Source: Lichenostomus cassidix (lineage: Eukaryota > Chordata > Aves > Passeriformes > Meliphagidae). From it: DNA of 64,000 bases. The stretch's first letter is position 1, and the number at the start of each line of letters is the position of its first letter. The DNA lies in the NCBI GenBank assembly GCA_008360975.2, contig CM039210.1, positions 17,879,007-17,943,006 of the forward strand, written 5' to 3'. The position numbers and the translations under genes were made by a program. The notes under the pieces are model-generated. The model saw nothing but the letters and a program-made list of their open reading frames with translations. It was not told where the DNA came from and ran no database searches. Positions 1 through 64,000 of this stretch are shown piece by piece.

Positions 1-2671
1 CTCCCCAATGACTTTTGTTATGTTCAGCTATGAGGATGGCCTTCATTATCTGTATGGGAACAACTACTTGTCCTGTATTGGTTATGTACCATCCTGTTGC
101 TCCTTTCCGAGCTTTCAATAACATGGCTAGTTTCTCATCATCCTGTGAATACTTTGGAGCTTGTTGCATATAAGGTGTAACAGGGTTTACCTTAGTTGGT
201 ATGAGAGCCATCTGAGTCCATACTTGACGAGCTGCCTGCTTTGCAGTTACATCTGCTAAATGATTACCTTGGTAGATTTTTCCTTCTTCATTCTGATGTC
301 CCCGGACATGCATAACGGCCACTCGCTCTGGTCGGTGTACAGCATCCAACAATGCTAACACTTCTGTGCGATGTTTTATTACAGCCCCTTGGGAATTAAG
401 AAGTCCTCTTTCTTTCCATAGTGCTCCGTGAACATGCACCACACCAAAGGCATACTTGGAATCAGTCCAAATATTTACCGTTTTCCCAGTGCTCAATATC
501 AAGGCTCGAGTGAGTCCAATGATCTCAGCCTTTTGGACTGACGTACCTGGTGGCAAGGCTTGTGCCTCCACAACTCGAGTAACTGTAACCACTGAATATC
601 CCGCATACCTGGTACCGTTTTCCATAAAACTGGAACCATCGGTGAATAATTCCCAGTCTGGAGCATCCAGGGGTTCATCCTTCAAATCCGGTCGGCTCGA
701 ATAAACTTGTTCAATCACTTCCACACAGTCATGGGAGAGCTCATGTTCTTCCATCTCACTGTGGAGGAACTCTGCTGGATTAATATGATTAGTCGTTTGG
801 AGTTCTATGTCTTCTTGTTCTCTTAGAATAGCTTGATACTGCAGCATTCTACTGGAAGATAGCCAATGACCCCCCTTTTGCTCCAAGACAGCTAGTACCA
901 TGGGGGGAACATACACCATCATTCTTTTTCCCATGGTAAGTTTCCTGGCTTCCTGAATGAGAAGTACCGTAGCCGCAACGGCCCGCAAGCATGACGGCCA
1001 ACCGGTACTTACAGTGTCCAGTTGTTTGGAGAAATATCCCACAGGCCTCTTCCAGGATCCCAACTTCTGGGTTAGAACTCCCAATGCTAGTTTCTGCCTT
1101 TCATTCACATATAATTGAAAGTCTTTGTTTAAATCTGGCAACCCCAAGGCCAGGGCTTCTTTTAATGCTTGTTTCAAATCCTGGAACGCCTTCTCCCTGT
1201 TTGTATTCCATTTCAATTGGGATTCTTTTAGAGCCTCATATAGGGGTTTTGCTATCAGGCCGAAATTCGGAATCCATAGCCTGCACCATCCAACCATTCC
1301 CAGAAAGGATCTTAACTCCTGGTGATTTCTAGGGAGTGGAATGGAGCATATAGCTTCAATTCTATTAACCCCCAAACGTCTGAGGCCTTGTGTTAGCTCA
1401 CATCCTAGGTACAGGACGCTTTCTCTGACCAGTTGTACTTTTTCCTTGGATACCTTGTATCCTGCTTGCCCCAACATATTCAATAATGCAACAGTTAATC
1501 GGAGGCATACCTTCTTGTCTTCTGTGGCCAAAAGAATATCATCTACATACTGCAATACTACATAAGAATATGGAGATTCTCTCACCTGAGTCGTTTTCCA
1601 TTCTTCTAATTCCTTTGCCAATTGATTACCAAAGATGGTAGGGCTGTTTTTGAATCCTTGAGGCAGTCTGGTCCAGGTGAGCTGTTTCTTCCTTCCTGTC
1701 ATTGGTTCTTCCCATTCAAAGGCAAAATACTTCATGCTCTCTATTGCCAGTGGGATGCAGAAGAAGGCATCCTTTAAATCAATCACAGTAAACCATTTAA
1801 ATAGTTCCGATACAGATGTTAACAATGTGTAAGGGTTGGCAACCACCGGGTGAATGTCTTTAACTATCTCGTTTATAGCCCTTAAATCTTGAACTAATCT
1901 ATACTTACCATTTGGTTTCTTCACCGGGAATATAGGAGTATTATACTCTGATTCACATTCCTTTAATAATCCTTGCACTGTAAACTGCGCTATCAGCGGA
2001 GCTACTCCCTGCCGAGCCTCTGCTTTAATGGGATACTGTTTTATCCTAACCGGTTTAGCTCCTTCTTTTAGCTCAACTACCACCGGCTGGGCAACCTTTG
2101 ATTTTCCCGGAGTTCCCGCCTCCCAAACCCAGGGTACCACTGCATGTTCAATCTCTGTTGGAATCGGTGCCGGGTCCATTTCCTTTATTGCAAATATTTT
2201 CCCGATTTCTTCATCCGGAATTTCCAATTTAACTCGACCCTGTTCAAATATAATTTTAGCATTTAATAGAGACAGCAAATCCCGTCCAAACAGAGGCTGA
2301 GGGCAGTTTGGCATATACAAAAACTGATGATCCAGTTCCTTTCCTCCGAATTTTAAATTAAGGGGTTGTAGAAAAGGCCTTTCCTCCAATTGTCCTGTAG
2401 CTCCTATTACCTGTATAGTTGTGTCATTTATGGGTCCCAACCGTTTATTTAAAACTGAGTGAGTAGCCCCTGTATCAACCATAAATTCCTGCTCCTGTCC
2501 GCCTATTTCTATTATCACCTTCAGGTCCCGGTCTAGTCTGTTTTGATTCTTATAGTTTCCTAACATCATTGCCTGTGCTTGTGTCTGGGCGCCATCTACC
2601 GGCGGTACGGGGAAACCTCCCATCAACCCTACATTACTCATCCCAATCCCATTTCGTACAGGACATTCATT
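1..2671 (-). CDS. pol: ERV-J protease-reverse transcriptase-RNase H-integrase (partial)
   Basis: The minus strand reads as one uninterrupted frame of about 890 codons from just after a TAG at 2674-2672 to the window edge, so the C-terminal end lies outside. In order it shows an aspartic protease (DTGA at about 2475-2464), a reverse transcriptase with an intact YVDD box (about 1549-1538), the connection domain, an RNase H with the FTDGSS start (about 646-632), and the beginning of the integrase zinc-binding domain at the edge. The single-frame protease-RT-RNase H-IN order is that of gammaretrovirus-like class I elements. An open frame this long is rare in old ERVs and suggests a relatively young copy. 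The matching gag is broken, so this provirus is not intact. Only the open frame and motifs are seen; expression is unknown. Confidence 0.9.
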
Positions 2672-2881
2672 CTACCAGTGTCCGAATTGACGACAAAATG
2701 CACACTGATTAGGACCCAACTGTTCCTGTCTACCCTGGCTCATCCCTGCAACTAAAAATCCTCCTCTCCCCCGAGCGAATCCTCCCCTTCCCTGTCCAAT
2801 TCCCCTTCCTCCCCTTCCCCGGCCCCTTAACCCCCCCCAAACCGCAGACTGCTGAATTACTGCAAGAATTCCGGCTTGTTG
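2672..2881 (-). pseudogene. gag: ERV-J nucleocapsid segment of gag, two in-frame stops
   Basis: Between the capsid ORF and pol, the same frame encodes a Gly/Arg-rich basic stretch followed by one CCHC zinc knuckle of the CX2CX4HX4C type, as in gammaretroviral nucleocapsid. A TGA ends the capsid ORF at 2884-2882. A TAG at 2674-2672 falls inside the knuckle, directly after the His-Trp pair. Both look like point mutations in coding sequence. The TAG is too far inside the zinc finger to be a normal gag-pol readthrough stop. Confidence 0.8.
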
Positions 2882-3502
2882 TCATTTAGCCGTTTCCTTT
2901 TCTCTATTATTATAAACTTTCCAAGCTACCTCCAACAGCTTATCTAAGCGTCGTGTGTCTTCCCCTTCTAATTTCTGCAACTTTTTCCTAATATCCTCTT
3001 GTGACTGTCCCATAAACAACAATGCCAATTGTAACTGACCTTCTTCCTTCTCCACATCCAAACTAGTGAAACGCCGTGCTGCCTCTTTAAGTCTCTCTAA
3101 AAATGCTGAAGGGGATTCATTCTTTTCTTGTTTTATTGAGTATAGCTTAGACCAATTTAGGGTTTTAGGCATCCCAGTCCAGACGCCTTCAATCAATAAT
3201 TCCTGATACCTTTTTAACCTCTGTAAACCTTCTAACTCATTCGGATCCCACTCTGGATCATCCCCAGGGACCAATTGATCTATTGTTTCCCCCATTATCA
3301 ATCGTAACCGGAGTTGTTCCCTAGCTCGTTCTTTGGTTGCTCGTAAGACCATCTCTTTTTCTGTAGAATCCATTAATGTATCTAATAACACTTGTAAATC
3401 ATTCCAATCCGGATTCTGAGTTTTAATTATCATCTTCACCACCCTGGCCACCCGTTCGGGGTCCTCCCGATAACTCCCAGCTGATTGTTTCCAAATCACC
3501 AA
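2882..3502 (-). pseudogene. gag: ERV-J gag, C-terminal capsid part
   Basis: A 206-aa frame holds the C-terminal half of a class I retroviral capsid. The major homology region is visible around residues 125-165, with the core ESPSAFLERLKEAARR followed by a GQLQLALLFMGQ stretch, and a lysine-rich tail leads to nucleocapsid. It overlaps the preceding gag frame by 7 bp. The frame change lies in a short T run near 3518, so the two parts were one gag gene before a 1-bp deletion. ERV-G gag in this window (42061-43584) has the same architecture. Confidence 0.88.
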
Positions 3503-4278
3503 ATCCCCTGGAGAAAAGGTACTTTAATAATAACTTTCTCACCACGGGGGCCCATGGCTTCCCTTAAGGGGGCTATCATTCGGGGTTCCTCTTGATTCCG
3601 CCTTCCCTGTCTAGTCCATGCCGCTATGGGGGTTCTTTGTATGCTTCGGGAGGGGCTTGGGGAAGGAGTCTGGGGACGGAGGGTGACTGAGGTGTGATTT
3701 ACTCCAGGTCCTTCCGGGGATTGTATATTATTTTCCTCATCATCCTCATCCTCATCAGTATCAGTATCATCTATATCTCCCTCCCCACTTCTGCACGGCG
3801 GAGCAGAGGGAACAGGACAAGGGGGGGCAACCATTAAAGATAAATCTTCACCTTGACTAGAAAACCGTACTGCACATTTCACACAGGTTTCACGCGCTTT
3901 GCACCCAATACATTCATTTTCATCAGTCCCCGCTTGCAACAATAGCATACCACACTCCTTTTGCCATTCTGTTTTAGACCCCAAATAACGGAACAAATCC
4001 AAATAAGGTACCTCATCCCATTTCTCATTATCCCTTAGATAATACATCAATGAATTAATTATGTTCTCATCAACAGTACCATTGACAGGCCATTCCGGTC
4101 CACCCTCAGAAGCATAGAGAGGCCACACATGATTACAAAAATCTATCATTTTTCCTTTGCTTAAGTCTTGGTAAAACCCAGCACTTTTCCATCTTCCCAG
4201 CAAGCATCCTAATGGGGTGTTCCCCGGTACTTTACCATTAGCTTGTACCAATGCTTTAAAGGTTTTAAAAGGCATCAT
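3496..4278 (-). pseudogene. gag: ERV-J gag, matrix to N-terminal capsid
   Basis: A 260-aa frame carries a class I matrix domain (residues about 1-105, with a TPLGCLLGRWK stretch and a WPLY segment), then a Cys-containing and acidic proline-rich spacer, then the start of capsid (APLREAMGPRGEK). It ends prematurely because a base is missing in the T run near 3518. The reading starts with MM rather than the Met-Gly expected for a myristoylated matrix, so either the N-terminus has changed or membrane targeting differs. The leader with its splice donor lies immediately upstream. Confidence 0.85.
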
Positions 4279-4697
4279 AGCAAAACAGAAAGTAACATGC
4301 AGAGAATAACAGGTAACATGCAGAGAATACAGATATCAACAGCACCAAGTATAGAAAGAGGACAGCAACCAAACCAACCAACTTGCCACTTCTCGTCGCC
4401 GTGAGGGGCAAGTGCTGAACCTGCGTAGCTTTCGCTTCGTCTTATGGTCAGCGCCTAGGCATCCCCAAGACGTCTATAACCCAACCCTGCGAGGTTCGCC
4501 GCCTCGTCTTATGGGCAGGTACCCAGTATTAAACAAATAAAGCACCTTATGGGCTTACCTCCTGCAGTTGTCCGACAGGCGCGGGGGTCGGGCACGAACC
4601 GATGACTCCCCGAGAATCACCCGGTGCCGGCGTGGAGTAGATCAGGACGTGAACCGCCCCAGCCACCTTCGGAGTCCTGCCGCGGTCGCCAGAAAAC
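4279..4697 (-). other. ERV-J 5' leader with splice donor
   Basis: This untranslated stretch lies between the 5' LTR and gag on the minus strand. It begins, six bases after the LTR, with a TGGCGACCGCGGCAGGA-type sequence in the position of a primer binding site; I cannot assign the tRNA. A consensus splice donor (CAGGAGGTAAGCC on the minus strand) sits at about 4565-4553. The lower half contains a twice-repeated CATAAGACGA motif. No gene is visible in it. Confidence 0.6.
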
Positions 4698-5101
4698 TGT
4701 TGCCCGAACCGAGGAAACACAAAACAACCGAAGTTATTTTATGCGGTGCTTTATTGAGGGCCCTGGGGACCTGGGACTCGCGTCCAAAAGTCAGAGCCCT
4801 AACCTGCTACAAAATCACTGAGTATATATATGTTTTCTTTCCAAATTGCTTCATCTCAATGAATTTGATTTCTAGACACATCTACCTGATTTATGATTAC
4901 ATTGTGACTTTGTTTTTCGTTAACTGAACATTCTTTATCATCATTAATCTACTACACCCTATTAGATAAGTCACACACTCCACTTAGCAGATTACTTAAA
5001 TAAACTGTTCTATAGCTACATTCCTTAGACAAGTCTTTCTACCCTCATCAGTATGCTCTATTGATCCTTTTGATCGCTACTGGCAACTTCGCTACACAAC
5101 A
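4698..5101 (-). repeat. LTR-J, 5' LTR of ERV-J
   Basis: 404 bp with inverted TGTTG...CAACA ends. On the minus strand it has a TATATATA box near 4825 and an AATAAA signal near 4752, followed by a short R-U5. It is directly joined to the ERV-J leader. The other side continues as ERV-I pol connection/RNase H sequence, so ERV-J inserted into, or is joined to, ERV-I. Confidence 0.8.
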
Positions 5102-5452
5102 GTGTTTACACTCAGGCCTACTGATCCCTCCAAGCCTTAGCATGACTACTACTAAAGTCTTTATTCATGGTTTTGCAACAGAGCAACCGGAGTGGGAATT
5201 ATTCACGGATGGAAGCAGCTTCATGGAGAATGGAACCAGATACGCTGGATATGCGGTAACAACAATCAGCACAGTAGTAGAGGCCAAAGCATTACCATCA
5301 AAAACAAGTGCCCAGAGGGCAGAATTGATTGCCTTAACCAGAGCACTAGAATTGAGTGCAGGAAAGAAGGTAAATATTTGGACTGATTCAAAATATACAT
5401 TTGGCGTAGTGCACGTACATGGGGCACTATGGAAAGAAAGAGGGTTGCTGTC
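5102..5452 (+). pseudogene. pol: ERV-I pol, connection domain and RNase H (5' truncated)
   Basis: This codes for a class I retroviral RNase H. It has the FTDGSSF start at about 5197, the acidic AELIALTRAL helix, the WTDSKYTFG motif and the end GALWKERGLL just before an LTR insertion at 5453. Upstream of about 5190 the coding match weakens and then stops at LTR-J, so protease and RT of this provirus are missing from the window. The domain resumes after the inserted LTR at 5720. Confidence 0.85.
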
Positions 5453-5713
5453 TGTCGCTGTTGAGCAGCTAGCAGAGTAATGAATGCATCGGTTCTCAGT
5501 GGCAAGAAGGAATGACCTTTATTGTTTTGATTTCATCACATTTATAGAGTTCTCAAAAGTCACCCAGATTGGTCAGTCAGAAGCCTTCCCCCAGGCCTGA
5601 TTGGCCAGGCCTGCACTGTCCAAGTTCTGGGACACTGTTCCAAAACATCCAAACTTTATCTTTATTTACAAAACACAAGAAAACTTCTCATGGGAAAAAC
5701 TGTGCTAGCCACA
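5453..5713 (-). repeat. Solo LTR-D, copy 1
   Basis: 261 bp with TGTCGCTG...TAGCCACA ends and a perfect 6-bp TSD GCTGTC (5447-5452 and 5714-5719). On the minus strand a CTATAAAT box (about 5537) precedes an AATAAAGG signal (about 5525). It splits the RNase H of ERV-I. Copy 2 is at 14468-14733. Confidence 0.9.
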
Positions 5714-6728
5714 GCTGTCCTCTCAAGGGACGTATATTAAACATCAAGATGCAGTTCTGCAGTTGATAAAAGCAGTACAAAAACCTGAGCAAGTGGTAAT
5801 TATGCACTGTAAAGCACATCAATCAGGAAGCTCCAAAATCTGTGAGGGAAATCGAAAGACAGACTGGACAGCCTGACAGGTTGCTCGGGATGTGCAAATA
5901 GCAATGGCATTGATACCTACGAAGCTAAAGGTATCTCAATTCAATTTACCTTCAGAACCAAAATATTCAACAGAAGACGAGAAACTGGGACATTTGCTGA
6001 ATGCATAAAAGAATTCAGAGGGGTGGTATGTCACTGCACAAGGACTGATAGTCCTACCCCCCTTGATAATGAGAGAAGTTCTGCAAATTAAACATAATGA
6101 ATGTCATTGGGGTGCAGAAGCACTGGTAAAATGGCTAAAACAAAACGTAGTCTCCACGCGAATGTTAACAATGGCCAAATCAATAATGTCAAAATGTGAA
6201 ATATGCCTGAGGAACAACCCAGTGGCCAGACGGCAGGCACAGCTAGGAAGAATTCGGGTAAGTATAGAACCAGGAGATTATTGGCAGGTAGATTTTGTAG
6301 AGTTACCAAGAACTCAAGGGTATAAATACCTGCTGGTGGGGGTTGACACATTTTCAGGATGGCCAGAAGCCCTTCCCTGTTGCACCAACCAAGCCAAAGA
6401 GACAGTGAAGTGGCTGCTACATGAAATCATTCCCAGGTTTGGAGTGCCGTTAGGGGTATCTTCAGATAGAGGACCACACTTTATAGCTACAGTGGTAAAG
6501 GAAGTGAGCAAGCTACTGGGAATAGCTTGGGACCTCCACACACCATGGGGACCACAATCTAGTGGACAGGTAGAGAGGATGAACCAAACACTAAAAAGGC
6601 AAATCAGTAAAATATGTCAGGAGGCCAAGTTACAATGGCCACAAGCCCTACCAATAGCACTTTTAAGGATTAGGGTAAAGCCCAGGAGTGGAATGTCGGT
6701 CAGTCCCTTTGAAATAGTATATGGGTAA
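5714..6728 (+). pseudogene. pol: ERV-I pol, end of RNase H and integrase N-terminal and core domains
   Basis: The frame continues from RNase H (VVIMHCKAHQSGS) into an integrase. In-frame stops occur near 5873 (TGA) and 6006 (TAA). From 6063 a 221-aa open stretch has the zinc-binding His/Cys motif (HNECHWG ... CEICLRN) and the catalytic DDE triad in intact form: WQVDF, SSDRG and GQVERMN. The coding part breaks at 6728, where LTR-H is inserted, and resumes at 7277. Apart from the two upstream stops the integrase core looks well preserved. Confidence 0.9.
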
Positions 6729-7271
6729 TGTCCTAGGTTGCAATATAGATGTAGTTAAGTATTCTATTACCACCAGCTGTGGGCCGTTAGCTGCTATCAC
6801 CTGCTAATGACCCACTCCAGATGACAGGCAATGGGCCATCCGTTAGCTATTATCAGCTGCTAACGACCCACCCCGCATGACAGGCAATGGGCCATCAGGG
6901 ACCCACCGTGTGACTCATGGACTTATCTAATCCCATTGTGGGATGCTCTACCCAGGAGGGAGGAACCAGGTGTTCCCACGTGGATATAACCTGGCCTTGG
7001 AACTGCCTGAGCTAGCCCTGTCTACTGGGTTCCCAGAGGACCAGAGCTACTACTGGATCTTCAGCTGGAGACTAGACCTTCACAGGATCACCGCTTCAAC
7101 TGGACTACTTCAGTTGGACTGCTACTACCACCCTAACAGGGTGTTAGGTTGTATCTGACTTTTCCTTGTATTATTTCACTTATTCCAGTGCTTTTCCTTG
7201 TATTATTTCACTTATTTTTAATTTCAATCTTGACTTGTGATCTCCCACTGGTTTGTTTTCAAACCAACACA
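6729..7271 (+). repeat. Solo LTR-H, copy 1 (with duplicated U3 block)
   Basis: 543 bp, TGTCCTAGG...CCAACACA, flanked by a 5-bp TSD GGTAA (6724-6728 and 7272-7276). It splits the integrase of ERV-I. It contains a tandem copy of a roughly 70-bp block (about 6777-6900) built around GGCAATGGGCCATC, absent from most other LTR-H copies but also present in copy 6. A GGATATAACC box lies near 6980. Confidence 0.92.
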
Positions 7272-7649
7272 GGTAACCATACGAATCTCCTGAACCAAAC
7301 CCAAATATACATATTGCAGGAAAACAGGAAATATATAATTATGTTCTGTCTCTCGGGAAGACATTAGCACAAGCTTCGGAGAGCCCTCGTGTGGAATAGG
7401 CCGCTGGCTCTCAAGAATCCAGTCCACGATATTCTCCCTGGAGACAAAGTGTACATCAAAACCTGGAATGAAGAACCTTTGAAGGAGAGGTGGAATGAAC
7501 CCCATCAGGTGCTGCTGACCACTTTCACAGTGGTCAAGGTAGCTGGTGTGGATCCTTGGGTATACCACACACGAGTGAAGAAGGCCCATCCGAGACTGTG
7601 GGCTGCACAACCCCTAGGACTGACGAAACTGCCGATACGACGGGTTTAA
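7272..7649 (+). pseudogene. pol: ERV-I integrase C-terminal domain
   Basis: Continuation of the integrase after LTR-H, with stops near its start and then an open stretch from 7389. The SH3-like C-terminal domain is recognisable from PGDKVYIKTW and the later PHQVLLTTFTVVKV and WVYHTRVKKA. It ends with a stop at 7647-7649, ten bases before the env start codon, the usual pol-env spacing of class I elements. Confidence 0.88.
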
Positions 7650-7658
7650 CTGTTTAAA

Positions 7659-8717
7659 ATGATCTTAGTACCTGTGCCGATGCTCATTTTATGGATATTA
7701 ATTGGGGGTGATATCGCTTGGGAATATGGAATGCAGGATAATCAACTAACTACTCTTCATTCTAGAATGAAGAGAAAGGTACAGGCAAAAACGCAAGTGA
7801 TAAAAGTTCCCAATGAAATTCGGGCTGAGAATGTGATGATTGGGTTAGTTAAAGATTTTGCCAAAATGCAAAACAACAGTAGAATAACTGCCTGTCTGCC
7901 AATACCAAAGGTAGCAGGAGACCCAATAAACTGGGGAATTATCGCATCAAAATTACCTGAAATTCCAGACAATAAAACAATTGAATGTAAACAAGTACCC
8001 GAGTCCAGGCAGAAAGTTAAAGTAACTTGGAATATAACAGGTTATGATTGGATGCAGTACTTGAGCAAAAAGGACTGTCTTTTAAGCAATGGGAAGGTGG
8101 GACAAAATCTGGAGTGGTGGGTTGAAGATCAAAACCTTGCCAAAGGGCAATGCTTCTTGCCATACTATCAAAAGGTCACAGAAAATGTCACAGAGACCAC
8201 CCTGATATGGAAATGTGAAACAAAGGATAGAAAGGATTGGATGGAACCCTGGGACAGTGCATGGTCCCTGAGTATACTTCAAAAATTTCAATATATGGCA
8301 AATACCCCTTGGTGCCTAAAATGGACAGGCCCTGAAGATGGCACTGATCCAGCGGTAATAAACACTGCCACCAGCAGCAGAGCGCAGGCAGCTAAAGTAA
8401 GTTGGTGGGCATGTAATAAAACCTATGATTGCACGTCTGATGATGTAGAGATAAAACAAGTACCATCGCTGGCGGCTGCCATGCAAATTGTCTGTGCCGG
8501 TAGAAGAATCAAACATAAACAGGGTAATGTAAATTATAAAATAAAAATAGGATGTAGTAAAAGTACAATCAAAAAACCCAGGACAATTTGTTTGGGCAAC
8601 AAGTGTTGGTATCTGGACAACCCACCTGCCCGTAGACGGAAAAGTAGAAGAATTTACTCTGGGCCTCCCTACTTTATGTCCAATCTGGAAAAAGTCCCCA
8701 TTCAATGGGAAACGTGA
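7659..8717 (+). CDS. env: ERV-I envelope surface subunit (SU), frameshifted at its end
   Basis: 352 codons without a stop. It begins with a hydrophobic signal peptide (about residues 1-20), followed by a soluble, Cys-rich ectodomain with several N-glycosylation sequons (NNS, NIT, NVT, NKT), and a very basic stretch near residue 325. As in retroviral SU it should bind a receptor, but I cannot name one. The frame leaves the env register about 30 bp before the furin-type site, so SU and TM lie in different frames; one 1-bp indel near 8690 is enough to explain this. Otherwise the subunit looks intact, which is unusual for an ERV whose upstream half is missing. Confidence 0.88.
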   Translation: MILVPVPMLILWILIGGDIAWEYGMQDNQLTTLHSRMKRKVQAKTQVIKVPNEIRAENVMIGLVKDFAKMQNNSRITACLPIPKVAGDPINWGIIASKLPEIPDNKTIECKQVPESRQKVKVTWNITGYDWMQYLSKKDCLLSNGKVGQNLEWWVEDQNLAKGQCFLPYYQKVTENVTETTLIWKCETKDRKDWMEPWDSAWSLSILQKFQYMANTPWCLKWTGPEDGTDPAVINTATSSRAQAAKVSWWACNKTYDCTSDDVEIKQVPSLAAAMQIVCAGRRIKHKQGNVNYKIKIGCSKSTIKKPRTICLGNKCWYLDNPPARRRKSRRIYSGPPYFMSNLEKVPIQWET

Positions 8718-8721
8718 ACTT

Positions 8722-9435
8722 TTGCAAATAAGAACAAGACGAGAGGTTTCAGATAATGAAAATCAGGATGAAACTTGGCAAGAACCCTCTAGTGGAGTAA
8801 AATTTGGGTGGGCTCTAGAATCTCTGTTTGGCCCTATAGCAAACTACCAAAACAGAGAAATGATATGCAGACTTACAGGTCAGGTAGAGAGGTTAGCAAG
8901 AGTTACTCAGGAAGGATTTAAAGAACTAAACATGCAATTACAAGCTACTACCAAAATGACTTTACAAAATCAATTGGCTTTAGATATGCTACTCCTGAAA
9001 GAACATGGAGGGTGTGGGTTTTTAAAAGGACAAGTTGATCATTGTTGCATCCATATCCCAAATGTAACTGCAGATGTAGAACATGACATCAATCAGTTAA
9101 AACAAATAGAGCACGGAGCACGGGATGAACAAAAGGACTTGACTACGAGTTGGTTAGATAAAATCTTCAAGGGGTTAGGATGGAATGTGAGTTCATGGAT
9201 TAAATCTATAATTGAATATTTAATAATCTTATTAGTTATGTTTCTGGTACTTTGGGTAGTCTACAGCATACTGAAAGGAGAGATACAGAGAAAGACATCC
9301 TGGAACCGAAGAATAATGAGGGCACTGACACGGAACAAGGATCCACGTCCATCACCTGCAGATTCTCCAGTTCACAACAGCATCCATAACAATGCTCATG
9401 ACAACCCTGGATTCAAAGATGAGTATCCAGTATAA
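8722..9435 (+). CDS. env: ERV-I envelope transmembrane subunit (TM)
   Basis: 237 codons open to a stop. An RTRR furin-type cleavage motif is at residues 3-6. A heptad-rich ectodomain includes the immunosuppressive-domain-like LQNQLALDMLLLKEHGG. It is followed by Cys-Cys spaced C-X9-CC rather than the usual C-X6-CC of gammaretroviral and alpharetroviral TM. A second coiled region, a Trp-rich membrane-proximal part, one membrane span (about residues 155-178) and a cytoplasmic tail of about 55 residues complete it. The family function is membrane fusion after SU release; whether this copy is expressed cannot be told. Confidence 0.88.
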   Translation: MQIRTRREVSDNENQDETWQEPSSGVKFGWALESLFGPIANYQNREMICRLTGQVERLARVTQEGFKELNMQLQATTKMTLQNQLALDMLLLKEHGGCGFLKGQVDHCCIHIPNVTADVEHDINQLKQIEHGARDEQKDLTTSWLDKIFKGLGWNVSSWIKSIIEYLIILLVMFLVLWVVYSILKGEIQRKTSWNRRIMRALTRNKDPRPSPADSPVHNSIHNNAHDNPGFKDEYPV

Positions 9436-9496
9436 AGGACTATATCAAGTGAAAGCATTCACACATATAAAGTGAAAATGCTTTCAAAGGGGAGAA
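9436..9496 (+). promoter_or_regulatory. ERV-I 3' untranslated end and polypurine tract
   Basis: Short spacer between the TM stop and the 3' LTR. It ends with a polypurine tract (AAAGGGGAGAA, 9486-9496) immediately next to the LTR TG, the normal plus-strand primer position. Confidence 0.8.
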
Positions 9497-9916
9497 TGTT
9501 AACATAGGGTTAAAATGTTTCTAAAATGGGGATAATTAAGAATAGGCTTTGGGGAATGGGAGTAGGTAAGAACTGCTTGTACAGGGTCAGGTTGACATGA
9601 ATATGAAGATTGCTTAGAAAACGTTGAGATTGTTTCAGTTAACTGATGCGGATTCCCACCTGCGAAATAAATCAGAAATACTGTGGGAGAAGGGGGGCTT
9701 AAAGTCATGCTTGGGGGGAAACAATGGAACAATGATAAGTTGATGATTAACATATGATTACATCACTGTTCTGTAAGGGAAGGTATAAAAATGTGTTCCC
9801 TTCAAACCCATGTTGAAGTCAGATTTGGGTAGATGTTACACCCCAGCTTCCCGAGCTCGAGAATAAAAGGCACCTGCATATAATCATTCAGTGATTATGT
9901 GTTTTCCACGCTAACA
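9497..9916 (+). repeat. LTR-I, 3' LTR of ERV-I
   Basis: 420 bp with TGTTA...TAACA inverted ends. A TATAAAAA box lies near 9792 and AATAAA near 9863, followed by a short R-U5. It abuts LTR-C sequence on the right, so ERV-I integrated into an LTR-C copy. The 5' LTR is not in the window. Confidence 0.87.
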
Positions 9917-10204
9917 CCGGTGGGGAAAGGAGATTGGATCCCACACCTTTCCCCAGCCAAAAGCTCACCCAGCCAGAAGGAGAAAGCAGAGCACAGTTGG
10001 ACCTCCCGCGGTCGCAGCCAGAAGCCAAAAGCAGTTGCTTTCCTCCTAGTGTCCAACGAATGAGTGTCCATCTGGCTGGGAGGGCTTCCTCTCCACACCA
10101 CACCCAGCCCAGAGTCTTTGTCTCTTACAAAAGACTTAATAGCTCTGAGCGCCCAGCCATTTGTCTCCTAGTAACAGGATGGAGGAAAATTCCAACTTCC
10201 CCAA
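9917..10204 (-). repeat. LTR-C fragment, copy 2
   Basis: It matches 32290-32605 in long stretches, for example CACCCAGCCAG and TTTGTCTCTTACAAAA, and ends with CCAACA at the same point. Only the right-hand part is present because ERV-I interrupts it. It appears to have inserted into LTR-B copy 1. The strand follows copy 1, where orientation is inferred. Confidence 0.65.
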
Positions 10205-10500
10205 CCTCCAACACCCTAGGGCCCGAAAATATGTAAACAATGGTGGAAAGGGTGGGAGCAGGGCCTGGGGCGGTCAATAGCATTGCCTGAAGGTGTGATC
10301 GGAGAATTAGGGACCAATATGCTAATAAGAAAAAACTTTTAAAAGGTGAAGAGCTTGTGACCTGGCGTCCATTTTGGGTGTAGTCCCTGAGGGGGCTTTG
10401 CTTGCCTGAATGTACCGTGAAGGCCTTGAATAAATTTGTCTGCTTTTTATACACCTAATTGTTTTGGCCTCTGTTTTCAGGTGGCCCGTTTCAGGCATCA
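10205..10500 (+). repeat. LTR-B fragment, copy 1
   Basis: It corresponds to the inverted sequence of 12461-12885 from the GCCCGAAAATATGTAAACAA segment to the terminal AGGCATCA. It has a TTTTAAAAGG box near 10336 and a GAATAAA signal near 10428. The 5' part is cut off by LTR-C. It lies directly against ERV-K1 gag sequence. Confidence 0.8.
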
Positions 10501-10568
10501 ACTGTTATTGCCCTGCATGCACTGCAAAAAGTACCTGATACAAAAAAATTAGAGCCTGGTTTCACCAC
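10501..10568 (+). pseudogene. gag: ERV-K1 gag, short capsid fragment
   Basis: About 22 codons (ALHALQKVPDTKKLEPGFTT) match the betaretroviral capsid just before the major homology region. The sequence is continuous with 11943 onward once the LTR-K insertion is set aside. The upstream gag is not recognised in the window. Confidence 0.65.
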
Positions 10569-11937
10569 TGTCGGGGTTTGACCCTGACTAAATGCCAGGC
10601 ACCTCTGCTCTCTCCTGCCACAGATGTGCAGGAGAGGGGAGAGAAAAAAAACTATTAAACACACACCAGGTTCATGAGTTGAGATAGGACACTGATGGCA
10701 GGACGCACCGAAAAAGGGAAAACAAGCTCCAAACTTAAAGTTTCAAAGTGATTTAATTACCTAACAGAGTCAGAGGATAAATGAGAAGTAAAAAGAAGCT
10801 TTTCAGACACCATTTGTTCACTCACCCTCCTCCCTCTTAAGACAGCATTTTTCTACTCACCCCCCTCCCTCCTTCACACCAACAGCTTGGGTAAGGGGCA
10901 GGGTATGGGGTATTTTCATAGTCCATAAATCTATTCATCACTACAATTCTACTACAAACACTGTTTCTCTGCTCACTCTTCTTTCTCTTAAGACAGTTTC
11001 TCTGCTCACTCTTCTTTCTCTTAAGACAGTTTCTCTGCTCACCTCCCTCCCTCTTTCCAACCAACAGCACAGGCAGGGGGCAGGGTAAGGGGTTTGTTCT
11101 CTGGTCAGTCCAATCAGGGAGAGGGGTTCTTTACTTAGCCATGGGGTCCCTCCCATGAGAGACAGTCCTCTGCAAACTTCTTTGCTGTGGGTCCAATTTC
11201 AAGAGCAGCATCCTGCCGGAATTCTGCTGCAACATGAGTTCTCTTGTCCTTAAGGTGCAGACTTCCGAGCCAAGGCCAGGCTGCTTCCATCCCAGAAGTA
11301 AGGCCTTTCTCTCCCTTGCAAGGCCTTTGCAGCTTTAACTCTCTCTATGAGACTCCCAGTGGATCACAGCTTCTTTCAGGCATCCACCTGCTCTTCTGGT
11401 GTGGGCACCTCCCCATGGGCTGTGGGTGGATTTCTGCATCCTTGTGGACTCCATGGACAGCAGGGGGACAACCTGCTCCCCCCCATGGTCTTCACCACAG
11501 TTAGCAGAAGGTTTTCAGGTCTGGTGCCTGGAGCACCTCCTCCCCCACCTTCTCCACTGACCTGGGTGTCTCCATGTTGTTCTCCCTTCACATATTTTCA
11601 CCTCCTCCTGCTCTTCTAGCTAAAAAGAAGTGCATGACTACTTTGTTTTGATATTTTCTTAAATATGTTTTCACAGAGGTGTAACTAGCACCTCTAAGTG
11701 GCCCACACTTGGCTGGCAGCATGTCCATCACTTTCAGAGCCATCAGATATTGGCTGTGCTGGACTTGGTGAAAACCTTCCAAAACCTTCACACAGGACAC
11801 ACAGGAGCCATCTTTGTGTCACTCCCCACCCCTCAGACACTTCTTCAGGCCTACCACAACAGCTTTTAAAGGGTTTAAATCACTATTAGATCTTAAAAAT
11901 ACCTTGCTGATGTTCTGAGCTAAGCAAAACCACCACA
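10569..11937 (-). repeat. Solo LTR-K, copy 1 (ERVL-type, 1.37 kb)
   Basis: 1369 bp with TGTCGGGG...CACCACA ends and a nearly perfect 5-bp TSD (ACCAC at 10564-10568, GCCAC at 11938-11942). It interrupts ERV-K1 capsid. A second fragment (53715-54098) carries an AATAAA on the minus strand at the matching place, giving the orientation. It contains tandem duplications: a 32-bp unit around 10969-11032 and a larger block of about 190 bp. The long LTR with 5-bp TSD suits an ERVL-type element. Confidence 0.8.
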
Positions 11938-12460
11938 GCCACTATCAGATAAGGCCCTCATGAACCATATGTTCCCTTTTTTGACCGATTGCAATCAGCT
12001 GTTAAGTGGCAAATTGAGATATGGGGAGCAGCTGATGCTGTCTTGAAATCCCTTGCTTATGAAAATCCTAACAATGACTGTAAAAAAGCCCTGGACCTGA
12101 TACATAATCAGTCTGATGTTGACCTTTCTGATTATGTCAAGACATGCGCGAATATCGGTACAGATCAATTCAAAGCAGACCTTATTGCTGCTGCCTTATC
12201 CCAACAGCTGCAAGTGGCCAGAGCAGCTCTTAAGTGCTTTGAATATGGAGAAGAGGGCCACATTAGAAAACAGTGTCCTAAGGGACAAAAGGACAATAAA
12301 AAACCCAATATACCTTGCCCTCACTGCAAAAATGGGTTTCATTGGGGAAACCAGTGCCAGTCAAAGTTTGATAAATCCAGGAACCCCCTCCCAAAGCAGA
12401 GAAACTCGAAAGGGGGCGTGAGGTCCTGTGACCCCCAATCCAACGGGACCCCACTCAATC
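11938..12460 (+). pseudogene. gag: ERV-K1 gag, capsid C-terminus and two zinc knuckles
   Basis: The coding match starts with the major homology region (GPHEPYVPFFDRLQSAV), in which a TAA replaces the conserved Gln. The capsid C-terminal domain and two CCHC zinc knuckles follow, separated by about 13 residues (CFEYGEEGHIRKQC and CPHCKNGFHWGNQC; the first has Glu in place of the second Cys). Two knuckles and this spacing are typical of betaretrovirus-like (class II) gag. It ends where LTR-B copy 2 is inserted, and pro/dUTPase continues beyond. Confidence 0.87.
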
Positions 12461-12885
12461 TGATGCCTAAAACAGGCTACCTGTAAGAGAGGCCAAGACA
12501 AGTTAGGAGAGTAAAAAGCGGACAAATTTATTAAAGGCCTTTAGGTACATCCAGAGCAAACAAAGCCCCCTTGTGAGGCTGCACCCAAAATGGATGACGG
12601 GTCACGAGTTCCTCACCTTTTATAAGTTCTGTCGTATTAGCATATTGGCCCTTAATTCTCCAATCACACCTGTAGATGATGATGTTAACCACCCCAAGTC
12701 TGCTCCCCCCAACCCACTGTTGTTTACATATTTTCGGGCTCTAGGTCAATAAATGTGTCCTTCGATTTCTATCCAGAGGAAATTGTTTTGGCTAAAGGTG
12801 CTGGGAAACAGAGGTTTTAGTGTTTTATACTACACCAAAGTTACAGATACATGAAGAATAAAAACTAGAAATTCTTAAGGCATCA
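12461..12885 (-). repeat. Solo LTR-B, copy 2
   Basis: 425 bp with perfect 8-bp inverted ends TGATGCCT...AGGCATCA and a short TSD AATC (12457-12460 and 12886-12889). Minus-strand signals (AATAAA near 12530, TATA-like CTTATAAAAG near 12620) match LTR-B copy 1. It separates gag from dUTPase of ERV-K1. Confidence 0.88.
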
Positions 12886-13674
12886 AATCAGATGCCAATG
12901 CAAGCAGAAATCTTGCAAGGGGCACCCCCAGGAGTGCCAGCTTGGACCTGGCCATCAGTGCTACCACAGTCCTAAATGATACCTCTGTTCATCTGCTACC
13001 CACTGCTGGTTTCGGTCCACTACTGTTGGAAAACACAGTTTTCCAGCAAAACTTGTGTTAACTAAATAAACCTGAACAAAGCCTCAGCATACTCAGGCCT
13101 CAGTAAAAATCCTAGTAAAGTGTCATGAGAAGCTAAAACCTGAGAACACAGCTGTGTGTTTCTAGGCCGTGAGAAAAAATGTTATAAGATAGGGAGTCAG
13201 AAGTGTTATGAGAAAAGAATAAGGGAGTCATCAGGAAAAATCCTTATTATGTGAGAACAGACTGCGGAGACGTGTGTAACTATAATTAGTAACATCTGTA
13301 ACAGTATATAAGTTTCTCGTTTGGTGAAATAAATTGGAGCTTACTTATATCTCACATTGAGACTGCCGTGAGTTCCCTCTCATCGTTTCGTCACACTACC
13401 ATTTCAAACTCATGCTTTATTATTAGGTCACTCATCAACCACCAGAACAGGATTGTTTATATTACCAGGAATCATCGATGCAGATTATAAAGGGGAAATC
13501 AAAATCATGGCCTGGACACCCAATCCTCCCTCTACAGTGGCACAAGGAAGACGATTGGCACAATTAATGCCACTGCCAGCAACTCCATGCTCAGCACTGA
13601 TCCTACAACAGCAACGAAATGCAGGAGGGTTTGCGAGCATAGGTACCCCACAAAATTTTAGTCAAAAATCATAG
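12886..13674 (+). pseudogene. pro: ERV-K1 dUTPase, split by a solo LTR
   Basis: Two coding pieces (12886-13017 and 13394-13674) flank a solo LTR and together read as the dUTPase that betaretroviruses carry at the front of the pro gene. Visible motifs include ASLDLA (12941 region), the later GIIDADYKGEIKIM and the C-terminal RLAQLMPLP. The enzyme family hydrolyses dUTP to dUMP. The piece after the LTR is open from 13453 to the stop at 13674. Presence of dUTPase assigns ERV-K1 to class II. Confidence 0.87.
13024..13393 (+). repeat. Solo LTR-A, copy 1
   Basis: 370 bp beginning TGTTGGAAAACACAG, with an AATAAA near 13327, and a perfect 6-bp TSD CACTAC (13018-13023 and 13394-13399). It is inside the ERV-K1 dUTPase. 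The same LTR forms both ends of the ERV-A provirus (55952-61475). Confidence 0.92.
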
Positions 13675-13679
13675 GGGTA

Positions 13680-13943
13680 CAACAACCGTTACTCAAGTGT
13701 CAAATAAGTTCTAAGTCTTTTACAGGACTGGTGGATACTGGAGCTGATATATCTATCATAGCACAAAAGGAATGGCCTTCTGAGTGGCCTCTGGTACCCT
13801 CTATGGCAATCGTTGCCGGAGTCAGTGGACAGCAGATACCTTGGCAGTCAGGAAAAGAACTACAGATCATGGGTCCAGAGAGCAAGACTGCCACCTTGTG
13901 GCTGTATGTACTCCTGATCCTGGGCACTCTGTGGGGATGAGAT
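13680..13943 (+). pseudogene. pro: ERV-K1 aspartic protease
   Basis: Retroviral protease with the active-site LVDTGADISII (about 13731-13763), followed by a flap-like region (AIVAGVSGQQ). It is open from 13731 to a stop at about 13938 and then frameshifts. The usual betaretroviral C-terminal glycine-patch is not seen. It would process Gag-Pro-Pol in a working virus. Confidence 0.8.
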
Positions 13944-13977
13944 CTGATGGTAAAATGGGGTTTAGTTATTTCAACAC

Positions 13978-14261
13978 ATGTTTAATAGGGGCCACTGTGA
14001 AAAGCCACTCCTCAAACTGACTTGGCTTACAAGTAAACCTGTTTGGGTGAGCCAGTGGCCCTTCTCAAAAGAGAGGTTTCACCAGGCCTGGATTCTCATA
14101 CAAGAGCAACTACAATTGGACCACATAATGCCTTCCACTAGCCCATGGAATACAGCTTGTTTTGTTATCCCTAAGATATTGGAGAAATGGGGGCTTTTAC
14201 AGGATCTCAGGGCAGTTAATGCGGTAATGTCTACTATGAGACCATTACAACCGGGACTACC
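13978..14261 (+). pseudogene. pol: ERV-K1 reverse transcriptase, fingers part
   Basis: Class II RT start with VWVSQWPFSKERF, the STSPWNTACFVIPK segment and the LLQDLRAVNAVM motif. It is interrupted at 14262 by a 3.9 kb non-autonomous provirus and resumes at 18162. The TSD at the interruption (ACTACC) lies in the GLP codons of RT. Confidence 0.88.
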
Positions 14262-14467
14262 TGTTGAAGTTGTTAGTTTCTGCGATGGTATGGCAGCCCG
14301 CAGACCTTACTGGAGAGCGTCTCTGCCCAGCCCAGGTAAATGCCTCAGTGCACCCAACCCTCCCTCTGAGGGCTGGTCACTGCGCTTCCACTGGCCGGGG
14401 AGCCAAATGGCTAGCTCTGGTTCCATCTGCACTTTGCAACACAACGGCAATAAAGGAGGTGAGAAGG

Positions 14468-14733
14468 TGTTGCTGTTGAACCGCTAGCAGAGAGAAGAAG
14501 TCCAGTCTTCAGTGTGGCAAAAATGTCTGTTTTTATCAATTAATTTCAACTTATATAGACTTTCAAAGGTCACTCAGATTGGTCGGTTCAAAACCTCCCC
14601 CCAGGCCGATTGGCCAGGCTTGAATTGTTCATATCTTGAGACACTGTTTCAACAACATCCAAACTTTATCTTTGTTTATAAAACACAGGAAGAAGAGAGA
14701 AAAATTTCTCACGGGAAAGGTCTGCTCACCACA
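14468..14733 (-). repeat. Solo LTR-D, copy 2
   Basis: 266 bp, TGTTGCTG...CTCACCACA, with a perfect 6-bp TSD AGAAGG (14462-14467 and 14734-14739). It sits inside the 3' LTR of the non-autonomous provirus and resembles copy 1 (5453-5713) throughout, including the inverted TATA region (about 14560). Confidence 0.92.
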
Positions 14734-14867
14734 AGAAGGGTCTATGCATGATGACCATGGGAGTTGGTTATTTACATGGTCACCAGATGGTCACAGAGAC
14801 AGAAGACCTCATGCAAAGACCTTGTGGATGCAAAGACATCCACATACAAAGACCTCATCATGGCGAG

Positions 14868-15616
14868 TGTCTTACAGGGGAAAGACAAGGAGTTATGCAT
14901 TTCTGCTGTTTGCTCAGGCTTTTAGCAACAGGCAGTGATTTTTATTAGGGTGGCTAACACCCCAAGACTCGGTCTTGTTCGCAAGGGCCTTTGATATTTA
15001 GCTGATTAGTCTCATATGATAGAAATTACCATTTATTAGACACAGAAAATAAACAGACATACAAACATAGAACAGATTTACATACATAGAACAGATTTAC
15101 ATACATAGAACAGATTTACATACATACACAATAAAGACATAATTGCAAAACTATAATAGCTAAAATGCAATTATGGAAAGATACCTATTCTTATTATTAT
15201 TAGCTAGTAAGAATAATAAAAACTTAAGAATTCAATGTATCTTACCTGCCAATTGGTGGTAGAAAACACGTCAAAATTCTTTTAACCCAATTCCCTGGAA
15301 AGTAACCACAGAGTCTGCGTCCAGACTCTGGGGAGAAGCTTCTCCACATATCTTCAGAGTGTGTGTAAGAAACCTCTACCTCTGGGATAGTTCTGTTAGT
15401 TTTTATAGGATAAAAGTGTGCCTTGTGTGGTCATCAAGCATAGTTTTTGTTTGTTTTCCCACATTCGCTCTTCATTTCAAAATATAAGTTACGATTAGAG
15501 GCTTAAGACTTTTGGGTGCCAAGAGATAACCCCTGCCAGGTTGTTAACCCAACTGGATCATCTATCTTCCTCAACTGAGCAGAGAGAGAGAGAAGGGGGG
15601 GGACTGTCCTGCCACA
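14868..15616 (-). repeat. Solo LTR-E, copy 1
   Basis: 749 bp beginning TGTCTTAC and ending CTGCCACA on the plus strand, with a perfect 5-bp TSD GCGAG (14863-14867 and 15617-15621). An AATAAA on the minus strand near 15034 gives the orientation. It contains a 22-bp unit (ACATAGAACAGATTTACATA core) repeated three times at about 15062-15125. Copy 2 is at 18550-19278. Confidence 0.9.
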
Positions 15617-15839
15617 GCGAGGGGTCGAGGGTTTTCGAGAGAGATGGGGGGGTGGGGACAGTACATTGGCCCAGTGATCTCTGGGCACAGGGGCAGTACA
15701 TGGGCAGAGTTAAAGTATAGGAACCAATAGGGAAAATCCAAGGGAGTGGCCAGGGCCAGGGTGGGAAATGCAGCACAATAGGAGAAGGGTAGACATATAA
15801 GGAAGAAAGGGGTGGGGAAATACAGCTTGTATCACAACA

Positions 15840-17575
15840 TTTCCCCATTTACCAAATTGAAGAGGGAAGGGTTTTTCCCAAAAAGCCTTACAGCAAATTT
15901 TTATACAACAGAAAAATGGTAAAATAATGCAGAATAATTAAAATTATACAGATGAATGCTTAGCAAGTTTAAAACAACAACATAATATAAAGCAATAACA
16001 AAATTGTTTTTTCTGTGGATATGGGAAACTAAAATGATGATGCGGCTGTCTGGTATTGACGTTGGAGATCAGTGCAGGCTGAATTTTCAGACTGCGGTTG
16101 TTTTTGCAGTCTCTTTGCATTTTTGTGTTTTTTTCTTCTGCCAGGGTTGATAAGATGAAGGCGGAGTTTGCAGCAGTGATGGGGTTCCCGTCCGAAATCT
16201 TTTCCAGCTTAGGAGGGAGATGAGTGTCTGGACGCAGCACAGCCCTGCCGGGTGAAACATAGCTCTTGCCCGCCACGGCTCTCCGGGTCTGGCGCAGTTC
16301 CACTGGACGAAACACAGCTACCGCTTTCTGCGGCTCTACCGGGTCTGGCGCAGCCCCACTGGCTCCTGGCACGGCTCCAGGGGCCATCCCAGTATGGCCC
16401 CATCAGGCCCCGGGGGTCATGTCTGCCGCGAGCAGTTGGAGGAACGGCCCTGCCCCACGCCCAGGCAGTGCCTGCTCGTGGCCAAGAGGGAACGCACTGA
16501 AAGGAAAGGTGGGGAGAGGGGCCCGACACTGAAGGGAAAGGCCCCGAAGGGGAGGAACCTGCGCCTGAAGGAAAACACCCCAAAGGAGAGGGGCCCACAC
16601 CTGAAGGGAACGCCCACCGACGCAGGGGGAGGGGCTCACACCGGAACACCAGCGACGCAGGGGGCGGGGTTTCGGAAAGCCCAGGAAAATTTGAAGGGGA
16701 AGAAGAAGGCAATATGACGTGCTCGACCATGCAGCCAGCGCCATATTGCAAAACATGTGGAGTCGGCTCGGCTGAGATTGGGGCATGGGGAAAGGGGTTT
16801 GCAGGGATCCCGAGCCGTAGTGATCAGTTCCAACTCGGGAAGGGGACGGAGGACACTGAAAAACATATGGTCAGCTCTCTCCTGAGGGACAGAGGGGGAA
16901 CATGAGCTGGTGGGGGAGGGGGATGTGGCATGTTAGGGAATACATAGGGGAGGAAAGGTGGTTATTTAGGAGAGAACCAGGATTTTTTCATTTCTAGATA
17001 ACTAAATAGAACAAAACAAAGGTTAATTCACTTTATCCCTCACGCGCAAAAACTTTCCCCACAACTGCTGATTCCCCATGCCTTATAAAAGACGGCTAAT
17101 CTTAAAAGAAAAAGTTCTCCCAAAATGGGGGTACTAAACTTAGGTCTTCTCTTGTTAGAGGTGGGTTTTTTCTTGTTGAGGCTTTCTATGAGGTGCGACT
17201 TCTTTCACCTTGACAAAAAGCCACTTCCAACCCTACATCCACCCTGAGGCAAAAAGAATAAACTAAAAAGAAAAAGGAGACCCCCGTACCAAGCCAACCA
17301 GGACTCCACTGGCTCCCCTGCCACAGGGGCTTTCCAGCAGGCTTACCAAGCATGGAGAATCAACATAAAGCACTTGGGATGGTCTGCCGCCCTTCGGCCG
17401 ACCTTCTTGGAAAGCGCAACTTTCTTACAAAGGCTATCCGGCCACCCCTTCGGTCTTCTCGCTGAAATGGCGAGATTCTCATGGGGGAAATGGCTTCCCA
17501 AAAGTGACTTCTCTCCTGCAGCAGTGGCTGCAGGAGACGCCTTCCAGGGCAGCTGTTGCCGGATATTGGGCGCCA
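15840..17575 (-). mobile_element. Non-autonomous provirus copy 1, internal region
   Basis: About 1.74 kb between the two LTRs with no recognisable gag, pol or env on either strand. On the minus strand it starts with TGGCGCCCAATATCCGGC (17575-17558), a primer binding site close to the tRNA-Lys-type TGGCGCCCAACGTGGGGC seen in copy 2. It ends at the polypurine-like tract. The middle (16200-16700) is GC-rich and includes about three imperfect copies of a 45-50-bp unit at 16505-16620. Several open frames there (for example 180 codons at 16209-16751, minus) are compositionally biased and I do not trust them as genes. Copy 2 is 57787-59425. Confidence 0.8.
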
Positions 17576-17577
17576 TT

Positions 17578-18155
17578 TGTTGCAGTTATAGTTCTTTGCG
17601 GTGGTATAGCAGACCTGACCCGAGAGCATCTCTGCCCGGCCTGGGTAAGTACCTCACTGCACCAAACCCTCCCTCCCAGGGCTGGTCACTGAGCTTCAAC
17701 TAGCTGGGGAGCCGAATGGCTAGCTCCAGTTCCGTCTGCTGTTCACAATGTAGTGGCGGTAACGGAGGCAAGAAGGGTCTATGCATGACGACCACAGGAG
17801 TTGTTTAATCACATGGTCACCAGATGGTCGCAGAGGCAGAAGACCTCATGCAAAGACCTTGTGCAAAGACATCCCTGGTGCAAATACCTCGTGGATGCAA
17901 AGACATTGGGATGCAAAGACCTCATCATGGCGAGGGGTCAGGGGTTTTCTATAGAGACAGGGGGGACAGGGACAGCACATTGGCTCAGTGATCTCTGGGC
18001 ACAGGGGCAGTACATGGGCGGAGTTAGGGTACAGGAACCAATAGGGAAAACCCGAGGGAGTGGCCAGGGTCAGGGGTGGGAAAGGCAGCGCAATAGGAGA
18101 AGGGTAGACATATAAGGAAGAAAAGGGGTGGGGAAATACAGCTTGTATCACAACT
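17578..18155 (-). repeat. Non-autonomous provirus copy 1, 5' LTR
   Basis: 578 bp, TGTTGCAG...ATCACAACT on the plus strand, separated by two bases from the primer binding site. The whole element 14262-18155 is bounded by a perfect 6-bp TSD ACTACC (14256-14261 and 18156-18161) within the ERV-K1 reverse transcriptase. A CCAAT box on the minus strand near 18037 is shared by the other LTR copies. Confidence 0.88.
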
Positions 18156-18161
18156 ACTACC

Positions 18162-18549
18162 CAACCCTACAGTGATTCCAGAACACTGGGAATTAGCAAT
18201 AATTGATTTAAAAGACTTCTTCACAATTCTTTACATCCAGATGATTCACCTAGGTTTGCCTTTTCTCTACCATTTGTCAAACATGAGGCTCCTGTGGAAT
18301 GATACCAGTGGGTCATGTTACCTCAAGGTATAAAAAACAGTCCTACTATCTGTCAATTCATCATTCACTCAGCAATGCAACCAGTACGGCAAAATTATCC
18401 ACCTTTTTTGCTGTATCACTACACGGATAACATTTTCATCTCTTCTGACATTTCTTTACTGCTGAAAGACTGTCGCTGCTTTGAAAATAATGCTTGCCAG
18501 CAGAGGCTCCTGTGTAGCCACAGAAAAATTCCAAACAGAACCTCCTTGG
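18162..18549 (+). pseudogene. pol: ERV-K1 reverse transcriptase, palm part
   Basis: Continues the RT domain interrupted at 14262: VIPEHWELAIIDLKD, then with frame changes FAFSLPFVKHEAP, the MLPQGIKNSPTICQF motif, and the catalytic box at about 18420-18431. There YMDD has decayed to Tyr-Thr-Asp-Asn, so the enzyme is dead. It is cut at 18549 by LTR-E and continues at 19279. Confidence 0.86.
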
Positions 18550-19278
18550 TGTTATGAATGGAGACAGGAGCTTAGATAAGTCTCTGCCTTTTGCCTAGGC
18601 CTTTGGCAGAAGACAGTAGCTCTTATTGGGTTGGCCAGCACCCCAAGACCCAGTCTAGTTAACAAGTTCTTTAATAATGGCTGATTAGGTCTAATACTAC
18701 GTAAATTATCATTTATTAGACACAAAAATAACAGACATAAGACTTGGGACAAAACTACATACTACACAGAAATAAAATAAAAGAAATTACTAGTAGACAA
18801 AATGCAGTGTGCGAAAAGGTACCTGTTATTACAGATAGCAAGAAATAATATAACTTAGGAACCAATGTATCTTACCATCCGATTAGTTGGTGGAAGCACA
18901 CATAAGAATCTTTTTCCCCCAATTCCCAGCAGAGCTTGGGTCCAAACTCCAGGGAGAAGTCCTGCCAATTTCCAGAGTGTGTGTAAGAGACTTCTGCCTT
19001 TGTGATAATTTGTGTGTCTTTTATAGTGTAAAAAGTGTGTCTTTTGGTCATGTTATTTGTTTCTTTTTATCCCTTTCTCCATCTGTTTTCCCATACCAGG
19101 GTGTTGCCTCTCAGTTGGAGCTCAGACTTTAGGGTGCCAAAAGATGACCCCTTGCTGGGCCTTTAGACACCTCCTTGGGCCTTTTGACCCTTTGTTGGGC
19201 CTTTTGACCCTTTGTTGGGCCTTTCCATATGCCAGCTATCTGTGAGGGAAAGAGAGGGGGGGATGACGTCCTGCCACA
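18550..19278 (-). repeat. Solo LTR-E, copy 2
   Basis: 729 bp, TGTTATGA...CTGCCACA, with a perfect 5-bp TSD CTTGG (18545-18549 and 19279-19283) inside RT codons of ERV-K1. Near its right side a unit containing TTGGGCCTTTTGACCCTTTG is repeated in tandem at about 19173-19222, a small internal expansion not seen in copy 1. Confidence 0.9.
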
Positions 19279-19832
19279 CTTGGAAATACTTGGGCTTTAA
19301 ATTGCTAGAAACAAAAGTCACCCCACAGCCAGTAACTTTAAAAACTGACATACGCACATTAAATGATTTGCAAAAGTTACTGGGCACTATTAATTTGATT
19401 CGCCCTTTCCTGGGAATCACCACAGAGGAATTATCCCCCTTGTTTGAATTGTTAAAAGGGCATCCAGATCTTTCCTCCCCTAGGCAGTTAACAAAGACTG
19501 CCTGAGAGACTTTGGCACATGTAAATGACAAAATCAATAAATCCTTTGCCACACATCAGAACCCGAATTTGTCTTTGCGGCTGTTCCTAATTCTGCAATC
19601 TTTTCAACTCTATGCTCTAATTGGTCAATGTGATGAACATCATATCTGGCTATCAGAATGAATTTTTCTACCACACACCTTCACAAAAACGATAACCACT
19701 CAACTTGAGATAGTTGACTGCTGTTGAAGGGACGGCTTCGATGCCAGACTGTCAGGACATGATCCAGCAATTATACATCTTCCTATTACTGCTACTGAAT
19801 TAGAAAACCTATTCAGGGACTCACTGTCATTT
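19279..19832 (+). pseudogene. pol: ERV-K1 pol, RT thumb/connection region
   Basis: YLGFKLLETKVTPQPVTL leads into LQKLLGTINLIRPFLGI, the class II RT thumb and connection. An open frame runs from 19212 to a stop at 19503, with degraded sequence after it. It is ended by LTR-F at 19833. RNase H and integrase of ERV-K1 are not found beyond it. Confidence 0.84.
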
Positions 19833-20417
19833 TGTGAAAAACAAAGTTCACTCTCTTGTTAGAATTTGAAAAGTATAATAAAGGACAATAGGGGACAAAG
19901 GCAATAAAGCAAAAGTAGCAGTGCTGGGTGCTTAGCCTTAGCCAGAGGCACACCTGTTAATGATGGTGACATTCCTTACATACCCTTCCAATTGAATCAG
20001 TCAAATACATAGTCATAAAAATTATACATATTCAAACATTTCCCCAAATTAGTTTGCCTTTTCCAGGAACTTTTTAGTATGGCCCCTCCTCTGATCCGCC
20101 TTCTTTAGAGCATGCGCAGTCCTCTTGGTTGTGGTCTAGAGAGTCGTGTATCACCCCCACCATGGCCCCCTGCTGATAGTTGAAATGTCAGTGGCAGGGG
20201 TCTTTGTCATGCCCGTTCCTCAAATGTTATCCAACCAAGCAGGCGGTTTGGTTATTTCAGTTATTGTAAGTTAACCACAAGTACTCTAAAACAACCATAT
20301 CAGCTATTTCACAACTACATCAAAGTGAAATTAGCCACAAAAATAAAGGCATTAGTTATTATTACACAACTATATCTTTATAACAAAGCTATTTCTGTAA
20401 GAATAAACATTATACAC
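19833..20417 (-). repeat. LTR-F, copy 1
   Basis: About 585 bp beginning TGTGAAAAAC and ending near ATTATACAC. It is matched over nearly its whole length by 35644-36209. I could not find a convincing TSD. Orientation is a weak inference from composition. Confidence 0.65.
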
Positions 20418-21193
20418 TGTCTTGGGGTGATGTTATGATAATCCTGTATTCCCTATCGTTTGCTTGTATGCTCAGAAATGTAGTCCTGTTGCTTTAACTG
20501 CGTTCAGCAGCTGGGAGAAGCTCAGGTTGTTTTTAAACTCTCACCCAGGCTTCTCCACTGGGGAGCGAGGGGGAGGAAAGGACACTCCTTGGGCTGGCTG
20601 CTGCGGCTGCTGTCGAGACTGCTAGTTTTTTCCCTGGGATTGCTTCTTTGTCGTCTCCTTTTGGACCCTTTTTTTCTGATTTGCTTTCTCGCCCGGAAAA
20701 CCCAAGGAGCCCTGGAGGACAACAGACGAGAATCCTCCAGGGAGCTACTGGAGCAACTCCACCCAGCCCCCGGGAGCCCCCCGAGAGGGGAAACTACATC
20801 TGAGGAAAAGGACAATAAAGTTCACCAGCTGTTTACTCAGGTTTAATAACTCCTTTTCCCCTATTTTCCCCTTCCCCTGTGCCTTGCAGGGCACTCTGCG
20901 TGTTCTCTTAAATAAACGGGGTTTTTTTCACTTTCATCTAAGAAATTCTGTTGTGGTGGGGGAGGGGGTGCCAGAGCCCTTGACTTTCAGGGAGGCATTT
21001 GTTTGGAGTGCTCTCCACCTAGAGAAATTTGTCTCTAATCCGGGACAATATTTGGCACCCGACTTAAAGGGGCTTGACAAACATGGTACCCACCTTTTGT
21101 GTGGCTAGAGAAGGTGAAAAAAAAAACCAAACCCTAATAATTACATTCTGGTTTTAAACACTTTGTATTGGATTACAGCTATTAGTAGTCACC
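20418..21193 (+). other. Possible LTR end and leader of an unidentified ERV
   Basis: A GC-rich, leucine-codon-rich block (20500-20850) is followed by two polyadenylation-like signals (ACAATAAAG near 20813, AAATAAAC near 20910). A TTTGGCACCCGACTTAAAGG sequence at about 21050-21069 sits where a primer binding site would. Short open frames (85 and 74 codons) in this stretch do not resemble anything I know. The arrangement suggests LTR plus leader in front of the ORF at 21194, but no boundary is proven. Confidence 0.35.
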
Positions 21194-21814
21194 ATGTTGT
21201 TCGATGGGATGTTGTTTGATGTGATACTGTCTGTCTGGCATGTAGGCCTGTTTCCCTACCAAGAGGTAGGGACAATTTTGTCCTTAATGTATTATTTTCA
21301 CAGATCAGGGACACGACTCTGGCTTGTTATAGTAATGTGTGTGGTACTGATGATCTATAAAAAGGTATTGGAAACGGTTAAAAACGTATATGCTCTGTTG
21401 CTTTCCTCTCCTAGATTTGGTAGCTTGTTTTGGGGTTTTGTTAGTAATATTACCCAACCTGCTAGAGACGTAGAGGATGAAGCTTCCTGGTTCCTCACCT
21501 ATTTCTTTCCCTTTAAATCTGGTACATCACCTTTTGAGAATGTTCAGTTTCCCCTGGATGTTAAAGAGACCATTAACTTGGTAGTACAGGATTTTTACCT
21601 GGTAGGTTCCATATATATGGTGTTCAGCTTTTCCAGAATGAGGGCTGAGAGGTCCAGAGAGGCTGAGCAGGAGCAGACACCTGACCCAGATGTGGGAAAA
21701 TTTGAATGGTGTGGAGTATGGGAGGACATAGGTAAAACATTAAAAGCTTACATTTATCCAGCTCAAGTACTTTGTGGTACATTCCTTGCCATTTTCTCAT
21801 GCCAAACAGCTTAA
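21194..21814 (+). CDS. Unidentified 206-aa ORF with N-terminal membrane segments
   Basis: 206 codons, Met to stop. The first third has two hydrophobic stretches (about residues 10-33 and 40-55). The middle contains SNITQP and a Phe/Pro-rich segment. A charged stretch follows (RAERSREAEQEQTPDPD, about residues 145-162), then a C-terminal region with WEDIGKTLKAYIYPAQ. I do not recognise the family. Its position after LTR-like sequence and a possible primer binding site would suit the first gene of an ERV, perhaps ERVL-like, but it could equally be a captured or chance ORF. No zinc knuckle, protease or RT follows it. Confidence 0.4.
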   Translation: MLFDGMLFDVILSVWHVGLFPYQEVGTILSLMYYFHRSGTRLWLVIVMCVVLMIYKKVLETVKNVYALLLSSPRFGSLFWGFVSNITQPARDVEDEASWFLTYFFPFKSGTSPFENVQFPLDVKETINLVVQDFYLVGSIYMVFSFSRMRAERSREAEQEQTPDPDVGKFEWCGVWEDIGKTLKAYIYPAQVLCGTFLAIFSCQTA

Positions 21815-22206
21815 CTTTTGAAGGTGTCCCTTTTCCCTTTCTGTACTACAGCTGGAAAGAATGCTTTGCCATTGCTGACAAGCTGCTCTTCTCAGAGATG
21901 CCCAGCTGAAAGTCCTACCTAAACTGATTTTCTGTCTCACTTTAATATGGCATGACCGCAACTACTTTCAGCACCTGAGGTTGCCCAGCCCTCCAATTCT
22001 TTGCCCCTTGAATGGTTATGCTCCTTGGAAACTGGCATTTGTAAGTGCCTGAAACCATGCAGAATTTGCACTAGTAGCAGATACCAAATGAGTCCCACTG
22101 GCAGATGAACTAGGACACCCAAAGCAGAGAGGAGGGAATGAGGGTACAAGAAGAGAGTACAGTCTGTTTTTTTAGATTCTTAAGCAGCAGTGAAGCCATC
22201 AGCAGG
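21815..22206. other. No gene recognised
   Basis: Unique-looking sequence between the 206-aa ORF and solo LTR-G. I see no coding match, RNA gene or repeat. Confidence 0.5.
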
Positions 22207-22686
22207 TGATTCGCCCCAATCGAGCTCAGAGACACTTCAGAGACCAAGTCAGAGAAGTGGGTATTTGCTTTATTCGGTGCACCGGATGTGTGGGGAATTG
22301 TTTCCACCAAATACACATACCTCAGTACCCCAAAGACACAGTGTTATAGGTAAAATCATGAATATTAATTACATTCTTCAGGATAGGAGTGGTTATACAA
22401 ATCATTTCTCAGAAGTCAATATCATTAGCATGTGCACCACGCATGCTCCGTATATCCTGGTGGTCTTTGGAGACCCCCAAAGCCCCCTCCAAGGTGAAGG
22501 TCCTTCATGGGATGATTCAGTGGTTTCAGTGCTGGTTTCAAATGCATGCTTAGCTGATAAGCCATCAGGCCAGAGCTGTTACCTACAATTTGAATTTGAA
22601 TTAAGAGTTCAGCCTTCAGCCCTGGAAGCCACAGACAGGCGCCTGTGCTGGTGGAAGGGGGGCAAAAGCTCAGAGAATCTTTCTCA
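22207..22686 (-). repeat. Solo LTR-G, copy 1
   Basis: 480 bp, TGATTCGCCCC...TTTCTCA on the plus strand, which is the reverse of the ERV-G LTR. The TSD is CAGG (22203-22206 and 22687-22690). It keeps a 13-bp segment (GTTACCTACAATT region) that is absent from the ERV-G 5' LTR but present in the copy at 54099. Confidence 0.9.
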
Positions 22687-23311
22687 CAGGGCCAACAGCT
22701 TAGAAACCAAAATGAACACAAGTCCGCCTAGGGGTAATTCTTGCAAAAGGCAGACTTCCTTTTGTGTTCAAAGGCCTGGAATATGTAGCTTTGGAAAATC
22801 AGCTCCTTTCCAAATGTAACTGCAGGAGTGAGTCACCAATATTATAATTAACCTTATAACCTTTAGTGGGGATCCATCCTCAGGACGCACACTTCAGTCT
22901 CATTTGATAAGAAAAGAGGAATTGTTGAGTTGCTTCAGTGAAAAAAAAAACCTAAATGTACTCTGAATAGAATTAGGATCCAAAAGAGCAAGTATTACAG
23001 GCAAGCATGAGATATTGCCTGTGATGAGATCCCTTGTAACAGGTTCACGTAAGGTACTAAATGCTCCATCCAAATACTGGCACATTAGTCAGAGGAGAAA
23101 AGCAATCTTTCTTAATGGTCCTTTGGGAAGACAGGCCTTGCAGGGAATTCAGTACATTCTGTTATATTGTCTACATTCCGAGAAAGAGTATTCAATACTG
23201 AAATGACCCATGGAGATGAAGTCATTGTGGATTATAGCCCAGTGCATGGCAGTCTCAGAAAGGAACCCATCCAAGCCCTTTTAATCCCAACACACATGTT
23301 GAGTTGGCAGT
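22687..23311. other. No gene recognised
   Basis: About 625 bp between two solo LTRs. Short open frames only; no family match, no obvious repeat structure apart from an A-run near 22943. Confidence 0.5.
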
Positions 23312-23790
23312 TGTATTAGTTTGAAAACAAACCAGTGGGAGATCGCAAGTCAGGATAATAATTTAATAGGAAAATTAAAAATAAGTGCAATAATACAAGA
23401 AAAAACACTGACAGAGTCAGATACAACCTGAAACCCTGTTAGTCAGGGTGGTGGTAGCAGTCCAAGTGAAGCAGTTAGGTTGAAGCAGTGATCCTGTGGA
23501 AGGTCTGGTCTCCACCTGAAGGTCCAGTGGTAGCTCTTGTCCTCTGGGAATCCAGTAGACAAGGCTGCCTTGTGCAGTTCCAAGGCCAGGTTATATCCAG
23601 GTGGGAATGCTTGGCTCCTCCCTCCTGGGCAGAGCATCTCACAATAGGATAAGTCCATGAGTCATGCGGTGGGTTCTTGATGGCCCATCACCCGTTATCA
23701 GGGGTGAGTCATTAGCAGGAGATAGCAACCAGTGCCCCACAGGTTGTGATAATAGAATAATTAATACATCTATATTGCAAACCTAGGGCA
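23312..23790 (-). repeat. Solo LTR-H, copy 2
   Basis: About 479 bp, TGTATTAGTTTG...CCTAGGGCA. It matches the other LTR-H copies in inverted orientation. No TSD is visible, and the CCTAGG end is repeated a few bases on, so the right boundary may be disturbed. Confidence 0.82.
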
Positions 23791-24691
23791 CGCCTAGGTT
23801 CATGCCTGGACCAATCAGTCCCTGGGGGAGGATGAAATTGGTCCAATCCAAACAGCCCTCTGATGTCTAAATAAATTGTTAATAAATAATAAAATCAGAC
23901 CTTTTCTAGCACTCGAGAGGTCTCGACTCTTCACTCCGCTAGTGGTCCAACAGCGACAGTTCTCCAATGAAAGAACAATTCCTAATGGATGCACTCCGAA
24001 CACGTGCCCCCATTCTCTCCTGCCTGGGATGGAGTTCTGACAGATCAGCTCTTTTACTGGGGGGGATATGCAAAATCACAGGAGCATGACAGAAAGCAGA
24101 AAGGCAGATTGGAAGTCACCTACAGTATGCCAGGCAAGGCCCTGATGTCCCAAAATAGTGAATACAAGAGCGATACAGCAAACAAGATTAGCCCCTTGTT
24201 GCGGTGCCCATCCCCACTGCCTCTGGCTGGGAAGCTTCCATTAAAACAGCCAATCACCCTTCCCTTAGAAACACGGTGCCCAACTCCAATTGCCTACTGC
24301 AAACAGGTCCTGGACTCCACTGTCCCTAAACCATGCCTGGGCATTGTCTCTGGCTAACTGGCACAGATCCATACCTGTAGTGCTGTGACAGCTGGAGTCA
24401 CAAAGGATAGAAGCCCACTAGATGAGAGCAAGTTATAGGGCATCATCACAAGTCAGAGAAGAATATTTGCAAAATCCAAACTAAATACACAGAAAGTTTA
24501 TTTAAAGCTGAAATAACTCATGCTAAGCCAATAATCATTATTAGTCACTAAAACTTTATACCCTATCAAGTAAGAAGAGTTTTTTAATTGCCATGATATT
24601 CTTTCACAACAATTTTTTTTTCTATGCCATTGAAAAATGGCTTCACAAATGTTCAAGCTGAATGGTTTGTTTCTTCTAACACTTTTAATAA
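23791..24691. other. Possible LTR remnant, otherwise no gene
   Basis: The first 150 bp contain CCAATCAG and CCAATCC boxes and overlapping AATAAA signals (23870-23895) followed by a U5-like stretch, suggesting a class I LTR remnant. The remainder, including a 122-codon frame at 23989-24357, has no match I can name. Confidence 0.35.
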
Positions 24692-25162
24692 TGTCCTAGA
24701 TTACAATATAGATGTATTTAAGTATTCTATTACCACCAGCTGTGGGCCATTAGCTGTTATTGCCTGCTAATGACCCACCCCTGATAACAGACAATGGGCC
24801 ATCAAGAAACCACTGCATGACTCATGGACTTATCCTATTGTGAGATGCTCTGCCCAAGAGGGAGGAGCCAAGCATTCCCACCTGGATATAACCTGGCCTT
24901 GGAACTGCCTAAATCAGGCTTGTCTACTGGATTCCCAGAGGACAAGAGCTACCACTGGACCTTCAGCTGGAGACTGGACCTTCCATAGGATCATTGCTTT
25001 GACTGAACTACTTCATTTAGACTGCTAACAGTGTCAGGTTGTATCTGACTTTGTCAGTGTTTTTTTTTTTTTCCTTGTATTAATTCACTTACTTTTAATT
25101 TTTCCTATTAAATTTTAATCCTGACTTGTGATCTCCCACTGGTTTGTTTTCAAACCAATACA
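24692..25162 (+). repeat. Solo LTR-H, copy 3
   Basis: 471 bp, TGTCCTAGATT...CCAATACA, with an imperfect TSD (AATAA left, AAAAA right). It lacks the duplicated U3 block of copies 1 and 6. Confidence 0.82.
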
Positions 25163-28100
25163 AAAAATAACTTCTATTTTGAAGGACTCCAAAACCAAAA
25201 GATCAGGAGTTACAATAAATCTCAATTCCTTCACAATGCACAACACAGTTATTAATTTTCTGAAACTGACACATCTCCCTACTTTTAACTCAACCGCTTG
25301 CAACTTCTGCCTACAAGGAACAAGTCTAAGGTAATGGGAGCAAGAAAAAGAGCTCTCTTCTCCAATGTCACAATTGAATTTTCAGTCACAAAATGACTAT
25401 AGCTTAAGCTTCTGCTAAATTACTATCCTCCCAAGTTTCAAAACATGACATTAAAAGTAAAAGAAAAAACGAACCACTACAAGTGGTTTCAACTGTCACT
25501 GAAAAGCAAGAAAAAAATCCTTCTTCTGTACACTTGCTAGACCTTGCACAAAGGGTGAACAAAAAAAGCCACTCTGTGCTCTAGGTGTTGCTTGAATCTT
25601 AAAATGGGGTAGATTAACATCACCCCAGGATGGCATACACCTACATATTTTCTGCAGAGAGACATTTTGGGTTGTTTTGTTTCACTTGCTGTTAAAAAGT
25701 TTGTGAAAATAATTTTAAAGATCGAAAGAAATACTGTCAAGGTGTTAGTTTAGAGGAATCGCTAACTGCTACTTGCCATTTTATCAGAAAACGCAACCAC
25801 TATGCTGATGAGTTAATTGAAATGATTCCTTTTTAAAAATGTCATTACAGCTTACTAGGAATTAGAACTAAATGTGATTAAAATTAACCATTTTTTAAAA
25901 AAAGAAAAATTCCATGACAGTCACTATGAGGGAAGATATATGGCTGAAGATTCCAAGATAATGAACCTCAGGAGGAATAATTTTAGAGACAGGGAGGGAT
26001 GCATATGCAGACCTTCACTCTAGACTATTCTGTTCAACAAGGCTTCTCTTACATCATGTTTGCAAATAGTCTGCAGAAGAATATTTGCCTTGAAGAACAA
26101 GCAAGTGTTCCACAGAACTTCCACCCTGAAAATTGTCAGAATTCCTAGATTTTTTTACTATGGCTAGTTTCTTAAGGCCAAGCAGTTGATGTACTCCAAA
26201 TTAATCCTTCAGAACTGCTAGTACTAGTACTGCTACCTAAGCAAATGGCATGCTTCTAATAAGGACTGGATGTTCTACTCAGTTTTCACTACCTGTGCTC
26301 AGCAGACCCAGGAACCCTGCAGAGCACCTGCGGTCTGGAAAGGAGCTCTTTTTGACATCTGGGAAGGTGACAGAGCTCTGACTGTCTGTTCAAAAACACT
26401 GTTCTGTGTGGGAAGGAAATGCAGACACACAGAAGACAAAATGGTCGTGTGCACTGGCACCCAGTTGAGATCACCACTGATTTAGAACTACAGCCTCTAC
26501 TGGACATCAGCTGTAGTAATTTAGTCATAGAAAACTCACTCTTTAATTCAGCCAAGTGTGAATTCTGTAGAATGTTTCTTCTGAATTTCAAAGACCAAAT
26601 ATTTTCCATCTGTTTTGTTTTTCATACTTACCTGAGTGAGCTACAAGTGGCATGAAATACAGTTAGATGCATGGGGAAGGCATCTTCCCAACCTGTGAAT
26701 CACAGTGCTGCTGACCTTTTGCAATTCTAGGTAACTACTGCTGGCATGCTCAGGTACATGGGACCTTTCAGCATTCAGCCCTAGAGTAGCTGTCAGAGTG
26801 AGTTACAACAGCTGAATAGTGATTTTGAAGAAAGATCTAGCAAACCTGTTCCTGAGGGCTGCATAATATTTGGTGATCCCTGCTATTTCATTGCCTGTAA
26901 AAAGGTGCAGGCACACCAGAACCAGGCTGGTCTGTTCATTTCTCTCTCGATGCCCTCACTTGCTATTACACAGCATAGCACCACAGTTATTCATGCTATT
27001 TTTCTGACTTGCACCTTTAAATCGCTCACTTCTCCTCCTATGTATGAATAATCCAGACCTTGACAAGACTGTTTTATTTGTTTGTAAGGTTGTTTTTCTT
27101 GAAATATTCCTTCCTGTTTCTAGAGAAAATGTAAAATCAGCCTAGTATAGAACACATATTATGTGCCTCTCAAGGGTGATAGGAACGTGTTTTTCTTATG
27201 CACTTGACCCTAAATTGAACTTCCATTCTTTGTGCTCAGTAATGCACAAAAGGCGAGGGAAAAAAAATCAGAGTCCTTTATTACTACCTCCTACTTACTC
27301 CTTCATAGAAGCAGACCGTAATATGAATTAATCATTCCCTGCATGAAGATTATAAAGAAAAAGCAAGGTAATCTTATTTTACCTGAAGACCAAAAGGAAA
27401 ATAAAATTCCTAAAAATAATTCCTTTCCTCCTTTTACAACAAGCTCCCTCAGCAAATACTTTGGATGAAACAGACTGTCTGACAGATTATGAAAAGCATA
27501 TTGAAGGTTCCGCATCCATCATAGAAAACACCCCGTCCACAGGTTTCTCATCTTAAAAGCCGGTGCCTATTAGTTTAAGTGTCCATAAATGTAGCTGTCC
27601 TAACAGCTGAAAAAGAAGAAATCTTTACCCACATAGGCAGAACTAAACATATGCAGGCCTCTGGAGATTAAGCTTTCAAGGGCGGGGCTCCGCGGCTTGG
27701 TTCTTTGCCTCTGGCAACAGCTTTCATTCTCCCTGAAGGGCTGCGAAAAGTCGTCTGCTTCTCTCTCACCCACAAAGAACACCTTACCGGCGCAGAAGCT
27801 CTCTGGCGTGCAGAAGGCAAAGAAAGAAGCTGCATAGCAGTGTACTTGTGTGCGCCCTGTAGAGCATTGCCAAAGTGCGCCAGAAAGCTCATTCCTAAGA
27901 GTCAGCTCAGAATGCTGTCTCTGCTTCAACAAGCCTCTCGCAGCACTTGCACTCCAAGGCACAAGGTGCAGAGAGAGAGAGGGAGGGAGAAAAAGAGAAA
28001 ATCACCTTCCCACAGCTTCAGGCTTGCAGAACTCTAGCAGTTCAAGCTGCCAGAGAAGGAAGCATGCGAAGAGATGGCATTTAAGTACCCCCTTCTGTTT

Positions 28101-28680
28101 GCAGCCTTGCCGGGCTGTGAAGAGCCGTTTGCTTCTTTCTCTCCCACAAAGAACACCTTACCGGCACAGAAGCTGTCCGGCGCACAGAAGGCAAAGAAAG
28201 AAGCTGCAAAGCACCATGCTTGTGTGCTCTCTGTAGAGCGTTGCCAAAGTGCAGCCGAAAGCTCTTTTGAAAGCAGAGTCAGCCCAGAATGCAAAAACTG
28301 GGCCAAGCAAAACCAACACATAGGTGTTGTTGGCCTTTACCTCCAATGGACAGAGCTCCTGAAAGTAAATGAGAGTGCTTTACCATGGGAAGGAAAGCAT
28401 GTAGCCCCAGTGTTTCAGGTGCTGATGAGAGGCTGCCTAGGGGAGGTAAAGGCCAGCCAAGACCTCTCTATCGTGGCACCTTTTGTGCAGGAGCAATCCT
28501 TGGACATACTCAATATTGCAAGTTTTATCCACATTTGGGTAATGGGTAAAATCCCTGGATATATTCAATTAATTGCACTCACAACTGAAAAGCATGTGAG
28601 ATGTAGAATGCCTATACTAAGTTACTATACTTATTAGCTTAAATAAAAGTAGTGACTCCACCCTGTGGGTTGAACTTTTT
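25163..28680. other. About 3.5 kb without a recognised gene
   Basis: AT-rich, largely unique-looking sequence with only short open frames. I found no LTR, tRNA or known coding motif. It contains one imperfect duplication (27740-27891 and 28113-28263), listed separately. This is the longest stretch in the window not clearly retroviral and the best candidate for ancestral host sequence. Confidence 0.5.
27740..28263. repeat. Imperfect direct duplication of about 150 bp
   Basis: 27740-27891 and 28113-28263 share an ordered block: ACAAAGAACACCTTACCGGC, AGAAGGCAAAGAAAGAAGCT, and a TTGCCAAAGTGC segment. The spacing of copies is about 373 bp. In the second copy, which lies in a 187-codon open frame (28074-28637), the block encodes LSGAQKAKKEAAKH. 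This is reminiscent of the LSGAQ-type N-terminus of hAT/ZMYM-related proteins, but the similarity is too short to annotate a gene. Confidence 0.5.
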
Positions 28681-29260
28681 TATGTGTGAGCCAAATTTGG
28701 TTCCTGCTGGCAATGATTGGTCCTGCAAGAAGGATAAGCTGTCATTCGATGATCTTTGATGAGCTGTCCTTAACTTGATCTTCAGTGGGGGTGTGCTGGC
28801 ATCATTACTGATATCGTTCCTGGAAAGAAAAAACTACACAAGTCTCGGCAGGGTTAGTCTGGACAGGTTACCCCTTAGTGGTTCAAGTTGTTTAATTGCT
28901 CGGACTAGTGACAAAAGTCCTTTTTCCCACTCAGAATCTCTCTGTTTTGTCTCTTTAAATGCAGATGAGTTGAATAGTGAAGATTTCTTTGGTCTTTCGT
29001 GATGTTAGGCCTTGACATTCCTCAAGAGGAATCTCAACTTCTACTCCACGAAGTGCTTGCCCACTGCTGTTGCTGCTTCCCCCATTTTCAGGGGGTCTCC
29101 TGCAATTTGAGTTGTCCTCCATGGGTAGGGTGCTCTCCTAACTTATCAGTTCTGCAAAATTTAGAACAGCGGTGATTATAGGTGTGGTATTGGCATTCAA
29201 CTGCCTGTGATAAACCACAAGCCACAACTGTCTGTTCAGCTCTTTCACCAGCCAGATCCA
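28681..29260 (-). pseudogene. pol: ERVL-like pol, degraded RT continuation
   Basis: On the minus strand, after the SINE is set aside, the RT reading continues with YHRQLNANTTPIITAVLNFAEL (about 29225-29145), an ERVL-like equivalent of the RT fingers motif. Beyond about 29080 the match fades, with only scattered hydrophilic coding-like stretches and several stops. Confidence 0.6.
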
Positions 29261-29393
29261 GCCAGATTGGCTCAGTTGGTCTGAGCATGGTGCTAATAAC
29301 ACCATGGTTCAATCTCTGTATGGCCCATTCACTTAAGAGTTGGACTTGATGATCCTTGTGGGTCCCTTTCAACTCAGAATATTCTGTGATCTG
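29261..29393 (+). mobile_element. SINE with tRNA-Ile head and CR1-like tail
   Basis: The 5' half follows tRNA-Ile(AAT), including the A-box region GGCTCAGTTGG and the GCTAATAACACC anticodon region. The B-box is changed to GGTTCAATCTC. The 3' half is the CR1 LINE end (GGACTTGATGATCCTTGTGG) with an ATTCTGTG tail. A tRNA head on a CR1 tail is the structure of the songbird TguSINE1-type family, and CR1 enzymes mobilise such elements. It is inserted in the ERVL-like pol relic. Confidence 0.85.
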
Positions 29394-29784
29394 TGACATA
29401 ACGGCAGTGCCAACAGCAAACGTTGGCTAAACACTGGCAACGTCTATCAGTGGAGTGTGTTAAAATGATCACTGGCCACCATCTCAGACAGGAGAAATAG
29501 GAGTGTGACTGAGTGATAGTACCTTTTTTCTCTAAATCTGTCACCACCTCATCAATGCCCAAGCACATGGGTGCTTGTATTGTGGCTGTTAGGTTTGCAG
29601 TATTGGGTACCTCAACTGTTAGTGGGGCCAAATTGGCCAGAACTTCAGAAATTCCACTTCTCCCTGCAGCAAAAATCCAGCACTGGGATACACTAGCAGT
29701 CCTTGGATCAGGGAGTGCAGGTGCCATGTGGAGTGAGCACACTGCAGTCTCTGGACTCCTTTCATGGTTCGGGTTAATGTTCAA
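29394..29784 (-). pseudogene. pol: ERVL-like reverse transcriptase start
   Basis: The frame (136 codons, minus) includes VEVPNTANLTATIQAP and IDEVVTDLEKKGTITQSHS, the RT entry region where a retroviral RT normally reads L-x-x-G-x-I-x-x-x-x-S. It follows the protease region and is interrupted by the SINE. Stops and frameshifts make it a relic. Confidence 0.7.
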
Positions 29785-29787
29785 ACA

Positions 29788-30260
29788 TTAACATTGATGC
29801 ACTGCTGTCAGCTTGCCATCACACTGCCGACAACAGATTCGATCATTCAGAACATCAAAATACAAAATATTTTCATTGTGATCTTTGATTGCAAAGCAAG
29901 TAGCCAATATCCACTTAGCCAGGAGCCATAAAATAACCTTAGCTGCTTGGCAGATAACATTTGCTCCATTTAGTTCAGTGATTTTAACACTTGGCATCCA
30001 GGTCATACACTCAGCTTCTTGGCATCCTGCTTCGTTAGTATTGAGTGTTGTGCTCCTGTATCTATTAGAAATGTAATTAAATGTTGACAAGAACCAATTG
30101 GAATCCAGATGTATGGGTCATTATTACATATGCATTGATAGGGTTCCACTTGTTGGATTTCAGTCTCACTTGGCTTGTGCCTGGAATGCTTGTGCAAATC
30201 AGCCATCTGAATTGGAATCTGTACAGTACAGGGTGAATTGGTAGCTTGCTTAAGCATCAC
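29788..30260 (-). pseudogene. pol: ERVL-like protease region
   Basis: Two overlapping frames carry FLIDTGAQHSILT (about 30060), the aspartic protease active site, then a downstream VICQAAKVILWLL flap-like stretch and a Cys-rich link to RT. The linker has ILYFDVLNDRICCRQCDGK, a protease C-terminal pattern. Confidence 0.7.
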
Positions 30261-31737
30261 CTCTGCCTTTTCTTTCAGTTTTCATCTTTTCGCCTTTTCT
30301 TCCTGTAACTGTTTCTGCAACTGCTCAGTTTTCAGTAAGAGCAATAATTCAGCTATTTTCTTCCTATTTCCTCTCTCAGATCTCATTTCTCTCCACTATA
30401 ATTTTCCCCATCCAAATTCTCAAATAATTGTCTTTCCTTACACTCTGCTGAAGCAAGTAGAGTCCTAAGACAATCATTCTCAGTCATAAGTTTATCAACT
30501 TGGATTCTCAGTTTTTCTCCTGTCTCCATCTCAAAAGGAAGCCAGTGATGACTTTGATACCTCATATTCTGTGTCAGTCTTATTTTTGGTGAGCCTCCTT
30601 AAATGTTTGCAGCTGCCAACCCCCAGGTCACTTACTGAGGATGGCGAAAGTTGTTTCTAAGACTCCGATTAACATTAGCCTGTGGGGCCATGGTAATGAC
30701 AGGTCTCTTGGGAGTTCCAACTCCCACACCAACATCTTTATCCTGCCTGTGGCAAGGGAGTGTAACTTTCCTTTTCCGCAGTCACCATACTACTTTCTCC
30801 AGAACAGCAGTGAATAAATTATCACTTCCCGAGAAATTCTTTTCTGCAAGCCTTTCACCCACACCACATTCCATCGGGCACTGGGACCCTGCTGCTCCCT
30901 TTTGGGCAGTCCACTTTCCTGCTGCTACTCCAATCTCCTGATTGTTGTTCTGTTTACTAATCATTCAGTGAAACCCATCATTCTGCCATAGCGAATTAGT
31001 TCCTAAGCTCTCTCTCCCCACATTAAGGGTCTTTTCCCTTGTCTTTCTCTCTGTGGGGTTAACGCTCACCTCAAGCGATCCTGTAATTCTGCTGCAGTGT
31101 TTTATCATGTCCAGCAAGCCTCTAACCGTGGGAGTCACATACTTGGACAACCAGTGATGTGAGGGCTGTCCTGGAACATCTGTCATTCATCAGTTGCAAA
31201 CATGCTGCCTTCTGTACACTCTCTGTCCCATGATCTATGGTTGGGGTCTCAATACTAAGCAAATTACCCCTCTCTAATGGATCCAACCTCCTGCCCAATA
31301 GGCAGCCCTCTGAATTAAAGACCACTGTTTTCTCTGGTCACCCACCATTAAAAATACTTCTGGCTCCCAGAAGCCTTGGGCCTCTGCCTCAGACAAATGA
31401 TTCAATCACACCCTGCCAGAGACACTCTCCAAATGTACTCAGTTTCCGATTCCCATGAAAGTCTGCTATACTTTTCCTGGAACTTTGCTATCTTGGCTGC
31501 TGTATACAGCACTGTTTTAGTAACAGTTTGCAGACATTGACCATCATCGAAGGTTTCATCTTTAATTAGGGGTTGTAATGTGACTTCCTCATCATCATCA
31601 GATGTACTACTGCTTATAGGGTTGTTAGAGAGTGGGCTTTAGTCAAAGCAATTTTCCATCCTGTCCACAATTCGAGTTGTTAACTGTTTAGGTTTGAAAG
31701 ACAGGTGTCTGCTAAGAGAGGTGGAAACCTCCCTTAG
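30261..31737 (-). pseudogene. gag: ERVL-like gag relic
   Basis: Several broken minus-strand frames. The N-terminal half shows VRKAACLQ-type sequence (SVQKAACLQLMNDR, about 31215) and TPTVRGLLDMI (about 31125). The C-terminal part is a coiled-coil stretch with KLMTENDCLRTLLASAECKERQ (about 30490). I judge these to be gag of an ERVL-type (class III) element from order and style. No zinc knuckle is seen, as is usual in class III. Confidence 0.55.
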
Positions 31738-32605
31738 AATAGAGAATGTGACCCCCCTTCCCTCCCAATTGTTATAACTTTGGAATCAAGGGCTTTCAGG
31801 CAAAGATATGGGAAAAATAATAACAGTTCTTTACTAGTATCTATAACAAAGTAAACAAGCAACAACAAGAATAGCAACAACAAACAAAATCTAGAAAACC
31901 CAGTGGCAGATGTCCCTGGGTTGCCAAGCATTTTCCCATTTGGTGTAGTCACGGTCATGACCAGCAGGGGCACTGTTGAGCTCCCAGCCAGGCAGGGCAG
32001 GTGCAATGACTCCCGAGCAGCTGCAGGTGGCGCTGTAGCACGAGGTCAGGTCGGTCTCACATGGTTTGTAATGGCAGGCGGGCTGGACAGCGGGGCAGCG
32101 CGCAGCAGAGAGCTCCGAGCAGTGAGCTGGACTGGCAGGGCTGGCTTGCCTGGGCTAACCAGCAAAAGTGGCAGGAACTCCGCAGTTATGGCAAATGCTG
32201 CAGTGTGTTTCGACAAGCAGGGCGGGGGCAGCGACAGCCGGACTCCTTCACAGTTGTTGCAAAAGTGCAGCCGGGGAGGCACATGCTCCCAGCTGGGAAA
32301 AAGGGTTGGAATCCCACGCCCTTCCCCAAGCAAGAGCTCACCCAGCCAGGAAGAGAAGGCAGTGCACAGCCGGACATCTCGCGATCGCAGCCAAAAGCAA
32401 GCAGCAGCTTCCCTCTGACTGTTCCAGTGCCCAGTGAGCAAGTGCTGGTCCCAATGGTCAGAATGACTCCTCCCCTTACCACACCCAGCCACAGCAGCCA
32501 CATCCTTTGTCTCTTACAAAAAGAGTTAATGGTCCTTGAGTATCTCATCATTTGGTTTCGTAGCAACAGGGATGGAGAAAATTCCACACTCCCTAACCTT
32601 CAACA
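31738..32605 (-). repeat. LTR-C, copy 1 (possible 5' LTR of the ERVL-like relic)
   Basis: About 868 bp, TGTGACCCCCC...CCTTCAACA. Its right-hand part is matched by 9917-10204. It abuts the gag relic in the position of a 5' LTR, but I see no standard primer binding site at the junction and no TSD. Orientation is inferred from the gag strand. Confidence 0.55.
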
Positions 32606-33097
32606 TTATCTTTCTTTGAAGGTTCAGTAATAAAAATATTATTCCCCACCAAGCTCAGCACCAGCACATCTGGGGAAAAAAGAGGGTAGAAGGGACCCCA
32701 AAACTGGGAGTATTCCAAACCAGGAAGGGGGGGCTGGGGTGGGATTTTTAGGGGGGATATTTGGGGTCCCCAAGAAGGTTTGGGGGGCTTGGAGGGTACC
32801 CCAAGGATGGCAGTGATGGGCAGGTTTGAGGGGATTTGGAGTCCCAGGGTAGGTTTTGGGAGTTTGGGGAGGGTTCTGAAGTTCGGTAGGGGTCTCCAAG
32901 GCATGAGGAGAGGCAGGGTTTGGGAGGATTTGGGGTCCTGGGGCAGGGTTTGGGGAGGGTTCTGAAGTTTGGGACAGGTCCCTAAGGCATGGGGAAGGGG
33001 GGGAATTGGGGTCCCAGGGCAGGTTTGGGAGGGGTCTGTTCTGGGGTCCCTCTGGCGCTTCTCAGACACAGGCACAGCACTGGCCAAGCTGCAACAC
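32606..33097. repeat. G-rich minisatellite, period about 86 bp
   Basis: Imperfect tandem array on the plus strand with recurring GGGTTTGGGGAGGGTTCTGAAG, AGGTCCCTAAGGCATGGGG and TTTGGGGTCCCAGGGCAGG elements. The GGGTTCTGAAG motif recurs at 32871 and 32957. Long runs of G give it quadruplex potential. No gene. Confidence 0.75.
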
Positions 33098-33460
33098 TGA
33101 TGCCTGATGGGTTTTTGTCCTTTTTCATTATACTTTTATACCCTTTTATATATACTCTTTACCCTTTCCCATTCCTGTACTTTTCACTTCCTATATCTTA
33201 GCCCCACATGTTTATAACCCTTGTACTCTAGCCTTGTTCGGAATTCTTTGGAGAAGATTAAACAATCTCCACAATCTCAAGAACATGAGGCACCAACCTT
33301 GGAAGAGCCCCATCCCTGGGACATGTTTTTGTAAACTAAGTTGTAACCTTTTTGGGGGGAGGTAATTTGAATAAGGGGGCAATTACTTCATTTGTCAGGT
33401 TTCTTATTGGGAAATTTTAGATAGGTATGCTAATTGGTGAAGTCCATAAATGATACACTC
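33098..33460 (+). repeat. LTR-L, copy 1 (3' part missing or diverged)
   Basis: Begins TGATGCCTGATGGGTTTTTG and tracks LTR-L copy 2 (49412-49948) to the CCATAAAT segment near 33450, where similarity stops. Pyrimidine-rich, with TATATATAC near 33152. Confidence 0.75.
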
Positions 33461-33795
33461 GTTGTGTTCTGAGTTTTATTTCCCAAGCAAAAGAACCTTT
33501 CCCTATTGGCTCCAACAGCAGTCTGTGTTCCAATCAGCAACAGAAGCAACAGCCATGCAAGAACTGCTGTCCAGCTTTGCCAGTTTGCTGCAAAGACATT
33601 CCAACTAGAAGAAACTTACCAGCAGCCAAGGGAAATGCATACCAACATATATGGACTCTAATGACTTCATTTTTTGATTTTGAAATCCCCTTAAACAATC
33701 CTATGGGTTCCAACCAATAGATTTAACTGTGTATAATTTGGATAGTATCTCAACAACTGCTTCATTTTTCTTTTATATATATAGAAACGGGGAAT
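33461..33795 (+). other. 3' end of an unidentified ERV with polypurine tract
   Basis: Non-coding sequence that ends with AGAAACGGGGAAT at 33783-33795 immediately before a TG-starting LTR. This looks like the polypurine tract of a provirus whose body is no longer recognisable. Confidence 0.45.
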
Positions 33796-34329
33796 TGTAG
33801 CAATGTGGGGTTTTAGGATTCCATGTGCTCCTTTGTCCCTCTGCTTTGTATACCATTGGTTCATTTTGAATTATGCTCTGCTGTACCCCGAAATCTATTG
33901 GTAGGTTCCCTATGCCTGTCTTCCCTTCAGACTCCCCGGGACTGGCTCTGGGGGAGACAGTCCCTCCCCCTTCCTTTCCCTTTATAAGTCGATGTCTGGA
34001 TCAGCTCGAGGTCTTTGCATCTCCGGGCTGGCAGCCCAAATGCCGTTCCTGCTTCCCTCCCCTTCTCCTTTCCCTGTGACCCTCTCCCCCGTATCCTAAA
34101 TAAACCTCCCTGCCAGAACAGAGATGGAGTCCAGTTCTTTTCTTAGCCTCACTATATTCCTGCTTGAATTGACGTGGTTTGAAGACTCACGCCATGCTGT
34201 AGAACCTCGGGGGCCGCCCGACCCACATCCGGTGGAATTACATGGACCAGGGACCCCAGACCGGGAGGGAGCCAGCCTGTGCAGCCCTCCCGGACCATGA
34301 TACATCACTCCCAGAGGATCAGGGGTGGG
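33796..34329 (+). repeat. LTR-Q, probable 3' LTR
   Basis: Starts TGTAGCAATG after the polypurine tract. Promoter-like CTTTATAAG near 33981 and AATAAA near 34100, then a GC-rich U5-like stretch. The right end is not defined because a solo LTR-R is inserted at 34330. Confidence 0.6.
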
Positions 34330-35071
34330 TGTAAGGGTCAATCAAAGAATCAAGATCTGTCTCAACATTTCTCATCGGAAACTACGGGTGCAGGACTTAC
34401 ACAGAGAATGCTTTGTACCTACCTAAAGCTGGTATGGAGCAAATGCTTTGTACCTGCCTAAGGTGGTACGGAACGAATGCTTTGCACCTGCCTGAGTTGG
34501 TATAGAACAAAGGCCTCGTGCCTGCCAAAGCTGGTACGTGACAAAGGCTTTGCACCTGTCGCCCTGACACCCATTATTCACTATTGTGGAAAACCTGCCA
34601 ACTATGCCTCAGACACTCCTCCCTTGGCCCTGCCAAGTGGAGTTTGGCATATCTCCACAAGAAGTAAGGGGGAGCAAAGGCAGGTCACAAGGGACCAGGT
34701 GTATGGACTAGCATAAAAGACAGCTCTGGAATAACTGAACTCTGAAGATCTTCCCCACCAAAAGATCACATCAATCAATGCATAGGCAAAGGAACGCCTA
34801 CTGACTGGGACCCCAGAGATGCCAGATGTCTGTGGACCCGTGGTGGTAGCTATAGTCCCCTTTCCTTCCCTTTTTTCTCCATCTTTTCCCAATTTTCTCT
34901 CTTTCTCTCTCTATCACAGGCCGCTTTATGGGCTAAATTAATAATGTTCCTCTTTGGATTGAAATTTAACTCCCTTGACTTGCTGGATTTTTGTGCTTTC
35001 TTTTCTTTTTGTACTCTGAGATCATAGCTGATACGAACCATCACGCGTCTGCTTATAAGTGGACCCTGACA
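34330..35071 (+). repeat. Solo LTR-R with 34-35-bp minisatellite
   Basis: 742 bp with inverted ends TGTAAGGGTC...GACCCTGACA and a perfect 5-bp TSD GTGGG (34325-34329 and 35072-35076). A GCATAAAAGA box lies near 34711. The left third holds four full and one partial copy of a 34-35-bp unit (AATGCTTTGTACCTGCCTAA core), an enhancer-like array in U3. Confidence 0.9.
34407..34560. repeat. Minisatellite inside LTR-R, unit 34-35 bp
   Basis: Units start at about 34407, 34442, 34476 and 34510, with a partial unit at 34544. Each reads (A)ATGCTTTG.ACCTGCC then a variable GGTAC stretch. Confidence 0.85.
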
Positions 35072-35074
35072 GTG

Positions 35075-35370
35075 GGACTACAACCTGGTTCACTGGTGTA
35101 ACAGCCCATCCACTTTCTGTGATCTCAGCTTTGAGGAACTTAATTAACTTGTGATCTGATCTGCCTGATCATACTTTGGGGTGAACCCTGACAGATCAAT
35201 CTCCTTTTGTGGTATTACCGCAAGAATGCCTCCTTCTGCAATCCTTCTAGCTGTCTCATCAGCAAAGTGATTTCCTAGTTCTGGAGTGGTTTTCCCTTTC
35301 TGGTGGCCCCTACAATGGATGATAGCTACTTCTGTAAGTTTCTTGATACTTTCCAAGAGGGCATTGGATG
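35075..35370 (-). pseudogene. pol: Class I pol fragment, RNase H end to integrase linker
   Basis: The minus strand encodes ESIKKLTEVAIIHCRGHQKG and then GNHFADETARRIA, the last part of a retroviral RNase H with its conserved His, followed by the linker to integrase. It ends abruptly at a G-rich minisatellite on one side and at LTR-R on the other. Confidence 0.8.
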
Positions 35371-36535
35371 AAGATTTGTGGGGGCTTTAGGGGATCTATG
35401 AGGCCTGGGGGGACATAGATGGGGGGCTCTAAGGGAACATGGTGGGGGTATAGGAGATCTATAGGGCCTGGGGACACAGGGGGCTATAGAGGATCAGTGG
35501 GGGCTATAGGGGATCTATGGGGTGCTATATGGGCCAGGGGGACAGGGGGAAGCTGTGGGGTGTTAAGAGATCTATAAGTTCTGGGGGGACATGGAGGTAT
35601 GAAGGATCTTTAGGGGGCTACAAGGGATGGCCGATATAGGGGGTGTGAAAAACCAAGTTTCACTCTCCTGTTAGAATTTTAAAAGTTTACTAAAGGACAA
35701 TAGGGGACAAAGACAATAAAGCAAAAGTAACAGTGCTGGATGCTTGGCCCTTAGCCAAAAGCACGCTGGGACTATGGAGCACATCTTATACATAGGTCAA
35801 TTCTTGCATCATCCAATGCATATTCATAGACAATTATGCATATTCAAACATTTCTTCAAACTAGTTTGCATGTTCCAGGAACCTTTTAGCATAGCCCCTC
35901 CTCTGGCCCGCCTTTTTGGAGCATGCGTGGTCCTTCTGTTGAGTCCTGTATCTCCCCTCTGTTCCATGGTTTCAGCAGGTGATGGTCGCTGATAGAAATG
36001 TCAGTGGCAAGGATCCTTGTCACGCCCGCTTTTCGGATGTTATCCAACTAAGCAGGTGGTTTAATTATTGTAAGTTAACTATAAGTATTCTAAAACAACT
36101 ATATTAGCTATTTCACCACTATATCTAAGTTAGTTGCAAAGAAAAATAAAGATGTTTAGTTATTATTATGCAACAAAGCTACTTCTATAAGAATTAACAT
36201 TATACACATAGCATCCATTTTGATATTTGCAAAAAGCCAATACTATAATATGTATTTATCACGGGGGGGGCTATAGGGGACAGGGAGTATGGGGGGTTAT
36301 AGGGAACAGGGTATAGGGGGTTATAGGGGACAGGGAGTGTGGGGTAACTGTAGGTGATGGAGGAGTATAGGGGTATATAAGCACAGGTTGGGGGTGGGGC
36401 GAGGGAATTATGGGGGTGAGGGTCTATAAGGGGAGCTCTATAGTAGGGTCCATAGGAGTGGACAAGTGGAGGGCCTAAAAGGGGGCTCAATGTGGGAGGT
36501 CAATAGGGGATGTCCTAAAGGGGAGTCCCGCACGC
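35371..36535. repeat. G-rich minisatellite with CTATAGGGG units, split by LTR-F
   Basis: Two blocks (35371-35643 and 36262-36535) of imperfect short units such as GGGGGCTATAGGGGATCTAT and GGGGACAGGGAGTATGGGG on the plus strand. Period is irregular, roughly 25-40 bp. LTR-F copy 2 lies between the blocks. No gene. Confidence 0.78.
35644..36261 (-). repeat. LTR-F, copy 2
   Basis: About 618 bp beginning TGTGAAAAACC. It matches copy 1 (19833-20417) up to ATTATACAC and then has about 50 further bases ending TTTATCA before the minisatellite resumes. Flanking G-runs prevent a clean TSD call. Confidence 0.65.
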
Positions 36536-37381
36536 CTCAGTCACTGCGAGCCCGCGGCTGGGGTGATGGGGGGGCTGAGGCGGGAAAGCATTGTCCAGGG
36601 GTGGGCTTGGGGAGGCCAAGCCCACTGCGGGGTCAGGGGGAGTCCTGGCATCTGGGGGGGCTGGAGCAAACCTTTCAGCCAAGGAAGAAGTGGTCAGGGT
36701 GGACCCAGGTGCCCAGGGACCCCCCCGTCACTCCTGGGTCCCCACTGACCCACCCCCCTCTTCCCTCCCACTCCCCAACCGTCACGTTATGTCTGGGGCC
36801 CGCCTCTGCCACGTGGTTTAAACTTCCCGCCACGCTGTGCTGCTAGTGACGACACTTCCTCCCCCGCTGCCCTTGCGTGCCAATTGGGGCGTGCAACTGC
36901 TCTGCACCACCAGACTCCACGACTTGATGGTGCCACTGTGGCCATGGGCTCATTAGCATAAATGTGCATGACCCTGCCCCGCCCACAGGCACCCCACGCT
37001 GTGGTGCTCACAGGGTAGTCTCAGTTATCGTCCCAGGGGTCAGTCAAGGGTTACAGCTGTCCATGAAATCCATCGGGAGCAGTGGAGTGGGGGGGGGTTA
37101 GTTACCCCATGGGTCCTCAGGTGGTCTTTGGTGTGCCTTGGGGGCATTGCCTCACAGACCTCCCAGTTTACCCACAGTTTTTTCAGTGGGCCACCACAGC
37201 TCTCATTTGACCACACTGAAAGGAATGAGAAGGGAATGTCTTTACAAACAAACTGTGAGTCTAATGGTAAGATAAGACTGGTACTCAGAGAAACAATGGG
37301 AAGATTTCCACAGGAATTCCCTGCTGTAGTGTGCTTATGCTGTTCTAGAGACTTCTTCCTAGCAGAAACCTGTACCATCCC
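36536..37381. other. GC-rich stretch without a recognised gene
   Basis: No retroviral motif seen. A 112-codon minus-strand frame (37040-37378) and several plus-strand frames overlap one another and look like chance openings in GC-rich DNA. Confidence 0.45.
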
Positions 37382-37821
37382 AAGCTGTAATCTTATTGGT
37401 TTACCCCTTTCTCCTCCCTGGCTCCTCCCCTCTGGCTTCCCCTAGTTGGTTCTTCTGAGTAACCACGCCTCTGTTCCCTCTCCTGATAACCCGCTGAGAA
37501 AGCGGAACTCAGGGTTCACCATCTTGGCTTTCCAGCACCCCGAATCCTCCCCTGCCTCTCCGCCCCTCTCCACCCTCCTCTGACCCTCGACTGTGGACCT
37601 TAATAAATCCCTGGAAACTCCAGATGGTGATCCTGCATTTCTTCTATCGCCACGCCTCCACGGAGTCTCGCGTCCCCCGCAGCTCCACTGCCTGCTACAG
37701 CCACGTGTCTGCCTGGCGTGTTCTGGCCACGGGCGGCCCCCTCCACATTGCAGCGTGGGGTGGCCATTTGTGAATCATGATACCGCACTGCCGCAATTCC
37801 CCTGATTGACTTACCCCAGAG
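37382..37821 (+). repeat. Possible LTR-like promoter/terminator segment
   Basis: CCTCC-rich U3-like sequence with an AATAAA at about 37600 followed by a GC-rich U5-like stretch, similar in layout to LTR-Q. No ends or TSD could be fixed. Confidence 0.3.
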
Positions 37822-38120
37822 TGTGTTACAAGAACAAGGACATAAGAAAAAGAAGATGGGAGGGATGTGTATTAGAAGAGGGTCTGCATTAGGCATTCCA
37901 GGAAGTCTGTACCTCTCAAGTACCTCAGCCAATGGGGAAAGAGAGAGGGAACTTGCAGCCGGGAAAGTAAGATAAAAAGCTGCTGCGTCGTCTATCAATT
38001 TGAGACACCCCATGGGAAATGCCCATGACCTCTCCCCTTATCCATTAAAAAAGTTACAGGACTCCTCTGTCTCCTATTTGGACATAAACCTCTGGTGTTT
38101 GTGGATTAAGTTTCCTGACA
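37822..38120 (+). repeat. LTR-O, 5' LTR of the class I relic ERV-P
   Basis: About 299 bp, TGTGTTACAAG...TTTCCTGACA, with AGATAAAAAGC near 37970 and an ATTAAAAAA signal near 38044. It is followed after two bases by a TGAGGGACTCACCTGGGATC stretch, which resembles a worn gammaretroviral primer binding site and the sequence after it. Confidence 0.6.
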
Positions 38121-38318
38121 AATGAGGGACTCACCTGGGATCCTTCCACCGTCTGGGGTGGCCTGTAGCGAGTGGAGCTGAAGGTGAGCCTAACCCAGTT
38201 TCGGTGATCAGCTGTCCTTGCTGGTGGCCAGCACCAGACGATTGATTGGGTTCCTGCAACTGTCCAGGAGAGAGATCAGTGGCAGACCAGGGGGGTCTGT
38301 GAAGAGTCCACAGGGAAG
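38121..38318 (+). other. ERV-P 5' leader
   Basis: Starts with the primer-binding-site-like sequence and carries a splice-donor-like GAAGGTGAGCC at about 38181-38191. It is cut by LTR-N at 38319. Confidence 0.5.
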
Positions 38319-38939
38319 TGAGGCACAGATTAACTCCACAACTCAAATAGTTATGAAGTAGGTATGCATGTATTCCAGATGGAGGTGCATGGGGGGTAGG
38401 CCCTCCAAGAGCATGCATGCCTCAGCAGCACTTCACTGGGTTTATATTAGGTTACAGGTTATATATGCATGAAGTTACACAATGCCCCTACACATATTCA
38501 TTATCTATCCCCACTTCATATTATAATGAGCTCAACGTTCATTTAAATATGCTTGCACAGGCGCAATGTCACTTGATTAATTGAGTCAGTGGTCTTTGAG
38601 GGGCATATGATAAAGTAACTGGAGTATTCCTTGGGATGAACTCTTCACCCTGTTCCCTTGCGCATGCTCCCTTGGTTCTTGGTCCAAGTCCAAACCTTAG
38701 AGCAGACTTGAGCCAGTTCTGGGGTCAAAGAGCAGGATGTTCAGTCACAGTGACTAATTTTTATCAATTATTTGGCATTCCTTTCTGTATCCTCCTTTTT
38801 GCTAGGCAGGCACAAAAATCATTAAGCAAATGATGTATTATTTTTAGCAAGCTGCTCCTAGTAAATCATTATCCAACCTCTGGCCTCTTAAATCAATTCC
38901 AGAAAATTATTATTATTCAACTTCTAGCTCCCTAAATCA
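38319..38939 (-). repeat. Solo LTR-N, copy 3
   Basis: 621 bp, TGAGGCACAG...CCTAAATCA on the plus strand, the reverse of LTR-N copy 1. Flanks GGAAG and GAAAG form an approximate TSD. It interrupts the ERV-P leader/gag region. Confidence 0.8.
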
Positions 38940-39801
38940 GAAAGACCACTGAAAATCTCACCGATGAGTATAATGGGTACTTTGGAGAGTAAACCTGGGA
39001 GGGCACCTATGGAGGGTAGCACAGGTAAAACAGGGCACCCATGAGAAGGTTGCAAAGTTAAAGCTGGGAAGGGGCCCCAGCAAAAGGGATGACGATCCCA
39101 TAATACCCCAGAGAGTTCTTTGGGGAAGGAAAACCTGACAGGGCATCCATGGAGGGTAGCACAGGTAAAGCTGGGAAGGGGTCCTGACAAAAAGGATGAT
39201 GATCGCAAAATATAAGGACATGTATTCCCAAGGGGGGCAGTAAGGGAAAGTCGAGAAAGGGTCTCGACAATCCATGCCCAGGGGGGTCAACAAGGGGAAT
39301 CAGGAAGCAGTCTTGGCAACAGGGTAGTGCAGAGAAATATGTTTACGGCAAGGAGTGTTAGAACTGGGCGCAGAGGTGCAGGACCAGCTGGGGGCCTCTG
39401 GGGAGGTGCAGGGCCGGGCTGGCTGGGGATGTGGGACAGCTGTGGACTCAGCACCGGGCAGTCCCTGACCCTGCCACACCTCAGGCAGGGGCAGCAGTGG
39501 CTCCTGGCCTCCATGAGGCTGCGGGACACCCCGGCCGCCTGTGGTGCTGCCAGCTGTGCCCACAGGGAGCGCCAGAGGGGAGGCTGCGTTTGGACACTGC
39601 GGAAAGAATATATAGAAAATGAGGACTGTATGTGGAAGGATTAGGATTTTCTTTTAAGGATTTTGTTTGGGTTACTGGAGAAACAAATGATTTTGAACTG
39701 TGGGAGAATGAGCACCCACAGGCCGTAGCAGGGATAGGGGCTAGAGGAAGGGCAGAATAAGCCCCTGGATGAACTGGTGAAAATACTCAAGTCTTTGGTG
39801 T
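38940..39801 (+). pseudogene. ERV-P internal sequence, degraded
   Basis: Contains an imperfect direct repeat (GGAGGGTAGCACAGGTAAA at about 39013 and 39156) and a GC-rich block at 39370-39620 that is matched by 55680-55940. A further stretch around 39695-39770 (GAGCACCC... to AATAAGCCC) is matched by 61527-61585. The order suggests the gag region of a class I element, but I cannot identify a domain. It is kept as a relic because the same segments recur in ERV-P copy 2. Confidence 0.5.
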
Positions 39802-40263
39802 TGTATTAGTTTGAAAACAAACCAGTGGGAGATCACAAGTCAAGATTGAAATTAAAAATAAGTGAAATAATACAAGGAAAAGCACTGACAAAGTCAGATA
39901 CAACCTAACACCCTGTTAGGGTGGTAGTAGCAGTCCAACTGAAGTAGTCCAGTTGAAGCGGTGATCCTGTGAAGGTCTAGTCTCCAGCTGAAGATCCAGT
40001 GGTAGCTCTTGTCCTCTGGGAACCAAGTAGACAGGGCTAGCTCAGGCAGTTCCAAGGCTAGGTTAATATCCAGGTGGGAACACCTGGCTCCTCCCTCCTG
40101 GGCAGAGCATCCCACAATGGGATAAGTCCATGAGTCACACGGTGGGTCCCTGATGGCCCATTGCCTGTCATCTGGAGTGGGTCATTAGCAGGTGATAGCA
40201 GCTAACGGCCCACAGCTGGTGGTAATAGAATACTTAAATACATCTATATTGCAACCTAGGACA
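39802..40263 (-). repeat. Solo LTR-H, copy 4
   Basis: 462 bp, TGTATTAG...CCTAGGACA, with a perfect 5-bp TSD GGTGT (39797-39801 and 40264-40268). No U3 duplication. Confidence 0.93.
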
Positions 40264-40671
40264 GGTGTATACAAAAATTTAGGTTCTGCTTATTTTGGAG
40301 TTAGTCTCCTACTTGGGTTAAAATGCAATTGCAAGGTATTTTGGAATTAATGTCTCCTGCCTATGTTCCGTGTATTTTAAAGTCTCCTGGCTGAGTATTT
40401 TCGATTTTGAGTCTCGGTGCCTAGTTAAAATGCAATTGCAGAGTATTTCGGAGTAAAAGTCTCCTGCCTGGGTTATTTTGAGTGGGGTTTTTTGAGCAGA
40501 GTTTGCTCAGGTGCTTCTGAAATTTTTTTCAGAATGTGTGTGTACCCGTGTGTGTGTGTTAGTTTGAGTGAGTGCCAGCACATAAAATCAAGGCCCGTGA
40601 AATAAAGTAATTCTCTGAAAGAGTGTTAAAACATAACTTTTGAGTGTCTGTTTGATTTTAGTGTGTGCATT
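40264..40671 (+). other. ERV-P internal sequence with TCTCCTGCCTGGGT repeats
   Basis: Three or four imperfect units of about 75-80 bp with GTCTCCTgcCTgGGTT and AAAATGCAATTGCA (40310-40480), followed by a GAGCAGAGTTTGCTCAGGTGC segment also found at 55336 and 61780. Non-coding. Confidence 0.5.
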
Positions 40672-41144
40672 TGAGAAAGATTCTCTGAGCTTTTGTCCCC
40701 CTTCCACCAGCACAGCTGCCTGTCTGTGGCTTCCAGGGCTGAAGGCTGAACTCTTAATTCAAATTCAAATTGTCTGGCCTGATGGCTTATCAGCTAAGCA
40801 TGCATTTGAAACCAGCACAGAAACCACTGAATCATCCCATGAAGGACCTTCACCTTGGAGGGGGCTTTGGGGGTCTCCAAAGACCACCAGGATATACGGA
40901 GCATGCGTTGTGCACATGCTAATGATATTAATGACTTCTGAGAAATGATTTGTATAACCACTCCTATCCTGAAGAATGTAATGAATATTCATGAATTTTA
41001 CCTATAACACTGTGTCTTTGGGGGTACTGAGGAGTGTGTGTTTGGTGGAAACAATTCCCCCACACCCGGTGCATTGAATAAAGCAAATACCCACTTCTCT
41101 GACTTGGTCTCTGAAGTGTCTCTGGGCTCGATTGGGGCGAATCA
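40672..41144 (+). repeat. LTR-G, 5' LTR of ERV-G
   Basis: 473 bp, TGAGAAAG...GGCGAATCA. It closely matches the 3' LTR (48196-48666), with a handful of substitutions. An AATAAA lies near 41079. The primer binding site follows at 41148. Left flank CATT against right flank CAAT after the 3' LTR is a near but not perfect TSD. Confidence 0.92.
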
Positions 41145-42060
41145 AATTGGCACCTCCAGATGGGACCCTAACTCTGCTCGGCTGCCGGATCCAGAGGTAA
41201 GCAGACTTCCCAGTCACGACCCTGAATTTTCAGGGGGAGCTCAGCTGTCCTTTGGCTCACGGCAGGAGTAGACTAAGGACCATCTGCACCAAATTAAGGT
41301 ATTTGCTACTTTTAAAATAAATGCCTGCAGGTCCGGGGTGCTAGTCCCCGAGGGTGGGTTGAGACTGGGTCTCCCGAAATTAGTCCCGGGCAAGGGGTTG
41401 GACCCCGCTGTCAAGAAAAGGTATTTTTAAAGGGTTGGACCCCGGGGTTGGACCCTGCTATAGTGAAAGGTACCTTTAAGGGGGTTGGACCTCACTGTAT
41501 TACATCATACTGTGATTTTTGTTCTGTCTGTCGTTATTTTGTTACTGTGTTATTGTGTTATTATTTTGTTACTGTGTACATTATTTTGTATATTTTGCTG
41601 TGTGAATGTGAATGAATGAGTCGTGTCTCCGACACAAAGCGAGAGTGGAGCTCTATCTGCGTTTCCATTCTCTGGCGACAGAAACGGCCAGAGAAAAGCG
41701 AAGCAACTGGCAAAGAGTGAATGAGTATAAATCATATATAAACCGTTGGTTTGGAGTATCTGGAGGGGGGCAGATTGTATTATTGGAGGGGAAAGACTGA
41801 ATTGAGAACACCCAGACCCCCTACATTTTTCTAATACAGCTCCATGTGATTTCCTTTTGAAATCCTGTGTTTAGTGTGGAAACTGGACTTTTGTGTGCTT
41901 GTAATTGAAGGAATAGATTAAGGGGAGAAGTGGCAGAGAGTAGCGTGACTTTGTGGCTGGTTCCCCGGATCTGAGGGCTTTTGAGAGGAAAAGTCTGAGG
42001 AGACGTGCAGGAAAGTGTGCGTGGAAGGAAGAAGAGAGGGAGAATAAACAAAAGGAGGCA
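41145..42060 (+). promoter_or_regulatory. ERV-G leader: primer binding site and hairpin array
   Basis: A primer binding site TGGCACCTCCAGATGGGA (41148-41165; the second copy at 54584 reads TGGCACCCCAGATGGGAC) is followed by a leader. At 41332-41492 a short palindrome GGGGTTGGACCCC recurs (41394-41406, 41432-41443, 41444-41455, 41480-41492), preceded by GGGGTGCTAGTCCCC. Each can fold into a small GC stem with a TGG-type loop. The array is preserved in ERV-G copy 2, so a role in genome packaging or dimerisation is plausible but untested. Confidence 0.75.
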
Positions 42061-43584
42061 ATGGGATCATCAGAAAGCAAGGAAATACCCCAAAAAAGTC
42101 CCTTGGGATGTGTGTTAGCACATTGGAAACAACCAGGAGCGTTCTCTGGGGGGACTATGAAAAAGAGCACCCTAATTAAATATTGTAACCAGTGGTGGCC
42201 ACTGTACAAATTAGATGATGGTGAAAAGTGGCCAGAAAATGGGACTTTAAACTATAACACCCTACTACAACTAATGTTATTTTTAAGGAGGGCAAACAAA
42301 TGGGATGAGACCTCTTACGCTGATTGCTTTTTCACTTTAAGACGTAAACCAGAATGGCAGAAACAATGTGGTATTAATTTAGCACCTCAGGACTCAATGG
42401 TCCTTGTATTTAAAAAAGAGGCAAAAGGGAAAAGCTGCATTATGAGGTGGGGTTCATCTTGCAGCATTGGACAGCGGTGTTTAAAGCTCAAAGCTGAGAG
42501 AGACCAGGATCCCTTAGAAACCCAGGAGTTGATGAACTGCAATGGTGACACCCTAACATCAGGGACAACATCCCGCAGGTCCTCAGCATCCCTGGAGGAT
42601 AATGAGGATGAAGGGACAAGTGAAGCTAGCTCGGGAGTATCATCCAGATCTAGAAGCAAGGCCCTTGTAAAAGAAAAACTAATAGCACCATTCAGACAAG
42701 TGGTAGGGCCAGACGGGGGAATAACAAAAGTTAAAACACCATTTACAGGTTTGGATTTAGATACCTGGAGGGAGGCAGCCAGGCTGTATAGAGAAGACCC
42801 TGAAAAGGTAGCAAAGAGGTTTGAATTAATTGTTAGAAATCAAGATATTGATTGGGAGGACATAGATTTAATGCTATCAGAATTAACTGAAACAGAAAAG
42901 GCAGCAGTAGTATCTGCAGCAAGAACACATGTGCAGGGACAGATAGCTACTGGAATATTACATGGGAATGTAGATAACATCTTTCCTATTTCAAATCCGC
43001 AGTGGGATGCGAACGATACACAAATGTATCCATTTTTGGTTAGATACAGGAAATTAGTACATTGGGGACTGCTAAATGCCATTCCTAAAACCATCAATTG
43101 GTCCTTATTATTCAATATTCACCAGGAAACCACTGAGTCCCCAGGCTCATTTATAGAAAGACTGAGAAATAATATGAGAAAACACACTACACTGGACCCA
43201 GCCTCTGAAGCCGGGCAACAACAGTTAATATCTTTGTTGATGGGTCAGTCAGCACCAGATATACGCAGAAAGTTGCAAAATATTAAGGGGCCAGATAGCC
43301 GAGACTTAGAAAAACTCTTAGCAGAAGCATGGGAAGTATATAAGAACAGAAAACAGGCCATCATGGTAGCAGTGGCACAGGCTGAGGAGCCAAACACCCC
43401 CAGGGGCGGGAGAAGGCCCCCACCTAGGGGGCAAAGACGGCAAAGCCCAGGCCGTGACCAGTGCCTGTGCTGTGGGGGGTATGGGCATTGGAAGCGAAAT
43501 TGTCCTAACCATGCTGCGATTATGCAAACGCAATCATCAGCGCTGCCAGAACCAGTGACTGTAGCACAGCTGCATACAGAATGA
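42061..43584 (+). CDS. gag: ERV-G Gag polyprotein, intact frame
   Basis: 507 codons from the Met-Gly start (MGSSESKEIPQKSPLGCV) to a TGA at 43582-43584. An upstream in-frame Met at 41953 exists, but Met-Gly at 42061 is the natural N-myristoylated matrix start. Domains in order: matrix (about 1-110, with the WWPLYKLDDGEKWP stretch), an acidic Ser-rich spacer, capsid from about residue 200 (LIAPFRQVVGPDGG) with the major homology region TTESPGSFIERLRNNMRK, and nucleocapsid with one CX2CX4HX4C knuckle (CLCCGGYGHWKRNC). Architecture matches gammaretrovirus-like Gag. Pol follows in the same frame. Gag is the only full-length intact ERV-G gene here. Confidence 0.93.
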   Translation: MGSSESKEIPQKSPLGCVLAHWKQPGAFSGGTMKKSTLIKYCNQWWPLYKLDDGEKWPENGTLNYNTLLQLMLFLRRANKWDETSYADCFFTLRRKPEWQKQCGINLAPQDSMVLVFKKEAKGKSCIMRWGSSCSIGQRCLKLKAERDQDPLETQELMNCNGDTLTSGTTSRRSSASLEDNEDEGTSEASSGVSSRSRSKALVKEKLIAPFRQVVGPDGGITKVKTPFTGLDLDTWREAARLYREDPEKVAKRFELIVRNQDIDWEDIDLMLSELTETEKAAVVSAARTHVQGQIATGILHGNVDNIFPISNPQWDANDTQMYPFLVRYRKLVHWGLLNAIPKTINWSLLFNIHQETTESPGSFIERLRNNMRKHTTLDPASEAGQQQLISLLMGQSAPDIRRKLQNIKGPDSRDLEKLLAEAWEVYKNRKQAIMVAVAQAEEPNTPRGGRRPPPRGQRRQSPGRDQCLCCGGYGHWKRNCPNHAAIMQTQSSALPEPVTVAQLHTE

Positions 43585-43603
43585 CAGGGACTGTCAGGTC
43601 CCT
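43582..43603 (+). promoter_or_regulatory. Candidate gag-pol UGA readthrough signal with hairpin
   Basis: Gag ends in TGA and pol continues in the same frame. Two bases after the TGA a perfect 6-bp stem AGGGAC/GTCCCT with a 6-nt loop (43586-43603) is present. Gammaretroviruses suppress the gag stop by means of a downstream RNA structure, usually with UAG; here it would be UGA. The stop could instead be a simple mutation. Confidence 0.55.
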
Positions 43604-45713
43604 CCCTAGCAGACCCGCTGGTTAAAATTAAGCTAGGGGAACGGGAGGTGGAGTTTTTGGTGGATACTGGAGCCACATTCTCAGTCCTGAATCAAACTTT
43701 GAGTCCTATAAGCAGTAATTACATCCAAGTTATCAGGGCCACAGGGAAAACTGAAAATGCCTACTTTTTGAGACCTTTAAAATTTACACTAGGCAAGAAA
43801 ATGGGAATACACCAATTTTTATACCTTCCAAATTCACCAAAACCCCTATTAGGCAGAGATCTACAAACCTGGTTAGAAGCAAAAATAGAATTCACAGAAC
43901 AAGGAATGAGACTAGAGGTCCCTGAGGAAAAATTAATTATGGCTTTAAGCCTAGCAAATATCCCTGAAAAAGAAGAAATACCCATAGATAGTGAAATAAC
44001 TGATCAAGTGCTCCCCTTGGTATGGGATGTCAAAATTCCAGGAAGATCAAAACAGGCTTCCCCAGTGGTTATTGAACTGCTGGAAGGAGTGCAGCCAGTA
44101 TCAGTAAAACAATATCCACTAAGGCATGAAGCACGGGTAGGAATAGAACCAATAATTGCTAAATTTATTGATCGAGGGTTGTTGAGAGACTGTAGGTCTG
44201 CCTACAATACCCCAATTCTACCAGTGCAAAAGCCAAACGGAAGTTACAGATTAGTACAGGACCTGAGGGCAATAAATGCAATAACAAAAACACTACATCC
44301 TGTACTGTCTAACCTTTACACCTTGCTTACAAAATTGCAAAGTGACTGGGTGTGGTTTTCAGTTTTAGATTTAAAAGATGCTTTCTTTTGTCTGCCATTG
44401 GCTGAAAGCAGTCAAGAAATTTTTGCCTTTGAATGGGAAAACCCCAAAACAGGGAGAAAAAGCCAACTTACATGGACTGTATTGCCACAAGGATTCAAAA
44501 ATAGCCCCACGATATTTGGAGATCAATTAGCTAAAGAACTGGAAGGCTGAACACTGCCCTTTGGGGAAGGTACACTTCTGCAGTATGTTGATGGCCTACT
44601 AATAGCAACAAACACTCGTGAAGACTGCAAGAATTGGACTGTAAGCCTTTTAAATTTTCTGGAACTAAGTGGATATAGAGTCTCTCCTGAGAAGGCTCAG
44701 TTGGTCCTCCAGAAAGTTACATATCTGGGATATGAATTGGCAGGAGGAGAGAGAGCCTTGGGAAACAACCGGAAGAAGGCAATCTGTCAAATGCCGTGGC
44801 CAACTACAATCAAAGAACTGAAAACTTTTCTGGGCATGACAGGATGGTGTAGGTTGTGGATCCCTCGTTATGGGTTGATTGTGAAACCCCTGTACCTGCT
44901 CCTAAAGGAAACCAAGGGCACCTACCTATGCTGGACACCAGAGACTAATAATGCATTTGTAACTCTGAAACGTGAGCTAATGCAAGCCCCAGCATTGGGT
45001 ATACCAGATATCACTAAACCTTTTCTGTTGTTCTCACATGAGAGGCAAGGACTGGCGTTGGGACTTTTGGCACAGAAGCTGGGACCCTACAAAAGGCCAG
45101 TGGCTTATTTCTCCAAGCAATTGGATGTGGTCAGCCAAGGATGGCCCGCCTGCCTTTGTGCAGTGGCAGCTGTGATCCTGAACATAGAAGAAGCCCGCAA
45201 GTTCACAATGGGCCAGAAGATAACTGTTTTTGTCTCTCATACAGTGTCAGCAGTGCTCACACAGAAAGGAAATCACTGGTTAACCCCATCTCGCTTTCTC
45301 AAATATCAAGCTGTCCTAGCAGAATCAGAGGATGTGAGTATCCAGGTAACCAAGATCTTAAATCCAGCAGCTTACCTCCAGGGCAGAGCTACCGAAGAGC
45401 CTGTACAACATGACTGCATTGAAACCATGGAGGCAGTTTACTCCAGCCGCCCAGACCTGAAGGACTCTCCGCTGGAAGATGCGGAAAACTGGTTCACTGA
45501 TGGAAGCAGTTATGTCAGAGATGGTAAGCGCCTTGCTGGGCATGCAGTTACAACCACAGATGCCATCATTGAAGCAAAACTGTTACCTGTGGGGACATCT
45601 GCTCAAAAGGCTGAGATAATAGCTCTAAATCGAGCCTTGGCACTAGCCGAAGGAAAGGCTGTCAACATTTGGACTGATTCAAGGTATGCTTTTGGGATGG
45701 TACATGCTCACGG
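43585..45713 (+). pseudogene. pol: ERV-G pol: protease, reverse transcriptase, RNase H part
   Basis: In frame with gag: protease (FLVDTGATFSVL at about 43657), RT with LVQDLRAINAITKT and LPQGFKNSPTIF, then a TGA at 44548-44550 where a Trp is expected, then the catalytic box and RNase H (WFTDGSSY, AEIIALNRAL, WTDSRYAFG). The RT box reads Tyr-Val-Asp-Gly (44584-44595), so the second catalytic Asp is lost. The frame otherwise stays open to the LTR-N insertion at 45714. This pol is therefore inactive although little decayed. Confidence 0.92.
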
Positions 45714-46367
45714 TGATTTAGGCTAAAATAGAAATTACTAATGTAAAAGAACTAGAAGCTGGATAATAGTAATAATAATATTTTTGAACTGATTTAGAGA
45801 GCCTGAGATTGGATAATGATTTACTAAGTTATGCCTGCTGCGATCCATTTATTATTCACTTAATGAATTTGTGCCTACCTGGTATTGGGGAGGATGGAGA
45901 GAAGAGAGCCAAATAATTGAGAGAAACCACCAAGTGTAACTGACCATCCCGCCCTTGGACCCCAGAACCGGTACGAGTTGGTTCTCAGGCTTGGACTAGG
46001 ACCAAGGACCCAAGGGAGCATGCGCAAGGGAACAGGGTGAACAGTTCATCGTGATGAAGAGTATGGATCATGTCATAATTAATCATCGGGACCCTTGCCC
46101 ACAATTAATCTGAAGACACTGCGCTTGCACGGGCATATTTAAATGAACTTTGAACTCATTATAATACGAAGCGGGGATAGATAATGAATATGTATAGGGG
46201 CTTTGTCTAACTTTATGCATATGTAGTCTGTAACCTAATATAAACCTAGTGAAGTTCTGCTGAGGGTGTGCATGCCTTTGGAGGGGCTACCCCCCATGCA
46301 CCCCAGCTGGAATAAACACATACCTACTTCATAACTATCTGACTAGTGGAGTCAATTCCGTGCTTCA
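45714..46367 (+). repeat. Solo LTR-N, copy 1
   Basis: 654 bp, TGATTTAGG...CGTGCTTCA, with TSD ACGG (45710-45713 and 46368-46371), inserted in ERV-G RNase H. TATA-like AATATAAACC near 46237 and GGAATAAACAC near 46310 give plus orientation. Confidence 0.92.
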
Positions 46368-47782
46368 ACGGGGCTATCTGGAAGGAGAGGGGTTTATTAA
46401 CCTCACGGAAGAAAGAAGTCAAGCATGCTACTGAAATCTTACAATTGCTAGAAGCAGTGCTGAAACCTTCAAAAGTGGCTATAATGCATTGTAAAGGGCA
46501 CTCCCAGGGGAACACCATCCCTGAACTGGGAAATGCTATGGCAGACAAAACAGCAAAGACAGTGGCTGGTGCGGTTCAAATACAAGCCCTAGCTCTAATC
46601 CCTTCTAGCATCCTTATGGGTGAGAAACTCCCACCATATGACACTGATGATTTGAATTGGATACAAAAAGAGAAAGGACAAATAGGAGCAGATGGGTGGG
46701 CTAGAATAAAGGATCTCCTGGTCATACCCAGAAAACTGTTAAAGTTATTTATCCAAAGCGAACATTCCAAAACACATTGGGGAGTTAATGCCTTACATAA
46801 CCATTTAAAGGGCAAAGTGATAGCAACAAAATTAAAGGAGACAATCGAGGACATAACTTCCACTTGTGAAATCTGTCTTAAAAACAACCCTAATACCACT
46901 GTTAGGCAAAATACTGGAACAATCCTCAAAGGAGCCTTACTAAGGGATGTATGGCAAATTGACTTTTCTGAATTACCTAGAAAGGGGGGATACAAGTACC
47001 TTTTAGTCCTCACGGACACTTTCTCAGGTTGGCTGGAAGCCTTCCCTTGTAGAACAAATAAAGCTAGAGAAGTTGTTAAAGCCTTAGTACAAGAAATAAT
47101 TCCACGATTTGGGGTACCCAGGGAAATTAATTCTTATAGGGGATCACACTTTGTAGCTCAGGTGGTTCAGGGAGTAAGTAATCTACTAGGCATACGCTGG
47201 CAACTACATACACCATACAGACCACAGGCAAATGGACAAGTCGAAAAGATGAATCACTTAATAAAGCAACAATTAGCCAAAATTTGTCAAGAAACCAACT
47301 TATATTGGTATCAGGCTCTGCCCATGGCTTTGCTAAGAATTAGGGTAAAACCACGGCTCAAGGAAAAACTGAGTCCCTTTGAAATTCTGTATGGAAGGCC
47401 CTATAGAGCAAATGTGATTCACAATGACAGTGTGGCTCTGGTAGGGCAAAGCTATCTAATAGATTATGTAAAACATTTAGGTCAAAAATTACAATCAATA
47501 CACACTACCATTCTTAATTGTAAACCCCCACCACCTGATAAACTATTTCATAATGTGAATCCGGGGGATTGGGTTTATGTTAAGTCTCTTTCAGGAAATC
47601 CACTCCAGGAAAAGTGGGAAGGACCTTATCAAACATTGCTGGTGACTCATACAGCAATTAAAGTACAGGGAAAATCTACTTGGATCCATTATACCAGGAC
47701 CAAACTTGCACCAAGACCAGAGTGGGAGACAAGAAGAACAGGACCTCTGCGCCTTCAAATACGAAAGATCAATACAACATGA
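46368..47782 (+). pseudogene. pol: ERV-G pol: RNase H end and integrase
   Basis: After the LTR-N insertion the frame runs open to a stop at 47780-47782. It completes RNase H ([12 protein letters not shown]) and encodes integrase: zinc-binding HSKTHWG ... CEICLKN, the first catalytic Asp in WQIDF, and the Glu in GQVEKMN. The second catalytic Asp is replaced by Tyr (EINSYRG, codon 47135-47137), which should abolish strand transfer. The C-terminal domain ([10 protein letters not shown] ... WIHYTRTKL) is present. The inserted LTR plus TSD accounts for the frame change from the upstream part. Confidence 0.92.
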
Positions 47783-48182
47783 TCTGGACCATGCTAGTGA
47801 TGCTGGTAATTGGGGCAGGTGCATGGGACCAAAAAGGAATCTTCAATTAATGGAAAGTTATAAATACAAGCTGTTGCAGTTACAAAATACAAACATTGCA
47901 TCAGATTACTTTAGATGACACTTCTTGAGGGTTTAAAGAGGTATGGGACAAACTTATAGCATCGTTACCCAACTTAAACCTGGCTTAAACAATTGTTTGT
48001 AATAGTTATTGGTATTTTTGCATTGTCACTTACTGTTTGTATTAGTAGTTATTGTTGTATAATATTATGTACTTAGAATTGCGATGCTTATGCTCAATGG
48101 CAAAAGTACAAACTTAGATATAAAATAGAGAAAGCTATTTACTTTCATGACATACAAGATTTGTAAAAAATTACAAATTACA
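47779..48182 (+). pseudogene. env: ERV-G env, internally deleted remnant
   Basis: Starts with a signal-peptide-like [16 protein letters not shown] immediately overlapping the end of pol, then stops. Some 100 bp later a TM-type tail appears (VWDKLIASLPN, then a hydrophobic FVIVIGIFALSLTVCISSY span at about 47985-48055). SU and most of TM are missing, so env has lost well over 1 kb. Confidence 0.75.
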
Positions 48183-48195
48183 AAAGAAAAGGGAT
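48183..48195 (+). promoter_or_regulatory. ERV-G polypurine tract
   Basis: AAAGAAAAGGGAT directly before the 3' LTR, the expected plus-strand primer. Confidence 0.75.
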
Positions 48196-48666
48196 TGAGA
48201 AAGATTCTCTGAGCTTTTGCCCCCCTTCCACCAGCACAGGCGCCTGTCTGTGGCTTCCAGGGCTGAAGGCTGAACTCTTAATTCAAATTCAAATTGTCTG
48301 GCCTGATGGCTTATCAGCTAAGCATGCATTTGAAACCAGCACAGAAACCACTGAATCATCCCATGAAAGACCTTCAGTTGGAGGGGGCTTTAGGGGTCTC
48401 CAAAGACCACCAGGACATACAGAGACTGCATGGTGCACATGCTAATGATATTAATGACTTCCGAGAAATGATTTGTGTAACCACTCCTATCCTGAAGAAT
48501 GTAATGAATATTCATGAATTTTACCTATAACACTGTGTCTTTGGGGGTACTGAGGTGTGTGTGTTTGGTGGAAACAATTCCCCACACCCGGTGCATCGAA
48601 TAAAGCAAATACCCACTTCTCTGACTTGGTCTCTGAAGTGTCTCTGGGCTCGATTGGGGCGAATCA
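48196..48666 (+). repeat. LTR-G, 3' LTR of ERV-G
   Basis: 471 bp, nearly identical to the 5' LTR. Promoter and AATAAA (near 48600) are conserved. Right flank CAATT. Confidence 0.92.
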
Positions 48667-48911
48667 CAATTAAGTATTGTTTTAGATGGGGATTTGTGTG
48701 TGTGTGCTTTCATAGTCACCCGCGGCTGTTTCAAGCAGCCAGGAAGATAGCCTTAGAAATGCAAATTAACACTGCTGAGTGGAAGGTGTGGAAAGTGTGT
48801 GCCTCTCAATGCCTGCTTGCAAAGACATTGCAAAAAAAAAGTAGCAAAAAAAAAAAAAGTATATTAAAGAATTTCCAAAGGGGGGTGGTGGGGACAAAAA
48901 TTCATCCTTCT
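48667..48911 (+). other. ERV-P-like sequence up to an assembly gap
   Basis: Contains a CAAGCAGCCAGGAAGATAGCC stretch related to 61830-61860, two long A-runs (48831-48840 and 48848-48859), and at the gap edge an AGAATTTCCAA...ATTCATCCTTCT segment related to 63353-63395. Non-coding here. Confidence 0.5.
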
Positions 48912-49411
48912 NNNNNNNNNNNNNNNNNNNNNNNNNNNNNNNNNNNNNNNNNNNNNNNNNNNNNNNNNNNNNNNNNNNNNNNNNNNNNNNNNNNNNNNNN
49001 NNNNNNNNNNNNNNNNNNNNNNNNNNNNNNNNNNNNNNNNNNNNNNNNNNNNNNNNNNNNNNNNNNNNNNNNNNNNNNNNNNNNNNNNNNNNNNNNNNNN
49101 NNNNNNNNNNNNNNNNNNNNNNNNNNNNNNNNNNNNNNNNNNNNNNNNNNNNNNNNNNNNNNNNNNNNNNNNNNNNNNNNNNNNNNNNNNNNNNNNNNNN
49201 NNNNNNNNNNNNNNNNNNNNNNNNNNNNNNNNNNNNNNNNNNNNNNNNNNNNNNNNNNNNNNNNNNNNNNNNNNNNNNNNNNNNNNNNNNNNNNNNNNNN
49301 NNNNNNNNNNNNNNNNNNNNNNNNNNNNNNNNNNNNNNNNNNNNNNNNNNNNNNNNNNNNNNNNNNNNNNNNNNNNNNNNNNNNNNNNNNNNNNNNNNNN
49401 NNNNNNNNNNN
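48912..49411. other. Assembly gap, 500 N
   Basis: Exactly 500 undetermined bases, a conventional placeholder length, so the true distance is unknown. LTR-L starts at the first base after it. Confidence 0.99.
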
Positions 49412-49948
49412 TGATGCCTGATGGGTTTTTGTATTTTTTATTTTACTTTTATACTCTCTTTATATATATCCTTTATATATAACCTTTTACCCTTCCCTGT
49501 TCCTGTACTTTTTACTCCCTGTATCTTAATCCTACATGTCTATCACCCTAGTACCCCTTGCCCTGCTCAGAATCCTTTGGGAAGACGAAACAAACCCACA
49601 ATCTCAAAAGCATGACGCACAACCTTGAACAGAGCCCCCATCACTGAGACATGTTTTTTGTAAGCTAAGTAGCAATCTTTTGGGGGGAAGCAATTTTAAT
49701 AAGGGGGCAATTACTTCATTTGTTAGACTTCTTATTGGAGACTTTTAGATAGGTATTCTAATCTAGGCTGTCCATAAATTGTATACGGGGGATATCGTTG
49801 GAGCTTTTTGGGCTTTTGGCTTTTGGGCTGGCCTTTGGGGCTTGCTTGTTCGTCGGTGCGCATCTGGGATCCTATTAAACCAAGGTAAAACCCCTATCCC
49901 ATACTGTGTGTCTGCATCTTAAAATTTTTCTAGCAATTTAAGGCATCA
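49412..49948 (+). repeat. LTR-L, copy 2 (complete)
   Basis: 537 bp with perfect 8-bp inverted ends TGATGCCT...AGGCATCA, the same ends as LTR-B. TATATATATC near 49464 and ATTAAACC near 49877. The left flank is in the gap, so no TSD can be checked. The right flank is class I pol. Confidence 0.85.
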
Positions 49949-51340
49949 ATGGTAACTGAGGCCTGAAAGCTGACGACGGGAAGATATCTGATTGTTAAAG
50001 TTTCACATCAAGTTAAAGCTTTGTTAACCGAAAGGGCCTCTAAATGGATGACCAGCACTCAGTTATTACAGTATGAATCTTGTTTAATGGAACGGGAGGA
50101 TTTAGAATTGAGAAGTGGGGAAGGGTTTAACCTAGCCTTCTGTCTGAACGGCCCTGAAGGGGGGAGGCAGGAAGAAATCCATGACTGCAAGTAATAGATT
50201 TCCAGAGCCGGGCTAGGGAGGATTTGGACATGCTCCCTGGCCTGAGGGAGAAAATGTGTTTATCGATGGATCTTCAAGGGTGATAGAAGGGAAGCGATTC
50301 ACAGGATACGCTATCATCAATGGAAGGGAATTAAGGGAAGGGGGGAGATTACCGCCCACATGGTCTGCTAAAACAGCAGAGCTGTATGCACTTGTAAGAG
50401 ACCGAGAATTATATCGGGGCAAGATAGTGAATATTTTTACTGATTCTAAATATGCATATGGGGTGATACATGCATTTAGGAATTCATGGGAAGAAAGAGG
50501 TTTACTAACCTGCAGAGGGAAAACAGCTCATGAGACCCTAATTTCTCGCCTATTGGAGGTGGTGAATTTACCAAAAAGGGTGGCAATAATCCATGTTAGG
50601 GGACACCAGGCGGGTGCTCAGAGGAAGCAATAGGTAATCGACTGGCTGATGAAGAGGCTCGGAATGCTGCACTGCTGCCAGAAACCTCTAAGATCCTCTC
50701 TTTGCTCCCAGTAGCTCCACCACTGCCAGAGAAACTGACTTTTCCACCAAAGGAGCTTAAGATAATTTAAAAAAGTGGAGCAGAGGAAAGAGAGGATAAG
50801 TGGTTTACAAGGGATGGCAATCAGTGGATACCAAAAGCTCTAGCCTTACAAATATTAAAACAACTCCATGAAGGGAGTAATTTGGGCTCTTGAAAATTGG
50901 CAGAAGCCTTCCTTAAATTATATGCTGCTGTGGGTCTTTTTAATCTGGCAAAATGAGCTATTGAGTGTTGTTTGATTTGTGCTAAAACAAATAACAGGGT
51001 TACAAGGAAAATTGCCAGGGGAGGGAGGCCTTGGGCTGTATGTCCCTTCCAAAGATGCCAGGTGGATTTTACTGAAATGCGAGTAGCAAGGTTTAAATAT
51101 CTTCTAGTAATAGTATGTCAGCTAACAGGGTGGCCAGAAGCATTTGTAACTGCTTCAGCAACTGTAGGATCAGTTATTAAGGTATTTTTGGAGCAAATAA
51201 TTCTGCAATATGGAATTGTGGAGGCAATAGACTCAGATAGGGGAACTCACTTTACAGGAAAAGTTCTTCAAGGGGCCATGGCTGCTTTAGGCATACAATG
51301 GAACCGCCATACCCCCTGGCACCCCCAGAGTTCGGGTCGG
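49949..51340 (+). pseudogene. pol: ERV-P pol: connection, RNase H, integrase core
   Basis: A degraded class I pol. RNase H spans about 50256-50640 (FIDGSSR, AELYALVRDREL, FTDSKYAYG, HVRGHQAG) and is open for 125 codons before a frameshift. Integrase follows with CLICAKTNN, the catalytic CQVDF and DSDRG, and ends at PQSSGR, where LTR-G is inserted. Stops occur near 50768, 50894 and 50955. Its relative copy 2 is at 62655-63370. Confidence 0.85.
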
Positions 51341-51747
51341 TGATTCACCCCAATCGAGCCCAGAGACACTTCAGAGACCAAGTCAGAGAAGTGGGTATTT
51401 GCTTTATTTAATGCACCGGGTGTGGGGGAATTGTTTCCACCAAACACACACACCAGTACCTCCAAAGGCACAGTGTTATAGGTAAAATTCATGAATATTC
51501 ATTACATTCTTCAGGATAGGAGTGGTTATACAAATTACTTCTCATAAGTCATTAATATTATTAGCGATTTCTTGTGCTCAATGGCAAAAGGATTCCTTTT
51601 GCCCCCTTTTATCTTGATAAGATTAAGGGAATCCACAAGGCCAGAACTGACCAGCGCTGTGCTGGTGGAAGGGCTAAAAGCTCAAAGAAACAAGAATGGT
51701 TGAAGTGCAAATAGATTTGGGTTTTCTATTTGACTACTCCTTTCTCA
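51341..51747 (-). repeat. Solo LTR-G, diverged copy
   Basis: 407 bp, TGATTCACCCC...CCTTTCTCA, with an approximate 4-bp TSD (TCGG left, TTGG right) inside integrase codons. The middle differs from the other LTR-G copies, with a deletion and an unrelated-looking stretch (51575-51650). Confidence 0.82.
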
Positions 51748-52351
51748 TTGGGTAGAAAGAATGAATGGGGAAATGAAGAAACACCTTTTAAAGCTGGTGA
51801 TAGAAACTAAGATGCAATGGGTATGGCTTTTGCCACTGGCTTTGGCAAAAATAAGGGCCAGACCCAGGGAAGATATTCAGTTATCTCCCTTTGAATTGGT
51901 GTTTGGAATTCCTTACCCTTGTAGTTCTCAGCCTAGTGGGGTGTTAGAGATAAGTTATGTATATTTAAAACAATATGTGGCCCGCATACTGTCTCTTGAG
52001 AAATCTCTTTGAAAAGAAGCTCAGCTGGCACAGACCCTGCCTTTGGTCTTTGCTGTTCATAATGTTCAGCCAGGAGATTGGGTCCTAGTTAAGAAGTAGA
52101 AAGAAGCACCACTGGTGGCAAAGTGGCGTGGACTTTTCCAAGTGTAACTGACCACAGAAACAGCCGTCAAGACAGCTGAACACAGATGGACCCGTCAGAC
52201 TTGGGTCAAGGCCTCCAAAGCCCCAAAGGTTTGGACATCTCAGCTGGAGGAAAAGGACTGACAATCCGCAGGAGTGGACCAGAGCAGCAGCCAGTGCGTC
52301 AACATCGGGGGAAGCCTTGTGTACCTACCCACAGATTGTCTGCTGAAATAG
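51748..52351 (+). pseudogene. pol: ERV-P integrase, Glu motif and C-terminal domain
   Basis: Resumes with VERMNGEMKKH, supplying the catalytic Glu, then LALAKIRARPRE and SPFELVFG, and the SH3-like end (PGDWVLVKK ... AEHRWTRQTW). Stops are present near 52012 and 52100. It ends at LTR-N sequence. No env of ERV-P is seen. Confidence 0.83.
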
Positions 52352-52646
52352 TGAGGCGTGGAATGACTCCACTAGTCAGATAGTTATGAAGTAGGTATGT
52401 GTTTATTCCAGCTGGGGTGCATGGGAGGTAGCCCCTCCAAAAGCATGCACACCCTCAGCAGCACTTCACTGGGTTTATATTAGGTTACAGGTCACATATG
52501 CATAAAGTTAGACAAAGCCCCTATACATATTCATTATCTATCCCCGCTTCGTATTATAATGAGTTCAAAGTTCATTTAAATATGCTCGCGCAAGCGCAGT
52601 GTCACAGATTAATTGTGGGCGATTACTAATTTAAGAGAACTAGAAG

Positions 52647-52677
<31 letters not shown>

Positions 52678-53714
52678 TTTTTGAACTGATTTAGAAGGCC
52701 AGAGATTGGATAATGATTTACTAAGATTTGCTTGCTGAAGACAATTTATTATTCACTTAATGATTTTGTGCCTACCTGGTATCGGGGAGGATAGAGAGAA
52801 GTGTCCTAGGTTGCAATATAGATGTAGTTAAGTATTCTATTACCACCAGCTGTGGGCCGTTAGCTGCTATCACCTGCTAATGACCCACCCCGCATGACAG
52901 ACAATGGGCCATCAGGGACCCACCATGTGACTCATGGACTTATCCCATTGTGGGATACTCTGCCCAGGAGGGAGGAGCCAGGTGTTCCCACCTGGATATA
53001 ACCTGGCCTTGGAACTGCCTGAGCTAGCCCTGTCTACTGGGTTCCCAGAGGACGAGAGCTACCACTGGATCTTCAGCTGGAGACTAGACCTTCACAGGAT
53101 CACCGCTTCAACTGGACTACTTCAGTTGGACTGCTACTACCACCCTAACAGGGTGTTAGGTTGTATCTGACTTTGTCAGTGCTTTTCCTTGTATTATTTC
53201 ACTTATTTTTAATTTCAATCTTGACGTGTGATCTCCCACTGGTTTGTTTTCAAACCAATACAAGAAGAGAGCCAAATAATTGAGAAAAACTACTGAGTGT
53301 GACTGAACATCCTGCCCTCAGACCCCAGAACTGGTACAAGTTAGTTCTAAGGTTTGGACTTGGACCAAGAACCAAGGGAGCGTGTGCAAGGGAACAGGGT
53401 GAAGAGTTCATCCTGAGGAAGACTACTGATTACACCCTCATTAATCATTTGCGACCCTCACCCACAATTAATCTGTGACACTATGCTTGTGTGAGCATAT
53501 TTAAATGAACTTTGAACTCATTATAATGCGAAGCGGGGATAGGTAATGAATATGTATAGGGGCTTTGTGTAAGCCTGTAAGCTAATATAAACGTAGTGAA
53601 GTGCTGCTCATGGCCTGCATGCTTTTGGAGGGGCTACCCCCCATGCACCTCCAGCTGGAATAAATGCATACCTACTTCATAACTATCTGAGTTGTGGAGT
53701 CATTCCGCGCCTCA
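52352..53714. repeat. LTR-N inverted pair
   Basis: 52352-52616 is the 3' half of LTR-N in minus orientation. From about 52623 an LTR-N in plus orientation begins, is interrupted by LTR-H (52802-53262) and ends at 53714. The two 3' halves form inverted arms of about 265 bp that differ at many positions. A short AAT microsatellite (about 52653-52675) lies near the centre. Confidence 0.82.
52802..53262 (+). repeat. Solo LTR-H, copy 5
   Basis: 461 bp, TGTCCTAGG...CCAATACA, with a perfect TSD AGAAG (52797-52801 and 53263-53267), inserted in LTR-N. Confidence 0.93.
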
Positions 53715-54098
53715 GTTTGACCTTGGCTAAATGCCAAGCACTTACAATATCTGCTCTTTCTGTTCTCTCTTTCCACAGCTGAGCAGAGGAGAGGAAAAAA
53801 GTTAACACACAAAGGACTTATGAGTTGAGATAAGGAACCAAGAGAAGATGCACTGAGGGCAAAACAGGCTTGAACTTAAAGTTGCAAAGTGATTTATTGC
53901 TAACAGAGTCAGAGGAAGATAAATAAGAAGTAAAATAAAGCCTTCAAAGACACCGTTTCTCCTCTTATCCCACTCCCTCCTCCCCACCAGCAGCACAGGG
54001 AGACAGGGTATGGGGCTTTGGTGAGTCCATCAGTGAGATCTTCCGCTGCTCAGGGATAGGAGTTGTCCTCTGAGTTGCCGTGGGATCCATCTCATGGG
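53715..54098 (-). repeat. LTR-K fragment, copy 2
   Basis: Matches the start of LTR-K copy 1 from GTTTGACC to a CTCATGG point (compare 10576-11155), without the tandem expansions. A minus-strand AATAAA near 53893. It is cut by the ERV-G copy 2 LTR. Confidence 0.8.
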
Positions 54099-54580
54099 TG
54101 AGAAAGATTCTCTGAGCTTTGCCCCCCTTCCACCAGCACAGGCGCCTGTCTGTGGCTTCCAGGGCTGAAGGCTGAACTCTTATTTCAAATTCAAACTGTA
54201 GGTAACAGCTCTGGCCTGATGGCTTATCAGCTAAGCATGCATTTGAAACCAGCACAGAAACCACTGAATCATCCCATGAAGGACCTTCACCTTGGAGGGG
54301 GCTTTGGGGGTCTCCAAAGACCACCAGGATATACGGAGCATGCGTGGTGCACATGCTAATGATATTAATGACTTCTGAGAAATGATTTGTATAACCACTC
54401 CTATCCTGAAGAATGTAATTAATATTCATGATTTTACCTATAACACTGTGTCACTGGGGTACTGAGGTATGTGTGTTTGGTGGAAACAATTCCCCACACA
54501 TCCGGTGCACCGAATAAAGCAAATACCCACTTCTCTGACTTGGTCTCTGAAGTGTCTCTGAGCTTGATTGGGCCGAATCA
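54099..54580 (+). repeat. LTR-G, 5' LTR of ERV-G copy 2
   Basis: 482 bp, TGAGAAAG...GGCCGAATCA, followed after three bases by the primer binding site. AATAAA near 54515. It has the 13-bp segment lacking in ERV-G copy 1. Confidence 0.9.
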
Positions 54581-55640
54581 AACTGGCACCCCAGATGGGA
54601 CCCTGACTCTGCTCGGCTGCCTGATCCTGGGGTAGGCAGACCTCCCAGTCGCGACCCTGAATTTTCAGGGGGAGCTCAGCTGTCCTCTGGCTCACGGCGG
54701 GAGTAGACTAAGGACCATCTGCACCAAATTAAGGTATTTGCTACTTTCAAAAGAAATGCCTGCAGGTCCGGGGTGCTAGTCCCCGAGGGTGGGTTGAGAC
54801 TGGGTCTCCCAAAATTAGTCCCGGGCAAGGGGTTGGACCCCCGGGGTTGGACCCCGCTGTCAAGAAAAGGTACTTTTAAGTGTTGGACCCTGGGGTTGGA
54901 CCCCACTATAGTGAAAGGTACCTTTAAGGGGTTGGACCTCACTGTGATTTTTGTTCTGTCTGTTGTTATTTTGTTAATGTGTGAGTGTGAATGAATGAGA
55001 CGTGTCACCGACACGGAGCCAGAGCGGAGCTCTATCTGCGTTTCCATTCTCTGGCGACAGAAACGGCCAGAGAAAAGCAAAGCAAGTGGTAAAGAGTGAA
55101 TGAGTATAAATCATATATAAACCGTTGGTTTGGAGTATCTGGAGAGGGGCAGATTATATTATCGAAGGGAAAGATTTTAGCTGCTGAATTGAAAACACTC
55201 AGACCCCACCACCTTTCCAATATTGCTCTATTTGATTTTGCCTTTAAAATTCTGTGTTTTGTGTGTGGAAACAGTTGTGAAACTTAAACTTAGTGCACGT
55301 GTATTAATTGTGAGAGGAAGTGATATTGTCTATTTGCTCAAGTGCTCCTGAAATTTTTTAATGTGTGTGCATGTTCTGTGTGTGCAAAATTTTACCTGTG
55401 TTAATTGGTATTTTGCCGGCATATAAATTTATGCGGGGATGCCCGCGAGATAAAAATAACTAATTGAATCTAATAAGTACCTCTTCAAAACTCCTGTGTG
55501 TAGCTGCTGAAATATAGTTGTATAGAATGTTGTAGTAGATAAAGCTTGCAAGTAACTAGAGTAAAAAAAAAGAAAAAGAAGGAAAAAGAAGGAAGAGAGG
55601 AGAAGTATTTCAAGACCCCCCCCCCCATCTTGCCTAAAAT
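54581..55640 (+). other. ERV-G copy 2, primer binding site and leader only
   Basis: TGGCACCCCAGATGGGAC at 54584-54601, then the leader with the GGGGTTGGACCCC-type hairpin array (54774-54945) and the ATCATATATAAACCG segment shared with 41730-41745. Gag never begins; near 55320 the sequence moves to an ERV-P-related TTTGCTCAAGTGCTCCTGA stretch. Copy 2 is thus a 5' end fragment without genes. Confidence 0.8.
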
Positions 55641-55951
55641 TTTGGCAGCTGACCCGGGGTGAGCTGCAATTCCCTATATCCTCCCCTTTCGGAGCGGCGG
55701 GAGCGAGCACAGAGGTGCGGGGCTGGATGCCCAGGCTGGGGGCCTGTGGGGAGGTGCGGAGCCGAGCTGGAGCTGTGGGACAGCTGTGAGCTCAGCACCA
55801 GGCAGTCCCTGACCCTGCCAGCCCCTGTGGCAGGGCAGCGGTGGGACACACCGATCACCTGTGGTGCTGCTGGCCTTGCCTGCTGAGAGCCTAGGAGGGG
55901 GAAGGGCTGCGTTTGGATACTGCAGAGGGAATGTTTAAAAATGTGGATTGT
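55641..55951 (+). pseudogene. ERV-P copy 2, GC-rich internal block
   Basis: Matched by 39370-39620 (GGGACAGCTGTGGACTCAGC-type segments, then GCTGCGTTTGGA). Ends in the ERV-A target duplication GATTGT. Confidence 0.6.
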
Positions 55952-56307
55952 TGTTGGAAAACGCAGTTTTCCAGCAAAACTCATGCTAACTGAGCAGGGC
56001 TGAGCAAGGCTTCAGCATTCCCAGGCCTCAGTAAAATTCCAACAAGCTACCGTGGCTTGTTTGCCTGAGAATGTTCTGTGGGAAGAATGTCATGAGAAAG
56101 ATTAGGAGTCAGAAGTGTTATGAGAAAAGAATAAGGGAGTTAACAGGAGGATCCCTGAATGTGTGAGAAGCAGACTGCAGGTGTGTGTATCTATAATTAG
56201 AAATATCTGTAACAGTATATAAGTCTCTCGTTTGGTGAAATAAACTGGAGCTTACTTTATATCGCATATTGAGAGTGCCGTGAGTTCCCTCTCGTAGTTT
56301 CTCTTTA
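55952..56307 (+). repeat. LTR-A, 5' LTR of ERV-A
   Basis: 356 bp starting TGTTGGAAAACGCAG, with AATAAA near 56238. The provirus 55952-61475 has a perfect 6-bp TSD GATTGT (55946-55951 and 61476-61481). The 5' and 3' LTRs are very similar. Confidence 0.93.
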
Positions 56308-56309
56308 AA

Positions 56310-56327
56310 TGGTGACTCCGACGACTA
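56310..56327 (+). promoter_or_regulatory. ERV-A primer binding site
   Basis: TGGTGACTCCGACGACTA two bases after the LTR. It resembles the TGGTGACCCCGACG start of the tRNA-Trp type site used by alpharetroviruses, with mismatches; the tRNA assignment is tentative. Confidence 0.6.
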
Positions 56328-56339
56328 CGGACCCTGACA

Positions 56340-56577
56340 ATGGAGTTTTACGACCTTGCTTCTGAGAGCGGCGAGAACGGAGAGGCGCCAGAGCGTGCAG
56401 CAATGGTGTGTCAAAATCTTTGCCCGAACGGGGAAGATCCTGCAGACACAGGCCGAATAGGACCTGCCTACCGTGAGGGGCTATACTTCGGTGAACTGCA
56501 CAACTCTGGCAACTGCGAGCTTCAATACAGTGCTTAGACGGTGTTGACCAGGACCCTGAAAACCAGCTAGACCAAAA
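56340..56577 (+). other. ERV-A leader with a 65-codon ORF
   Basis: An open frame (56340-56537, acidic, MEFYDLASESGENGEAPERA start) precedes gag. It is not a known protein. It may be a leader ORF or the worn start of an older gag. Confidence 0.4.
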
Positions 56578-57161
56578 ATGGAATCAGAGGTAGCCCAAAT
56601 TTTATTGTTATGCTTTTTAGAAAAGCACGGACTCAGTAAAACTGCCCTATCACACTTAATGGGCCTGATAGTGGTAGGACAAGCTTATGGATTTTTTACA
56701 AATCCTATTACAGTATTCAGTGTGGGAGAGTGGTTGAATTACGGAGCTGTTTTGCTTTTGGACTGTGATAAAATTGCAAGAAAGCTTGGCAAACCATGGA
56801 GTAAAGTTGTAGCCTGCTTACAAATACATGCCACAAAGCAAAACCTTACGTGGCTCACGGCACAGGGCATAACAGCTGCATGGAGCGGAGAAAAATCTGT
56901 GAATTACTGTGCCGCTTTTAATATGCGTAAAACTTCGGCAGCCGCGGCACAGCCAGGGAAGCCCCCCCCGCCAGGGAGGGGGGGGAGAGAGAGCACGCCG
57001 TGCCGCTGCTGGTAGCCGAGAATACAAAGTTACTCGATTGGATGAAAAATCTGTTCCTGTTAGAACGAGCTCAGATATCGCGGGTAAAGAAACAGAGTAA
57101 CCAGAAATCATCCCGATGTTACCGATGCGGGAGTGGGGAACATATAATAAAAAACTGTAAT
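56578..57161 (+). pseudogene. gag: ERV-A gag: matrix and first zinc knuckle
   Basis: A 145-codon frame starts MESEVAQILLLCFLEKHGLS and looks like an alpha/betaretroviral matrix domain (KPWSKVVACLQIHATKQN near residue 80). Soon after a proline/glycine-rich stretch the frame shifts. From 57000 a second frame reaches a CCHC knuckle (CYRCGSGEHIIKNC, 57119-57160). No capsid or major homology region lies between, so the gag is reduced to matrix plus nucleocapsid. It is interrupted at 57162 by a provirus-like insertion. Confidence 0.78.
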
Positions 57162-57786
57162 TGTTGCGGTTTAGAGGATGTTACAGCAGACTTTACCCTA
57201 AAGCTTCTCTACCCGGCCCAGTTCAGCGCCTTAGTGCTCCAAACCCTCTGTCCCAGGGCTGGACACTGCGCTCTCACCGGCCGGGGAGCCATAAGGCTAG
57301 CTCTGGTTCGTCTGCTTCCACAACTGGCGGTGATAAAGGAGGCGAGGAGGGTCTATGCGTTGTGTCCATGGAAGATGTTTATTCGCATGGTGCAGCAGAG
57401 GCCAACGACCTCCCCGAGGCAGAGATGCCTCGAGGGCGAAGGCCTCACATGCACAGCCACATGTGGAGCATAGACACACGTGGAGCATAGACAGCAAGAT
57501 GGCGGAGGGTAAGGGGTTTTATAGGGAAACAGAGAGGGGCAGGGACAGCACACAGGCCCAGTGACCTCTGGGTACAGGGGAGGTACAGGGGCGGAGTTAG
57601 GAGTACAGGAACCAATAGGGGAAACCCGAGGGAGTGGCCAGGGCTACGTGGGGTTAGGGTACAGGAACCAATAGGGAAAACTGGGGGCGTGGCTAGGACC
57701 ACATGGAGTAGGGAAGGCAGGACAATAGGTGACAAGTACAGTCGTTAAGAAAGGGGTGTGGGGAACTTGCAGCCATTATCCCAATA
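57162..57786 (-). repeat. Non-autonomous provirus copy 2, its only LTR
   Basis: About 625 bp, TGTTGCGG...ATCCCAATA on the plus strand, homologous to the LTRs at 14262-15839 and 17578-18155. It is the 3' LTR of a minus-strand element. TSD TGTAAT lies directly to its left (57156-57161). Confidence 0.88.
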
Positions 57787-59425
57787 TTTCCCCATTTTTT
57801 ACTAAATTAAAGAGGGAAAGGCTTTTCCTAAAAACATTCATAGCAAATTTTTAAACAACAGGAAAATGGTAAAACAACATAATGTAAAGCAATAACAAAA
57901 TTAGTTTTGCTGTGAGTATGGGGAAAACGATGATGCAGCTGGCTGATTTTGATGTTGGAGTTTAGTACAGGTTGAATTTTTGGACTGCAGTCATGTTTGT
58001 AGTCTGTTTTTCTTTTGCTGGGGCTGCTAAGATGAAGGCAGGGTTTGCAGCAGCAACGGGGTTGTCACCAAAGTCTTTCTCAGCTTAGGAGAGGGAGAAA
58101 ACTTTGGACGCAGCGCAGCTCCACTGGGTGACACACAGCTCTTCCCTGCTGTGGCTCTGCCGGGTCTGGAACAGTTCCACTAGGCCCCAGCACGGCCGGA
58201 CGGCAGCACAGCTTCAGGGACTGCTCTGGCGCAGCTTTACTAGGCTCTGGGGGCAGTGTCTGCCGCGGGGAGCTAGAGGTGCAGCCCCACCGGCTCCTCC
58301 GAGCCTGCCGCGGGCAACTGGAGGTGCGGCTCCGCTCCCGGCCAGGCTATAGCTGCTTCTGGCTGAGAGGGAACATCTGAGAGGATGGGAGGAGGGGCCC
58401 GCACCAAAGAGAAATACTCAGATGGGGAGGGATCCGCGACCGAAGGGAGCGCACACCGACGCGGGGGGAGGGGCTACAACGGAACACGAGGGATGCAGGG
58501 GGTGGAGCTCCGGCAAGCCCGGGAAAATTTCAAGGGGAAGAAGACAACATGGCGTGCCTGACCATGCGGCCGGCGCCATATTGGAAAACACGTGGAGTCA
58601 GCTCGGCTGAGGTTTGGGGCACAGGAAAGGAGGTTAGCAGGGATCTCGAGTTAGAGTGATCAGTTCTAACCCGGGAAAGGGACAGGAGAGGCTGAAAAAT
58701 GTACGATCAGCTGTCTCCTGAGGGACAGAGGGGGAGCACGAGCTGGTGGAGGAGGGGGTGCCACCAACACATGGTCAGCACCATGTTGGGGGATACATGC
58801 AGGGGAAGGTGGTTATTAGGGAGAGAACAAGGGTTTTTCACTGCCAGATAACTAAATAAAACAAAACACAGATTAGTTTACTTTATCTCTCGCGCGCAAA
58901 AACTTCCCACACAACAACTGATTCCCCATTCCTTATAAAATATGTCTAATTTTATAAGAAAAATTTCTCCCAAAATGGGGGCACAAAACTTAGGTCTCCC
59001 CTTGTTAGAAGTGGGTTTTTTCTTGTCGAGATTTCACATGGAGCGCGACTCCCTTCACCTCGACAAGACACCACCTCTAACCCTCCACTCACCCCGAGGC
59101 AAAAAGAACAAACTAAAAACAAAAAAGGGACCCCCGTACCAAGCCGACCAGGCCTCCACCGGCTCCCCTCCCAAGGGGCTTTCCAGAGGGCTTACCAAGC
59201 ACGGAGAATCAAAAAAAATCACTCGGGATGGTCTACCGCCGTTCGGCCGACCTCCTTGAAAAGCGCGACTTTTTTCCAGAGGCTACCAGCCGCCCCTTCG
59301 GTCTTCTCGCTGAATGCAAGCTTCTCGTCAGGGAAATGGCTTCTCAAATGCGACTACTCCCCTGCCGCAGTTGCGGCTGCAGGGGGACGCTTTCCAGGGT
59401 GGCTTCTGCCCCACGTTGGGCGCCA
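57787..59425 (-). mobile_element. Non-autonomous provirus copy 2, internal region ending at the primer binding site
   Basis: About 1.64 kb, homologous to 15840-17575 along its length, with no recognisable gene. On the minus strand it begins exactly with TGGCGCCCAACGTGGGGC (59425-59408), a tRNA-Lys-type primer binding site. No LTR lies beyond it; the next bases are the target duplication TGTAAT (59426-59431). The element is therefore PBS-internal-LTR, bounded by a perfect 6-bp TSD. Confidence 0.87.
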
Positions 59426-59431
59426 TGTAAT

Positions 59432-59737
59432 GAAAAAGTTTGGTGTTCCCACTGTAACAGAGATACTCACAGCACAGAAGCTTGCAGAAACAAAAAGAAC
59501 AAACGGAAAGTGACCAGTGACCCAGGAGCAGCGGCGGCCCCTACCCTGCGGCACGCCACACAAAGGAGACCTGTGGCGGAAGTTGCTCCAACCGTGGCTT
59601 CCGGCCGAATGACAACCAGAGCGGAAGTCCCAGAGGGTACCCCGGTGGGCGGAGCCGCGAGCCATCCACGCCTCCTTCACTGCCCCAACTGTGACGTCTG
59701 TGGTGAAACCCTAAACTCTACTCCTCCCCAAGGATGA
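59432..59737 (+). pseudogene. gag: ERV-A gag: second zinc knuckle and tail
   Basis: The nucleocapsid frame continues directly after the insertion with CSHCNRDTHSTEAC, the second CCHC knuckle, and then a basic, Thr/Ala-rich tail to a stop at 59735-59737. Removing the insertion and one TSD copy restores the spacing between the two knuckles, confirming the target site. No protease, RT or integrase follows. Confidence 0.8.
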
Positions 59738-61121
59738 GGAAATGATTGACAGCTTCAGCAGCGAACCAGAACTAACCAACAGCGTTGCCAGCAGAAACAG
59801 CAGTTTGATACAAGATGGAGTTGTTTCTTTTGTAATCATGGAGAACTTTTAAGAATTTCAAAGATGCGAATCTTCTTCAGTGCTCTGAACTAGAGATCCT
59901 TCATCTCCCGCTCGGGAATCACGTCCATGTCGTTCCCCATGGTGGCGGTGGGTTTGTTGTTTTGGTTTGTGTTTTTTTTTTGTTTGGGTGTTCAAAATTT
60001 ATTTTCAGCAATTTACTAATAAAGAAGCATTGTAACAAGATATTATCCTGATAAAGAAATAATAACACCTTGAATACTAAAAGCCTTAAATGAAAATTGA
60101 ATTTTGCTAAAGCATTTGTGTGTATGTGTGAATGTTGTAGGCCTACTGAGAGTATTTGTTTTTTGAATGCTTTAATGTGTAAATGAAAGTTGTGATTAAT
60201 GAGAATGTGATTTTGATTTCTTGAGAGTTTTAAGGTGTGAATGAAAACCTGTGAGTGAAGTTATACTGAATAGTTTAAATTACTTGTTAAGTATCTTTAG
60301 TTAAGCATAGATTCTGTTAAAGTTAAGTAATAGTGGATTTAAATTCTATTAAGTTGTAAGTTCTGTTAAAGTTAAAATTCTGTTAAGTAATATTAAGTGA
60401 TGTTAATTTTAAATTCTGTTAAGTTTTAAATCTTGTTAGAGTTAAGTTGTTAAGATAATATCAATTTTAAATTCCATTATAGTTAAGTCCTATTTGTTAG
60501 TTTAAGATAAGAGTTATTAAGATTAAGTTTTATTCATTTTTAGTGATATTAATTTTAAGTTTTAAATTTGTTAGTTTATATTATTATTCACAAAAGCTTT
60601 GCAGTTTTATCTTTTTAGTTAAAGTTAAGTAATAATATCTACTACTTTCAAATATTTCATCTCACCTTATATAGCTATCTACAAAAATAGTAACATGTTA
60701 AGATACTCTTCTTATTGATATTAATCAAAGCTTGTCTATAAGATGTTCTGAGAAAACCCTTCCACTTAGCACCTGAGCTCTGGCCAAGCTTTGGTTCTAA
60801 CTGGCTGGGAAACATGCCATGAGTCCAAAGTGTTTTGCATCAAAATGTGATCAAATAATTTTCATTTACCAAATTGAATTTATAAAAGCTAAATCTTCTT
60901 CCAAGTAAACTTAGAGTCCTTGTCCGGAAAAGGTTCTCTAAGTTTTACCTGTGAAGTGAATGTTTTCAGCAATGACAATTTCTACACCATGGCAACATAT
61001 CTAACTAGTGAAATTTCCTTAGGTAACTTTATAACAATTCTAATAATAACAATAACTTATAGCAAAGTAAATTAATCTGATAACAAGACAATGTCTGTTC
61101 TCACAAGCGAAACGGGGGAAC
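59738..61121 (+). other. ERV-A non-coding 3' part with AT-rich repeat zone
   Basis: After a short unique stretch, 60080-60620 is very AT-rich with many imperfect repeats around TTAAGTT(TT)AAATTCTGTTA. Nothing resembles pol or env. It ends with a polypurine tract AAACGGGGGAAC (61110-61121) against the 3' LTR, so the element kept its replication signals while lacking enzymes. Confidence 0.7.
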
Positions 61122-61475
61122 TGTTGGAAAACGCAGTTTTCCAGCAAAACTCATGCTAACTGAGCAGGCCTGAGCAAGGCTTCAGCATTCCCAGGCCTCA
61201 GTAAAATTCCAACAAGCTGCAGTGGTTTGTTTGCCTGAGAATGTTCTGTGGGAAGAATGCCATGAGAAAGATTAGGAGTCAGGAGTGTTATGAGAAAAGA
61301 ATAAGGGAGTTAACAAGAGGATCCCTGAATGTGTGAGAACAGCTGCAGGTGTGTGTATCTATAATTAGAAATATCTGTAACAGTATATAAGTCTCTCGTT
61401 TGGTGAAATAAAATGGAGCTTACTTTATATCTCATATTGAGAGTGCCGTGAGTTCCCTCTCGTCGTTTCTCTTTA
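61122..61475 (+). repeat. LTR-A, 3' LTR of ERV-A
   Basis: 354 bp, nearly identical to the 5' LTR. AATAAA near 61406. TSD GATTGT follows. Confidence 0.93.
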
Positions 61476-61481
61476 GATTGT

Positions 61482-62125
61482 CTGTTAAGAGTTCTGTCTG
61501 GGTCGCCAAAATGACTTTGTAAGACAATGAGCACCCCCAGGCAGTAGTGCGGGTGGGAGCTGGAGGAAAGGCTGAATAAGCCCTGAAGAAACTAGTTAGA
61601 AAGATACTGCAAATGTATGTAAGAAAAGATAAAAGAAGGCAAAAGCAAAAGTGATGCCACAGAGAAACTGAAAGCAAAAATGTCTGTAGAAAAGATATAC
61701 CAAACTTTGTAATTAACTATTTCAAGGTTAAAATCTCCTGCCTAGGTTACTCTGAGTTGCTGTTTTGGTTTTTTGAACAAAGGTTTGCTCGAATGCTTTT
61801 AATTCAAATTCTTTACCCTTCAAGCAGCCAGCCAAATTGCCTTAGAGAAAATGCACATTAACTGCTACAGAGAAAAAAAAAAAAAATTTAAAACTGCTGA
61901 AGAGAAGGTGGAGACAAAGAGTGTCTCTGAGCCACTATCCGGGCTGTTCAACCAGTCAAGAACGTGACAATGTGTGCTTAATTCATGTCCCCAAGAGGGT
62001 TCAGTCCTTTCTGTATGGTTGGTTGTCATGGCAAGTAACTTTTGCAAAAAGGTGTTCTTCCCCATGCTTTGAGAATTTGACAGCCACTTTTGGAAAACAC
62101 GGTTGCGCGATGCTAATTTTATAAG
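61482..62125 (+). pseudogene. ERV-P copy 2, internal sequence
   Basis: Carries GAGCACCCCCAGGCAGTAGT (compare 39695) and the CTCCTGCCTAGGTTA and TTTGCTCGAATGC stretches (compare 40470-40520), then a CAAGCAGCCAGCC segment (compare 48730). No intact frame. It is interrupted by LTR-H copy 6. Confidence 0.55.
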
Positions 62126-62654
62126 TGTGTTGGTTTGATAACAAACCAGTGGGAGATCACACGTCAAGATTGAAATTAAAAAAAAAAAAAAAAAAAAGTG
62201 AAATAATACAAGGAAAAGCACTGACAAAATCAGATACAACCTAACACCCTGTTAGGGTGGTAGTAGCAGTCCAACTGAAGTAGTCCAGTTGAAGGGGTGA
62301 TCCTGTGAAGGTCTGGTCTCCAGCTGAAGATCCAGTTGTAGCTCTTGTCCTCTGGGAACCCAGTAGACAGGGATAGCTCAGGCATTTCCAAGGCCAGGTT
62401 ATATCCAGGTGGGAACACCTGGCTCCTCCCTCCTGGGCAGAGTATCCCACAATGGGATAAGTCCATGAGTCACAAGGTGGGTCCCTGATGGCCCATTGTC
62501 TGTCATCCGGGGTGGGTCATTAGCAGCTGATAATAGCTAACGAATGGCCCATTGCCTGTCATCTGGAGTGGGTCATTAGCAGGTGATAGCAGCTAACGGC
62601 CCACAGCTGGTGGTAATAGAATACTTAACTACATCTATATTGCAACCTAGGACA
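62126..62654 (-). repeat. Solo LTR-H, copy 6 (with duplicated U3 block)
   Basis: 529 bp, TGTGTTGG...CCTAGGACA, with perfect TSD ATAAG (62121-62125 and 62655-62659). It contains the same kind of tandem block (about 62485-62600) as copy 1 and a 19-bp A-run near 62180. Confidence 0.93.
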
Positions 62655-63370
62655 ATAAGTTACCAAATCCAGTGGCTGGCAGCTATTCATTGTCTCAGAA
62701 TGTAGCCAGAAGCTGGCCGCACTGTCTGCACAGTTGTGCAGCCAAAGCTCTGATGGTAAATGAAGCCCGAAGGCTGACAATAGGAATATACCTCATAAGT
62801 TTCACACCAAGCTAAAGATTTATTAACTCAAAGAACATCTGAGTAGGTGACCCGCGCAGTTATTGTACTGCAAATCTTGTCTAGTAAAACAAGAGTATTT
62901 AAGAAAAAAAAAAAAGAAAACCCCAAAAACAAGGGGTTTGACTCAGCCTCCTTAAGGAAGTTGAAGAAAAAAAAAAAAAAACAAACCCATGACCGTACAG
63001 CATTCAGGTGATAAATCTCCAGACCCAGGCTAGGGAAGATTCGGGAGACACTCCCTGGTCTGGGGAGAAAATGTATTTAGTAGTGAGTCTTCAAAAGTAC
63101 TAGAAGAGTAACAATTTGAAAAATACACTATCATTAATGAAAAGAAGTTAAAATAAGTGAAACATTGCCTCTCACATAGTCAGCTCAAGCAGCAGAGCTG
63201 TAAGTGCTTATAAAATCCTGCGAAGTATATAAAGACAAAATAGTGAATATTTTTACTAATTCTAAATATGCATATAGAGTAATACATGCATTTAAGAAAT
63301 TATAAGAAAAAAAGGGAAGTTTATTAAATTTTAATTTCTCACTTATTAAAAGAATTTCCAATGGGGAGTT
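62655..63370 (+). pseudogene. pol: ERV-P copy 2, pol connection and RNase H relic
   Basis: Degraded sequence parallel to 49949-50530. Recognisable fragments are VNEARRLT, then a SSKVLEE stretch and NIFTNSKYAYRVIHAF, in which the catalytic Asp of the TDSKYA motif is Asn. Many stops and A-runs. It is much more decayed than ERV-P copy 1. Confidence 0.75.
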
Positions 63371-64000
63371 AAACGAGGCAAGAATTCATCCTTCTCCCAC
63401 TCTGACATGTGTTATCACTGTGCAAGTTTGTTTTAACATCCTTCAGTGTGTCCTCATCAGACAAAAAGCTGTGTAAGACAAAGAACCACTCAAGCCACAG
63501 AAGCAAAAGAACTGCTAACTTCCCTCACGACTGTGAGATCTACAGCCAGAGACTCCTCTCCAGTGTGAAACTCCAGACGAAGAGGACACAAAAGAACAAT
63601 ATTGGACAATATAATATACAGTAAATCGGTTAAAAGCGGCAACACCAAAATGAAATACATTAAATGGTCTTGTTTTTTTGTATTTCCAGAACAGTGTTAT
63701 CCACAGTCAGCTATCCTAGGAAAACCTTGTAATAATTGTAATGGCAAGTATAGCTTCAGATGCAAAGGGGTAAGTAAGCCAGAAAAAAAAAAAAGAGAAA
63801 GCTATATGAGCTTAAATCTAAATTTGTGAAAATTGAAATATAACAATAACAAAATTTCATTTTAAAATGAAAAGGTTTCAAAAGGATGGCTGGCTATTCT
63901 ACTAAGTATTTATAACTGTTGCTGTTTAATGCATATTTGTTTGTCCAGTGTTTAAGAATGCTAAGCCCCACAAAAGGAAAATACTGCCTTTGAAAAATCG
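63371..64000. other. AT-rich end of window, possible env start
   Basis: No firm gene. A 75-codon frame (63602-63829) contains a Met-Lys start with a hydrophobic FFVFPEQCYPQ stretch and then GKPCNNCNGKYSFRC, which could be the signal peptide and first Cys residues of a class I env. It is too short to be sure. Confidence 0.3.

Follow-up and report, generated by a model that had tools for sequence, protein, structure and literature searches.

How a retrovirus-like element with a single long terminal repeat (LTR) can lie within an intact target-site duplication, its other end being formed exactly by the primer-binding site (PBS), is the question raised by a locus of the bird Lichenostomus cassidix (Meliphagidae), located in the 64,000-nucleotide stretch of contig CM039210.1 that was analysed (positions 17,879,007 to 17,943,006 of assembly GCA_008360975.2; hereafter, the window). 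The first-pass annotation of the window described a one-LTR copy reading PBS-internal-LTR on the minus strand between two perfect TGTAAT hexamers, and direct reading confirmed both this order and the coordinates (Table 1). The focal element is a PBS-ended retrovirus-like copy of 2264 bp (57162-59425) inside a 6-bp duplication; its sense strand begins with the PBS TGGCGCCC, which we take to be of the Lys-tRNA type, and closes with ...CAACA. It lacks the AA that normal copies of the family have between LTR and PBS, and the purine-rich tract adjoining U3 is, by its presumed role, the polypurine tract (PPT). At least 39 other places in the genome match the first 400 bases of the element with 98-99% identity among the matches listed, 40 of 906 candidates having been scored. 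A Pfam scan of the focal copy, restricted to minus-strand open reading frames (ORFs), found no domain at E <= 0.01 in the seven ORFs of at least 60 amino acids inside the internal region. Within the LTR, window positions 57593-57729 contain an imperfect duplication, about 80 bp long, at which copy L003 aligns differently.

The insertion site is a gag-like stretch of another endogenous retrovirus (ERV), in which two zinc knuckles had been proposed to flank the junctions. The left knuckle was recovered as a weak zf-CCHC match (Table 1); the right one, CX2CX4HX4C, was recognised by visual inspection of the listed ORFs, the right-flank piece of the host ERV having given no Pfam match. The further claim that both junctions are genuine integration junctions was borne out by C50:2361 and C343:9373, two host-ERV paralogues in which one TGTAAT is followed directly by 13 right-flank bases, and which thus show the empty site without any joining of window pieces. 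These were found with an AT-rich pattern allowing up to three mismatches, most of whose 66 matches besides the two paralogues are due to chance.

Table 1. Positions of the features at the focal locus, and of a related copy, in the window.
Feature	Position	Strand	Basis
Host ERV zinc knuckle (CCHC), extending to the insertion point	57114..57158	+	Pfam zf-CCHC, E 0.005, under the curated cut-off
Left target-site duplication, TGTAAT	57156..57161	.	Direct reading; single copy in two empty-site paralogues
Entire PBS-ended element, PBS-internal-LTR in minus-strand sense	57162..59425	-	Direct reading
Sole LTR, 625 bp, sense TATTG...CAACA	57162..57786	-	Boundary set from 30 of 30 normal copies examined (TATTG start)
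Presumed polypurine tract, sense AAAAAATGGGGAAA, adjoining U3 upstream	57787..57800	-	Direct reading
Internal region, no protein domain detected	57801..59407	-	Pfam
18-nt primer-binding site TGGCGCCCAACGTGGGGC, left end of the integrated DNA here	59408..59425	-	Direct reading
Right target-site duplication, TGTAAT	59426..59431	.	Direct reading
Related two-LTR copy	14262..18155	-	Perfect ACTACC duplications at 14256-14261 and 18156-18161

Searches of the whole assembly (about 1.10 Gb in 514 contigs) defined the normal form of the family. Normal copies carry two direct LTRs in the order LTR-internal-LTR (e.g., L079 and L080), with the PBS after the 5' LTR and the PPT before the 3' LTR; in their left part, an LTR closing with ...CAACA is followed by AA and then by the PBS TGGCGCCC, with a few base changes among copies. 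The two-LTR copy that the first-pass annotation had indicated elsewhere in the window is likewise real and related, with perfect duplications on both sides. The 5' (U3) end of the LTR was TATTG in all 30 normal copies examined and the U5 end is CA, so that the family departs from the standard TG...CA LTR ends in having TA, not TG, at its U3 end. Among 11 normal copies tested, the 6-bp duplication was exact in eight, showed a one-nucleotide offset in two and was absent in one (L079). The offset, of one base between the LTR end and the duplication, was seen in the normal copies L014 and L028 and hints at imprecise end processing. With its LTRs, PBS and PPT, a fixed duplication length and no gag or pol domain found in the focal copy, the family has the features of a non-autonomous LTR retroelement of the endogenous retrovirus type, and its Lys-type PBS and 6-bp duplication suggest a possible affiliation with betaretrovirus-like (class II) ERVs. 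L083 (C1:12173000-12176646) is a tandem array in which LTRs alternate with internal regions, recombination between copies being its likely origin. The contig of the window (C32, 24.1 Mb) makes up about 2% of the assembly, yet 14 of the 97 PBS sites in our first census map to it; this contig may be the W chromosome or another ERV-rich region.

The first-pass annotation had proposed a genome search for further PBS-ended copies flanked by duplications, and such a search yielded 19 more PBS-ended copies, 17 of the total of 20 having perfect duplications. In the first census, 97 family PBS sites with up to three mismatches were inspected one by one and L088 was set aside for an assembly gap before its PBS; eight of the remaining 96 had unrelated DNA directly before TGG in place of an LTR. 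A separate search on the PBS core added a ninth PBS-ended copy, L074. The duplications of these nine copies (GATCAG, GGGGTG, GAAAGG, CAGGGG, GTAGAC, CGGAAC, ATTACA in the focal copy, CCCTGT and AAAGAT) are all perfect; the copy with GAAAGG is interrupted by ERV sequence inserted later, past which its 3' end was located. A second PBS class, longer by one additional A (TGGCGCCCAAACGTGGGGC plus variants), accounted for most of the copies that an internal pattern had detected outside this list, and was found at 20 sites, of which 10 were PBS-ended and 10 had LTR-type sequence upstream, five of the latter (C4:94491308, C4:133957938, C8:20391515, C32:16613420 and C33:70161424) being scored on the seven bases before the PBS only. 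Two further copies with a small lesion in the PBS comprised one PBS-ended and one normal copy. Of the 11 PBS-ended copies in the extra-A group (the 10 plus the one with the lesion), eight have perfect duplications (ACTAGT, TTCTCT, AGCCCC, AGATTT, AAGGGG, AACCGG, ATTGAC and ATCACT), one matches at five of six positions (GGGAAT/GGCAAT) and one at four (CCCCCC/CCACCT). The remaining copy, C5:74207990, had no 3' end at the expected place.

Altogether, 20 of the 121 scored PBS-bearing copies of the family (96 + 1 + 20 + 2 + 2, the final two being the normal copies L145 and L148) are PBS-ended and have no 5' LTR (8 + 1 + 10 + 1); L088, L151, L153, L158 and L169 lie outside this count. The left end is the first base of the PBS in the 20 copies, L156 having one base missing inside the PBS. 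Perfect 6-bp duplications flank 17 of the 19 evaluable copies, all 17 being different and at 17 places, so the insertions are independent. The binomial chance of this outcome is about 1e-59, and since the combination of a PBS end with a duplication recurs in this manner, chance is excluded as an origin of the focal junctions as well; a one-off event, which had also been considered, was ruled out by the 20 copies of the census. Elsewhere in the data, L074 and L153 (C4:11305483 and 11316206) seem to represent the same PBS-ended insertion twice, about 10 kb apart and with nearly identical flank, L153 being likely a segmental-duplication copy of L074.

Two ways of obtaining such copies would start from ordinary proviruses or from element RNA. 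If two-LTR proviruses had later lost their 5' LTR by precise deletion, the focal duplication, which in the sense of the element ends in ACA, would share ATG as a brief microhomology with the AA-TGG junction. Deletion would nevertheless demand 17 events, each removing the LTR plus AA exactly while keeping a different perfect duplication; moreover, a repeat-guided deletion at the LTR/PBS junction would leave an A, and only one of the 17 duplications ends in A. A microhomology-guided deletion was rejected once G, C or T proved to be the last base of the duplication in other copies. The absence of the 5' LTR from the copies could also be explained by a LINE-type (target-primed) insertion of element RNA. 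We give this explanation next to no credence, as the copies begin with the PBS instead of R, have the U5 CA as their 3' terminus with the duplication directly after it and no poly(A), and are flanked by duplications of 6 bp.

Phylogenetic placement bears both on deletion and on the possibility that PBS-ended copies make up a lineage of their own, transposing as such. The tree had 47 entries, 39 normal and eight PBS-ended, the other 12 of the 20 PBS-ended copies being left out; three normal loci are present twice under two identifiers (L002/L033, L005/L011 and L079/L032), and L071 is represented by 948 bases only. The eight PBS-ended entries were scattered over several parts of the tree, and for seven of them the nearest neighbour was a normal copy. 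Because these PBS-ended copies lie among normal ones, precise later deletion is not credible, and we regard it as very unlikely. A separate lineage would be in keeping with the number of copies and with some local clustering, L071 and L072 being sisters and L069, L070 and L081 lying close together; however, the scattered positions, as read from eight of the 20 copies, argue against it. Loss of the 5' LTR is in addition an expected loss of the promoter, which a lineage transposing in this form should therefore be missing. We assign a slim chance to this explanation.

In textbook reverse transcription both strand transfers precede integration, and integrase is known to leave duplications of fixed length next to TG/CA ends. 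The PBS end carries TG/CA of the integrase type. The focal element, one of the 20 PBS-ended copies, was probably inserted by integrase with the second (plus-strand) transfer never completed. Minus-strand DNA would be copied to the end of the PBS of the genomic RNA and halt with ...GCGCCA-3'; the plus-strand strong-stop DNA, carrying the tRNA-copied PBS, would make no productive transfer, and the left LTR would never be synthesised. Joining to the target would then be carried out by integrase at two points spaced by 6 bp, one for the normal U5 end and the other for the PBS end, whose CA-3' would be used either as such or once a 2-nt tail had been trimmed off. The action of integrase, the failed second transfer as the decisive step and the form in which the left end existed are inferences; the first-pass annotation had already suggested that second-strand transfer failed and that integrase obtained its CA from the CCA of the tRNA, and both the census and the enrichment of the extra-A PBS lend support to that suggestion.

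As for this enrichment, the PBS-ended share was 10/20 for the extra-A PBS vs 8/96 for the 18-nt PBS (Fisher p = 4.7e-5, odds ratio 11), and 10/20 vs 7/73 when one strict PBS definition was applied to both classes (p = 1.9e-4). With the tRNA-Lys sequence assumed here, the extra A would presumably mismatch the priming tRNA and form a one-base bulge against the tRNA-copied plus strand. A pattern for the 3' arm of this putative tRNA-Lys matched three places in the genome, none with the extra base; ARAGORN, run at L190, the one of the three that was scanned, called no tRNA.

The same excess helps to weigh the remaining explanation, in which integrase opened completed DNA, either a 1-LTR circle or a linear molecule, at the LTR/PBS junction before integration. 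The end product would be identical, and the normal ...CA-AA-TGG-type junction, which varies by a few base changes, resembles a circle junction. The PBS of completed DNA, however, is at least half tRNA-derived, and enrichment of the extra A (10/20 vs 8/96) would be unexpected there; as for cleavage of circles, the accepted substrate of integration is linear DNA, not circular DNA. Since finished DNA cut at the LTR/PBS junction predicts no excess of extra-A copies, a failed second-strand transfer would appear to fit the excess better, and we judge cleavage of completed DNA unlikely. Alternatively, the excess could be due to some other property shared within an extra-A lineage, the extra-A copies and L109 lying outside the tree.

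As to why this family should be prone to using the PBS end, we hypothesise that the U3 end of its LTR is responsible. The normal U3 end is TA instead of TG and may be a poor substrate, so that a PBS end with CA would compete well and win more often. According to a review, integrase makes inefficient use of DNA ends with an altered CA (PMC3185654). This argument is weakened by work on Rous sarcoma virus (RSV), as a title cited in PMC5041404 reports that CA is not needed at the U3 end.

The specificity of the phenomenon was assessed by searching for other truncations and other families. An internal 30-mer gave 121 matches, 100 of them listed, among which 23 places were, by eye, absent from the PBS list. 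Twenty of these were fetched as 86-base pieces and comprised 10 PBS-ended copies with the extra A, six normal copies and four others, namely L151, which is degraded and has a 3' flank, TTATGT, that is not matched exactly on the other side, the segmental copy L153, and L158 and L169, without a PBS there. The last two (C76:4178813-4178898 and 1167757-1167842) contain the internal pattern with the PBS absent where expected, are identical over the 86 bases, and are possibly internally truncated or rearranged copies. Of the other three places, two recur in the extra-A census; C1:38126601 and the 21 unlisted matches fall outside this control, which is small, and other truncated insertions may therefore exist.

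Among 85 matches to the PBS core, six were the PBS-ended copies of this family and the other 79 had TT or CT before the PBS. A second scan for Lys-type PBS gave 497 matches, and all 100 listed end in TT or CT; one of these, C1:22830706 (L149), was fetched and allowed no clear assignment. A third scan gave 11 matches, nine of them normal copies of the family or a close subfamily, together with an ordinary variant (L146) and a tRNA-like sequence (L147). The latter (C32:1209410-1209530) could pair with the 3' arm of a Lys-type tRNA, CCA included, has no recognised LTR adjoining it and is possibly a tRNA pseudogene. No PBS-ended copy of another family with a Lys-type PBS was recognised among the matches listed in these scans, L149 being unclear and L147 tRNA-like, and a very narrow pattern for PBS-ended copies of the second element type of the window gave 0 matches.

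Several known systems share part of these features. With non-autonomous LTR retroelements and class II ERV relatives the family has in common LTRs, PBS, PPT, 6-bp duplications and no coding domain found; unlike them, 20 of its 121 scored copies start at the PBS and its U3 end is TA. Solo LTRs and 5'-truncated proviruses resemble the PBS-ended copies in missing one LTR; they arise from recombination or deletion and are not known to have a PBS start inside an intact duplication. In RSV, changes in U5 adjoining the PBS are reported to lead to aberrant integrations (Oh, Chang, Hughes and co-workers 2006, 2008; cited in PMC5041404), a likeness to the present case that extends to the dispensable CA at the U3 end. 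The RSV cases are apparently engineered mutants in culture, whereas the present class is natural, inherited, repeated and started at the PBS. LTRs starting with TA, not TG, are also found in TARE1 of tomato, a plant copia-type element, and the opening of its abstract makes no mention of PBS-ended copies (PMC3701649). In an HIV provirus, a complete LTR and other parts were lost next to an inserted tRNA-Gly copy, for which a post-integration deletion was proposed; the likeness lies in the missing LTR and in the link to a tRNA made by its authors, while in our copies no such insertion was seen and the duplications are intact (PMC12220202). Our search of titles and abstract openings found no precedent for natural PBS-ended insertions, which is weak evidence of absence given that most subscription literature lay outside its scope.

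Taken together, these independent genomic insertions resemble molecules halted before the second transfer was finished, which seem to arise more often with a naturally occurring variant of the PBS. We lean, by a modest measure, towards the broader reading that, in this family with a U3 end lacking the usual TG/CA, the PBS terminus would be a third end naturally used for integration, and that transcripts without a completed second transfer may integrate regularly (about one in six PBS-bearing copies), so that second-strand transfer would be dispensable for germline integration. The requirements of integrase for DNA ends, the failure rate of the second transfer, and the reason why the conserved CA matches the tRNA CCA are thereby made testable from genome data, and annotation pipelines that demand two LTRs, or that read one-LTR copies as deletions, would overlook the PBS-ended class.
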